Positions 1-41,425 of a DNA stretch of 41,425 bases are shown here, in pieces (the first letter of the stretch is position 1; every line of letters begins with the position of its first letter). The DNA comes from Fimbriimonadaceae bacterium (GTDB lineage Bacteria > Armatimonadota > Fimbriimonadia > Fimbriimonadales > Fimbriimonadaceae). Location: the NCBI GenBank assembly GCA_025455775.1, contig JALOLT010000008.1, forward strand, positions 1 to 41,425, in the 5' to 3' direction. The position numbers and the translations under genes were made by a program. The notes under the pieces are model-generated. The model had not been told where the DNA came from. It made no database searches and worked only from the letters and a program-made list of their open reading frames with translations.

Positions 1-72
1 GAGCAAGGCCTGGCACTCTTTACTCCTGTGACCAAACTCGCTGGTCAAATCTTCCCAGGTTTTTTCTGCCAT
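1..72 (-). CDS. 5' end of an unidentified gene, cut by the window edge
   Basis: An ATG on the minus strand at 72 opens a frame that stays open to base 1 (24 codons, starting MAEKTWEDLTSEFGH). A good ribosome binding site (GAGGAAT) sits immediately before the ATG. It is divergent from the ribosomal operon. The visible residues are too few to name a family; the charged, Trp-containing start is compatible with a small cytosolic protein. The RBS and open frame support it, but a chance frame this short is possible. Confidence 0.45.
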   Translation of the reverse strand, partial: MAEKTWEDLTSEFGHRSKECQALL

Positions 73-149
73 ATTCCTCGCCAGACTATGACCCTGATTA
101 CGTCGGATGGGTGTTAAGTCGAGCTCCGTTAGGGCAAAGTGTCTAGCGG

Positions 150-398
150 CAGTGGAAAAGCCACGAAGACCCAACCGAGAGGGTTGTAAGAAAGGTATCT
201 TCTACAGCCGCCCAAAATGGGCGGAATGAGATTGTCTCAAAAGCGATCTCACCAACATCTATCAGACGGCTTCAAAGCACCGATCGACGCGCCCCGCACC
301 TAAAATTTGTTTCTCTCAGAAACAGCGGGCAACGCAACCGGAAAGTCGACTCGGAGGCAAGTAAGCTGGTTGAGAGAAAGGAGTTCAATACAAACGAT
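150..398 (+). promoter_or_regulatory. Hairpin-rich leader of the rplC operon
   Basis: About 325 bases without a gene separate the divergent partial gene from rplC. Three consecutive short perfect hairpins can be seen: GTGG/CCAC at 152-164, CAACC/GGTTG at 172-186, and CCGCCC/GGGCGG (loop AAAAT) at 208-224. None is followed by a T tract, so they do not look like terminators. Ribosomal operons are often autoregulated by a ribosomal protein (L4 in the S10 operon of E. coli) binding the leader; that this leader does so is inference. A purine-rich RBS (AAAGGAG) lies 14 bases before the rplC ATG. Confidence 0.4.
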
Positions 399-1025
399 AT
401 GTTTCCGGGAATCCTAGGAACCAAAATCGGCATGACCCACGTCTTCGATGGCGAGGGAAGAATGGTGCCGGTAACAGTCATCCAGGCCGGTCCGATGTAC
501 GTTACTCAAATCAAGACGCTCGAAAAGGATGGCTACAACGCAATCCAAGTCGGCTTCGGTGAGATGAGTGATAAGAATCTGACCTGGCCCAAGTACGGCC
601 ACTTGAAGAAGGCAGGGGTGAAGAGCAACCTCCGCCACCTTCGCGAGTTTCGAGTTGATTCGGTCGATGGCTTTAGCCTCGGCCAAGAAATCAAGGTTGA
701 CGTTTTCGAAGCCGGCGAGGCAGTTGATGCCATCGGGATCAGCAAGGGTCGCGGGTTTGCTGGCGGCGTGAAGCGTCACCATTTCCGGGGTCAACACATG
801 ACCCACGGCTACATGACCCACCGACGTCCCCTTTCAAGCGGTGCAACCGGACCCCAACGCGTTTTTAAAGGAACGCGCAAGCCTGGCCACATGGGTACCG
901 ATCAGGTCACCCAATCCGGATTGAAGGTCGTCTCTGTTGATTCTGAGCGCAACCTGGTTCTTCTTTCTGGCAGCGTGCCAGGAGCCAATGGAGCCCTTGT
1001 CACAGTGAATAGGAGCAAGAGGTAA
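399..1025 (+). CDS. rplC: 50S ribosomal protein L3
   Basis: L3 is an early-assembly protein of the large subunit that contacts 23S rRNA near the peptidyl transferase centre. The 208-residue product has the usual bacterial length. It starts with the family hallmark GTKIGMTHVF (residues 7-16) and carries the long conserved extension at about residues 117-170 (GRGFAGGVKRHHF, THGYMTHRRPLSSGAT, KPGHMG). The ATG at 399 gives the canonical N-terminus. It is first in its operon: no rpsJ (S10) precedes it, which is unusual because S10 normally heads this cluster. rplD follows after 6 bases. Identification is secure. Confidence 0.98.
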   Translation: MFPGILGTKIGMTHVFDGEGRMVPVTVIQAGPMYVTQIKTLEKDGYNAIQVGFGEMSDKNLTWPKYGHLKKAGVKSNLRHLREFRVDSVDGFSLGQEIKVDVFEAGEAVDAIGISKGRGFAGGVKRHHFRGQHMTHGYMTHRRPLSSGATGPQRVFKGTRKPGHMGTDQVTQSGLKVVSVDSERNLVLLSGSVPGANGALVTVNRSKR

Positions 1026-1031
1026 GAGATC

Positions 1032-1691
1032 ATGGCTGAAATCGAAATCAAATCTGCCGGCGGTAAAACGGTTGGAAAGCATAAGGTCTCCGAAGCCATC
1101 TCCCTGGCTTCCTCTGCCATCACCGCTTCGGTCGTACACCGAGCTATCGTTGTGGAGCAAGCGAACGAGCGACAAGGAACCCAAAGCGCAAGAACCAGAA
1201 GTGAAGTCAGAGGCGGCGGGCGCAAGCCTTATAAGCAAAAGAAGACTGGTAACGCGCGGCAAGGAACGACAAGAGCTCCCCACTATGCTCATGGTGGCAT
1301 GGCCCTCGCAGTCAAGCCTCGCGACTACAGTAAGAAGATCAACCGCAAAGAGCGCCGACAAGCCATCATCGCAGCCTTCAGCCAAAAGCTGGCGGATGAG
1401 AATGTGGTGGTTGCCGAAGCCATCTCCTTCGCTGCACCTCGCACAAAGGATGCCCTGAATCTTCTGACCGCTCTCGGTGTCGCAGACGTTCGACGAGTCC
1501 TTGTTGTGGTAGCTGAGTACGATGAGAACGTCCTTAAGAGCTTCCGCAACTTGCCAAACGTCGAAGTTCGCACTGCCCCAAGCCGCGACGGAAAAGCCTC
1601 AACCTTCTCAACCCGCGACTTGGTCGTGGCCCATAAGATCGTCATCTCGGCTGATGCGCTGAAGAAGACGGAGGAGGCCTGGACAGCATGA
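1032..1691 (+). CDS. rplD: 50S ribosomal protein L4
   Basis: L4 binds 23S rRNA domain I and lines the exit tunnel; in some bacteria it also represses its own operon. The 219-residue product contains the tunnel-loop signature at residues 60-90 (RGGGRKPYKQKKTGNARQG, then HGGM) and a Rossmann-like C-terminal half with LVVVAEYDENVLKSFRNLPNV. An AGAG-containing purine stretch precedes the ATG. The stop codon overlaps the rplW start (ATGA, 1688-1691), indicating translational coupling. Identification is secure. Confidence 0.98.
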   Translation: MAEIEIKSAGGKTVGKHKVSEAISLASSAITASVVHRAIVVEQANERQGTQSARTRSEVRGGGRKPYKQKKTGNARQGTTRAPHYAHGGMALAVKPRDYSKKINRKERRQAIIAAFSQKLADENVVVAEAISFAAPRTKDALNLLTALGVADVRRVLVVVAEYDENVLKSFRNLPNVEVRTAPSRDGKASTFSTRDLVVAHKIVISADALKKTEEAWTA

Positions 1692-2032
1692 AAGATCCCC
1701 ATACCATCATCATCGCCCCGCGAATCACCCAAAAATCAGCTGCTCTGAGCTACGGGGATCCTCGGATCAAGGACGAAGCTGATCTGCAGCGCCAATACAC
1801 CTTCCTGGTGGCAAAGGATGCTAACAAGATCGAGATCAAAGCCGCTTTCGAAGCCATCTACAATGCTGGCAAGAAAAAGGACGACTTTATCACCGTCACT
1901 CAGGTTCGAACCGTGAAGGTTCTGGGCAAGAAGCGACGAGTCGGGCAAAGAGCTCCCGGCAAGAAGCCAGACCAGAAGAAGGCCATTATCACCCTGGCCA
2001 AAGGCCAGAAGCTAGAGGACTACGGAGTCTAA
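1688..2032 (+). CDS. rplW: 50S ribosomal protein L23
   Basis: L23 sits at the tunnel exit and is a docking site for trigger factor and SRP. The 114-residue protein begins IIAPRITQKSAAL and ends with the rRNA-binding loop region (VRTVKVLGKKRRVGQRAPGK) and KAIITLAKGQKLEDY, as in the family. It is some 15 residues longer than the usual 95-100, mainly through extra residues near 25-35 (SYGDPRIKDEADLQRQ). The start overlaps rplD by four bases and rplB follows after 6 bases. Confidence 0.97.
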   Translation: MKDPHTIIIAPRITQKSAALSYGDPRIKDEADLQRQYTFLVAKDANKIEIKAAFEAIYNAGKKKDDFITVTQVRTVKVLGKKRRVGQRAPGKKPDQKKAIITLAKGQKLEDYGV

Positions 2033-2038
2033 ACGACC

Positions 2039-2881
2039 ATGCCAACTAAAAGACTGAAACCCACATCGCCTGGTCGACGGCACCAAATCGTCAGTACCTA
2101 CTCGGAACTGACGAAAGGGAAAAAGCCGGAAAAGACCCTGCTTGCCCCGATTAAGAAATCTGGCGGACGCAACCACACGGGGCGGATCACCATGGCCAAC
2201 CGCGGCGGCGGAAACAAGCGACGCTATCGCATTATCGACTTCAAGAGATTGAAGGATGGGATGGATGCGACAGTGATGTCGATCGAATATGATCCGAACC
2301 GCACTTGCCGGATCGCTCTGCTGCAATACACCGATGGAACTAAGACCTACATCTTGGCTCCTCGAAACTTGGCAGTTGGAACGGTTGTTCAAAGCGGCCC
2401 TGGATCCGACATTCTGCCTGGCAACTGCCTTGCTCTGCGCAACATCCCTCTCGGTACCTTGGTGCACAATATTGAGCTCCAACCTGGCCGGGGAGGTCAG
2501 ATGGTTCGCAGCGCCGGTGCCAGTGCCCAGGTGATGGCTAAGGAAGGAACTTACGTCACTCTTCGATTGCCGAGCGGTGAAATGCGAATGGTTCATATGG
2601 ACTGCCGAGCCACCATCGGTGAAGTTGGTAACGCGGAGCACGAAAACGAGCAACTTGGGAAAGCCGGAAAGAATCGTGGCCTCGGACGCAAGCCTCACAA
2701 CCGAGGCGTCGTGAAGAGCCCGCGAGACCACCCCCACGGTGGTGGTGAAGCCAAGTCGCCCGTTGGACGAAAGAAAGGTCCGGTCGACCGATGGGGTAAC
2801 AAGGCCCTGGGTCGTCGCACCAGAAAGAACAAGCGGACTGACGGCTTTATCGTTCGCTCTCGACACGTCAAGAGCAAGTAA
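2039..2881 (+). CDS. rplB: 50S ribosomal protein L2
   Basis: L2 is a core large-subunit protein needed for subunit association and peptidyl transferase activity. The 280-residue product matches the family length. Visible hallmarks are [22 protein letters not shown] (written in parts: [19 protein letters not shown]; near residues 42-65), the RNA-binding region around 85-190, and the C-terminal HPHGGGE at about residue 231 with the histidine important for peptidyl transfer, then [11 protein letters not shown]. In most bacteria rpsS, rplV and rpsC follow; here a strong terminator lies 22 bases after the stop and the operon ends. Confidence 0.98.
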
Positions 2882-2902
2882 CGGCTTTAGCCTGTCCCCC
2901 TC

Positions 2903-2935
2903 AACCCCGAGATCTTTTGATCCCGGGGTTTTTTT
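2903..2935 (+). terminator. Rho-independent terminator of the rplC-rplB operon
   Basis: AACCCCGAGATC (2903-2914) pairs with GATCCCGGGGTT (2919-2930) with one mismatch around a TTTT loop, followed directly by a run of seven T (2929-2935). It lies 22 bases past the rplB stop and marks the end of the ribosomal operon. Confidence 0.92.
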
Positions 2936-2963
2936 CGTCTTTGGCTGGTGGACTCTCTGAAAA

Positions 2964-2997
2964 CCCTTCCCCCCAGTATTTTTGCTGGGGGGAAGGG
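2964..2997. terminator. Perfect 13-bp C/G-rich hairpin, terminator-like on the minus strand
   Basis: CCCTTCCCCCCAG (2964-2976) is the exact reverse complement of CTGGGGGGAAGGG (2985-2997), with the loop TATTTTTG. On the minus strand it is followed by TTTT, so it could stop transcription coming from the right; on the plus strand there is no T run. A closely similar hairpin lies at 13194-13222, after ppdK. Confidence 0.6.
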
Positions 2998-3044
2998 ATT
3001 GGGATGGGGGGCAGATACTAGCTTGAGCGGCCAATCATCTTCTC

Positions 3045-3141
3045 CCCCGCGCCGCCTGGCCCACGGCCACGCCCGACCGGTTCCTCACTGGGTTGAGCAA
3101 AATCCGAGCACTCGTCCGGTCTGCCCCCGGCCGCCGCGGGG
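3045..3141 (+). repeat. GC-rich structured repeat, form A, copy A1
   Basis: About 97 bp, ends paired as CCCCGCG (3045-3051) and CGCGGGG (3135-3141). Inside, GACCGG (3075-3080) pairs with CCGGTC (3116-3121), and a small hairpin CTCA/TGAG (3084-3097) sits in the loop. The tail AGCCTTCGGCT just after the repeat recurs after A3 and, with its first base changed, after A2. The copy lies between the ribosomal operon terminator and the Rhs fragments, in a stretch with no convincing gene. No known element was recognised. Confidence 0.75.
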
Positions 3142-3282
3142 AAGCCTTCGGCTGGCTTTGGCGTCTTTTGGGGTTTCTTTTTCTGTCCGCTGCGTTCTTT
3201 TGCAGTGTCGTACTCCGAAGAGAGGATCGAGTGATAAGCCTCTCTCTCCGAAGAAGGAGTAAGCACTTGGATCCTGAGGAAA

Positions 3283-3379
3283 CTCGCGCCGTCCGGGGGC
3301 GGGCCCGGAGACCAAGTGGGGAACCTGCCTCCCAAGGTTGGCTCCGGGCGGGCGTGGCTGCGGGCCAGGGCGGCGCGAG
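3283..3379 (-). repeat. GC-rich structured repeat, form B, copy B1
   Basis: A 97-bp unit bounded by the perfect inverted termini CTCGCGCC (3283-3290) and GGCGCGAG (3372-3379). An internal perfect 8-bp stem, GCCCGGAG (3303-3310) with CTCCGGGC (3342-3349), occupies the same place as the GACCGG/CCGGTC stem of form A. Read on the minus strand, B aligns with A in its first half, so it is listed as minus. It differs from B2 at only three positions. The Rhs remnant starts about 30-50 bases to its right. Confidence 0.75.
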
Positions 3380-3408
3380 TCTTTTCTCTCCTTGATATCG
3401 CACCCTGA

Positions 3409-4107
3409 GTTTCGCTTTCCGCACCAGTTCTTCGTGATTCTGGGGCAGCTTATACGCCAGGAATTTCGGAAAGAAGGAATGGTGTCACGAGGTACCAGCA
3501 CCACGGACTGAAGTCAGTGGAGGCGATGTCCAATGTCGCCCAACAGATGGTGGCGAAGAGGGACTATGACGCTTTCGGAAACCTCATCTCTTCTACCGGA
3601 ACGTGGGGTTCAGCCTTTGGCTACGCAGGGGGATTTGGCTACCAGGAAGATGCGACTGGCCTGAAACTCCTCGGCCATCGCTACTACGATTCCACCACCG
3701 GCCGCTTCCTCACCAGAGATCCGATAAAGGATGGAAGGAATTGGTACTCCTATGGGGCAGGCCAGGCGAATCCGGTAACCGGGGCTGATCCAACCGGATT
3801 AATCATTTGGTTTGTCGCCGCCGCCGTTGCCATTGCGGCTTGCGTATACTTTACTGTGAAAGGGGGTGTAGATATTGGACTCTCGGTGCGACGCACGCAA
3901 CTTGTGGCTGAAATACACTGTAATGTGAGAGAAGTATGTAAACGTCATGGAAATTGTCCCCACGAAGTTCAGGATCAGATGCGTAGAGAGGTTGGGCACT
4001 CCATGGAGCCAGTTGGTGATTTAACTGGAGAGGCGATCAAGGACGGACAAGGCCTCTTTAAGGGTCTCTTTGATCTCTTAGATGACGCAAAAAAGGAGCA
4101 CAAATGA
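3409..4107 (+). pseudogene. Rhs/YD-repeat protein, C-terminal fragment with polymorphic tip (cassette 1)
   Basis: The 3' end of a Rhs-type gene. The first usable start is GTG at 3517 (196 residues; ATG alternative at 3526), but Rhs-like reading continues upstream without a stop to 3409 (AAYTPGISERRNGVTRY), so the real N-terminus was lost. The conserved Rhs core is clear: DYDAFGN, FGYAGGFGYQED, LLGHRYYDSTTGRFLTRDP, then NPVTGADPTGL. After it comes a unique tip with one membrane segment (IIWFVAAAVAIAACVYF) and a Cys-containing tail. In intact Rhs proteins the tip is a toxin or effector released after the core; no toxin motif was recognised here. The stop overlaps the next gene (ATGA). It may still be translated from 3517. 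Confidence 0.8.
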
Positions 4108-4820
4108 AGAAGGAGAGATCAAACTTCCCCAAGAAGAGAAGTCCTTTTGAAATAGGGTTCTGGATACTTGTTATATCGACGGTTCTCCTTGGGCCAATCC
4201 TCTTTATAGTGCTGATGCAAGCGGAACACTCGCAGTGGGAGTCGCACTGGGCACACAGGCCAGTGATAGCTAACACGGGCGTAGCGAGTAAATTGGCAGA
4301 GTTGCCTTGGCCGGAGGAGCCCCCTGGTCTGTTAGTGACAGAAGACAGAATCGGGCTAGATTACCTTTCGTGGGAAGAGCTTAAGTCCCTTGAAATTAGA
4401 AACTTTCAAGTGAATTCGTTAGTGGCAACTCGGATGTGCCTACTTTATGTGACGCCTAACAATCATGTGCCGGATCGTCTTTTCTCTGTTACGGTTCGTG
4501 GGAAGGCTGGCCCAAGCCCTAAGATTCGAGGAGGGGGAAAGGTATTGGACGTGAGGGGTTATTCAAAGTTCCTGGAAATACTAGATGCGGCGATGGGATT
4601 GAAGAGGGGTGAGCAACAGTCGTTTTCGAACATATTCGAGTACAAGAGCAGGGTGAAGAATCTTACAAGTTCTCGCAAAGCATCAACCTTCAAGCTGAGC
4701 TCGATCAGAAGTACCGATGGTAAGTCCGTTCTGCCGCCGGAGCTGGATTCAAGCCTTGCTCAAATTAGGGTTTTTCGCATCAAAGAAGGCTATCAACATT
4801 CGTGGGTGAACGTGGAGTAG
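4104..4820 (+). CDS. Membrane-anchored protein following Rhs cassette 1
   Basis: 238 residues, no family recognised. A basic N-terminus (KKERSNFPKKR) is followed by one clear membrane helix (FWILVISTVLLGPILFIVLM, residues 18-37) and a soluble, presumably extracytoplasmic domain. It overlaps the cassette 1 stop by four bases (ATGA), so the two are translationally coupled. By position it is where an immunity or partner protein of an Rhs tip would be; that role is inference from context only. AT content is visibly higher than in the flanking core genes, fitting a mobile cassette. Confidence 0.7.
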   Translation: MKKERSNFPKKRSPFEIGFWILVISTVLLGPILFIVLMQAEHSQWESHWAHRPVIANTGVASKLAELPWPEEPPGLLVTEDRIGLDYLSWEELKSLEIRNFQVNSLVATRMCLLYVTPNNHVPDRLFSVTVRGKAGPSPKIRGGGKVLDVRGYSKFLEILDAAMGLKRGEQQSFSNIFEYKSRVKNLTSSRKASTFKLSSIRSTDGKSVLPPELDSSLAQIRVFRIKEGYQHSWVNVE

Positions 4821-4823
4821 GAT

Positions 4824-5615
4824 TTGCCAGGTGCTTATGAACTTAATTGCGTATTAGTGCGAATGAGGCCAAAAGTACGATGGACAGTCAGGCAGATCGA
4901 AGGGTCAGCCTTTGGCTACGCGGGAGGGTTTGGCTACCAGGAAGACGCGTCGGGGCTCAAACTCCTCGGCCATCGCTACTATGACTCTTCCACCGGCCGC
5001 TTCCTGACCAGAGATCCGATAAAGGATGGCAGGAATTGGAACTCCTACGGCGCAGGCGAGGGTAACCCGATCTCGGGAGTAGATCCGACTGGACTCAGGT
5101 GGCATGATCCAGTTCAAGTGCAGGTAGATCCCAATTTTCATGGAACTGTGATTGCATTTGGTGACTTTTCATGGATGAAGGGTGATAGCTGGCGAGATGT
5201 AGAGGTTCCAGCCGGGTATGTCACCGATCCTCGCATGGATGTTGATCTGATCATCGTAGTAAGCAAGTCTGGGGTCGCCAAAGTATATTTCTTACCGGGA
5301 CGACTTGGAGGAGCGTCTTCGTATCGATTAGATTCGAAAGGTGTCGTGCGCTCTGGAGGAACAAATGGGGCTGCTGGACAAGCCCACCCCGGAGGAATTA
5401 ACTCTTGGATACACTGGTGGTTTAAGGCGATGGAAGACGCTCTCAATACTGGGTTTCCAAAAGAGTACGAACCTCGTCCAAATGAGGTTTGTAGGGTTCC
5501 GCGTGCACCTTACTATTGGCCTAATCTCTTCCCTAGCTTCCTCTTTAATCCTGTGCTCGGCCAGAACGCCAAGCCACGAAGTGAGTATCGTGTGAAGCCA
5601 TGGTTGAGTTTATAA
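4824..5615 (+). CDS. Rhs/YD-repeat core fragment with a different tip (cassette 2)
   Basis: 263 residues from a TTG at 4824 (ATG alternative at 4863). From about residue 27 it repeats the Rhs core of cassette 1 nearly word for word (SAFGYAGGFGYQED, LLGHRYYDSSTGRFLTRDP, GVDPTGL), with strong nucleotide similarity between about 4902 and 5095. The similarity starts abruptly at 4902; upstream sequence is unrelated, so the N-terminal part of the original Rhs protein is missing. The tip (about residues 92-263) is unlike that of cassette 1 and ends in an aromatic- and proline-rich segment; no toxin family was recognised. Its end overlaps the next gene by 16 bases. Confidence 0.75.
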   Translation: MPGAYELNCVLVRMRPKVRWTVRQIEGSAFGYAGGFGYQEDASGLKLLGHRYYDSSTGRFLTRDPIKDGRNWNSYGAGEGNPISGVDPTGLRWHDPVQVQVDPNFHGTVIAFGDFSWMKGDSWRDVEVPAGYVTDPRMDVDLIIVVSKSGVAKVYFLPGRLGGASSYRLDSKGVVRSGGTNGAAGQAHPGGINSWIHWWFKAMEDALNTGFPKEYEPRPNEVCRVPRAPYYWPNLFPSFLFNPVLGQNAKPRSEYRVKPWLSL

Positions 5616-5899
5616 TCCATATATTTGAGTGGAATCTCTTTGCCCCGGTACTATTCCTCTTTCCACTTTGGGGAGTTGTTTTCTTTCTTATTGGAGTACT
5701 CCGTTCGACCGCAGGAAAAGGACTCAAGTGGAAGAGTCTTGCCTACATCCTGATCTGCCTTCCATACGGTTTATCGATAGACCAACTCCCACATCCGATT
5801 ATCACCTTGCTTTACCTCTTCGTTTCCCCATTGTTAGCCTTGCTGTTGATTCTGTCTATCAATAACATAGCTATCTTTTGGAGAGCACCTCATGACTAG
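5600..5899 (+). CDS. Small membrane protein following Rhs cassette 2
   Basis: 99 residues, mostly hydrophobic, with about three membrane segments (FAPVLFLFPLWGVVFFLIGVL; LAYILICLPYGL; IITLLYLFVSPLLALLLILS, each quoted in part). It starts inside the end of cassette 2 (16-base overlap), mirroring the coupling of cassette 1 with its follower. An immunity or partner role for the cassette 2 tip is a positional inference. No family recognised. Confidence 0.6.
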   Translation: MVEFIIHIFEWNLFAPVLFLFPLWGVVFFLIGVLRSTAGKGLKWKSLAYILICLPYGLSIDQLPHPIITLLYLFVSPLLALLLILSINNIAIFWRAPHD

Positions 5900-6119
5900 C
5901 ATAATTTCTGCACTAGTATTGGATATCAATCTCCTGCCAAGTTGGCGTAATAATGTTTGAGAGGTTGAGGCGGCAATGTTATCTACTAGGCGACCGCCTA
6001 TGCCGAGCTTTCGAAAATTGACTCTGGCCTTCCCGACTCAAGTCTGGGAAATCCAACTGGAAAACCAACTCTGAGTTCAACAACGCACTTCGAGAAGCTA
6101 GAACGATATCTGAGGAAAG

Positions 6120-6317
6120 ATGGAAAAACCTAAGAGCCAGGAGCTAACGGATTTCATTCCCTTTCAAATGAGGGTACGGGCCATCGTGTGTCTTATTTTT
6201 TGTGTTCTTTGCCTAATCGTCTTCGTGCATTCATCGGTTACCTTTGATAGGGCGTTGACTAGAGAGCAACGGGCTCTCGATGAGGTAGAAGAGTTGATGA
6301 AGAGATCATCTAGTTAA
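6120..6317 (+). CDS. Small single-pass membrane protein, unknown
   Basis: 65 residues with a good RBS (TGAGGAAAG directly before the ATG). One membrane helix (AIVCLIFCVLCLIVFVHSSV, about residues 22-41) is followed by a charged, helix-prone tail rich in Glu and Arg. It lies 220 bases after the previous small membrane gene, in the accessory island; the 220-base gap shows nothing recognisable. A hairpin (CCAGTCCG/CGGTCTGG, one mismatch) lies at 6319-6342, right after the stop, without a T run. Confidence 0.5.
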   Translation: MEKPKSQELTDFIPFQMRVRAIVCLIFCVLCLIVFVHSSVTFDRALTREQRALDEVEELMKRSSS

Positions 6318-6414
6318 ACCAGTCCGGATTATCACGGTCTGGACACACTAGGTTCGAACTGCTCCCCTAAATCTGGCCCTTCCCAAGTGCTTGAAACCTT
6401 CAGATCGGCAGTTG

Positions 6415-6588
6415 CCCAAAGGACAAGGAAAGCGATGGGCCGAAGGTGAGGTACTTGAGATTCTCAAATAGGTTGAGGGATGCGGGTCCATAGCGGCCCT
6501 TGCCCGGGCTCGCGGAATCACCGACCAGACCACCTGCCGATGGGGCGACGAGTATGCCGGGATGCTGGCCAGCGAGCTCAAACAACTC
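6415..6588 (+). pseudogene. IS3-family OrfA (HTH_Tnp_1) transposase remnant
   Basis: Reading from 6415 gives PKGQGKRWAEGEVLEILK, an in-frame TAG at 6469-6471, then VEGCGSIAALARARGITDQ, TTCRWGDEYAGML and ASELKQL. This matches the helix-turn-helix OrfA of IS3-type elements (RW..EE...IL..V..G.S...AR..GI..QT..RW..EYGGM....KRL). The frame is broken by the stop and ends three to four bases before structured repeat A2, where the usual leucine-zipper part should begin. No OrfB or terminal inverted repeats were seen. It is a dead relic. Confidence 0.75.
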
Positions 6589-6591
6589 CGC

Positions 6592-6688
6592 GCGCCGCCG
6601 GGCCCACGGCCACGCCCGACCGGTTCCCCATTTGGGTGAGCGAAATTGGAGCACTCGTCCGGTCTGCCCCCGTGCGGCGGGGGGGGGG
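6592..6688 (+). repeat. GC-rich structured repeat, form A, copy A2
   Basis: Very similar to A3. GCGCCG (6592-6597) faces CGGCGG (6675-6680), CACGG (6605-6609) pairs with CCGTG (6670-6674) and GACCGG (6618-6623) with CCGGTC (6659-6664). The 3' end has an uninterrupted run of ten G (6679-6688), which may vary in length or be a sequencing weak point. It begins immediately after the truncated OrfA reading frame. Confidence 0.75.
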
Positions 6689-6804
6689 CCTTCGGCTGGC
6701 TCTAATATTTCGTTGCTGCAACTGGGGTGATGCTTTCTTCAGTTTCCCCTCGCATCCGGTTGGATCTTTGAAGGGATAATCCCTTTAGAAAAGTCAGCGG
6801 CTCC

Positions 6805-6893
6805 GCGCCGCCGGGCCCACGGCCACACCCGACCGGTTCCTCACTTGGGTGAGCGAAATTGGAGCACTCGTCCGGTCTGCCCCCGTGCGGCGC
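6805..6893 (+). repeat. GC-rich structured repeat, form A, copy A3
   Basis: The best-formed A copy (89 bp). Nested stems: GCGCCG (6805-6810) with CGGCGC (6888-6893), CACGG (6818-6822) with CCGTG (6883-6887), GACCGG (6831-6836) with CCGGTC (6872-6877), and inside the last a perfect hairpin CTCAC/GTGAG with loop TTGG (6840-6853). The tail AGCCTTCGGCTGG follows. The spacer between A2 and A3 (about 115 bp) holds only a small palindrome, AAGGGAT/ATCCCTT, at 6771-6785. Confidence 0.78.
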
Positions 6894-6919
6894 AGGGGAG
6901 CCTTCGGCTGGTTTGGCTT

Positions 6920-7100
6920 GGGCGTGAGTAGGGCTCGCTCGTTTCTCTTGGATTTCGCTTCTTGCTTGCTGTCAGAAGCTAGGAGAAGGACTGGAGCCTT
7001 TGGCTGGTTTGGGCGTGAGTAGGGCTCTCTCGTTTCTCTTGGACTTCGCTTCTTGCTTGCTGTCAGAAGCTAGGAGAAGGACTGGAGCCTTTGGCTGGCT
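6920..7100 (+). repeat. Tandem direct duplication, two 91-bp units
   Basis: The unit beginning GGGCGTGAGTAGGGCT at 6920 is repeated at 7011 with a 91-bp period. I see two substitutions in the body and a diverged last few bases. Each unit ends with GAGCCTTTGGCTGG, a variant of the tail that follows the A repeats, so the duplication seems to have used that short homology. No gene is supported in it. Confidence 0.85.
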
Positions 7101-7182
7101 GGGTACTGCTGGTTTCGGTGCTTCTTTTCGGATCTCCCTAAACTCCGTTGGAGTCTGGCTAGAATCGAATTCTGAAGGAGGA

Positions 7183-7279
7183 CTCGCGCCGGCCGGGGGC
7201 GGGCCCGGAGACCAAGTGGGGAACCTGCCACCCAAGGTCGGCTCCGGGCGGGCGTGGCTGCGGGCCAGGGCGGCGCGAG
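7183..7279 (-). repeat. GC-rich structured repeat, form B, copy B2
   Basis: 97 bp, the same length as B1 and different at three positions only. Termini CTCGCGCC (7183-7190) and GGCGCGAG (7272-7279); internal stem GCCCGGAG (7203-7210) with CTCCGGGC (7242-7249). As with B1, an Rhs-like remnant starts a short distance to the right, so the B-Rhs junction occurs twice. Confidence 0.75.
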
Positions 7280-7323
7280 TTCCGTTCTTTCTCCCTTCGC
7301 AGCCAGCCAGCGGAGATTCCCCT

Positions 7324-7430
7324 CACCAGTTCTCCGCGATCCTGGGGCTGCTCAGACGCGACGAATTGCGGACAGAAGGACTGATGCAACCAGGTCTCAA
7401 AGCCTCGGACTCAGGCCAGGAAAGCCTCTC
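7324..7430 (+). pseudogene. Ghost of an Rhs gene segment
   Basis: The bases from about 7324 (CACCAGTTCTCCGCGATCCTG) parallel 3422 onwards (CACCAGTTCTTCGTGATTCTG): PVLRDPGAAQTRRIADRRTDATR against PVLRDSGAAYTPGISERRNGVTR, the latter leading into the Rhs core of cassette 1. Here the likeness fades after about 100 bases and no Rhs core follows, so it is a decayed fragment. It sits between B2 and the 3' end of pruA. Confidence 0.6.
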
Positions 7431-7467
7431 TCTCTTGCTGCCAACCGAAGCGCGCCGAAACAACTGC

Positions 7468-9099
7468 TCAGGCCTCGCCCATGAAAGGATAGCGATAGTC
7501 CGTCGGAGGAACGGTCGTTTCCTTGATTGTCCTCGCGCTCAGCCAACGGAGCAGATTAAGCTTCGACCCTGCCTTGTCATTAGTTCCGCTCGCTCTGGCC
7601 CCGCCAAAGGGTTGCTGTCCAACGACAGCTCCCGTCGGCTTATCGTTGATGTAAAAGTTGCCGGCTGCATGGCGGAGTTTCTCCACGGCAAGATCCACTG
7701 CTGCTCGATCCTGGCTGATGATCGCACCGGTCAGAGCATAGGGAGAGGTCTCATCAACGAGCTTCAAGGCACCAGAAAAGTCGTTCTCGTCATAAACGTA
7801 CAGGGTCAGAACCGGCCCGAAGATCTCCTGGACCATTGACTCGTAATGAGGGTTCTTCGCTTCGATCACGGTTGGAGAAACGAACCAACCTTCGCTCGAA
7901 TCGTAGGTGCCCCCCACCCAGATTTCTGCTTCAGAAGAGGCTTTCGCTCGGTCGATATAGCCGGTAATGTTCTGGTACGACTTCTCGTCGATCACTGCGT
8001 TCACAAAGTTGGTGAAGTCTTCCACTGAGCCCATCTTAAAGCTCTGAACTCCCGCGATGAGTTTCTCTTTCACTTCCGCAGCCAGGTTCGACGGAATATA
8101 GGCTCGAGAGGCGGCACTGCATTTCTGGCCTTGATATTCAAAAGCCCCGCGCAAAAGGGCAGTCACGAGCACATCTGAGTTGGCGCTGGGGTGAGCAATG
8201 ACAAAGTCCTTGCCCCCTGTCTCACCAACCACACGTGGGTAGGATCGGTAGGTATCCATATTCTCCCCGATCGTCTTCCACATGCCATTAAACGTTCCAG
8301 TCGAGCCGGTGAAGTGCACCCCTGCGAAATCTCTGTGCTTAAGACAGACGTCACCGACAACTGGGCCGCTGACAAAGACGAGGTTGATCACCCCATCTGG
8401 CAGTCCTGCCGCCTGCAGAATCTTCATAAACATGCTGGCAGAGTAAACCTGGGTGTTCGCACACTTCCAGACGACTGTGTTTCCACAGAGGGCAGCCGAA
8501 GTGGGGAGGTTGCCGCCGATTGCCGTGAAGTTAAAGGGAGTCACAGCCAAAACGAAGCCTTCCAGGGGACGGTACTCCATGCGGTTGTGCATCAGGGGGC
8601 CACTGATCGGTTGATCCCGGTAGATCTGATCAAGGAAATGAACGTTGAAGCGCAGGAAGTCAATGATCTCGCAGGCACTGTCAATTTCGGCCTGAAAAGC
8701 ATTCTTGCTCTGACCCAACATCGTCGTCGCGTTCATATAGGGGCGATAGGTGGTGGCGATGAGGTCCGCAGCGCGAAGGAAGATCGCAGCCCGGTTCTCC
8801 CACGAGAGGGCCTCCCAGGCTGGTTTAGCGGCAAGGGCACTGGCAACGGCTTCCTCCACGTGGGCTCGCTCACCAACATGGAAGTGTCCCAAAATGTGCT
8901 TGGTTTCGTGGGGCGGGCGAATGGCAGAGAGTTTCCCCGTTCGCACTTCTTTCCCTCCGATGATCATTGGGATGTCCATTTCCATCCCTTTGAGCTCGGC
9001 CAAAACTTGCTTCAGCCTGGCCTTTTCCGATGAGCCAGGGGCATAGCTCAAAATCGGTTCGTTGGTCGGCAAAGGGTAGGTAAAGGTGCCTTGCTTCAT
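7468..9099 (-). CDS. pruA: L-glutamate gamma-semialdehyde (1-pyrroline-5-carboxylate) dehydrogenase
   Basis: Oxidises glutamate semialdehyde (from P5C) to glutamate with NAD+, the second step of proline breakdown. The 543-residue length and the N-terminal extension (NEPILSYAPGS) fit the stand-alone P5CDH type rather than the bifunctional PutA. Aldehyde dehydrogenase features: VTPFNF at 186-191, nucleotide-binding FTGSTGTF near 263-270, catalytic Glu293 in ETGGKD, catalytic Cys327 in GQKCSA, and EIFGPVLT further on. No proline dehydrogenase (putA/prodh) gene lies next to it in this window. The ATG at 9099 has a weak RBS (TTGGAAT). Confidence 0.93.
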   Translation of the reverse strand: MKQGTFTYPLPTNEPILSYAPGSSEKARLKQVLAELKGMEMDIPMIIGGKEVRTGKLSAIRPPHETKHILGHFHVGERAHVEEAVASALAAKPAWEALSWENRAAIFLRAADLIATTYRPYMNATTMLGQSKNAFQAEIDSACEIIDFLRFNVHFLDQIYRDQPISGPLMHNRMEYRPLEGFVLAVTPFNFTAIGGNLPTSAALCGNTVVWKCANTQVYSASMFMKILQAAGLPDGVINLVFVSGPVVGDVCLKHRDFAGVHFTGSTGTFNGMWKTIGENMDTYRSYPRVVGETGGKDFVIAHPSANSDVLVTALLRGAFEYQGQKCSAASRAYIPSNLAAEVKEKLIAGVQSFKMGSVEDFTNFVNAVIDEKSYQNITGYIDRAKASSEAEIWVGGTYDSSEGWFVSPTVIEAKNPHYESMVQEIFGPVLTLYVYDENDFSGALKLVDETSPYALTGAIISQDRAAVDLAVEKLRHAAGNFYINDKPTGAVVGQQPFGGARASGTNDKAGSKLNLLRWLSARTIKETTVPPTDYRYPFMGEA

Positions 9100-9237
9100 A
9101 AGATTCCAAGTAGTTTACTGCCGTTTCCCTGGGGGCAATTGGGGCACCAAAGTTTGGCGTGACCAGCAAATGTGAGATCAGCCCCGGGGGAACCCCGAAG
9201 GCTGATAACTCTGCTCTTGTCGATCAGGAACTAAATC

Positions 9238-10245
9238 CTATTCTCTGGTGGAAGTTTGCCGAATCCGAGGCGTGCGACCTGGGTTTTCTCGAGGCTGAAC
9301 CTCTGTCTGAGCTGCAACAGGTCGAGGATTAGCCTTTGGGCTTGCTGGCGCGGCGGCCCTGCCAAAGTTCCTCTCGCCGGTAGGCTTTGTCGTTGGTCTT
9401 ACGAATCTGTCTCCGCTCTGGGGCCGGCTCTGCTTCGTCGTCGCGACGGTGGGGCTTGTCTCGGGGGCTTCGGCTGGTGCCAGAGCCTCGTCTGGGATGA
9501 AGCCTCTCACCGCATCTTGTACTTCGCCTTGCGTAGGCAGATTCCAAGCATCCTTGTTGGTGTCGATCGTGTGGAAGAGCACAGCCACGGCTCGGCGAGT
9601 CTTCATTTCCGAATCGGTCAAGTTGCTTTGGGTTGCCATGCGCCACGTTCGGTGCTCGATCTCGCGGAGGGATTTCAGGCTTTCGTCCAGTTTGTACTGA
9701 ATCGATTCGCCGTCGTCGCTCGGCTCCGAAAGGTACGCGACGAACATCTCCCTCATCGCGACTGCCACTTCGTCTGTCGTAGCCTTGTCCTGGCCAGCCA
9801 AAATAATGGTCTTGAATTTGTCTTCGTTCTCAATGAGGAATTCATCCAAGGCATTGTCGAGACTGCTGCTTGTTTCGGTCGCGAAGGTTTGGAATCTTGA
9901 TTCCAGTTCGTCCTCGAGGCTTGCACGGTAGATCGGGATCTGCTCTAGGGCATATTCCGGAACTTGCTCAATATAGCGTGGAATCTCAGTCTTGAGATAG
10001 TCGCTAATCTGAGGTTGTGCGTCGGAGATTCTCTGAACGGCGAGGCCCTTGGCGATTTTTGCTGCCTCACTTGGTTCGAGGTTTTTCGCAAATCCACCTG
10101 CGATGGAGCCCATCCAGATGGTGAGGCAGCCGACGATTACGGAGCCCCAAATCTGGGTGTTCTTCAGAGCTTTCTTGGTTTGCTCGAGTTCATCCGCCAC
10201 GAAATCTACTGCGGCTTGTTCAAGGTTTTCTTGATCCTTGCTCAT
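9238..10245 (-). CDS. Membrane-anchored coiled-coil protein, unknown (second of a pair)
   Basis: 335 residues, no known family recognised. A charged N-terminal helix (residues 1-30), one membrane helix (WGSVIVGCLTIWMGSIAGGF, about 33-52), then a long predicted helical region rich in Glu, Leu and Lys (about 55-215). The C-terminal 90 residues are Pro/Ala/Thr/Arg-rich and probably disordered. Its ATG overlaps the stop of the upstream gene (ATGA at 10242-10245), so the two are coupled. Both share the same plan and a similar late motif (LREIEHRTWRM here, LERIREIEGAN in the partner), suggesting distant duplication or a hetero-oligomer; this is inference. Confidence 0.8.
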   Translation of the reverse strand: MSKDQENLEQAAVDFVADELEQTKKALKNTQIWGSVIVGCLTIWMGSIAGGFAKNLEPSEAAKIAKGLAVQRISDAQPQISDYLKTEIPRYIEQVPEYALEQIPIYRASLEDELESRFQTFATETSSSLDNALDEFLIENEDKFKTIILAGQDKATTDEVAVAMREMFVAYLSEPSDDGESIQYKLDESLKSLREIEHRTWRMATQSNLTDSEMKTRRAVAVLFHTIDTNKDAWNLPTQGEVQDAVRGFIPDEALAPAEAPETSPTVATTKQSRPQSGDRFVRPTTKPTGERNFGRAAAPASPKANPRPVAAQTEVQPRENPGRTPRIRQTSTRE

Positions 10246-11024
10246 TTCTTCACCTTCAAAGTGTCTTCCATTCGAACAGTCTTGGTCTTGACGGGATCTT
10301 TTGTCGAGGCAGTTGTTGCGACTTGAACCTGCGCCTTGTCTGGCCTCATTCGGTTCAAATCTTCGCGGAAGAGGTCAAGAACCAGGATTCCCATCTCCCA
10401 AGAAGGATCCACTGTTTCGATGTTTGCGCCCTCGATTTCGCGAATGCGTTCCAGATGGCTGACGATGAGGAAGAGTTGTTCTTGGTGTTTGGCAAAGAGT
10501 TCATCATTGGCCACACCGACTTGCTCGACCGACGATTCTGCCAAGTTGGTCAAAAGGCGCTCGATCTGCTCTTCAGTCGCTTCTGGGAACATCTTTTGCA
10601 GCTGCTCCTCTTTCTTCATCAGCATTGTCACGAAGGTCTTTTCCAAAACCTTCTCAGCTCGCTTGGGAAGACTCGTTTGGAGTGATTCCAGCTCGCTCAT
10701 GCTCGCCTCTGCTAGTTCTGGAAGCCGTTCATTCACACGATTGATCGAAGCTTCCACTTCTGGCTTCACCTCATTCATCGTTTGTTTGGCAAGGTCTTCC
10801 AAGAGGGGGGCGACGTCTTCGCGAAGCCCGGTTTGAAGTTCAGCGAGAAACTTCTCTTGTTTTGGTCCCTGGGTTGCGAGTCCTCGGAAAGCGCCATCAA
10901 TCGTTACCCAACAAATGCCAACTACTGCGGCAGCGATTCCGACAAAGCTCCATTTCCACCATGCGAGTTGCTTTTTAAGCTCTTTTAGTTCACCGATCTT
11001 TTTTACATCCATTCCCGAGTCCAT
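10242..11024 (-). CDS. Membrane-anchored coiled-coil protein, unknown (first of a pair)
   Basis: 260 residues from the ATG at 11024, chosen because AGGAGG lies 7 bases upstream; the open frame extends to 11156 but that part looks non-coding. N-terminal charged helix, one membrane helix (WSFVGIAAAVVGICWVTI, about residues 25-42), then an almost wholly helical Glu/Leu/Lys-rich region (about 55-220) and a Lys/Thr-rich tail. No catalytic motif seen. It heads a two-gene unit with the overlapping gene at 9238-10245. Confidence 0.8.
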   Translation of the reverse strand: MDSGMDVKKIGELKELKKQLAWWKWSFVGIAAAVVGICWVTIDGAFRGLATQGPKQEKFLAELQTGLREDVAPLLEDLAKQTMNEVKPEVEASINRVNERLPELAEASMSELESLQTSLPKRAEKVLEKTFVTMLMKKEEQLQKMFPEATEEQIERLLTNLAESSVEQVGVANDELFAKHQEQLFLIVSHLERIREIEGANIETVDPSWEMGILVLDLFREDLNRMRPDKAQVQVATTASTKDPVKTKTVRMEDTLKVKK

Positions 11025-11085
11025 TCCAGACCCTCCTAGGTTGTGCCTCAGGGGCAGTGAGCAGAAGGGAATGTGTGCCGGAAGA

Positions 11086-11121
11086 GCCGTCTGATCTTTT
11101 TTTTTTGCCCTCTCAGACGGC
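11086..11121. repeat. Perfect 9-bp hairpin with a T10 tract in its loop
   Basis: GCCGTCTGA (11086-11094) is complementary to TCAGACGGC (11113-11121); the 18-base loop contains ten T. It lies between the SulP gene stop and the start of the coiled-coil pair, all on the minus strand. On the minus strand the run reads as A, so it is not a normal terminator for SulP; it may pause RNA polymerase or separate the two units. Confidence 0.5.
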
Positions 11122-11265
11122 CTTCTGGCATGCCCTGTGCCTCGTTGTCCCACCAAAGATCATCGGTATGTCAAATGGTGGCCCGTTAGGGATGCTAGTA
11201 AATCCTGGTAGATCTTCTGGGAAAGTGGAGATCAGGTGCCTTGCTTGGCAGTCTTTGGCACAACT

Positions 11266-12972
11266 TTAGTCGGCTTTCTCGACCCCTACTGTACTCGTCT
11301 GATTGAGCACTTCGTTGGCTCGTTCGATTCCCGCCTTGAGCGTTGGGCAGAGGTTGTCCTGGCCCAAGGTCTCCAGCAAATGAGAGTCTGCAAGGAGTTC
11401 GGAAGGCTGGGAACGGAGTCCACAAATGATCGCTGTGCGGCCAGTGGAACGGATTTTTTCGATGAGTTCTGTTAGAGCTTCAGCCCCTGTTGCATCAATC
11501 GCCGTCATGTTCCTCAGCCTCAACATGATAACGGGAGGTGCGTCTGGGAGGGCTTCCTCGATCGTTGCCAACTTATCGGTAGCGCCAAAAAGGAATGGCC
11601 CATGGATGCGAAAAGCGATCACACCCTCGGGAATCTCGTTGACCTGGAGACTGTGAGGGAGGCCCCTCTCCACGTATTCCTGCGTGATCTGGCTGACAGT
11701 AGTCGTGGTTGTGACTCGGTTTACAAAGATCAGAACAGAGAGGATCATGCCAGCCTGGACAGCGACCGTGAGATCAGCCAGGACAGTGAGTGAAAAGGTG
11801 ATGAACCAGATGGCAGCATCTGCCTTGCTGGTCTTAAGGACTTTGGGTACCTCCTTCCACTCTCCCATGTTGTAAGCCACGACAAAGAGAATGGCGGCGA
11901 GGAGGGCCAGAGGGATCCCCTTGGCCAATGGCGCTGCAAAAAGGACGATCAGAAGCAATGTTAGAGCGTGGATCATCCCGCTCACGGGAGTCTGGGCACC
12001 GCTTCTAATATTGGTGGCAGTTCTGGCGATCGCTCCTGTCGCTGGTAGGCCACCCACGAGGGGAGACGCAATATTCGCGAGCCCCTGGGCGACGAGTTCC
12101 ATATTGGGGTTGTGACGGTCATTGGCCATCTTGTCTGCCACCATCGCACTCAGTAAAGATTCAATCGCGCCAAGCATGGCAACGGTAAAGGCTGGTGCCA
12201 AGAGGGGCAGAATCAGATCTGGGCGAAACTGCGGAATTCGCAAGGGAGGTAAGCCAGAAGGGATTCCCCCAAACTTTGATCCGATTGTCTCGATCGGCAC
12301 GTGAAAAAGGGTACAGGCGAGCGTTCCAAGAGCCAGGGCGATGATCGTGCCTGGCACACGTTTGGTGATCCGCCCAATGATCAGGATCGTGGCCAAGGAG
12401 GCTAAACCGAGTCCTGCTGCTTGGGGATTGATCGAGCTAAGGTTCTGGCCCAGCACCTCCATGCGGTGGATAAAATCGCTCGGCACTTTCTCGATTTTCA
12501 GGCCCAAGAAGTCCTTGATCTGGGTACTGGCGATCAGGACTGCTATTCCATTGGTGAACCCCAGCACGACTGGCCGCGGGATGAACTTCACTGCTTGCCC
12601 CAGGCGACTCACTCCTAAAAAGACGAGGAAGAGGCCTGCCATCATCGTGCACATAAAGAGCCCGTCGATCCCATGAACTGCCACAATCCCAGACACGACA
12701 ACGACAAAGGCACCGGTGGGGCCGCCGATCTGCAAGCGAGAACCTCCGAGGGCACTGATGATAAATCCTGCGACGATGGCGCAGCTGATCCCAGCTTTGG
12801 GATCCAAACCGCTACTGATCGCAAAAGCCATCGCGAGGGGAAGGGCGACCAAGCCAACCGTGACACCCGCGATCAGATCCTGGAGGAACTTCTGGAAGTT
12901 GTATCCCTTCAAACTCAAAATCAACTCAGGAATGAGGGGTGATTTCGTTTTTGCGGGCTGATTCGCTTCCAT
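11266..12972 (-). CDS. SulP-family anion transporter with STAS domain
   Basis: SLC26/SulP transporters move sulfate, bicarbonate or other anions across the inner membrane. Start: the ATG at 12972 (MEANQPAKTK) gives a family-like N-terminus; the frame also opens at 13026, and neither start has a strong RBS. About 568 residues: a multi-spanning transport core (DLIAGVTVGLVALPLAMAFA, GPTGAFVVVV, GLANIASPLVGGLPATGAIARTATN) and a C-terminal STAS domain (about the last 120 residues, with IMLRLRNMTAIDATGAEAL). The substrate cannot be told from sequence. No carbonic anhydrase or cys genes are adjacent. Confidence 0.92.
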   Translation of the reverse strand: MEANQPAKTKSPLIPELILSLKGYNFQKFLQDLIAGVTVGLVALPLAMAFAISSGLDPKAGISCAIVAGFIISALGGSRLQIGGPTGAFVVVVSGIVAVHGIDGLFMCTMMAGLFLVFLGVSRLGQAVKFIPRPVVLGFTNGIAVLIASTQIKDFLGLKIEKVPSDFIHRMEVLGQNLSSINPQAAGLGLASLATILIIGRITKRVPGTIIALALGTLACTLFHVPIETIGSKFGGIPSGLPPLRIPQFRPDLILPLLAPAFTVAMLGAIESLLSAMVADKMANDRHNPNMELVAQGLANIASPLVGGLPATGAIARTATNIRSGAQTPVSGMIHALTLLLIVLFAAPLAKGIPLALLAAILFVVAYNMGEWKEVPKVLKTSKADAAIWFITFSLTVLADLTVAVQAGMILSVLIFVNRVTTTTTVSQITQEYVERGLPHSLQVNEIPEGVIAFRIHGPFLFGATDKLATIEEALPDAPPVIMLRLRNMTAIDATGAEALTELIEKIRSTGRTAIICGLRSQPSELLADSHLLETLGQDNLCPTLKAGIERANEVLNQTSTVGVEKAD

Positions 12973-13193
12973 ATCGTTTATTATGGAGCGATTTCTTAAT
13001 CCTTTACTGTGGTCGGCAAGGCTCAAGGCAAAGGAGAGTAAAGGTGGGCTGATTATCTGCCCTTGTCCCAGGTCACCATTTGCAAGACGTAACCCCCTCT
13101 ATTCTTCCCGCAAAAGCAAAAAACAATGGGGGAGAGTGGCTTTCGGACGAGACCCTTCGATCCAAAAGGGGCTTCACATCCATAGGCTAAAAA

Positions 13194-13222
13194 TTCCCCC
13201 CCAGCAAAAAGCTGAGGGGGAA
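13194..13222 (-). terminator. Terminator of ppdK
   Basis: On the minus strand TTCCCCCTCAGC pairs with GCTGGGGGGGAA (one mismatch) around TTTTT and is followed by TTTTT. It lies 57 bases past the ppdK stop. The stem core (TTCCCCC..AGC) is very like the hairpin at 2964-2997. Confidence 0.85.
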
Positions 13223-13278
13223 GATTTTTGGAGCCAATCAGAAAGCCCCTGCCATCGATGAGTGTCTAAGAACTCACC

Positions 13279-15972
13279 TTACTTGTCGAGGGCGACCTTC
13301 ACCTTGCTTCGGATCGCAGCCTGAGCGGCAGCCAAGCGCGCGATCGGCACCCGGAAGGGCGAACAGGACACGTAGTCAAGGCCGATGTCGTGGCAGAAGT
13401 AGATCGAATCAGGATCTCCGCCATGTTCGCCGCAGATTCCGCACTTCAGGTCGCTTCGAGTCGTTCGACCGTCATTGACAGCCATCTTCATGAGCTTTCC
13501 AACTCCGCTGAAGTCAATCGTCTCGAAGACGTTGTATGGCAGGATCTTTTGATCAACGTAGCGACCCAAGAACTTCCCTTCTGCGTCGTCTCGCGAGTAA
13601 CCAAAGGTCATCTGGGTGAGGTCGTTCGTTCCGAAGCTGAAGAACTGAGCGTACTCGGCAATTTCGCCAGCCGTCAGAGCAGCGCGAGGAACTTCGATCA
13701 TGGTTCCGAAGGTGTAAGGAATTTCGACTCCCTGCTCTTCTTGAACTTTCTTCGCCGTATCCTCAAGCTGGGTTTGGATAACCTTTAGTTCGTTCAGGGT
13801 TCCAACCAAGGGGATCATGATCTCAGGTACTGCCTTCTTGCCAGCCTTAATGAGCTTAGCGGCAGCCTGGAGGATCGCTCTGGTTTGCATCACAACCAAA
13901 CCTGGGAACATGATCGACAGGCGGACACCTCGGAGACCGAGCATGGGGTTGGATTCCTTCATCGAAGAAACCTCGCCGAGCAGAGCCTTCTTTTCGCTTA
14001 GTTCAGCATCAAAGCCGGATTGGCCAAGAGCCTTCTTGGTTTCCAGCACAGTGACTTCCTTCAGCAACTCTTCGTGGCTGGGAAGGAATTCGTGCATGGG
14101 TGGGTCAATGAGACGAACGGTCATGGGTCGGCCATCGAGAGCTTCGAAGATTCCTTCGAAATCCGATTGCTGAACGACTTGCAGCTTATCCAGGCATGCT
14201 TGGCGTTCGCCTTCGTCCTTGGTCAGGATCATCTTTTGCACGATCGGCAATCGATCGTCGCCGAAGAACATGTGCTCGGTTCGGCAGAGACCGATGCCTT
14301 CGCACCCGAATTCGACCGCTTGGGTCGCATCCTTCGGGTTGTCGGCGTTGGCTCGCACCTTCAGAGTTCGAAACTCGTCAGCCCAGTTCATCAAGGTATC
14401 GAAGTGGCCAGTGATTTCTGGCTCAATCAGAACCAGCTCACCGACGAAAACTTCTCCGCTGGAACCGTCAACCGTAACCAAATCGCCTTCATTGATAACG
14501 ACTCCTTCCTTGCTGGCATTCTTTCCGTGTACGTCAACCTTCAGAGATTCACACCCAGCAACGCAGGGGATTCCGAAACCGCGGGCCACAACTGCTGCGT
14601 GGCTTGTTTTGCCGCCGCGAGCCGTGAGGATCGCCTGGGAGGCAAGCATTCCGTGAACGTCGTCTGGGTTGGTTTCTTCGCGGATCAGGATGACCTTTTC
14701 GCCACCATGTCCCAGCTTTTCAGCTGTACCAGCGTCAAAAACAGCCTTTCCGACGGCGGCACCGGGAGAAGCAGCCAAACCAACAGCGAGAGCCTTCGTT
14801 CCCTTCTTGGCGAGGTCTGCGCGGTCAATTCGCTTGTGAAGCAGCTGGTCGAGGTGGCTTGCACTCACTCGCTGAACAGCTTCTTCCTTTTTGATCAGGC
14901 CTTCTTCCACCATGTCGACCGCGATCTTCACAGCGGCAGCACCGGTTCGCTTTCCTGCGCGGCACTGCAGCATGTAGAGGACTCCGTGCTGGATCGTGAA
15001 CTCAAGATCCTGCATATCCTTGTAGTGGTTCTCAAGCTTGTTGCAGGTCTCGACGAACTCTGCATAGATCGCAGGGTTCTGGGAAGCGAGCTCGCTGATT
15101 GGCACTGGGGTTCTCACACCAGCCACAACGTCTTCGCCTTGAGCGTTCATCAAGTACTCGCCGTAGAGAGCTCTTTCGCCGGTGGATGGGTCGCGGGTGA
15201 AGGCAACACCTGTTCCACAGTCATCGCCTGCGTTTCCGTAGACCATGACTTGGATATTGACGGCGGTTCCGATATCGTCGCTAATCTTTTCCTTTCGTCG
15301 ATAAACGATCGCGCGGTCGTTGTTCCAAGATCGGAAGACTGCTTCAACAGAAAGGGACAGTTGCTCCCAAACATCGGTCGGGAACTCTCGGCCGATATTC
15401 TTTCGCACGTGATCCAGGAAGAGTTCGCACACTTCTTTCAGGTGGTCAGCGGTCAAATCGAGGTCTGTTTTCGCCCCGACCTTGGCCTTGTACTCGCTGA
15501 AGATGTGATTGTCGAAGCCATGCTTGGAAAGACCAAACGAGACGTCCGAGAACATCATGATGAACCGGCGATAGCTGTCATAGACAAAGCGAGCATCGCC
15601 AGTTTCTGCGATCAAGGCTTCGACGGTGGCAGGGTTCAAACCGAGGTTCAGAACCGTGTCCATCATGCCTGGCATCGAGAACTTCGCACCGGAGCGTACG
15701 CTCACGAGCAGGGGCTTGTCGGTGCCGCCGAAGTTGCGGCCCATGGCCTTCTCCAGGTCGGCAACAGCGGCCTTCATCTCGTCGATCAAACCGGTTGGCA
15801 ACTGACGTCCGGAAGTATAGTACTCCGTACAAACTTCAGTAGTAATGGTGAATCCGGGAGGGACTGGGAGACCGATGTTGGTCATTTCGCAAAGGTTTGC
15901 ACCCTTGCCTCCCAACAGGTCGCGCATGGTGGCATTTCCCTCGCGGAACAGGTACACGCGTTTTGTGCTCAT
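13279..15972 (-). CDS. ppdK: Pyruvate, phosphate dikinase
   Basis: Interconverts pyruvate + ATP + Pi and phosphoenolpyruvate + AMP + PPi. The start at 15972 (MSTKRVYLFREGN) has AGAGGAA upstream; the frame continues to 16035 but those residues are not family-like. 897 residues, normal length. N-terminal ATP-grasp domain (GGKGANLCEM at 21-30, SVRSGAKFSMPGMMDT near 91-106), central phosphohistidine domain with catalytic His458 in GGKTSHAAVVARG, C-terminal PEP-binding barrel with GLCRTEHMFF, FGTNDLTQMTFGYSRDD and the catalytic Cys in KCGICGEHGGDP. A PPi-linked enzyme, in the same window as a proton pyrophosphatase. Confidence 0.97.
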   Translation of the reverse strand: MSTKRVYLFREGNATMRDLLGGKGANLCEMTNIGLPVPPGFTITTEVCTEYYTSGRQLPTGLIDEMKAAVADLEKAMGRNFGGTDKPLLVSVRSGAKFSMPGMMDTVLNLGLNPATVEALIAETGDARFVYDSYRRFIMMFSDVSFGLSKHGFDNHIFSEYKAKVGAKTDLDLTADHLKEVCELFLDHVRKNIGREFPTDVWEQLSLSVEAVFRSWNNDRAIVYRRKEKISDDIGTAVNIQVMVYGNAGDDCGTGVAFTRDPSTGERALYGEYLMNAQGEDVVAGVRTPVPISELASQNPAIYAEFVETCNKLENHYKDMQDLEFTIQHGVLYMLQCRAGKRTGAAAVKIAVDMVEEGLIKKEEAVQRVSASHLDQLLHKRIDRADLAKKGTKALAVGLAASPGAAVGKAVFDAGTAEKLGHGGEKVILIREETNPDDVHGMLASQAILTARGGKTSHAAVVARGFGIPCVAGCESLKVDVHGKNASKEGVVINEGDLVTVDGSSGEVFVGELVLIEPEITGHFDTLMNWADEFRTLKVRANADNPKDATQAVEFGCEGIGLCRTEHMFFGDDRLPIVQKMILTKDEGERQACLDKLQVVQQSDFEGIFEALDGRPMTVRLIDPPMHEFLPSHEELLKEVTVLETKKALGQSGFDAELSEKKALLGEVSSMKESNPMLGLRGVRLSIMFPGLVVMQTRAILQAAAKLIKAGKKAVPEIMIPLVGTLNELKVIQTQLEDTAKKVQEEQGVEIPYTFGTMIEVPRAALTAGEIAEYAQFFSFGTNDLTQMTFGYSRDDAEGKFLGRYVDQKILPYNVFETIDFSGVGKLMKMAVNDGRTTRSDLKCGICGEHGGDPDSIYFCHDIGLDYVSCSPFRVPIARLAAAQAAIRSKVKVALDK

Positions 15973-16307
15973 AAATTGATGCCGTTCCTCTGATAACAGA
16001 AGGCAGAGCGCACTCGTGATTGGCGTCGGTGGCAACGCGACTGCGCTGAGTTCCGAGGGTCATTATACCAAGGGTAATTGAGCCATGAATGGTCAGGCGT
16101 CAGGGGTATTGGTCACCCTCGATCAGATCACCAACCGGCCAGAACCGTGGCATTTCTAACCTAAATTCCGCCCTATTTCCCCTCAGTGTCGAGTGTTTCC
16201 ACGACCGTTAAAATGGGGGCAATTCTTCTAAGGTTCCCATACGCTTTAGACCCAGGCTCGGCTCCTCCTGGTCGGGGAGCAGCGTTCCGCAGTAGACTTC
16301 TGCGTTC
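15973..16307. other. Divergent intergenic region between ppdK and the methyltransferase gene
   Basis: 335 bases carrying the outward promoters for both genes by position; no promoter boxes are convincing enough to mark. A hairpin GCTCCTC/GGGGAGC (loop CTGGTC) lies at 16261-16280, 27 bases before the plus-strand start. A 24-codon frame at 16084 has no RBS and is not called. Confidence 0.5.
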
Positions 16308-17150
16308 ATGGTTGCCTCGGATGCTCAAATTGTCTTCGATATAGGTGCTCACACCGGCGAGGACACAGACTTCTATTTGCGCAAGGGATTCAAGGTCGTC
16401 GCGGTGGAGGCAGACCCAGATCTTGCCGAGGCACTGAAGCGAAAGTTTGCCGACCCACTCACGAGGGGGCAGCTGGTGGTCGAAGCAAAAGCAATGTTTA
16501 ACGAGCCTGGCCAGACGATCACCCTCTTCAAAAACACGGAGATCTCAGCCTGGAACACGATTAACCCCACCTTTCGTGATCGAAACCTGAATGTCCACGG
16601 AAAACCCTCGATCGAGATCCAGGTCGAAACAACGACTCTTGCTCGTCTCGTCGAGCTCCATGGCAAACCCTACATGGTGAAGATCGACATCGAAGGTGAA
16701 GATGTGAACTGCCTGCGCCAAGTGAAAGAATTGAAACCAGTGGATAGGCCCCAATTCGCCTCCATCGAGTGTGACATCGAGTCGCTCGAAGGATTCGAAG
16801 CGGAGCTTCAAGCCTTTCTCGCTGGTGGGTTTACCCAGTTCGCTTTGATCCCCCAGCACGAGGTGCACAACCAAGTTCCACCCAAACCAGCCAAAGAAGG
16901 AAGAGAGATCGACTATCAGTTTCAAAAAGGCGCGAGCGGCCTCTTTGGGTTGGAAATCCCAGCCAAGTGGGTGAGTAAAGACGAGATTTTGGCTGAGTAC
17001 CGGCAAGCCTGGAAGAACATCGCTCTCAATGGGAATAAGGGAACTCTGAACCGTTGGGCTCCGGTTGCGATCCGGAAGTATGTGAGAGGAGCCTTCAATG
17101 TCCTCGGGTTCAAAGCTGGCTGGTACGATCTCCACGGAAGACGCCCCTAA
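16308..17150 (+). CDS. FkbM-family SAM-dependent methyltransferase
   Basis: 280 residues. SAM-binding motif I is FDIGAHTGEDTDFYLRKG (residues 10-27) with the acidic motif II end VEADP (33-37), and the FkbM signature KIDIEGED at 125-132. The family methylates hydroxyls on sugars, polyketides or other small molecules; the substrate is not predictable here and there is no surrounding polysaccharide cluster. The C-terminal 80 residues (DEILAEYRQAWKN onward) are a less conserved extension. No clear RBS precedes the ATG. It stands alone between divergent ppdK and rpmE. Confidence 0.88.
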   Translation: MVASDAQIVFDIGAHTGEDTDFYLRKGFKVVAVEADPDLAEALKRKFADPLTRGQLVVEAKAMFNEPGQTITLFKNTEISAWNTINPTFRDRNLNVHGKPSIEIQVETTTLARLVELHGKPYMVKIDIEGEDVNCLRQVKELKPVDRPQFASIECDIESLEGFEAELQAFLAGGFTQFALIPQHEVHNQVPPKPAKEGREIDYQFQKGASGLFGLEIPAKWVSKDEILAEYRQAWKNIALNGNKGTLNRWAPVAIRKYVRGAFNVLGFKAGWYDLHGRRP

Positions 17151-17223
17151 CTTAGGCCCACCCTTCTTCCTGTAAATCAGAGCTTTATGCCATACTCCTT
17201 AGGCTAAATCGCGAGTTACGACT

Positions 17224-17472
17224 ATGAAGACCGAAACCCATCCCGTGAACAATCCCGTCCTATTCATTGACGGTGAGCATGAGTGGGTCGGCGTGAGCAC
17301 CCAAAAGAGCGGCGAAGTCCGCAACATCAACGGCCTCGATCACTTTGTGATTCGCGTTGAAATCAGTGCCTTCACCCACCCCTTTTACACTGGCCAAAAG
17401 AAGATCGTGGATACTGCCGGCCGCGTGGACAAGTTCCGCCGCCGCTACGCCAATCAACTCGAAGGCCGCTAG
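17224..17472 (+). CDS. rpmE2: 50S ribosomal protein L31, type B
   Basis: 82 residues. The C-terminal half is diagnostic: [34 protein letters not shown]. It lacks the CxxC zinc ligands of type A L31 and has the longer middle of type B, so it does not need zinc. In bacteria with both types, type B is often induced by zinc starvation; no Zur site is evident here and whether a type A copy exists is unknown. A terminator follows 25 bases after the stop, so it is a single-gene unit. Confidence 0.93.
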
Positions 17473-17496
17473 AGAGATTTCTTTCTCAAGTTTGCG

Positions 17497-17530
17497 AACC
17501 CTCCCTGCCTGGTGGCAAGGAGGGTTTTTT
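17497..17530 (+). terminator. Rho-independent terminator of rpmE2
   Basis: AACCCTCCCTGCC (17497-17509) pairs with GGCAAGGAGGGTT (17514-17526) with one mismatch, loop TGGT, followed by a T run (17525-17530). Confidence 0.92.
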
Positions 17531-17634
17531 GTTCTGTTTGTACCGAGATGTTCTAAATCTTGGTTTCCCCGACTCGCAAATCTTCTCCCTAAAGCGACAG
17601 GTTCACCGAGCGAAACTATAATTGTTGTCACATT

Positions 17635-18342
17635 ATGGTGTCCAGTCTCCTGCTCCTGACAACCCACCAAGCCACGATTGCTGCCTCAAACCGACCGGAG
17701 TCCTTCCAAGAAGAAGCTCAAGTTCTCACGGAAAGGATGTTCGAAACCTTTTATGATTCGGGGGCTGGGATCTGGTGCCCCAAGGTAGTTCCGACAGCCG
17801 AAAGCGTCGTTACCCAGGGCTACACTTTGTGGCCTTCCCTGGTTGCCTGGCAATTAGTGATCGAAGCAGCGAAGGTAAATCCGGAAAAGTGGCGGTCAAA
17901 GATTGCTCCTCACTATGATTCGCTGGAAAAGTATTACGATGAGGCGGAAAGTGCCTCTTGAGCGTGGGTTTTCTTCCCTGGCAATGACGATAAGTTCTAC
18001 GACGACAACACCTGGGGCGCAATCGCCTGCATGGAAGCTTATCAGGTTACGGGAGACAAGAGGTATCGAGATTAGGCGCGTCGGAATGCCTTGTTTATCC
18101 AAGTCAACTTGAAGGATCACGCTCAGCTCTACTTTCGCAACATGAGGCTCTGGCGGTTCAGCCATAAGCACGCGGAGAGTTACGCCAGGCTGACCGGCTC
18201 CCTGGCAGGCTTTTCTCCCGACGACTCGGAGAGATCCATGCTCGGATCGGATCTCCAAAAACTAGTGACTGAACGACCCCTCGTCAGAACCCTTCTTGCC
18301 AATGCTGGAAATGCCAGAATGTTCTGGCTTCTCTCGCATTAA
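17635..18342 (+). pseudogene. Broken GH76-like (alpha-1,6-mannanase-type) secreted protein gene
   Basis: One reading frame of 236 codons crossed by two different in-frame stops: TGA at 17959-17961 and TAG at 18073-18075. The sequence between them holds the GH76-type block DDKFYDDNTWGAIACMEAYQVTGDKRYRD, quoted in parts (KFYDDNTWGAIAC, AYQVTGDKRY); the double Asp of YDDN is the catalytic-type motif of that family. The N-terminus looks like a short signal peptide (VSSLLLLTTHQATIAAS). Residues after about 155 do not look like GH76, so a deletion or fusion also occurred. GH76 enzymes are normally above 330 residues. Decayed gene is the simplest reading. Confidence 0.7.
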
Positions 18343-18498
18343 TTCTTGGCTTCATCCCCTTTAAAAAAACATAAAGGGCCTAAAATGCTGAATTGTTCAG
18401 AATCAACCCCCAAATTGGACTTTACATGTCGAATCATCGAGCTTACGATGAACAATGTTAACCAGGTAGTTCAATGCAACGACTGCCTGGAGAACCCA

Positions 18499-19374
18499 AT
18501 GAAGAGAACTCGCTCTGCCGCAGCGTTCACGTTATTCGAATTGCTCGTGGTAATTGCCATCATCGCTAGCCTCTTCCCCGTCTTTGCACAAGCTAAATTC
18601 GCCGCCAAAAAGACTCAGGAACTCTATAACATCAAGCAACTCGGCACTTCTATCGCCACCTACACTGCGGATCACGACGGCATTATGCCCTTGTCACGAA
18701 TCGTTGAAGTGCCTGCCGACTGGTGGACAACCAGAATGCGAAGCTGGAAAGATGCCGTTCAGCCATACGTCAAGAACGGCGGCAGACCTTACAACAACGG
18801 TGTCCCCTACACGACTCCCGGCGACGGTGGAATCTTCCAGTCCCTCGTAAATGACGCTGCTTGGTCGAATCTTTCGCCAATCTTCTGGGGCTGGCCAGCA
18901 GCCAGTGGCCCAGGAGATGAAACCACTCGCTTCCCCCGCGGCTACACTCTTGACACCAATGCAGGGATCTACGAAACTGGAAACAGCATCATCGCCCAGT
19001 AGCAAGCTACCGGGCTCGCAGGGAACCCAGGATCGATCACTCAGTTGGAGCGGTCGTCGAGCACGATCATGATTGCCAACTCCAGGATTTACTTCACCGA
19101 CAGTAACCTGGACAACATCCGATTCATGTGCACACCAAACGGAATCCCTGCAGGCGACCAACGAACTTCCTGTATCGTGAGCACCAAGAACCGCGCCACT
19201 ACCGTGACCTTCTTCGACACCAGTGCCAAGAACGTCCCAGGTGTCCGAAGTGTCCGAACCGTCACAGATGATATGTGGGGTTCTGTCACACGAAGCGAAC
19301 AGGCAACTCCTGGCTTCACGAACCAACTTGTGCAGGATATGAACAACATGCCGGAATGGAGAACAGGGCTCTAA
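18499..19374 (+). pseudogene. Type II secretion/pilin-like protein gene with an in-frame stop
   Basis: ATG at 18499 with GGAG seven bases upstream. The product has the prepilin pattern AAAFTLFELLVVIAIIA followed by LFPVFAQAKFAAKKTQ, the form abundant in Armatimonadota, but the membrane helix is about three residues shorter than usual (IIASLFPV). A TAG at 19000-19002 stops it after 167 residues; the same frame then runs on with pilin-like sequence to TAA at 19372-19374 (292 codons in all). Short helix plus internal stop suggest decay, although the 167-residue product could be made. The next gene starts 2 bases after the final stop, typical of a small lipoprotein partner. Confidence 0.75.
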
Positions 19375-19376
19375 AA

Positions 19377-19610
19377 ATGCCAAAGATCGCTCTACTAGTT
19401 GTCCATGTCCTCGCGGGTGTTCCCTTCCTCAGTGGTTGCAATAACCCTGACGCTGTGCCAGGCTACTCAGCCGAGGAGCAGAAACTGGTCAACGATCCTA
19501 AGAACGAAACTCCGGAACAACAGATCGAACGAATCAATAAAGGGCCGATGCCCCACGCCGCTAAGGACGAAATGATTCGTAAGATCAAAGCAGAAAACAA
19601 CATGAAGTGA
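19377..19610 (+). CDS. Small lipoprotein
   Basis: 77 residues. Signal peptide MPKIALLVVHVLAGVPF ends in the lipobox LSGC (Cys21), then a short, charged, helical domain (EEQKLVNDPKNETPEQQIERINKGP). It is probably lipidated and membrane-attached. It begins 2 bases after the stop of the pilin-like frame, so it was co-transcribed with it. The end of the pilin reading frame provides AGGG eight bases upstream. No family name assigned. Confidence 0.75.
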   Translation: MPKIALLVVHVLAGVPFLSGCNNPDAVPGYSAEEQKLVNDPKNETPEQQIERINKGPMPHAAKDEMIRKIKAENNMK

Positions 19611-19641
19611 CGGGGGACTGGTTCCTCCATCAGATGACGTG

Positions 19642-19673
19642 GGGGCTGTCTCAACAGAGGCGGCCCCTCTTTT
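19642..19673 (+). terminator. Terminator of the pilin-lipoprotein unit
   Basis: GGGGCTGTCTC pairs fully (two G-T pairs) with GAGGCGGCCCC around AACA, followed by TCTTTT. It lies about 30 bases past the lipoprotein stop. Confidence 0.8.
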
Positions 19674-19820
19674 CTCGGGAGATGCCTGCCCCGCCTCCCC
19701 GAGGCCACGCCCTCCCCTCCGCTCCGCTTCGGGGCTGCGCCTCGGCAGGGCAGGTGAGTTTGATCAGGTCACCAAGACGCGATCGGACAGGCCTACACGG
19801 GGCTGCCTCTTTTGAGACAA
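19646..19820. repeat. Inverted-repeat-bounded, GC-rich palindromic segment
   Basis: The terminator arm at 19646-19667 recurs as an imperfect reverse complement at 19799-19820 (19 of 22 positions). Between them is a nested palindrome: CCTGCCC (19685-19691) with GGGCAGG (19748-19754), and CCGAGGC (19699-19705) with GCCTCGG (19739-19745). It lies in the 457-base gene-free stretch 19611-20067. It could be a small non-autonomous element or simply back-to-back terminators; no target duplication was found. The remainder up to 20067 shows nothing recognisable. Confidence 0.55.
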
Positions 19821-20067
19821 CGCCTTCGATTTTATCCAGCTGCGCTCCCTGGTGAAGCGCAGCTCGTTAGCAAGACAAGACCGGTTTGCCCCGTCCCTAT
19901 CCTTCCCCCAAAAAGCAGGAAATCCTGAGTAACCCTTCTATTCACCATCAACGGAATAAGGGGCAGGCCGAAAACTCCCTTCTCCTCTCTGGCAGCGAAG
20001 GCGTTTAGGGACGCCTGCCCAGGCTCGCCCGGGAAGGGGCAGGATTTACAGAAAAAGCAAAGCAAGA

Positions 20068-21000
20068 TCAACGAAGCTCAAGAAAGCTCAAAAGGCCCTG
20101 AATGCCACCGCTCGGGAGCTTCCCTGGCTCGCTTCTCATTGTCATAAACCCGATCCCTCGATTCCCGCCGGAGTAGGTTGCCCTAGACAAAAAACGCTCA
20201 GCCTCTTCGACGGTGTACTGTTGGATCAATCCTGGGTTCACCAGATAGGCAGCTCGATGCTCCTCACTAACGGGACGATCCAGCGACGGCGGGGACTCAT
20301 AGTTAATGCGGAAGGAATCAGGTGCCAGTGCAAGTATCTTGGCTTTAATTACTTCAATTTCAGATAAGAACTGACCCTCTAGGGTAGCCAGCTCACGCTC
20401 GTTCTTTTGCCAGATATCGTTCCAAACTCGAGCCTTTGCCTGAGCGGTTAAGACCCTACCTAATTGGAAGGAGTAGATTCCTTTTGTGAAACGAGTCTCT
20501 CGCTTACTACTGTCAACTGCAAATCCTTTCGGGAACTTGTCTGGCCAGTGCCGCACATCGTGAACAGTGGTGCCCCCAGACTGGATAGAGTCGGTACTCT
20601 TGAGACAAAAGCCAATTTGAGCCTTTTGGGGCCTGATGAGCTCAGGAAGAGAAACCCCGAGGGCAAGAGCAATCACACTGGCAAGAAAATCATCCTCTGG
20701 TTTTTCACTGAGGTCGACATCCACAAAAACTCCGTTCGCCTCCACCTTCTCTCCAAGAGAAGAAAGCCACTGGAAAACAAGCTTCATTCTCCGTGTCTGG
20801 AAGGGATCCCCTTTTATCCACAAGGTGTAGCCAGGCGAATCCACCTCAAAAAATCCAAGCTGCCTCGCCTTTTCGTCCCTGGCTTCCCCGTCTAATTGGA
20901 TCAGAGTCGACCTCTCCTCGCCGAAAGGCTCGCAGGAGACGTAGATAGATGGTTTTTCACTCTGTTGCAGAAGCACTAAGCTGGCAAGAGATGCAAGCAT
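20068..21000 (-). CDS. Secreted protein of unknown function
   Basis: 310 residues, start at 21000. The N-terminus (LASLASLVLLQQSEKPS) looks like a short signal peptide. The rest is a soluble mixed alpha/beta sequence with two Cys and no motif I recognise; a helical, charged stretch (NDIWQKNERELATLEGQFLSEIE, quoted to under its full extent) lies near residue 190-225. It follows the gene at 21014-21652 with a 13-base gap and is probably co-transcribed with it. Codon usage and length support a real gene. Confidence 0.7.
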   Translation of the reverse strand: MLASLASLVLLQQSEKPSIYVSCEPFGEERSTLIQLDGEARDEKARQLGFFEVDSPGYTLWIKGDPFQTRRMKLVFQWLSSLGEKVEANGVFVDVDLSEKPEDDFLASVIALALGVSLPELIRPQKAQIGFCLKSTDSIQSGGTTVHDVRHWPDKFPKGFAVDSSKRETRFTKGIYSFQLGRVLTAQAKARVWNDIWQKNERELATLEGQFLSEIEVIKAKILALAPDSFRINYESPPSLDRPVSEEHRAAYLVNPGLIQQYTVEEAERFLSRATYSGGNRGIGFMTMRSEPGKLPSGGIQGLLSFLELR

Positions 21001-21013
21001 GGAAGATGTCCTT

Positions 21014-21610
21014 CTATTCCTGGGTTTGCCGATAGTAAGGCGACACTACGGTTCTTCCCCGCCGCTCCCTCATGACATGAGAGGTGTAATGTTGCGACAG
21101 ATTTAATTGAGCCTGGAAAATCGGCTCACCCCATATTTGAGCATCGACGCCAATAAAGTCTTGCGTCTTGCCCCAGTAGATGTAGGTTTTTCCCGCAGGA
21201 ACCTCTTGCTCATGGGCTACCGCCTCGGATTGTTGCCAAAACAACAAGTTGCCAAGCCACTGTAAATCGCTTCTATGGAACCCTGCGGCCCAACCAGTTC
21301 CTCCGATGCGCCGATCCTCATACCCTTCCTGAGAGGGGTTTGAAGATGCCGCATATCGGGTGATCTGATGGGTGGAAGTCATCGTGCGGATCAATCTGAT
21401 CGTTTTTGGTTCTTTGCTGTCATTTGTTGCGGAGCCGATCCAAAAAGGGGAGTCGACGCTTCCTGCGGGCGGATCAGTGTAAATCCAAGTCCGAAGCTGG
21501 ACTACGACTGGCAAAAGATTTTCGGGAGAATCGTCCACAAGTAAGTCAGGTTTGAACCAAGCCTCTTGGAGAACGACTCCTAGGACAACCTGAATCATGT
21601 ATTGAATCAT
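21014..21610 (-). CDS. Secreted protein of unknown function
   Basis: 198 residues from the ATG at 21610 (MIQYMIQVVLGVVLQEAWF), which gives a signal-peptide-like N-terminus; the frame opens further to 21652 but those residues are Arg/Gln-rich and less likely. The body is Trp-rich (WFKPD, WIYTDPP, FWIG, TGWAAGF, DLQWLGNLLFWQQ, TYIYWGK), suggestive of a beta-rich secreted fold. No family recognised. The gene at 20068-21000 follows after 13 bases. Confidence 0.6.
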   Translation of the reverse strand: MIQYMIQVVLGVVLQEAWFKPDLLVDDSPENLLPVVVQLRTWIYTDPPAGSVDSPFWIGSATNDSKEPKTIRLIRTMTSTHQITRYAASSNPSQEGYEDRRIGGTGWAAGFHRSDLQWLGNLLFWQQSEAVAHEQEVPAGKTYIYWGKTQDFIGVDAQIWGEPIFQAQLNLSQHYTSHVMRERRGRTVVSPYYRQTQE

Positions 21611-21652
21611 ACCTAAATTTTGCCTTTGCCTATCTCCGAAAACTTTTGTCAC

Positions 21653-22022
21653 AAAGGTGCAAATGCGCCAAAAGGCCTCCTCACGGTTCTAAGTCCCAAT
21701 TTAGTTGTGCGGAAAATAGCAAAAGGGTCGATTGGAGCCCCACTTAACACAAAAAACAAATGAGTTCCCCAATAAAAAGGACATCACAAAAAACCCTCCC
21801 CATTAACAAATACTATGATGAGGGAATTCCAGAGGAACTCTCTCCACCAGAATCATTCGCGCGCGCCTGAAAAATCCCTTCTTCCGAGTCATTCTTGGAA
21901 GAAGGGATGTAATGGTTGAACAGCTTTACAGCAGTAAGGTCAGAAACCCCAGTTATCTAGCCCTGCTGTCAAAGAAACACGACGAAACGGATCGATTATC
22001 AGCCTTTGAAAGCCTGAAACTG
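21653..22022. other. Intergenic, AT-richer stretch
   Basis: About 370 bases. The part 21700-21835 is noticeably richer in A/T than the surroundings and may hold the promoter for the minus-strand pair to its left. The part 21874-21908 is the terminator of the thioredoxin fusion gene. No gene is supported. Confidence 0.5.
21869..21908 (-). terminator. Terminator of the LolA-like/thioredoxin gene
   Basis: ATCCCTTCTTCC (21874-21885) is the exact reverse complement of GGAAGAAGGGAT (21897-21908). On the minus strand the 12-bp stem is followed by TTTTT. Confidence 0.88.
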
Positions 22023-23021
22023 TTACCGTCCGAGAGCCTTTCTCATTTCGGCGACATAGGCAGGGGCAGGGCGGAACCCGACGAACTCATTAAGGATTTG
22101 TTCATCGGCATTCATAAAGATAATGTTGGGAATGCTCGTGACTTCGAACCGCTGCGCCACATCCTTTTGCACATCGATATCAATAGTCACCAACACGAAA
22201 TCCTTAGCTGCTTCTTTGAACTGAGCGGTTGGATAGACGTCTCGCTTCAGCATTTGACAGGGGCCACACCAGATGGCAGTGAATCCGACCAGAAGCGGTC
22301 GATTCGTCTGACGAGCGACCTGCTTTGCTTCCTCAAGGTTGTCGAACCATTTGTTAGCAATCAAATCTGCTTCTTCGATCTTCTTGGCACTCGCAGGAGC
22401 CTTAAACGCGAAGGTTTCGCTCCCTACTTCTAAGTCGAGCTTAAAGCTCTGGGCTTGCAGGATCTGGGTCGACTTCTGACCACTGAAGGTCGATTCCATC
22501 GTCGCCTGCTTTACGACTCGATCCTTTTCTGAAACGAAGAGGGTCGTAATGGTTTCACCCTTCTGGTCTTCCTGAATCCTCACCACGCGGTGGTCTTGGC
22601 CAGCAATCCGGCGGTTGCCTTGGTCGCGGACACTTGCAGCCTTGGCATAACTCTTGGAATCAAAGAAGAGTGCCCAAATGCCGTTAGAAGCTTCCGCAAC
22701 GAGTGCTCTGACCTCAGAATCGTTCTGGGGTTTTGTATAGTAAACGTTCTGCCCGCTAAGGAAGACAGTCATGGTCTCGCCGTCGGCAACAATCGTCTTG
22801 GCCGGGCTTTCGATGCGAGCTTTGTTGGGGCGTGCCAAGGTCACTCGGTATTCCGCCGACGAGCCTCCAACCTGGGAAATGGTGTAGGAGACATCCATTG
22901 ATTGGGCGTCACCGAGCTTTTTCACAAAAGAATCGAAGGTGCTACTTCCCGACGAAGCGGCAAAGGCAAGGGTGGCGATGCCAAGGACGGCACCCCCGAT
23001 GATTACTGACTTCTTATTCAT
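22023..23021 (-). CDS. Secreted fusion of a LolA-like domain and a thioredoxin domain
   Basis: 332 residues. Signal peptide at 1-21 (KKSVIIGGAVLGIATLAFA). Residues about 25-210 look like the LolA/LppX-type half-barrel used to carry lipids or handle outer-membrane precursors (SYTISQVGGSSAEYRVTLARP, PAKTIVADGETM, NVYYTKPQ). Residues about 220-332 are a thioredoxin with an intact active site W251-C-G-P-C (GFTAIWCGPCQMLKR) and cis-Pro region (VTSIPNIIFM). It acts outside the cytoplasm; the thioredoxin part probably reduces or shuffles disulfides of envelope proteins. The LolA-like call is by pattern and less sure than the thioredoxin. Confidence 0.82.
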   Translation of the reverse strand: MNKKSVIIGGAVLGIATLAFAASSGSSTFDSFVKKLGDAQSMDVSYTISQVGGSSAEYRVTLARPNKARIESPAKTIVADGETMTVFLSGQNVYYTKPQNDSEVRALVAEASNGIWALFFDSKSYAKAASVRDQGNRRIAGQDHRVVRIQEDQKGETITTLFVSEKDRVVKQATMESTFSGQKSTQILQAQSFKLDLEVGSETFAFKAPASAKKIEEADLIANKWFDNLEEAKQVARQTNRPLLVGFTAIWCGPCQMLKRDVYPTAQFKEAAKDFVLVTIDIDVQKDVAQRFEVTSIPNIIFMNADEQILNEFVGFRPAPAYVAEMRKALGR

Positions 23022-23126
23022 GTTGCAAACCTCTCAGCCGAACCGACATCTCCCGACTGGAATCTCGAGTAGTTTAGCCGGAAACCGGCATAAACTTGGT
23101 CGTTCTGACCATACTCTAATGCAGAA

Positions 23127-24494
23127 ATGAAGGCATTGGTTCCTCTGATCCTGCTACTCGCTGCCTTTCTGGGGCTTTCCGTAGCCTACAGTACTGCCAC
23201 CCCCTACCGCACGCCTGGGGTTCTGGCTTTTCAGCGAGGGCCAGATGGACTGCCAGCCAGAGTGCCGGATGTCGGGGCACCAGACGAGCGGCAACATGCC
23301 AACTACATTTCTCACCTCTTGCAGGGCAAGGGCTTCCCAGTCCTGCGACCTGGATCAGCCGATCTGGGTGAGACCTATCAGAGCCATCAGCCACCCCTCT
23401 ACTATCTTTTGGCAGCTGGTTGGGCCAAAGTCGCTGGCCTTGATCCCACTCTCTCTTCGGCTGGCGTCCCCCTTCGCCTCCTCAACTCTCTCGTTGGTCT
23501 TGCGACCCTCCTTGGGATCTACTTCCTTGTCTTTTGGGGTACTGGAAAGCGTTCAGTTGCCAATGCTGCCACTGCTTTTGCTGCCCTTTTGCCGATGTTT
23601 GTCGCTCTTCATGGGGCAGTATCCAACGATCCTCTCCTCTTTTGTCTCTGCACATGGGTTTTGGCTCTTTGCGTCAAGGGCTCGGTTCAGCACTGGTCTC
23701 TCCGGCTTTCAGTGGGTATTGGGTTTTTGGTTGGCCTCGCCCTCCTGACGAAAACATCTGCCCTTGCTTTGGTTCCCCTCCTGTTGGTAGCTCTCTATCT
23801 TGCTCACCGGCAAGAGACTCCTGAGGATCGGCCTACGCCCCTCGCAATGGCGATTGCCATCCTCTTGCCGCTTGTGATCTTTGCCCCCTGGGCCTTGCGA
23901 AACTTTGGGCTCTACGGAGACTTTCTTGCGATTTCTGCCTTTAATCAAGCCTTCGTCGGAAGTCCCCAGGCAGCAGGATTCATCGAGATGGCAGGCCCAG
24001 TTGGGTACTGGACTCAATGGGTGGGGTGGTGGACAGGACGGAGCCTTGTCGGTTTCTTTGGTTACATGGATATCCAGCTCTTCGAATCCTTAGGGCTCGA
24101 CAGCAACCGTCAGGGGGCCTTTTATAGTCTTGTCCTCGCGATCTTCGGCTTTGCCACTCTGTTTTGGTTTGTCAAGAGCAAAGATCTGGCAGAAGAGGAT
24201 CCGAGCCCCGCTTCCCTCTTGCCCTTGCAAGTCTTGTCGGGGCTCTTGGCAATTCTGACTCTCGTCCTCTTTGTTCGGTTTAACCTCCAGTACTTTCAGG
24301 GACAGGCCCGCTACCTCTTTCTAGCGATCGGGCCTCTCGCTCTGTGGGTGGGGGGAGGCGTGTGCGGAGTCATGAAAGGGCGAAAAGACTGGGCTTGGCT
24401 CGTGATTGCAATCTTCCTGGGTGCCCTAAGTTGGGTTGGCTACCAGACTTTGGGTGAGGCTTTCTTACGGCGAACGATAGGGGCCGGCTCCTAA
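23127..24494 (+). CDS. Multi-spanning membrane protein, GT-C glycosyltransferase-like (DUF2142/PMT type)
   Basis: 455 residues with roughly ten or more membrane helices. The first extracytoplasmic loop contains PDERQHANYI (about residue 53), the acidic motif expected at the catalytic site of GT-C enzymes (ArnT/PMT), and later SHQPPLYYLLAAGW, typical of these families. Such enzymes use polyprenyl-phosphate sugars to modify envelope molecules. The substrate is unknown and no other glycan genes are adjacent except the FkbM methyltransferase 6 kb away. No RBS is evident before the ATG. Divergent from the thioredoxin fusion gene. Confidence 0.78.
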   Translation: MKALVPLILLLAAFLGLSVAYSTATPYRTPGVLAFQRGPDGLPARVPDVGAPDERQHANYISHLLQGKGFPVLRPGSADLGETYQSHQPPLYYLLAAGWAKVAGLDPTLSSAGVPLRLLNSLVGLATLLGIYFLVFWGTGKRSVANAATAFAALLPMFVALHGAVSNDPLLFCLCTWVLALCVKGSVQHWSLRLSVGIGFLVGLALLTKTSALALVPLLLVALYLAHRQETPEDRPTPLAMAIAILLPLVIFAPWALRNFGLYGDFLAISAFNQAFVGSPQAAGFIEMAGPVGYWTQWVGWWTGRSLVGFFGYMDIQLFESLGLDSNRQGAFYSLVLAIFGFATLFWFVKSKDLAEEDPSPASLLPLQVLSGLLAILTLVLFVRFNLQYFQGQARYLFLAIGPLALWVGGGVCGVMKGRKDWAWLVIAIFLGALSWVGYQTLGEAFLRRTIGAGS

Positions 24495-24579
24495 GCTCTG
24501 GCAGGAAAAGGGGGGGAGCTAGGGTTACTAAAGTACCATTTTGATTCCTATACTGAGCTCTTGTCTGTAGAATCTGTCC

Positions 24580-25599
24580 ATGGGGAAGCAACTAGCCTCC
24601 GCGCTATACATCTCCATCGGTATTCTTATCGCTTCCGCCGGACTTGTCTCGACGTTTAGCTCGATTGATCAAGGCGTGCCAAGTTATTCCACTAGCCCGC
24701 AACCTTGCACAACCTGTTCTGTGAAATCAGGGGAGGTTCTTCATGCGAGACTTGTTGGAAACCCTTCTCTCAGTAACTTTGACTGGCATGTGCAACAGGG
24801 TCGAGGTGCCCTGATCGCTGCAGGCAGGAATCCAGCAGAGTTGATCGTCATTCCCGACCAAGAGATCCGCTGGACACATCCTGGAGGGGAATTGTTTTCT
24901 TTGGTCTTTGACGAAGCAGATAATCTCGTGCGAACCAACATCGCAAATACTTCGTTCTTTCATTCGTACTTTAACGGAGTGCAAGAGTCAGTAGCAGTGA
25001 TGGATACATCGCTGGGGCACACGGCTCCTGTGCCTCTCTTTGGCACAATTCGCGATGCGAGCGGGAGGGCTACACACGTAATCCATTATCCGAGCCAAAC
25101 AACGCTCCCAATCGGTACGAGTTCTTCGGTCGTTCCAGGGAGTAGTGGAATGATGCAACTGGTTCAACGTCCTCCCGTAGACGCCATTCAATGTATAGAG
25201 CTGGCTAACCGGTGGGGTGAGGACTGTCTCTCGGAAGCTTGGGACACATGGGTTGATTGCAAGCGTCTTGCAGAGCAGCGGTTCACTATGGCACTGTATT
25301 CCTTCACTGGCCCAGCAGCTATTACAGGTGCAGCGATAGTCGGAGGGGTCGGAGGAGCGATTGGAATAGCTATTGGTTTGCCGAGCGGCGTTGGAATAGT
25401 CCTGACCGGTTCTATCGGGGCATTCGGTGGTGCTATCCTCGGCGGAAGTTTTGGCCATCTTCTTGACATATTGAATGCTTACCGCCAACTTCAATTCGAC
25501 TTCGAAAACTGCTTGGATGATTATCTCGACGCGATGAAACAATGCCGAGCTGAAACGGCTTTGAAAATCGGGTTCTGTACTGTCGGAGCTGGCAACTAA
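24580..25599 (+). CDS. Glycine-zipper-containing exported protein, unknown
   Basis: 339 residues. N-terminal membrane or signal helix (ALYISIGILIASAGLVSTF, residues 8-26) and a CTTC motif at about 43. The middle is a soluble domain. At about residues 240-295 there is a long Gly/Ala/Ile stretch (GPAAITGAAIVGGVGGAIG, GSIGAFGGAILGGSFG) of glycine-zipper type, which typically packs helices in membranes or pores. The tail has several Cys (NCLDDYLDAMKQC, GFC). No family recognised. It abuts the next gene directly (TAA then ATG). Confidence 0.7.
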   Translation: MGKQLASALYISIGILIASAGLVSTFSSIDQGVPSYSTSPQPCTTCSVKSGEVLHARLVGNPSLSNFDWHVQQGRGALIAAGRNPAELIVIPDQEIRWTHPGGELFSLVFDEADNLVRTNIANTSFFHSYFNGVQESVAVMDTSLGHTAPVPLFGTIRDASGRATHVIHYPSQTTLPIGTSSSVVPGSSGMMQLVQRPPVDAIQCIELANRWGEDCLSEAWDTWVDCKRLAEQRFTMALYSFTGPAAITGAAIVGGVGGAIGIAIGLPSGVGIVLTGSIGAFGGAILGGSFGHLLDILNAYRQLQFDFENCLDDYLDAMKQCRAETALKIGFCTVGAGN

Positions 25600-26040
25600 A
25601 TGAATGAGATGGGGAAGACCGATACCGTTGTGCAGCCTCAGTCTAGTTTGCTAGAACTCAAAAAGATGTTCTTTCTGTACTTACCTGTGTGCATAGGAGG
25701 ATACATTGTGTTTCGTGTGTTAATCGTCCTTCCACTATGGTTCAGTTCTTCAACTGAGCAACTGAGCGTCCTACGGATCATTTTCATCATCTTAGGCGTA
25801 GGTGCACTCGCAGTTGTAGTGCTGGGGGCAGTTCGCGCACCCCGGTGGGTAGAGAAGCCAATTCACGTCCATTACCGCCACTGGGCGCCGGCCTTCTTCG
25901 CCACCTTGGTCATACTAGGTTCAATCGGAGGGCACCTAGTAGCGTCTGCAAAGATTAATAGTAATTTGGCGCTTGAAAAAGTGAAGGCTCATTTTGAGAA
26001 AGAAACGGCTGAGTATAAGATGGGTCGAAACGCGCAATAA
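25600..26040 (+). CDS. Small multi-pass membrane protein, partner of the glycine-zipper protein
   Basis: 146 residues, ATG immediately after the upstream TAA (second ATG at 25609). About three membrane helices: YLPVCIGGYIVFRVLIVLPL, LRIIFIILGVGALAVVVL and FFATLVILGSIGGHL. It ends in a charged tail. The zero-base spacing implies coupled translation with the glycine-zipper protein; a joint export, pore or protection role is inference. The 217 bases up to the sigma factor gene show nothing recognisable. Confidence 0.65.
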   Translation: MNEMGKTDTVVQPQSSLLELKKMFFLYLPVCIGGYIVFRVLIVLPLWFSSSTEQLSVLRIIFIILGVGALAVVVLGAVRAPRWVEKPIHVHYRHWAPAFFATLVILGSIGGHLVASAKINSNLALEKVKAHFEKETAEYKMGRNAQ

Positions 26041-26257
26041 CGCTAAACGTGCGAGGAAAGTCGCTGAACGAGAGATTTAAGGATTTTTCCTCATCTGTCT
26101 TTCCGCAATGCCCCTCTCAGACCTGGTCTACTACTGAGCGGATAGTTTCGCGCAATGGGGAGCAATTTCCCAAGGAGAGAGAGGTTCAGCCCGACTCACT
26201 GGCACTCCGGGACTGACCGGTAACATGGCAATCAGGTTCCCGCGTCATTTGAGGTAG

Positions 26258-26827
26258 GTGTTGTCCGCGACATACGATTCCCAAAGGTTCACTCCCAGCT
26301 TCGACGAAGACATTATTCTGGTCGAACGCTTTTTGGGAAATGACCAAGAGGCCTTCCAGACACTGTATGAGCGTTACCACGACAAAGTCCTTGCCATCGC
26401 CCGCGGCATCTTGCTTGACGCAGAGGAAGCCCACGACGCAGTCCAGGAAATCTTCACCCTTGTCTTCCGCAATCTCCACCGTTTTGATCGGCGAAGCAAG
26501 TTCAGCACCTGGCTTTTTCGCATCGCAGTCAACCGCAGCATCCAACAAGCTAGAACAGGCAAGATTCGCAAGCTACAGGTTCCTCTCGCCGAGGCCTTCG
26601 AACACCCTGCCCCGGAAGAAAGCGAGAGTTCTGCCGATCCTTTCATTGCCGAGGCGATGGCCAAACTTCATCCCGCCGATCGCGCTCTCCTGACCCTGTT
26701 CTATTGGGATGAGCTTTCGCTCCAAGAGATTGCCGACAGCCTCGACTGCTCAGCCAACGCTGCCAAGACCAGACTCTTCCGCGCCCGCGAGAGATTCCGC
26801 CAACAATACGAGGAGGTCAGTGAGTGA
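26258..26827 (+). CDS. ECF-type RNA polymerase sigma factor
   Basis: 189 residues from GTG at 26258; TTG at 26261 has better spacing from GAGG (26251-26254), so the true start may be either. Sigma region 2 covers about residues 20-103 (GNDQEAFQTLYERYHDKV, DAEEAHDAVQEIF, TWLFRIAVNRS) and region 4 about 135-185 (LHPADRALLTLFYWDELSLQ, EIADSLDCSANAAKTRLFRA). Such factors redirect RNA polymerase to a stress or envelope regulon. The next gene overlaps it (GTGA) and is the likely anti-sigma partner. Confidence 0.93.
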   Translation: MLSATYDSQRFTPSFDEDIILVERFLGNDQEAFQTLYERYHDKVLAIARGILLDAEEAHDAVQEIFTLVFRNLHRFDRRSKFSTWLFRIAVNRSIQQARTGKIRKLQVPLAEAFEHPAPEESESSADPFIAEAMAKLHPADRALLTLFYWDELSLQEIADSLDCSANAAKTRLFRARERFRQQYEEVSE

Positions 26828-27627
26828 AAGTTCCCCCAGAACTCGATGATCTGATGTGGAAGCTGGCCGAAACAGACGACCCCCAAGCTCTGGAGGAGTT
26901 CGGAGACCGCTACCCTGATTTCCGACAAGAAATGGCCCAAAGGCTCAGGATGGTCCGCAACCTGAAAGGCGCAAAGCCAAGCGCAAAAGTAGATCGATTT
27001 GTTCCGAAGGCAGAGGTCGTTCCCTATGCAGAGCCGACTCCCAAGTGGATGGTGCCAGCTGCGATTTTCATGGGAGTGGTGAGTATTGCCTTTGCTACCT
27101 ACGCCGTGACGACTTTTGCCCAAAGCCAGGCCAGGCAAGAACCGCCAGTTGCACAGAATTCTCAGCAGCAACCGCCCACGACCCCATCCGACGACGATTA
27201 CCTCAAGAAGGATCGATCCACGCTAGATCCCAACGATCCAGGGCAGGTTCCGGCCCAACCCACGAATCCAAACCCTGGTGTAGCGAGCCAAGTTCCGCCT
27301 GCCTTTAAGATCAGAGTCACTGTGAGGGGAACAGACGTGAGCCTGATGCAGATGTTGCAGAGTGTCGCGGCTCAGGCCGGCATTCAACTGGAAATCCCCC
27401 CGGGGTTTGTTGATCAACGCATCAACTGCGACTACCAAAACTCAGAAGCATTGGCTGTCATGCAAGACATGGGCCGCAACTTCGGGTTTAGTGCCTTTGT
27501 TCAAGGAGATAGAACTGTACTGCTTATCCCTGCTCGCTCTCCAGACCCAGATACGTCCGAGCGGCCCAGCAGTGGGAGTTCGTCTCCGGCAAGTGGCGGC
27601 GACAATGTCCTGCCCCCGGTCAACTAG
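26824..27627 (+). CDS. Probable membrane anti-sigma factor with a C-terminal STN-like domain
   Basis: 267 residues; GTG start overlaps the sigma factor stop by four bases. N-terminal cytosolic part of about 70 residues (LDDLMWKLAETDDPQALEEF), one membrane helix (WMVPAAIFMGVVSIAFATYA, about 75-94), a Pro/Gln-rich linker to about 150, then a domain at about 160-242 (VSLMQMLQSVAAQAGIQLEI, ALAVMQDMGRNFGFSAFVQG) resembling the secretin/TonB short N-terminal (STN) fold. Anti-sigma function is inferred from position and membrane topology; the STN-like domain is the distinctive part. No zinc HxxxCxxC motif is present. Confidence 0.72.
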   Translation: MKVPPELDDLMWKLAETDDPQALEEFGDRYPDFRQEMAQRLRMVRNLKGAKPSAKVDRFVPKAEVVPYAEPTPKWMVPAAIFMGVVSIAFATYAVTTFAQSQARQEPPVAQNSQQQPPTTPSDDDYLKKDRSTLDPNDPGQVPAQPTNPNPGVASQVPPAFKIRVTVRGTDVSLMQMLQSVAAQAGIQLEIPPGFVDQRINCDYQNSEALAVMQDMGRNFGFSAFVQGDRTVLLIPARSPDPDTSERPSSGSSSPASGGDNVLPPVN

Positions 27628-27720
27628 AACCATTCCCGATCCTGGCTCGAGAGCTCTTTTCTGACGACAAAAATTCCGTGGCCAGGATAAGGCTTGTTTC
27701 GCTATACTGAGCAGAAGCAT

Positions 27721-28449
27721 ATGAGGGTTACGGAACGAAGCGAAAACGTCAAAGAAGAACTTGGATCAAAAGCGTTCCTTGCCATCGTGCCAGGAGTGAT
27801 CGCCCTGATCATCGGGATCATCATGGTGGTCTACACCAGTCGAGGGTCGGCTTTTGTGGGCTTGGCTTGGGTTTTGGTGGTTCTCGGCGTGGCAGCGATT
27901 GGCTACGGAATTTACATTGCCCTTCAAGCCAGAAAAGTGGCTGACTTCCCAATCGACTGCCCTTTTTGTGACCACAGAAACCATCTCACCACCAAGCCTC
28001 TGGAAGACGTGAGGTGTGATGGGTGCCAAAGACTGATCCCCATTCTGGATGGAGTCGTTCTCAAGGTTTTCCAGGTACGGTGCGGTTTTTGCAACCACTT
28101 GAACTACTACTCAGAAAAGAGTACCGGCTTGATCTGCGAAAGTTGCGACCGAGAGATCCCGATCGCCACTGACGAGGGAGCCGAAGCCAGCAAAGCCCTC
28201 AAGACCTACACATTCCGACCAGACGACCAACTCTACGACTTGGTTCTGGTAGCAGGTGGGGCCAAGCAGGAGGAGATCATCACCTGTCTTCAGCACATGC
28301 TGGCCCTGAACCGAAACCAGGTCAAGCAGATCCTGGATGAGACTCCGGCAACTCTCTTGCAAGGCATCCCGCGCAAGAAGGCAGAACTCCTGAAGGCCCA
28401 GATCGAAATCCACGACGGAAAAGCAGAATTTAAGGTCACTGGCTCGTAA
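27721..28449 (+). CDS. Membrane protein with two zinc ribbons and an L7/L12-CTD-like domain
   Basis: 242 residues from the ATG at 27721. Two membrane helices (FLAIVPGVIALIIGIIMVVY, 19-38; WVLVVLGVAAIGYGIYIAL, 50-68). Then two zinc-ribbon-like modules, Cys80/83/99/102 (CPFC..CDGC) and Cys121/124/139/142 (CGFC..CESC). The C-terminal 70 residues (LYDLVLVAGGAKQEEIITCL, NRNQVKQILDETPATLLQGI, AELLKAQIEIHDGKAEFKV) follow the pattern of the ribosomal L7/L12 C-terminal domain. No function can be assigned; the combination is unusual. It lies downstream of the sigma/anti-sigma pair. Confidence 0.72.
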   Translation: MRVTERSENVKEELGSKAFLAIVPGVIALIIGIIMVVYTSRGSAFVGLAWVLVVLGVAAIGYGIYIALQARKVADFPIDCPFCDHRNHLTTKPLEDVRCDGCQRLIPILDGVVLKVFQVRCGFCNHLNYYSEKSTGLICESCDREIPIATDEGAEASKALKTYTFRPDDQLYDLVLVAGGAKQEEIITCLQHMLALNRNQVKQILDETPATLLQGIPRKKAELLKAQIEIHDGKAEFKVTGS

Positions 28450-28647
28450 GAGGGCCTTTGTCGTCCTAGCGAGTCCTACCGGAAAGTTCACCAGTAATTC
28501 CCGGATCACCCCTGATAAAAGCCTGCATGGTTCGTTTGCCATATCAGAAGGTATGCTGGAAACCAAATGAACCTGGAATCATGTTCCCTTAAAGGGAAAT
28601 CCAGCCCTTGTGGTTGGCCAGGTTGCGTTGGGGGTTCCTCAAGGACG

Positions 28648-31600
28648 ATGTTTCTACAAAATATGGTGAATACAGTCCGCTCGGGATCGACTCGATTCCT
28701 GGGCGCTCTTTTAACCCTCGCCCTCTTCCTTCTCCCTACCCTTTCGTTTGCCGGAGCTGAAGCCAACATCAAGTTGGAATTCACCCAAAGCGATAAGGTC
28801 TACCTCTACATCTCGTTAGGCTTTGGTCTCATTGCCCTTCTCTTCGGCGGATATTTCGCCAAGAAGGTGATGGCCCAAGACCCGGGTAATGAGGCGATGA
28901 GAGAAGTGAGCGGCGCGGTCAAGGCCGGTGCTCTCGCCTACTTGCAACAACAGATCAAGACAATGTTGATCTTCGTGTTGCTTTTGGGCGTCGGCCTCTA
29001 CTTCATGTACTCCAACCAGTTTGGGGCACAAGTCTCGCTTCTCACAGCGATCTCATTCCTTCTCGGTGTCGGTGCCTCCTACATCGCTGGTTACATGGGA
29101 ATGATCATGGCGGTGAACGGGAACAGCCGAACAGCGGCCGCCGCGCTAAAGAGCTATAAAACCGCTCTGGAAGTCGCATTCCAGTCTGGTGCTGTGGCGG
29201 GACTTGTCACAGTTGGTATCGGATTGCTCGGCGCCACTGCGATCCTCCTCTTCTTCGGCGAATCTGCGACAAAGCTTCTTGTAGGCTTTGGTTTTGGTGG
29301 TTCTCTTGCTGCCCTCTTCATGAGGGTCGGTGGAGGAATCTACACCAAGGCGGCAGACGTTGGAGCTGACTTGGTTGGAAAAGTTGAAGCGGGAATTCCA
29401 GAGGATGACCCACGAAACCCAGCCGTTATCGCAGACAACGTCGGCGACAACGTAGGTGACTGTGCCGGTATGGCAGCAGACGTCTTTGAGTCTTACGAAG
29501 TCACCCTCGTTGCAGCCCTCGTTTTGGGTGCGGCAACAGCTGCCATCTTCGACCAAGCAACTTGGCAAAAGCTCATTCTCTTCGCCTTGATGGCTCGCGG
29601 CGTTGGCATCATTGCCTCCATCGTTGGCATCTTTATGGTGAAAGGAAGCGAAAACCTGAGTGATGACCCGATCAAGGCGATTCGCAAGGGCTTCTACGGC
29701 TCAGCCATCTTCGCTGTAATTCTCACTGCTGGCGTCGCTTGGTTTATGATGGGCGGCTATCAGCCAGAATCCAATAAGATCACAACCAAGCAACTCGTTT
29801 CGCTCGACCAGCTTCGACGCGATGAAATCGTCAAGATTCAGGAGATCCGAAACAAGATTGCCACAACCGAAAAGATCGAGAGAGACGCTGTCACTCCAGA
29901 CAAGCTCATTGAAAGCGAAGAGTTCAAAGCTCTTGGTCTGAGTACCATGCAGGCCCAGCAGCTCGCTCGGCAAGCCCTCTCCCTTCGGCCCCATCAACTG
30001 CCCAAACCAGAATCGCTCGGTAGCTTTAGGCTCCTCAACCCGAGCGCAACCTCTGGCCCAGCAGTTGACTTCGTGGTGATCGACCAACCATTCCCTCCCG
30101 CTGGTGCCCCGGCTGATGCTCCGCCACCAAAGCAGGTCGCCATCCCACTTGGGGAATATCTTCGAAAGAACAAGCTGATTACGGTCGAAATCGAAATGCA
30201 AACGCCTTCGATGGGACCAGACAATCAGCCGACGACGACAACCGAAAAGACGCCGATTGGCCCGATCACAGAAGATATGCTGAATCAGGCCTTGGAACGA
30301 ATGCCAGAAGCAGATAGACCCAAGGTGACCCAGAGGATGCCTGTCTTTGCCTATGCTTCGGACGAAGGTCGGCTGCTCTTTGCCACAGATCCAGGGACGA
30401 CCGGTATCAACCTTACAAGAGCTCAAAGCCTGCCTTTGAATATTGTCAAGGGCAAAGCAGCTGATATTCAAGCGAAGATCGATAGCAACGACCTGTCCGG
30501 TCTCACGCCAATCACAGTCGAAACAGCGGCGATGAAGCGCAACGATGTACCGTGGGTCAAGTTCCTCCTGTGTATCGTCTTCGGTATCGTGATGGCGTTC
30601 ATCTTTGAACTCCTGACCGACTACTACGTCGGCCTGCACAATAAGCCAGTTCAAGAGCTCGGCAACTTGGCAACCACCGGCCCTGCCCCGATGATCATTA
30701 CCGGCTTCGCCTATGGTAAAGAATCCTCGGTCTTTAGCCTCTTCGCCATCGTCGCCTGTCTGGTGATGCCGCTCCTTGTCTTCCCTGCGGAAGCTTACGG
30801 CGGATTCATCCTGAGCTTCTATGGCATCGCTCTCGTCGGTCTCGGCCTCCTGACCACCACTGGATTCATCCTCGCGATGGATACCTTCGGCCCGATCAGC
30901 GACAACGCCCAGGGCGTCTTTGAGATGTCCGGCGCGGCAGAAGGCAATGAGGAAGGCGCCCGCCGAGTTCAATTGCTCGACGCTGCCGGAAACACGACCA
31001 AGGCTCTAACCAAGGGCTTTGCTATCGCTACCGCCGTCGTTGCGGCTGTCGCCCTGTTCCACGCCTTTGTGGAAGAAGGAAAACTGACCGAAGTAGGGAT
31101 GAGGCTCGAAGTTCCTCAAATCTTCTTGGGAATGCTCATTGGGGGTGCAGCTCCGTTCCTCTTCGCTGCCTTCTCGATCAATGCGGTCGGACGTGCTGCC
31201 TTCGAACTGATTAATGAGGTCAGACGGCAGTTCCGCGAAGATGCAGGCATCATGGCAGGAACCAGCAAGCCTGACTACGGCCGATGCGTGGCAATCGTCA
31301 CGGCTGCCGCTCAGCGCGAGTTGCTCGGCCCTGGTATCTTGGCTGTTGCCTTCCCTGCCCTGGTTGCCTTTGGGTTCGCCATCGGCCAACCTCTGACCCA
31401 AATCGGAGACGCGTCGTACAACCTGACAGGTGCCCAGGCACTAGGTGGCTTCTTGGCTGGAACCATTCTTTCTGGTCAGCTGCTCGCTGTTATGCTGGCG
31501 AACTCCGGCGGAATGTGGGACAACTCGAAGAAGCTCATCGAAGACGGTCTCCACGGTGGTAAAGGCACAGAAGCCCACAAGGCTGCGGTTGTATGCGACA

Positions 31601-31908
31601 CAGTCGGCGACCCCTTCAAGGATACGGCTGGCCCTGCCATGAACCCCTTGATCAAGGTCATGAACCTGGTCTCGCTGCTCCTGGCACCAATCGTCATCCT
31701 GCCTTTGGCATCCTCGGTTCAGATCGGGGTGACAGTCGCTGCTGCTGCTCTCTTGATCTTCGCCATCTGGTGGAGCAAGCGCGGAAGCATGAGCTCGAGC
31801 CTGGACATTGCCGGCGGGAACACTCCTGCCCTGGCAACGTCTGGGGTTGCTGCTCCGACCGAAACGGCACAGACCGACCCGGCAGAGTCAACCGAAGAGA
31901 AGAAGTAA
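28648..31908 (+). CDS. hppA: Membrane-bound proton-translocating pyrophosphatase with a large loop insert
   Basis: Couples PPi hydrolysis to proton pumping. The start at 28648 is preferred (AAGGA just upstream, followed by a signal-like segment FLGALLTLALFLLPTLSFAG); the frame also opens at 28567. About 1086 residues against the usual 650-800. Catalytic region GGGIYTKAADVGADLVGKVE, DNVGDNVGDCAGMAADVFE (about 229-282), then GPISDNAQGVFEMS and CDTVGDPFKDTAGPAMNP. Lys in GNTTKALTKG (about residue 785) points to the K+-independent class. Extra length comes from an insert of about 265 residues (about 367-633), polar and Pro-rich, between two membrane helices. A terminator follows. Confidence 0.93.
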   Translation: MFLQNMVNTVRSGSTRFLGALLTLALFLLPTLSFAGAEANIKLEFTQSDKVYLYISLGFGLIALLFGGYFAKKVMAQDPGNEAMREVSGAVKAGALAYLQQQIKTMLIFVLLLGVGLYFMYSNQFGAQVSLLTAISFLLGVGASYIAGYMGMIMAVNGNSRTAAAALKSYKTALEVAFQSGAVAGLVTVGIGLLGATAILLFFGESATKLLVGFGFGGSLAALFMRVGGGIYTKAADVGADLVGKVEAGIPEDDPRNPAVIADNVGDNVGDCAGMAADVFESYEVTLVAALVLGAATAAIFDQATWQKLILFALMARGVGIIASIVGIFMVKGSENLSDDPIKAIRKGFYGSAIFAVILTAGVAWFMMGGYQPESNKITTKQLVSLDQLRRDEIVKIQEIRNKIATTEKIERDAVTPDKLIESEEFKALGLSTMQAQQLARQALSLRPHQLPKPESLGSFRLLNPSATSGPAVDFVVIDQPFPPAGAPADAPPPKQVAIPLGEYLRKNKLITVEIEMQTPSMGPDNQPTTTTEKTPIGPITEDMLNQALERMPEADRPKVTQRMPVFAYASDEGRLLFATDPGTTGINLTRAQSLPLNIVKGKAADIQAKIDSNDLSGLTPITVETAAMKRNDVPWVKFLLCIVFGIVMAFIFELLTDYYVGLHNKPVQELGNLATTGPAPMIITGFAYGKESSVFSLFAIVACLVMPLLVFPAEAYGGFILSFYGIALVGLGLLTTTGFILAMDTFGPISDNAQGVFEMSGAAEGNEEGARRVQLLDAAGNTTKALTKGFAIATAVVAAVALFHAFVEEGKLTEVGMRLEVPQIFLGMLIGGAAPFLFAAFSINAVGRAAFELINEVRRQFREDAGIMAGTSKPDYGRCVAIVTAAAQRELLGPGILAVAFPALVAFGFAIGQPLTQIGDASYNLTGAQALGGFLAGTILSGQLLAVMLANSGGMWDNSKKLIEDGLHGGKGTEAHKAAVVCDTVGDPFKDTAGPAMNPLIKVMNLVSLLLAPIVILPLASSVQIGVTVAAAALLIFAIWWSKRGSMSSSLDIAGGNTPALATSGVAAPTETAQTDPAESTEEKK

Positions 31909-31934
31909 CTGAGTCAAAAGTTACTCAAACGATG

Positions 31935-31968
31935 AGTGCTGTCTCCTGAGTGAGACAGCACTTTTTTT
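31935..31968 (+). terminator. Terminator of hppA
   Basis: AGTGCTGTCTC (31935-31945) pairs perfectly with GAGACAGCACT (31952-31962), followed by a run of T to 31968. Confidence 0.93.
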
Positions 31969-32150
31969 GGTCTGACCTGCACGCTTTAAGTGCCTGGGAT
32001 ACCGCGACCTACCAAGCTCCATCCGGGCGACGATCCAGCCAAAGCAGCTCTGTGGCTCTTTGACGGTCTCTTAAGCGAAGGCGCTAAAATGGAGGCCCTC
32101 GAATCGCCGGGAAACCCTAAAGCTAAGCTCCCTACCCCAAAAAGATGACC

Positions 32151-32231
32151 TTATCGCAACATGTTTAGGCCAAAAAAGATCCCCAGACCAATCAGATAGC
32201 AAGCCAAGAAAAAGATCCAAAGAATTTTCAT
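32151..32231 (-). CDS. 26-residue hydrophobic peptide coupled to ispG
   Basis: The ATG at 32231 overlaps the ispG stop (ATGA), with GAGGA five bases upstream. The frame is 26 codons long and ends in TAA. The peptide begins [15 protein letters not shown] and continues [11 protein letters not shown]: a basic start, a single membrane helix and a basic end. Overlap, RBS and a clean one-helix composition support translation. Comparable tiny membrane proteins stabilise or regulate larger complexes, but no partner is known here. It is too short for homology to be judged by eye. Confidence 0.6.
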
Positions 32232-33526
32232 AAAGTCCTCAAAGGGGTCATCAGCTTAGGGGCTTCGGTCGGTTCCCGCCAAACCAAATCCTCTTTCAGG
32301 AGATTGATCAGTTCTTCCACCCCTTTCTCCTGGGGGATCCCGTGCTTGACTGGCTCGCGTTTGCGATAGAGCGTGATTTTCCCTCCCGCTGCCCCCACAT
32401 AGCCATAGTCGGCATCTGCCATTTCACCAGGACCGTTCACGATGCAGCCCATGACGGCAATATCGAGACCAACGAGGTGCTTGGTCGCCTCCCGGACTTG
32501 ATTCAGCACGATGGGCAAGTTAAACTTCGTGCGGCCGCAACTGGGACAGGCGATGTACTCGACTTGGGTCTTGCGCAGCCCAAGAGCCTGAAGAATCTCG
32601 TAACACACAGGAATCTCTTCCACCGGATCCTCGCTCAAGCTCACCCGGATCGTGTCGCCAATTCCTTCCATCAGCAGGGTCGCAATCCCTGCTGTACTTT
32701 TGACCCTCGCGTACTGGCCATCTCCCGCCTCTGTAACACCCAAGTGGAGAGGGTAGTTCATCCCCTCTGCATCTAGCCGCTCTGCCATCAGGCGATTTGC
32801 TTGCACCATCACAGGAACTCTGCTGGCCTTCGCGCTGATATTCAAGTTTTGGTATCCATGCTTCTCGCACAAGCGCAAATACTCAAGGGCGGACTCCACC
32901 ATCCCGGCAGGCGTGTCACCATAGGTCACCAAGATTCTCTCGCTGAGGGAGCCGTGGTTGACACCCACCCTCATGGCCCGATCGTGACGCTTGCATGCCT
33001 CGATGACTGGGACGAAACTCTCTTCGAGCGCGAGCAACTCATCGTCCCACTCGCTGGGATCGTAGGCGAGCTCTGCCCTGAGCTCATCGACACTCGCATC
33101 CTCGGTTCGTCCTCGCAGGTCGATCTCTTCGTCGGCGCCAATCTCCGAGGCCCGAGAACCATGACGCTTGAAGACAAAGAGGCCGGGATTCACCCGGATC
33201 TCGTCAACATACTTCGCAGCTTCGACTGCGATGGCGGTTCCTTGGTGATGGACATCTGCCGTCATCGGCACATCCAGGTACTGCTCCCGAATCTTTGCCT
33301 TGATCTCTTCGAGGCACTGAGCTTCACCCAAAGTTGGGGTCGTGACTCTGACGATCTCGCTTCCTGCTCTGTGCAGGGCGATGATCTGCTCGACACAAGA
33401 ATCGATATTGCGCGTTTCTTCTGTGATCATGCTCTGGACCACGACTGGGTGGCCGCTGCCCATCGTGACCGAGCCGATTCGGCAAGGCTTTGTCGTTCGT
33501 CGGGGGTAGTGAATGTCAAGACTCAT
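32228..33526 (-). CDS. ispG: 4-hydroxy-3-methylbut-2-en-1-yl diphosphate synthase
   Basis: Penultimate enzyme of the MEP isoprenoid pathway; a [4Fe-4S] protein converting MEcPP to HMBPP. 432 residues. N-terminal barrel ([34 protein letters not shown]), C-terminal cluster domain with Cys327 and Cys330 ([13 protein letters not shown]) and Cys361 ([19 protein letters not shown]). An acidic segment of about 50 residues (about 120-172) interrupts the barrel relative to short bacterial forms. The 26-residue ORF overlaps its stop. Start at 33526 gives a canonical N-terminus ([17 protein letters not shown]). Confidence 0.96.
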
Positions 33527-33785
33527 AACACCGTTCGCTTCATTCTACGACTTAAGAGTCTTCCTGTGGCGTTCCGAGTCCTATCGCTTTGCTCGGAGGG
33601 ACTCGATCCAAGCTGATCCTTCAGCAGTTCTAAGATCGTCAGGAGCTTCACACCACCCGAGAGCCAGACCGATCACTGCTGGAAAATGATGCGGTCCCAA
33701 CCAGACACAACAGCTCTTAAGAAAGCCCAGACCACCGATGCAGCCCTTTCCGAACTTCTGCGCTCGGTGCGAGGTTCCGTGTATC

Positions 33786-34223
33786 ATGATCTTCATGAAG
33801 CGTTTCGCCCTTTGCAGTCTCACCCTGGCCTCTCTCCTTCTTCTAACCGCTTGTGCTGGCCCAAGCCTGGTCGGCACATGGACCGGCACGGTGAGCGTAC
33901 AAGGCGCGAACGCAGACGTTACCGTTAGTTTCCAGCAAGGCGGTGCGATGACCACTGACATGAAAATCGCTGGCCCGGCAAACGCAGAAATGGCGATCAA
34001 AACCACGGGAACATACAAGTTGGAAGGAGAAGCTCTAACGACAACAGTTGATAATGTTGACCTGACCATGCCCCCAGCTTTGAAGCAAATGGAAGCGATG
34101 ATCAAGGATCAAATCCAGAAGGAATCTGCCGTAAGCTCGGGATCAATCAAGTGGGTTGACGCCAATACTGTCGAGCTCACTCCTGCGCAAGGCAATGTCC
34201 TCACCTTGAAACGAAAGGTGTAA
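33786..34223 (+). CDS. Small lipoprotein, unknown
   Basis: 145 residues from the ATG at 33786 (GAGGT ten bases upstream; a second ATG at 33795). Signal peptide FALCSLTLASLLLLTACAG with lipobox LTAC, then a beta-rich domain of about 120 residues starting SLVGTWTGTVSVQGANADV, a pattern seen in lipocalin-like secreted proteins where GTW opens the first strand. It is likely anchored on the outer side of a membrane. The S4-domain gene follows 2 bases after its stop. The 259 bases between ispG and this gene show nothing recognisable. Confidence 0.78.
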   Translation: MIFMKRFALCSLTLASLLLLTACAGPSLVGTWTGTVSVQGANADVTVSFQQGGAMTTDMKIAGPANAEMAIKTTGTYKLEGEALTTTVDNVDLTMPPALKQMEAMIKDQIQKESAVSSGSIKWVDANTVELTPAQGNVLTLKRKV

Positions 34224-34225
34224 GT

Positions 34226-34444
34226 GTGATTGATCACCGCCAGTTCTCGATCCGAGGGGAGACGATCACCTTGGGCCAACTCCTGAAGGCAGCTGGCTGC
34301 GTTCAGACAGGGGGAGATGCCAAGACTCTGCTGGCAGAAGGGCTGGTGCAAGTAAACGGTGAAGTCGAACAGCGTCGTGGCCGACAGCTTCGGGCAGGAG
34401 ATATTGTGGTTGTTTCCGACGAAGATGCAATTACAATTGTCTAA
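34226..34444 (+). CDS. S4-domain RNA-binding protein (YbcJ/YaaA type)
   Basis: 72 residues from GTG at 34226, with AAAGGTG five bases before. Almost the whole protein is one S4 RNA-binding domain: ITLGQLLKAAGCVQTGGDAK, LLAEGLVQVNGEVEQRRGRQ, LRAGDIVVV. Stand-alone S4 proteins of this size bind structured RNA and are linked to ribosome assembly or recF-neighbour genes in other bacteria; here the neighbour is a lipoprotein. It ends 4 bases from the convergent ABC permease stop. Confidence 0.87.
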   Translation: MIDHRQFSIRGETITLGQLLKAAGCVQTGGDAKTLLAEGLVQVNGEVEQRRGRQLRAGDIVVVSDEDAITIV

Positions 34445-34448
34445 GACT

Positions 34449-35318
34449 TTACTTGCCGCCAGTCGTTGAAATGCCTTGGATGAAAGTCTTTTGGGCAAAG
34501 AAGAAAAGAACTAAGATTGGCAGGGTAAAGAGTGTTGCTGCCGCCATCAGGTAAGACCAGGCTCCCCCGTAGTTACTGAGGAATTGTTGTAAACCATAGG
34601 CAAGAGTGTACTTCGTAGGGTCATTGATATAGAGGAGGGGTCCGAAGAATTCGTTCCACGTTCCCAGGAAGACAAAAAGGGTACAGGTTGCAAGGGCTGG
34701 CTTGGAAAGAGGGATTACTAGCTGGATAAAAATTCTCCACTCGGTGGCACCATCTACTCTGCCAGCTTCGAGCATCTCAGTCGGCAAAGTGCGGAAGAAC
34801 TGGGTAAGCAGAAAGACCAAAAAGGGTGAAGCGAAAAATGCTGGCACGATGAGAGGTAAGTATGTTCCGTACCAACCTAAGTTCTTGAACAGGGTGAAAA
34901 CAGGAATCATCGTAACTTGCCCAGGCAAGGCCATCGTTCCCAACATGACGACGAACAAAACGTCTCTGCCCCAAAATGTGAGTTTACTGAAACCGTAAGC
35001 GACAAGGCTACTACTGGAAATTGCACCAATTATCGATACAATGCACAGAAATATTGTATTTCTTAAGTAATCACCCAAGGGCACAGTTGCTAGAGCCTCT
35101 GCATAGTTTGACCACTTGATCGCTTGAGGCAGCAAACTCGCAAGCGTTGGAGCGGATCCTCCACCTCCCGTTGCATAAATCTCACGATCCGGCTTTAATG
35201 AAGTACTGACCATCCATAAAAGAGGTAGCACAGCCGGTAAGCTCAGAGCAATGAGGCAAAAATGCACGAGGATCTTATGCCATTTCTGAGGCGCAAGCCA
35301 GCGAGAGTCAGACTGCAT
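34449..35318 (-). CDS. ABC sugar transporter permease (MalG/UgpE-like)
   Basis: 289 residues, six predicted membrane helices. The cytoplasmic EAA loop is present (EAGRVDGATEWRIFIQLVIP), which docks the ATPase. AGGAGG lies 7 bases before the ATG at 35318, inside the end of the solute-binding protein gene (11-base overlap). The C-terminus (FFAQKTFIQGISTTGG) is typical of the MalG side of the carbohydrate uptake-1 group. Last gene of the three-gene operon; substrate unknown. Confidence 0.93.
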   Translation of the reverse strand: MQSDSRWLAPQKWHKILVHFCLIALSLPAVLPLLWMVSTSLKPDREIYATGGGGSAPTLASLLPQAIKWSNYAEALATVPLGDYLRNTIFLCIVSIIGAISSSSLVAYGFSKLTFWGRDVLFVVMLGTMALPGQVTMIPVFTLFKNLGWYGTYLPLIVPAFFASPFLVFLLTQFFRTLPTEMLEAGRVDGATEWRIFIQLVIPLSKPALATCTLFVFLGTWNEFFGPLLYINDPTKYTLAYGLQQFLSNYGGAWSYLMAAATLFTLPILVLFFFAQKTFIQGISTTGGK

Positions 35319-36669
35319 AACCTAACCTCCTGCGACGCTCTTGTTCTTCAACCACAGCCTTCTCTAATTCTTCAACTGCTTGTCGTGGGCTCCATGTCCC
35401 CCTAATGGCAAAGTCTTCCGATCGATTCGCACGATCCATGATGAAGGTTTGAGTCGGAACGGGAGGATTGCCAACCAAATCTTGTGATGCCAAAACCTTC
35501 ACAAAAGTACCAAACTCTGGGTTTTCACGGAGGTACTTCTGATAGTCAGGGGCTTCGGCAATTCTGTTGTTCAGAGGGAGCCAACCCCCTCTTGTATAGA
35601 GGCTCGCAGCCTGCTCGGATCCTGCCAAACCAGACCAAAATCTCACGAATTCCCAGGCTCCCTCAACCTCCTTGGCAGTCTTGGGAATAATCATAAAGTT
35701 TCCGTTGGTCACGCCTGCCAAGGGTCTGCCGCCTTGGGGAGGAGGCAAAGGGATTGTTTTATACTCTAGGTCAGGGGCAAACTTACGGATCTGTTCGACC
35801 CTCCATTGACCATCAAAAGTGCAACTCAAAGCACCTCCAATAAAGGGCCATCCTCCCGTGAAAGATGCTGAGTCTAACCCGGAGAAAAATCGATTTACTG
35901 CATCAAAACCGACCTTCTTCCTTTCTTCCACAATGAAATCCATGGCCCTCACATTCTCTTCAGAATTGAGTGTGAGTTCACTCTTCTCAAAATCGTAGAG
36001 TCCACCGCCAAAAACCTGGCTCAGATTTAGAAAGTTACTCGGTACATACCCGATCCTTGTGTAGTTATTGCTTCGATCTTTTCGATGAAGCAACTCACTG
36101 ATAGTGCAAAGTTCTTCAAGCGACTTCGGGAAATTCTCAGGATCTAAACCAGCCTCTATAAAGTGTTGAGGAATATAGTACAGGCCAAAGGCATTCAATC
36201 CAATGGTCATACCGTAAAGACTCTCACCTAACATGCCGGTCGTCAGGGAGACAGGATAAGATGTCGCCTTAAAGTCTTCCCACTCCATCCGACTCATGAG
36301 AGTCTCCAGAGGGAGCAATAGACCCTGCGAGCCCCACGTGGGAATAACCTGGGCCCAATGAGTCATAACATCCGGAGGATCGCCGCCGACTGTCCCCATT
36401 AAGAACTTGCTTTCACCGACCGAGCCAGGGATGATAAGAGGGACAACCTCATATCGACTCTGACTCTCGTTAAATTCGTCAATAATTGTTTGAACAACTT
36501 CCCCCCATTCGCCGCTCCACATGTGCCAATATCGGACTGTCTTGCGCCCTCTCATTCTTCTCCTCTCTGTACCAGGGGTTAAGAGATAAGTCCCAGTCGC
36601 AAGCCCTGCAACCCCTGCCCCAACCCAGCGCAAAACATCACGTCGGGAAACTTGATCAGTTGTTGCCAT
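35308..36669 (-). CDS. ABC transporter solute-binding protein, Tat-exported
   Basis: 453 residues. The N-terminus carries a twin-arginine motif (SRRDVLRWVGAGVAGLATG), so it is probably exported folded. The mature part is a family 1 (sugar/oligosaccharide) binding protein: RYWHMWSGEWGEVVQTIIDE, FNESQSRYEV, GGDPPDVMTHW, then FIIPKTAKEVEGAWEFVRFW-like text near the C-terminus (NFMIIPKTAKEVEGAWEFV). It overlaps both permease genes (14 and 11 bases), an arrangement that enforces coupled expression. The sugar is not predictable. Confidence 0.92.
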   Translation of the reverse strand: MATTDQVSRRDVLRWVGAGVAGLATGTYLLTPGTERRRMRGRKTVRYWHMWSGEWGEVVQTIIDEFNESQSRYEVVPLIIPGSVGESKFLMGTVGGDPPDVMTHWAQVIPTWGSQGLLLPLETLMSRMEWEDFKATSYPVSLTTGMLGESLYGMTIGLNAFGLYYIPQHFIEAGLDPENFPKSLEELCTISELLHRKDRSNNYTRIGYVPSNFLNLSQVFGGGLYDFEKSELTLNSEENVRAMDFIVEERKKVGFDAVNRFFSGLDSASFTGGWPFIGGALSCTFDGQWRVEQIRKFAPDLEYKTIPLPPPQGGRPLAGVTNGNFMIIPKTAKEVEGAWEFVRFWSGLAGSEQAASLYTRGGWLPLNNRIAEAPDYQKYLRENPEFGTFVKVLASQDLVGNPPVPTQTFIMDRANRSEDFAIRGTWSPRQAVEELEKAVVEEQERRRRLGYAV

Positions 36670-37540
36670 ATTGCACCCACTTCTTCTGAGTCATAAAGAG
36701 GATCGACGTCGCCCCGACCACAATGACAAAAAGAATCCAAGCCATGGCACTTGCGTAGCCCATATCTAGGTACCGAAACGCTCGATTAAAGAGATACAGT
36801 GAGTAAAAGAGGGTCGAATCCTGAGGCCCCCCGTTCGTCATAATAAATGCGTTCGTGAAGTATTGAAAAGATCCAATGACTCCCATGATCAGGTTAAAGA
36901 AGATGACAGGCGTCATGAATGGCCAAGTAATAGCCTTTAGGCGATGCCAAGCCGATGCACCGTCTACCAGAGATGCTTCATAAAGGCTCAAGGGAACGTC
37001 TTTGAGACCTGCGAGGTAAATCACCATCGATCCCCCAACTCCCCAAAGGCTGATCAGAACAAGACTCGTGAGAGACCAGGTCGGATCATTTAACCAGTTA
37101 GGGCCAATAATGCCAACCGTTTTGAGAAGACCGTTCAGAAGACCAATCTGAGGATTCATGATCCAAACAAAGATCACGCTCGTCGCCACTGCCGGAACAA
37201 TTGAAGGTATATAGAAGAGTGTGCGATAAATCTCTTGACCTTTGATTCGAATGTTGAGCAATAGGGCTAGGCCAAATCCACAAAGGATTCCCAATGGAAC
37301 TGCCACTGCGGCATAGGTAAAAGTCACCTGAAGAGACTGCCAAAACTGAGGATCTTGCGTAAAGAGGGCGTGGTAATTCGCAAACCCTACCCATTTCGGT
37401 TCACTAATGATATCGTAGCGGGTGAACGATAGCCAGAGGCTTTGCAAGAATGGCCAGGCAGTAAAAACGGAAAAACCAATCAGCCAAGGGCTGATGAAGA
37501 GGTAGCCAATCAGGTTTTGCTGGCGTTTCTGTCTCGACAT
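36656..37540 (-). CDS. ABC sugar transporter permease (MalF/UgpA-like)
   Basis: 294 residues, six predicted helices with the usual start QNLIGYLFISPWLIGFSVF and the EAA loop YEASLVDGASAWHRLKAITWP. It pairs with the MalG-like permease two genes on. First gene of the operon, whose order is permease-binding protein-permease. No ATPase is encoded nearby, so a shared MsmK/UgpC-type ATPase from elsewhere is likely. The 122 bases upstream to the DUF2130 stop hold no clear terminator. Confidence 0.93.
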   Translation of the reverse strand: MSRQKRQQNLIGYLFISPWLIGFSVFTAWPFLQSLWLSFTRYDIISEPKWVGFANYHALFTQDPQFWQSLQVTFTYAAVAVPLGILCGFGLALLLNIRIKGQEIYRTLFYIPSIVPAVATSVIFVWIMNPQIGLLNGLLKTVGIIGPNWLNDPTWSLTSLVLISLWGVGGSMVIYLAGLKDVPLSLYEASLVDGASAWHRLKAITWPFMTPVIFFNLIMGVIGSFQYFTNAFIMTNGGPQDSTLFYSLYLFNRAFRYLDMGYASAMAWILFVIVVGATSILFMTQKKWVQYGNN

Positions 37541-37662
37541 TGATTTAGCGTTAGATTGACTGCATCGACCCTCTCAACATGGCTTTGTACTGATTTATCG
37601 CGAGAGAAGGCCATGATCAGCTTAAAAACCAGGAAGAACTGCTCTTAGTTCACTGTTTAACT

Positions 37663-38916
37663 CTAACCTTCGTCGTCTTCGGTATCTTCGTAGTCTTCCA
37701 GCGCAGGTAGCTCTGGCATTTCGCGCCCACCAATTCCCTGAAGGTCACCCGACAATCCAGTAACAGACAACAAAACCCGTTCAATCTGCTTTTCCCGCTT
37801 CTTCCAACGTTTCAGGGTCGCAGCTTTTTCTTTCGCCAAATCCGTCTGCATTGCCACAAATGGTTCAATAATCCCCTCGATTCTGGCTTTGAATTCTGAC
37901 CCTGTCAGGTAGTCGTAAAGCAGTTCTGCTTTACCTTGCTTCCCTTCTGCCAAACGACGCGCCGTATAAACTTGCTCCATTTGTTGTCGCATAGCGGTCG
38001 CAAGGGGCATCACAAATTGCGGACGACACACCCATACACCTTCATAAAGGGCGAAGTTTTCAACCCCTCTCGGGAGGACTTCACTGACAATGATGACAAT
38101 CTCAGCCTTAACCAGAATTGCGTCTTGTTTGGCCTTTGTCGTCCACTCTCCTCCCCAGGCAACAGTTCGCTTGATCTCCCACATCAAGGTGCCAGCACTC
38201 AGGCCAGGGGCGAGCATCACCTTCTGCACTAAGTCACCACCTCTCTGCCCAGACTTCACCGCTTCAATCTCGTCCCAAGGAAAAGCCTTTCGGAGCAAGT
38301 CTTCTAGGTCAAGCTCTAGCACCTCTCCTTGCATTTGTTGGGAACCTTGTATGGCCTGACGCCTTGCTTCATCGAGCTGGGAGACCAGTTTTTCGATTTG
38401 CTTATCCTTTTCCGCAATTCGTAAACGTTCTGCTTCTTGGGCCTCCCGCTGGGCTTCATCTCTCAGCTTAGCAATCTCTGCCTGAGCCGCTCTTTGGGCT
38501 TCCATCTGGGCTGCTTGGGCAGCGAGCTCAGCCGCCTGTTTCTGTTTCAAGACCTCGGCCAGTTCACTCTGGTTCTTTTGCAAAATCGTCCTGACCTCAG
38601 CCTCTCGCGCGGCTGATCCCTGTAACTGACTTTCAAACTCTGAACGAATCTTTTCTCTTTGAACCTTCTCTCCTTCTTGAAGCTGCTCGCTTAAGCGTTT
38701 TGCCACTTCTTTCTCGATACTCTCTTTTTCAAGAGCGATATTTTGTCGTTCAGTGGCTAAAGCCCTTTCCGCCGCTAGTTTCTCGTCTAACAGGGTCCTT
38801 ACCCGCCCTTCCGCTTCTGCCTTAGCTTGTGCAACAAGAGGGGCAGCAATCGTTTCGGACAAGGGGATCTGGGTTCCACACTCGGGACATTGAATTGTCG
38901 GACTTTGCAAAGTCAT
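37663..38916 (-). CDS. DUF2130 family protein
   Basis: 417 residues. An N-terminal zinc-knuckle-like pair (IQCPECGTQIPL), then a long coiled coil (about 25-205) rich in Ala, Glu, Arg and Gln, then the DUF2130 domain (about 205-390): QMQGEVLELDLEDLLRKAFP, EAVKSGQRGGDLVQKV, LMWEIKRTVAWGGEWTTKAK. The E/D...ExK spacing is like that of PD-(D/E)XK nuclease folds, which is why this family is thought to act on nucleic acid. The acidic tail (EDYEDTEDDEG) is typical. Role unknown. Confidence 0.88.
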   Translation of the reverse strand: MTLQSPTIQCPECGTQIPLSETIAAPLVAQAKAEAEGRVRTLLDEKLAAERALATERQNIALEKESIEKEVAKRLSEQLQEGEKVQREKIRSEFESQLQGSAAREAEVRTILQKNQSELAEVLKQKQAAELAAQAAQMEAQRAAQAEIAKLRDEAQREAQEAERLRIAEKDKQIEKLVSQLDEARRQAIQGSQQMQGEVLELDLEDLLRKAFPWDEIEAVKSGQRGGDLVQKVMLAPGLSAGTLMWEIKRTVAWGGEWTTKAKQDAILVKAEIVIIVSEVLPRGVENFALYEGVWVCRPQFVMPLATAMRQQMEQVYTARRLAEGKQGKAELLYDYLTGSEFKARIEGIIEPFVAMQTDLAKEKAATLKRWKKREKQIERVLLSVTGLSGDLQGIGGREMPELPALEDYEDTEDDEG

Positions 38917-38967
38917 TCTTCGGCACTCACCTTGCGGAAGTATACAAGGGGCACCTCACAACTCGCC

Positions 38968-39036
38968 GATCACGAAGATCACAAGGATCACGAAGATCAC
39001 GAAGATCACGAGCATCTCGAGCATCTCGAGCATCAC
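38968..39036. repeat. 9-bp tandem repeat between panD and the DUF2130 gene
   Basis: About 7.7 units of 9 bp: five GATCACGAA-type units followed by CATCTCGAG twice and a partial CATCAC. It lies in the 146-base intergenic gap. In one plus-strand frame it would read as His/Asp/Glu repeats, but no start, RBS or continuing gene supports coding. Confidence 0.85.
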
Positions 39037-39062
39037 GCGAGACGAAAAGAACCGAAGCCCAA

Positions 39063-39425
39063 TCAGCCGAGGACGGTGAAGGGCGTCATGTCACGCACCA
39101 CCTCGTTCTCTTCGTTCAGCAAGAGCACGCGAGGAACAATAGGCTCATCTGAGAGGGCGAAGGCAGCCACGATAATCTTATCGCCTGGGTTGAAGAAGTG
39201 CGCTGCCCCTCCGTTCAGCCCAACGACGCCCTTCGGTCCACTAAAAGCATAGGTCTCAATGCGCGACGTATGATCAACCGCCCACACGTGAACCAGTTCC
39301 CCGTCCATGATCCCGACCCGGCGCAAGAGATCTCCATCGATCTCTATGCTGCCAACATAATCTGGGTTCGCATAGGTCACCCTGGCGTGGTGAAGTTTAG
39401 ATTTTAGCAACTGGGACAGGCGCAT
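39063..39425 (-). CDS. panD: Aspartate 1-decarboxylase precursor
   Basis: Makes beta-alanine for pantothenate and CoA. 120 residues, family length. Self-cleavage site Gly25-Ser26 (DYVGSIEIDGDLL) yields the pyruvoyl group; later motifs NGGAAHFFNPGDKIIVAAFA and PRVLLLNEENEVV fit. The start at 39425 lies inside the ccmF 3' end (29-base overlap). No panB or panC is adjacent. Confidence 0.96.
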   Translation of the reverse strand: MRLSQLLKSKLHHARVTYANPDYVGSIEIDGDLLRRVGIMDGELVHVWAVDHTSRIETYAFSGPKGVVGLNGGAAHFFNPGDKIIVAAFALSDEPIVPRVLLLNEENEVVRDMTPFTVLG

Positions 39426-41425
39426 CTTCCGACTCTTTAGACTGTTCTATTCCTTTCTCATCTTCAGCCGGTAGGCCCTGGAGGGGCTCTTGGCGACTGC
39501 GGCGACGGTACCAGGCAGCCCAAAGTCCTCCGATCGTCATAATCGCCGTGCCGAACCAGACAAATCCTGTGAGAGGCTTGTAGAAGACCTCGACTGGGTA
39601 AGCAGGGTTCGCATAGAGCACCTGGAAGTAGGCGGTTCGATCTGCCGCATCGATTCTTTCGAGTCTCAGGGTGTAGTGATCACCCAACTTCGCATCGTTA
39701 TATTGCAGGTCTCCTGCCCCGACCATTTTGATGCTGGGCGAAACGACGAACTCCTCGGAACCAATGCGAACGCGGGCATCTGCGATGAAAGTGGCTCCCA
39801 CCATCCCCATCGGCCCATCCGTGCGCAACTGAGCGTAGGTCACAGCAATCCCCCTTTCTCGGTAAACCCCGGTTTCACCAGGCTTCAAGGGAGTTGGGTC
39901 GGTCGCCTCAAACTGGAAGGGGTGAGCTGTCATGTAGATATCGTAAAGGAATCGATGCTCGACATGTGGCCAGATGAAAGGACTCGGCTCGCCCCCCTGG
40001 GGGTCTGGCATAAAGTAAAGGCCTGGCCTGGCGGTGAAGGTGTAGTTGCCTGTATCAACCTTCATCTCGATCTTGTTATTGCGATCGGTGAAAGGCTTGT
40101 TATTACCGATCAAGCTCACTTGATAGCCAAAAGCCGAAGCAGGGGCGGCACTGTGGACGATCATCTCCTGCTTTTGCTCAAATCCGCGGCTCGCGATCAA
40201 GCCAAACATTGTCAATGCCACTCCGATGTGAGTGACCATCCCCCCAAGACCACTCGGCGATCGTTTGGCAAGCTCTGCCATTCGGTACAAGTTTGCGACA
40301 CAGGTGAAGGTGCAGAAAAAGCAGAGGATTGAGACCCACACCCACCCAACCGCGTGAACCTCGCCAAAGAAGTGAATGGTTTTCTCAAGGTCGGCAGGCA
40401 CGCCAGTGTAACCCTGCTTGACCCAAATCAGGAGACACCCAGTGATGCCGATCGAGATTGCGAGCGCGTTCGCGAGGCGACCCATCAGTGCCTTGAACCC
40501 GATGTGCTTCCACGTGAGGAAGGGGGCGATGCCCATAAAGATCATGATGAAGGGGAAAGGCCATGCCAAAACCTGGTGATAGAGGTGCTCCTCCACAACC
40601 TTCGGCGTGCGGTTCATCAGACTTTGGATCAGAGGGACGCTCATCCCAATCGCTGTGACGACTCCCAGCGATGTGAGCAACCAAATTGCCGACCCATAGA
40701 ACGCCTCCCGTTGGAGCCAACCCTTGCTCTCCACTCCCTGGCCGAGCATTTTGCGGATCGCTGCCCTGTTCCAAAGGTGAACAACGATGAATGATCCAAG
40801 AGCAGCTCCTCCGAGTGTGATAAGGAGCCAAAGTGCGGAGCGATCCATCTGGGCAAAGCTATGAACGCTCGTATCGCCCAGCATTCCGGATCTGGTTAAG
40901 AAGGTGCCGTAGCAGAAGAGGATAAAGGGGAGGGCAGCCCAGATCGTGTTACCCAAGTGCCACTTGGTACGGCTCTTTTGCACAAAGATGCCGTGAATGA
41001 AGGCGGCAAGAGCACACCAAGGCACAAAAGAGGTGTTTTCGACGGGATCCCACATCCAGAATCCGCCCCAACCAAGAGTTTCGTAAGCCCAGAAGCCACC
41101 CATGCAAAGGCCCAAACCCAACAATGACAGGCTCACCAGAGCCCAGGGTCGGACTTGGTCGATCCAGGTCTCGAGATCCCGCTTCATCAGAGCTGCCATG
41201 GACCAGGCAAAGAGAATCGCCATTGAGCCGAAGCCAAAGAAGATGGTGGGAGGGTGGATGACAACCCAGTAGTTCAGGAGCGAAGGGGCCATCCCGTTCC
41301 CATCGGCCGGGATCAAAACCTGGTTCCCAATTCCCAGCTGGCGAATCAAATCATAGGGAGATTCGAAGGTCAGAATCGCAGCCAAAAAGGCAGTTAAGGT
41401 GGAAAAAACAATGGAGAATAGCCGG
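39397..41425 (-). CDS. ccmF: Cytochrome c-type biogenesis protein CcmF, N-terminus outside the window
   Basis: At least 675 residues; the frame is open to the right edge, so roughly the first 100 residues are missing. CcmF is the haem lyase of the system I cytochrome c maturation pathway, in the inner membrane. The haem-handling tryptophan-rich motif (WGGFWMWDPVENTSFVPW) is intact, with HPPTIFFGF before it and many membrane helices after. A C-terminal periplasmic domain (about the last 250 residues) ends with a single helix and a Glu/Pro-rich tail. Its 3' end overlaps panD by 29 bases, which ties the two together. Confidence 0.94.
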   Translation of the reverse strand, partial: RLFSIVFSTLTAFLAAILTFESPYDLIRQLGIGNQVLIPADGNGMAPSLLNYWVVIHPPTIFFGFGSMAILFAWSMAALMKRDLETWIDQVRPWALVSLSLLGLGLCMGGFWAYETLGWGGFWMWDPVENTSFVPWCALAAFIHGIFVQKSRTKWHLGNTIWAALPFILFCYGTFLTRSGMLGDTSVHSFAQMDRSALWLLITLGGAALGSFIVVHLWNRAAIRKMLGQGVESKGWLQREAFYGSAIWLLTSLGVVTAIGMSVPLIQSLMNRTPKVVEEHLYHQVLAWPFPFIMIFMGIAPFLTWKHIGFKALMGRLANALAISIGITGCLLIWVKQGYTGVPADLEKTIHFFGEVHAVGWVWVSILCFFCTFTCVANLYRMAELAKRSPSGLGGMVTHIGVALTMFGLIASRGFEQKQEMIVHSAAPASAFGYQVSLIGNNKPFTDRNNKIEMKVDTGNYTFTARPGLYFMPDPQGGEPSPFIWPHVEHRFLYDIYMTAHPFQFEATDPTPLKPGETGVYRERGIAVTYAQLRTDGPMGMVGATFIADARVRIGSEEFVVSPSIKMVGAGDLQYNDAKLGDHYTLRLERIDAADRTAYFQVLYANPAYPVEVFYKPLTGFVWFGTAIMTIGGLWAAWYRRRSRQEPLQGLPAEDEKGIEQSKESEDAPVPVAKI

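What the first reader, a model, noticed from the sequence alone, without database searches (positions are those of the whole stretch)
3045..7279. Family of GC-rich structured repeats (forms A and B) with compensating stem changes
Five copies occur within 4.3 kb: A1, A2, A3 on the plus strand and B1, B2 on the minus. All share a closing stem, an internal stem at the same place and, in A, a nested hairpin. The internal stem is GACCGG/CCGGTC in A but GCCCGGAG/CTCCGGGC in B: both sides change yet pairing is kept, which argues for selection on structure. B1 and B2 differ at three of 97 positions. I do not recognise it as a known element. It could be a non-coding RNA, a hairpin mobile element of the REP type, or a regulatory module.
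Basis: partly seen in the sequence, partly recalled or inferred. Interest (0 to 1): 0.78.

Follow-up and report, generated by a model that had tools for sequence, protein, structure and literature searches.

The report
Two-stem paired repeats in Armatimonadota
The five GC-rich copies belong to a family of about 125 scattered two-stem repeats in this bacterium, found in only one family of Armatimonadota; the stems change while staying paired, an inner core hardly changes, and the repeats behave like known extragenic palindromes but lack their tag and their transposase.

Summary
A1, B1, A2, A3 and B2 are real. Two covariance models find 125 copies in the 3 Mb genome, plus a diverged form D, with one copy at window 19680-19755. 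All share a variable closing stem, the core GCCC-NNN-GCC-NNN-CCC, a variable inner hairpin, and GCCC before the stem closes. Both stems covary strongly: 0.633 against 0.181 shuffled and at most 0.161 slid, on 88 copies from other genomes. Core cytosines are 98-100% invariant there. Within Armatimonadota the family is confined to one bacterial family (six genera; 13 of 291 genomes). Copies lie between genes, in either orientation, often as convergent pairs (27 against 4 and 4). This resembles REP/BIME repeats, but three defining features fail: size and fold, GTAG/CGTC tag, RAYT transposase (absent here and in 11 of 13 carriers). Best reading: a non-autonomous DNA-hairpin repeat family with an unknown mobiliser. 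Some copies seem kept by selection: at two sites shared by related species the core is kept while the inner stem diverged. A structured RNA remains the main rival.

The parts
3046..3153 (+). copy A1. Closing stem CCCGCGCCG../..CGGGG; core GCCCACGGCCACGCCC 3059-3074; inner stem 3075-3080 with 3116-3121; 3' core GCCC 3123-3126
3144..3281 (.). spacer of the A1-B1 composite (about 335 bp in all); the same spacer recurs in several other A-B composites
3282..3380 (-). copy B1, facing A1 (convergent pair)
6589..6697 (+). copy A2
6802..6909 (+). copy A3
6914..7095 (+). two tandem 91-bp units (97% alike) in the A3-B2 spacer
7182..7280 (-). copy B2, facing A3
   Evidence: weak with R2 (E 0.098); nhmmer E 3e-15 with 14 other full copies whose closing stems vary and stay paired
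3517..4107 (+). orphan end of an rhs gene next to A1-B1; the whole module (A, spacer, B, rhs end) recurs in whole or in part on at least seven other contigs
   Evidence: TIGR03696, E 2.5e-15
4824..5615 (+). second orphan rhs end, between the two repeat clusters
   Evidence: TIGR03696, E 9e-15

Best explanation
This is a family of dispersed, non-autonomous extragenic DNA repeats that act at the DNA level as folded hairpins. Each unit (64-112 nt) has a closing stem of about 8-16 pairs, an almost invariant GC core on both sides of the junction, and an inner hairpin. Shown: high copy number, near-identical units in unrelated flanks, unit borders at the closing stem, covariation of both stems, convergent pairing, patchy distribution within one bacterial family, and keeping or decay of copies at shared sites in related species. 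Inferred: an enzyme not identified here recognises the shape plus the core on an extruded or single strand and copies or moves the unit, settling copies between genes near stop codons. Facing copies form BIME-like pairs. Some copies have since been kept by selection, perhaps as two-way gene-end hairpins. In the window the A1-B1 pair has also been spread by recombination as part of an rhs-orphan module.
For: 125 copies in the own genome. A copies about 76-100% alike in unrelated flanks, the match ending near the closing stem. Closing stem covaries, and both stems covary in 88 copies of other genomes. Core C positions 98-100% invariant with variable linkers. Copy number varies from 0 to over 100 between genera, and few sites are shared between genera. 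Convergent pairs: 27 against 4 divergent and 4 same-strand, and 13 to 1 among model hits. Orientation to genes is unbiased, and copies sit near stop codons while mostly avoiding about 50 nt before starts. In stems, G-T (16) and A-C (11) faults are about equal and rare against 1211 Watson-Crick pairs, so no strand shows the G-U excess usual in RNA. No recurring protein gene of mobile type beside copies except rhs ends.
Against: No transposition event or empty site was found, and no target-site duplication (12 cases of 4 nt or more against 9.2 +/- 2.8 expected). The mobiliser is unknown: RAYT and reverse transcriptase are absent from the genome. Copies persist at the same site in three species of one genus with the core kept (core5 17/19, core3 9/9, inner stem only 10/20, upstream flank 13/28), which points to a function beyond selfish spread. 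Low G-T counts could also follow from very GC-rich stems.
Confidence: 0.55

Rival explanations
1. A structured RNA, probably the G-rich strand: closing stem, GGGC, inner hairpin framed by GA/GA, then GGG-NNN-GGC-NNN-GGGC. Copies would act in gene ends or as small RNAs, for example by stopping transcription, guarding 3' ends or binding a protein.
For: Strong covariation plus an invariant junction core is the usual mark of a structured RNA. Core kept and inner stem swapped at orthologous sites in three species. Many copies lie 2-50 nt after a stop codon.
Against: No Rfam family at gathering score, nothing better than E 0.6 at a loose threshold. Orientation unbiased to the flanking genes (21 against 18, and 8 against 6). 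Some 19 of 90 copies lie between divergent genes. Few G-U pairs on either strand. No RNA data here.
Confidence: 0.27
2. A binding site for a DNA-binding or chromosome-organising protein, or a quadruplex-duplex DNA structure on the G-rich strand, kept by selection and spread by recombination.
For: Invariant GGGC / GGG / GGC / GGGC runs with free 3-nt linkers. Insensitive to transcription direction. Kept at shared sites.
Against: Stem-pair changes would not be needed for a plain double-strand site. Most genera of the same bacterial family lack it. No quadruplex was computed or measured.
Confidence: 0.12
3. Members of the known REP family, mobilised by a RAYT.
For: Extragenic, high copy, convergent pairs like BIMEs (compare PMC8266576, PMC3733652).
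Against: Y1_Tnp (PF01797) absent from the own genome and from 11 of 13 carrier genomes, present in 9 of 13 non-carriers tested. GTAG tag in 1 and CGTC in 4 of 99 copies. Units two to three times as long, with two stems and a fixed core.
Confidence: 0.03
4. Only copies inside rhs-orphan modules multiplied by segmental duplication, with no independent family.
For: The 335-bp A-B composite plus rhs end recurs as a unit of up to 850 bp on at least seven other contigs.
Against: Most of the 125 copies are single units with no rhs fragment near them, and other genera carry the family.
Confidence: 0.03

Closest known systems
REP / BIME elements with RAYT (TnpA-REP) transposases (PMC8266576, PMC3116915)
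   Same: Extragenic, many copies, hairpin-forming, paired in inverse orientation with a variable linker, absent from most relatives
   Different: Longer (64-112 against 20-50 nt), two stems around a fixed GC core, no GTAG tag (1 of 99), no RAYT in the genome or in 11 of 13 carrier genomes
CGTC-tagged REPs (PMC3733652)
   Same: High-copy extragenic palindromes that lack a dedicated transposase; dimers in opposite orientation; more often between convergent or tandem genes
   Different: CGTC tag in only 4 of 99 copies; size and two-stem fold differ; that paper does not mention Armatimonadota
MITE- or ERIC-type intergenic palindromes (from general knowledge)
   Same: About 100 bp, intergenic, structured, non-autonomous
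   Different: No target-site duplication found; closing-stem sequence differs from copy to copy, so no fixed terminal repeat
Riboswitch- or ribozyme-like structured RNAs in Rfam
   Same: Stems covary around an invariant junction
   Different: No Rfam match; over 100 copies in one genome; no strand bias to genes

Membership tests
REP (GTAG/CGTC superfamilies) | short imperfect palindrome of about 20-50 nt | tested here: not met
   64-112 nt, closing stem plus separate inner hairpin and fixed core
REP (GTAG/CGTC superfamilies) | GTAG or CGTC tag at one end | tested here: not met
   GTAG 1/99 and CGTC 4/99 within 8 nt upstream; 0 and 1 downstream
REP (GTAG superfamily) | RAYT / Y1 tyrosine transposase in the genome | tested here: not met
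   PF01797 absent in the own genome and in 11 of 13 carriers
REP / BIME | high copy, extragenic, dispersed | tested here: met
   125 copies, mostly intergenic
BIME | two units in inverse orientation with a variable linker | tested here: met
   27 convergent pairs against 4 and 4 within 600 nt
MITE | target-site duplication and fixed terminal inverted repeats | tested here: not met
   no duplication excess; closing stems differ between copies
Rfam structured RNA | match to a curated family | tested here: not met
   none at gathering score in the window; nothing below E 0.6 in nine loci
Structured RNA (any) | transcript from a fixed strand | not testable with these tools
   no RNA-seq; orientation to genes unbiased, G-U and A-C faults similar
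Retro-element (RT-mobilised) | reverse transcriptase in carrier genomes | tested here: not met
   PF00078 absent in the own genome; 3 of 13 carriers against 4 of 13 others

The most novel reading that the evidence does not exclude
A new class of structured mobile element or RNA: a two-stem unit with an invariant GGGC/GGG/GGC/GGGC junction (possibly a quadruplex-duplex fold) that is dispersed by an enzyme unrelated to RAYTs and then taken into use as a paired gene-end element in one lineage of Armatimonadota.
Probability: 0.2. Interest if true: 0.82.

Novelty: new variant of a known kind. Interest (0 to 1): 0.62.

Why it matters
REP-like repeats are explained mainly by RAYT transposases. A well-supported, structurally richer family that is common where RAYTs are missing makes the open question of how tag-less repeats spread directly testable. 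The swap of paired bases around an unchanging core at the same site in related species also gives a clean system to ask whether such repeats are selfish, useful, or both.

Tried and rejected
Rfam at gathering score and at E-value threshold: nothing.

tRNA origin of the 73-75 nt hits: ARAGORN found none; they proved to be the short form C.

Exact A-core pattern in GTDB: no match. Looser core pattern: mostly chance hits in coding DNA; only two loci, both of one MAG (Armatimonadetes SZAS-8), were real. That MAG turned out to be G023, in the same bacterial family.

RAYT and reverse transcriptase as mobilisers: rejected. Target-site duplication: no excess. An autonomous copy with a gene next to it: only rhs ends (and an unrelated prepilin-like family) recur. 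Shared sites between genera: almost none, with a few possible.

A quadruplex was considered from the G-run pattern only; it was not computed because the inner hairpin is too long a loop for the folding program. Model R1 was biased to forms A and B, so R2 was built with truncated inner stems to reach other genera; its sequences were shortened for that purpose only. Literature searches found no report for Armatimonadota.

Full report
The five copies are real. Searches show A1, A2 and A3 on the plus strand and B1 and B2 on the minus strand at the stated places. A profile of B also hits the A copies, so the two forms are homologous. Folded alone, A copies are no more stable than shuffles while B copies are, so single folds do not settle the matter.

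The family is large. BLAST with B2 and A3 found dozens of copies in the genome. A covariance model from 26 copies (R1) found 105 places at E <= 0.01, including a third, short form C of 73-75 nt. A second model built on core and stem bases of all forms (R2) also found 105, partly others; the union is 125. The window holds five of these. It also has one copy of a further diverged form D at 19680-19755, weak with R2 (E 0.098) but strongly like 14 other full copies, nearly all with their own paired closing stem.

Anatomy on the C-rich strand: closing stem P1, GCCC-NNN-GCC-NNN-CCC, inner hairpin P3, (Y)GCCC, P1'. In 88 copies from other genomes the cytosines of CCC, CC, CCC and the 3' CCC are 98-100% invariant, their Gs 95-99%, and the linkers vary. 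These copies were found by a model that rewards the core, so the figure is somewhat inflated. P1 and P3 change freely but stay paired: 76.6% of cells paired against 49.0% shuffled, covariation score 0.633 against 0.181 shuffled and at most 0.161 when slid. In the own genome, closing stems pair far better with their own partner than with swapped ones (z -13; 18 strongly diverged stems: -25.4 against -14.5 kcal/mol).

Distribution: the genome belongs to Armatimonadota. Its relative G023 is the GenBank MAG 'Armatimonadetes bacterium SZAS-8', reported by the tool as the same family but another genus. R2 finds 43 copies there, 21 in G025, 10 in G001 and few elsewhere. Of 291 genomes of the phylum, 13 match, all in the same bacterial family, six genera (that call scored only 18 candidates per genome, so its counts are low).

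Position: copies lie between genes of all arrangements (32 convergent, 39 tandem, 19 divergent among 90 with both neighbours called by a simple codon-based gene finder). Between tandem genes orientation is unbiased (21 against 18). Distances to stop codons go down to a few bases, while about 50 nt before start codons are mostly avoided. G023 shows a similar picture. Neighbouring cores within 600 nt are convergent 27 times, divergent 4 times and same-strand 4 times, like BIMEs. In the own genome 38 of 99 copies have a run of four or more T within 14 nt upstream on the C-rich strand, against 4-7 for the other flank and base combinations. This is not so in other genomes (12, 11, 11, 3 of 68).

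In the window, A1-spacer-B1 is a 335-bp composite whose spacer recurs elsewhere. It is part of a module of up to 850 bp with the end of an rhs gene that occurs on at least seven other contigs. So part of the local clustering is due to rhs-orphan recombination.

Is it mobile or kept? A copies at unrelated places are about 76-100% alike and the match ends near the closing stem, and copy number differs from 0 to over 100 between genera. No empty site or target duplication was seen. Within one genus (G168, G169, G174) the same sites carry copies. At one site G168 and G174 share 17/19 and 9/9 core bases, but only 10/20 of the inner stem, 13/28 upstream and 20/50 downstream. At a second site the core is 16/19 and 9/9, inner stem 9/19, upstream 22/60, but downstream 52/59, close to a conserved gene. 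So the core is constrained while the stems are remade. At another site G169 has lost the inner hairpin and 3' core but kept the closing stem.

Mobiliser: the RAYT domain is absent from the own genome and from 11 of 13 carriers, yet present in 9 of 13 non-carriers of the same family. Reverse transcriptase shows no link. No gene of mobile type other than rhs ends recurs beside copies.

RNA or DNA? Stem faults are rare and G-T (16) about equals A-C (11) in P1, and 0 against 4 in P3, so neither strand shows the G-U pairs expected of an evolving RNA. With unbiased orientation this favours a DNA-level structure, but modestly. The G-rich strand would carry GGGC, GGG, GGC and GGGC runs around the inner hairpin, which could form a quadruplex-duplex fold; this is inference from the pattern alone.

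Verdict: a real, lineage-restricted family of two-stem extragenic repeats that works like REP/BIME elements but is not a member of the REP family by size, tag and transposase. It is the same broad kind as CGTC-REPs in having no known transposase (PMC3733652). No earlier description was found in the papers searched.

Noticed in passing
window 399-2881: rplC-rplD-rplW-rplB (order inferred from ORF sizes; only rplB tested by Pfam) end at rplB, followed by an intrinsic terminator (about 2905-2935) and the rhs-orphan region; no rpsS follows in the window, so the S10 operon seems split here.
   Followed up: partly
window 3517-5615: Two orphan rhs core ends (TIGR03696) with different C-terminal tails; similar ends lie on at least seven other contigs.
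   Followed up: partly
window 2955-3011: Another palindrome, CCCAGTATTTTTGCTGGG, with flanks seen again near A copies on contigs C32 and C132; perhaps a second small repeat family or a terminator.
   Followed up: partly
window 6914-7095: Tandem 91-bp repeat (two copies, 97% alike) ending in GCCTTTGGCTGG, like the end of the A copies.
   Followed up: no
own genome, upstream of copies: 38 of 99 copies have a T run just upstream on the C-rich strand (typically TTTTTCG); not seen in other genera. Unexplained.
   Followed up: partly
L407 (G169 C3): Orthologous copy that lost exactly the inner hairpin and 3' core, leaving a simple hairpin a few nt after a stop codon.
   Followed up: yes
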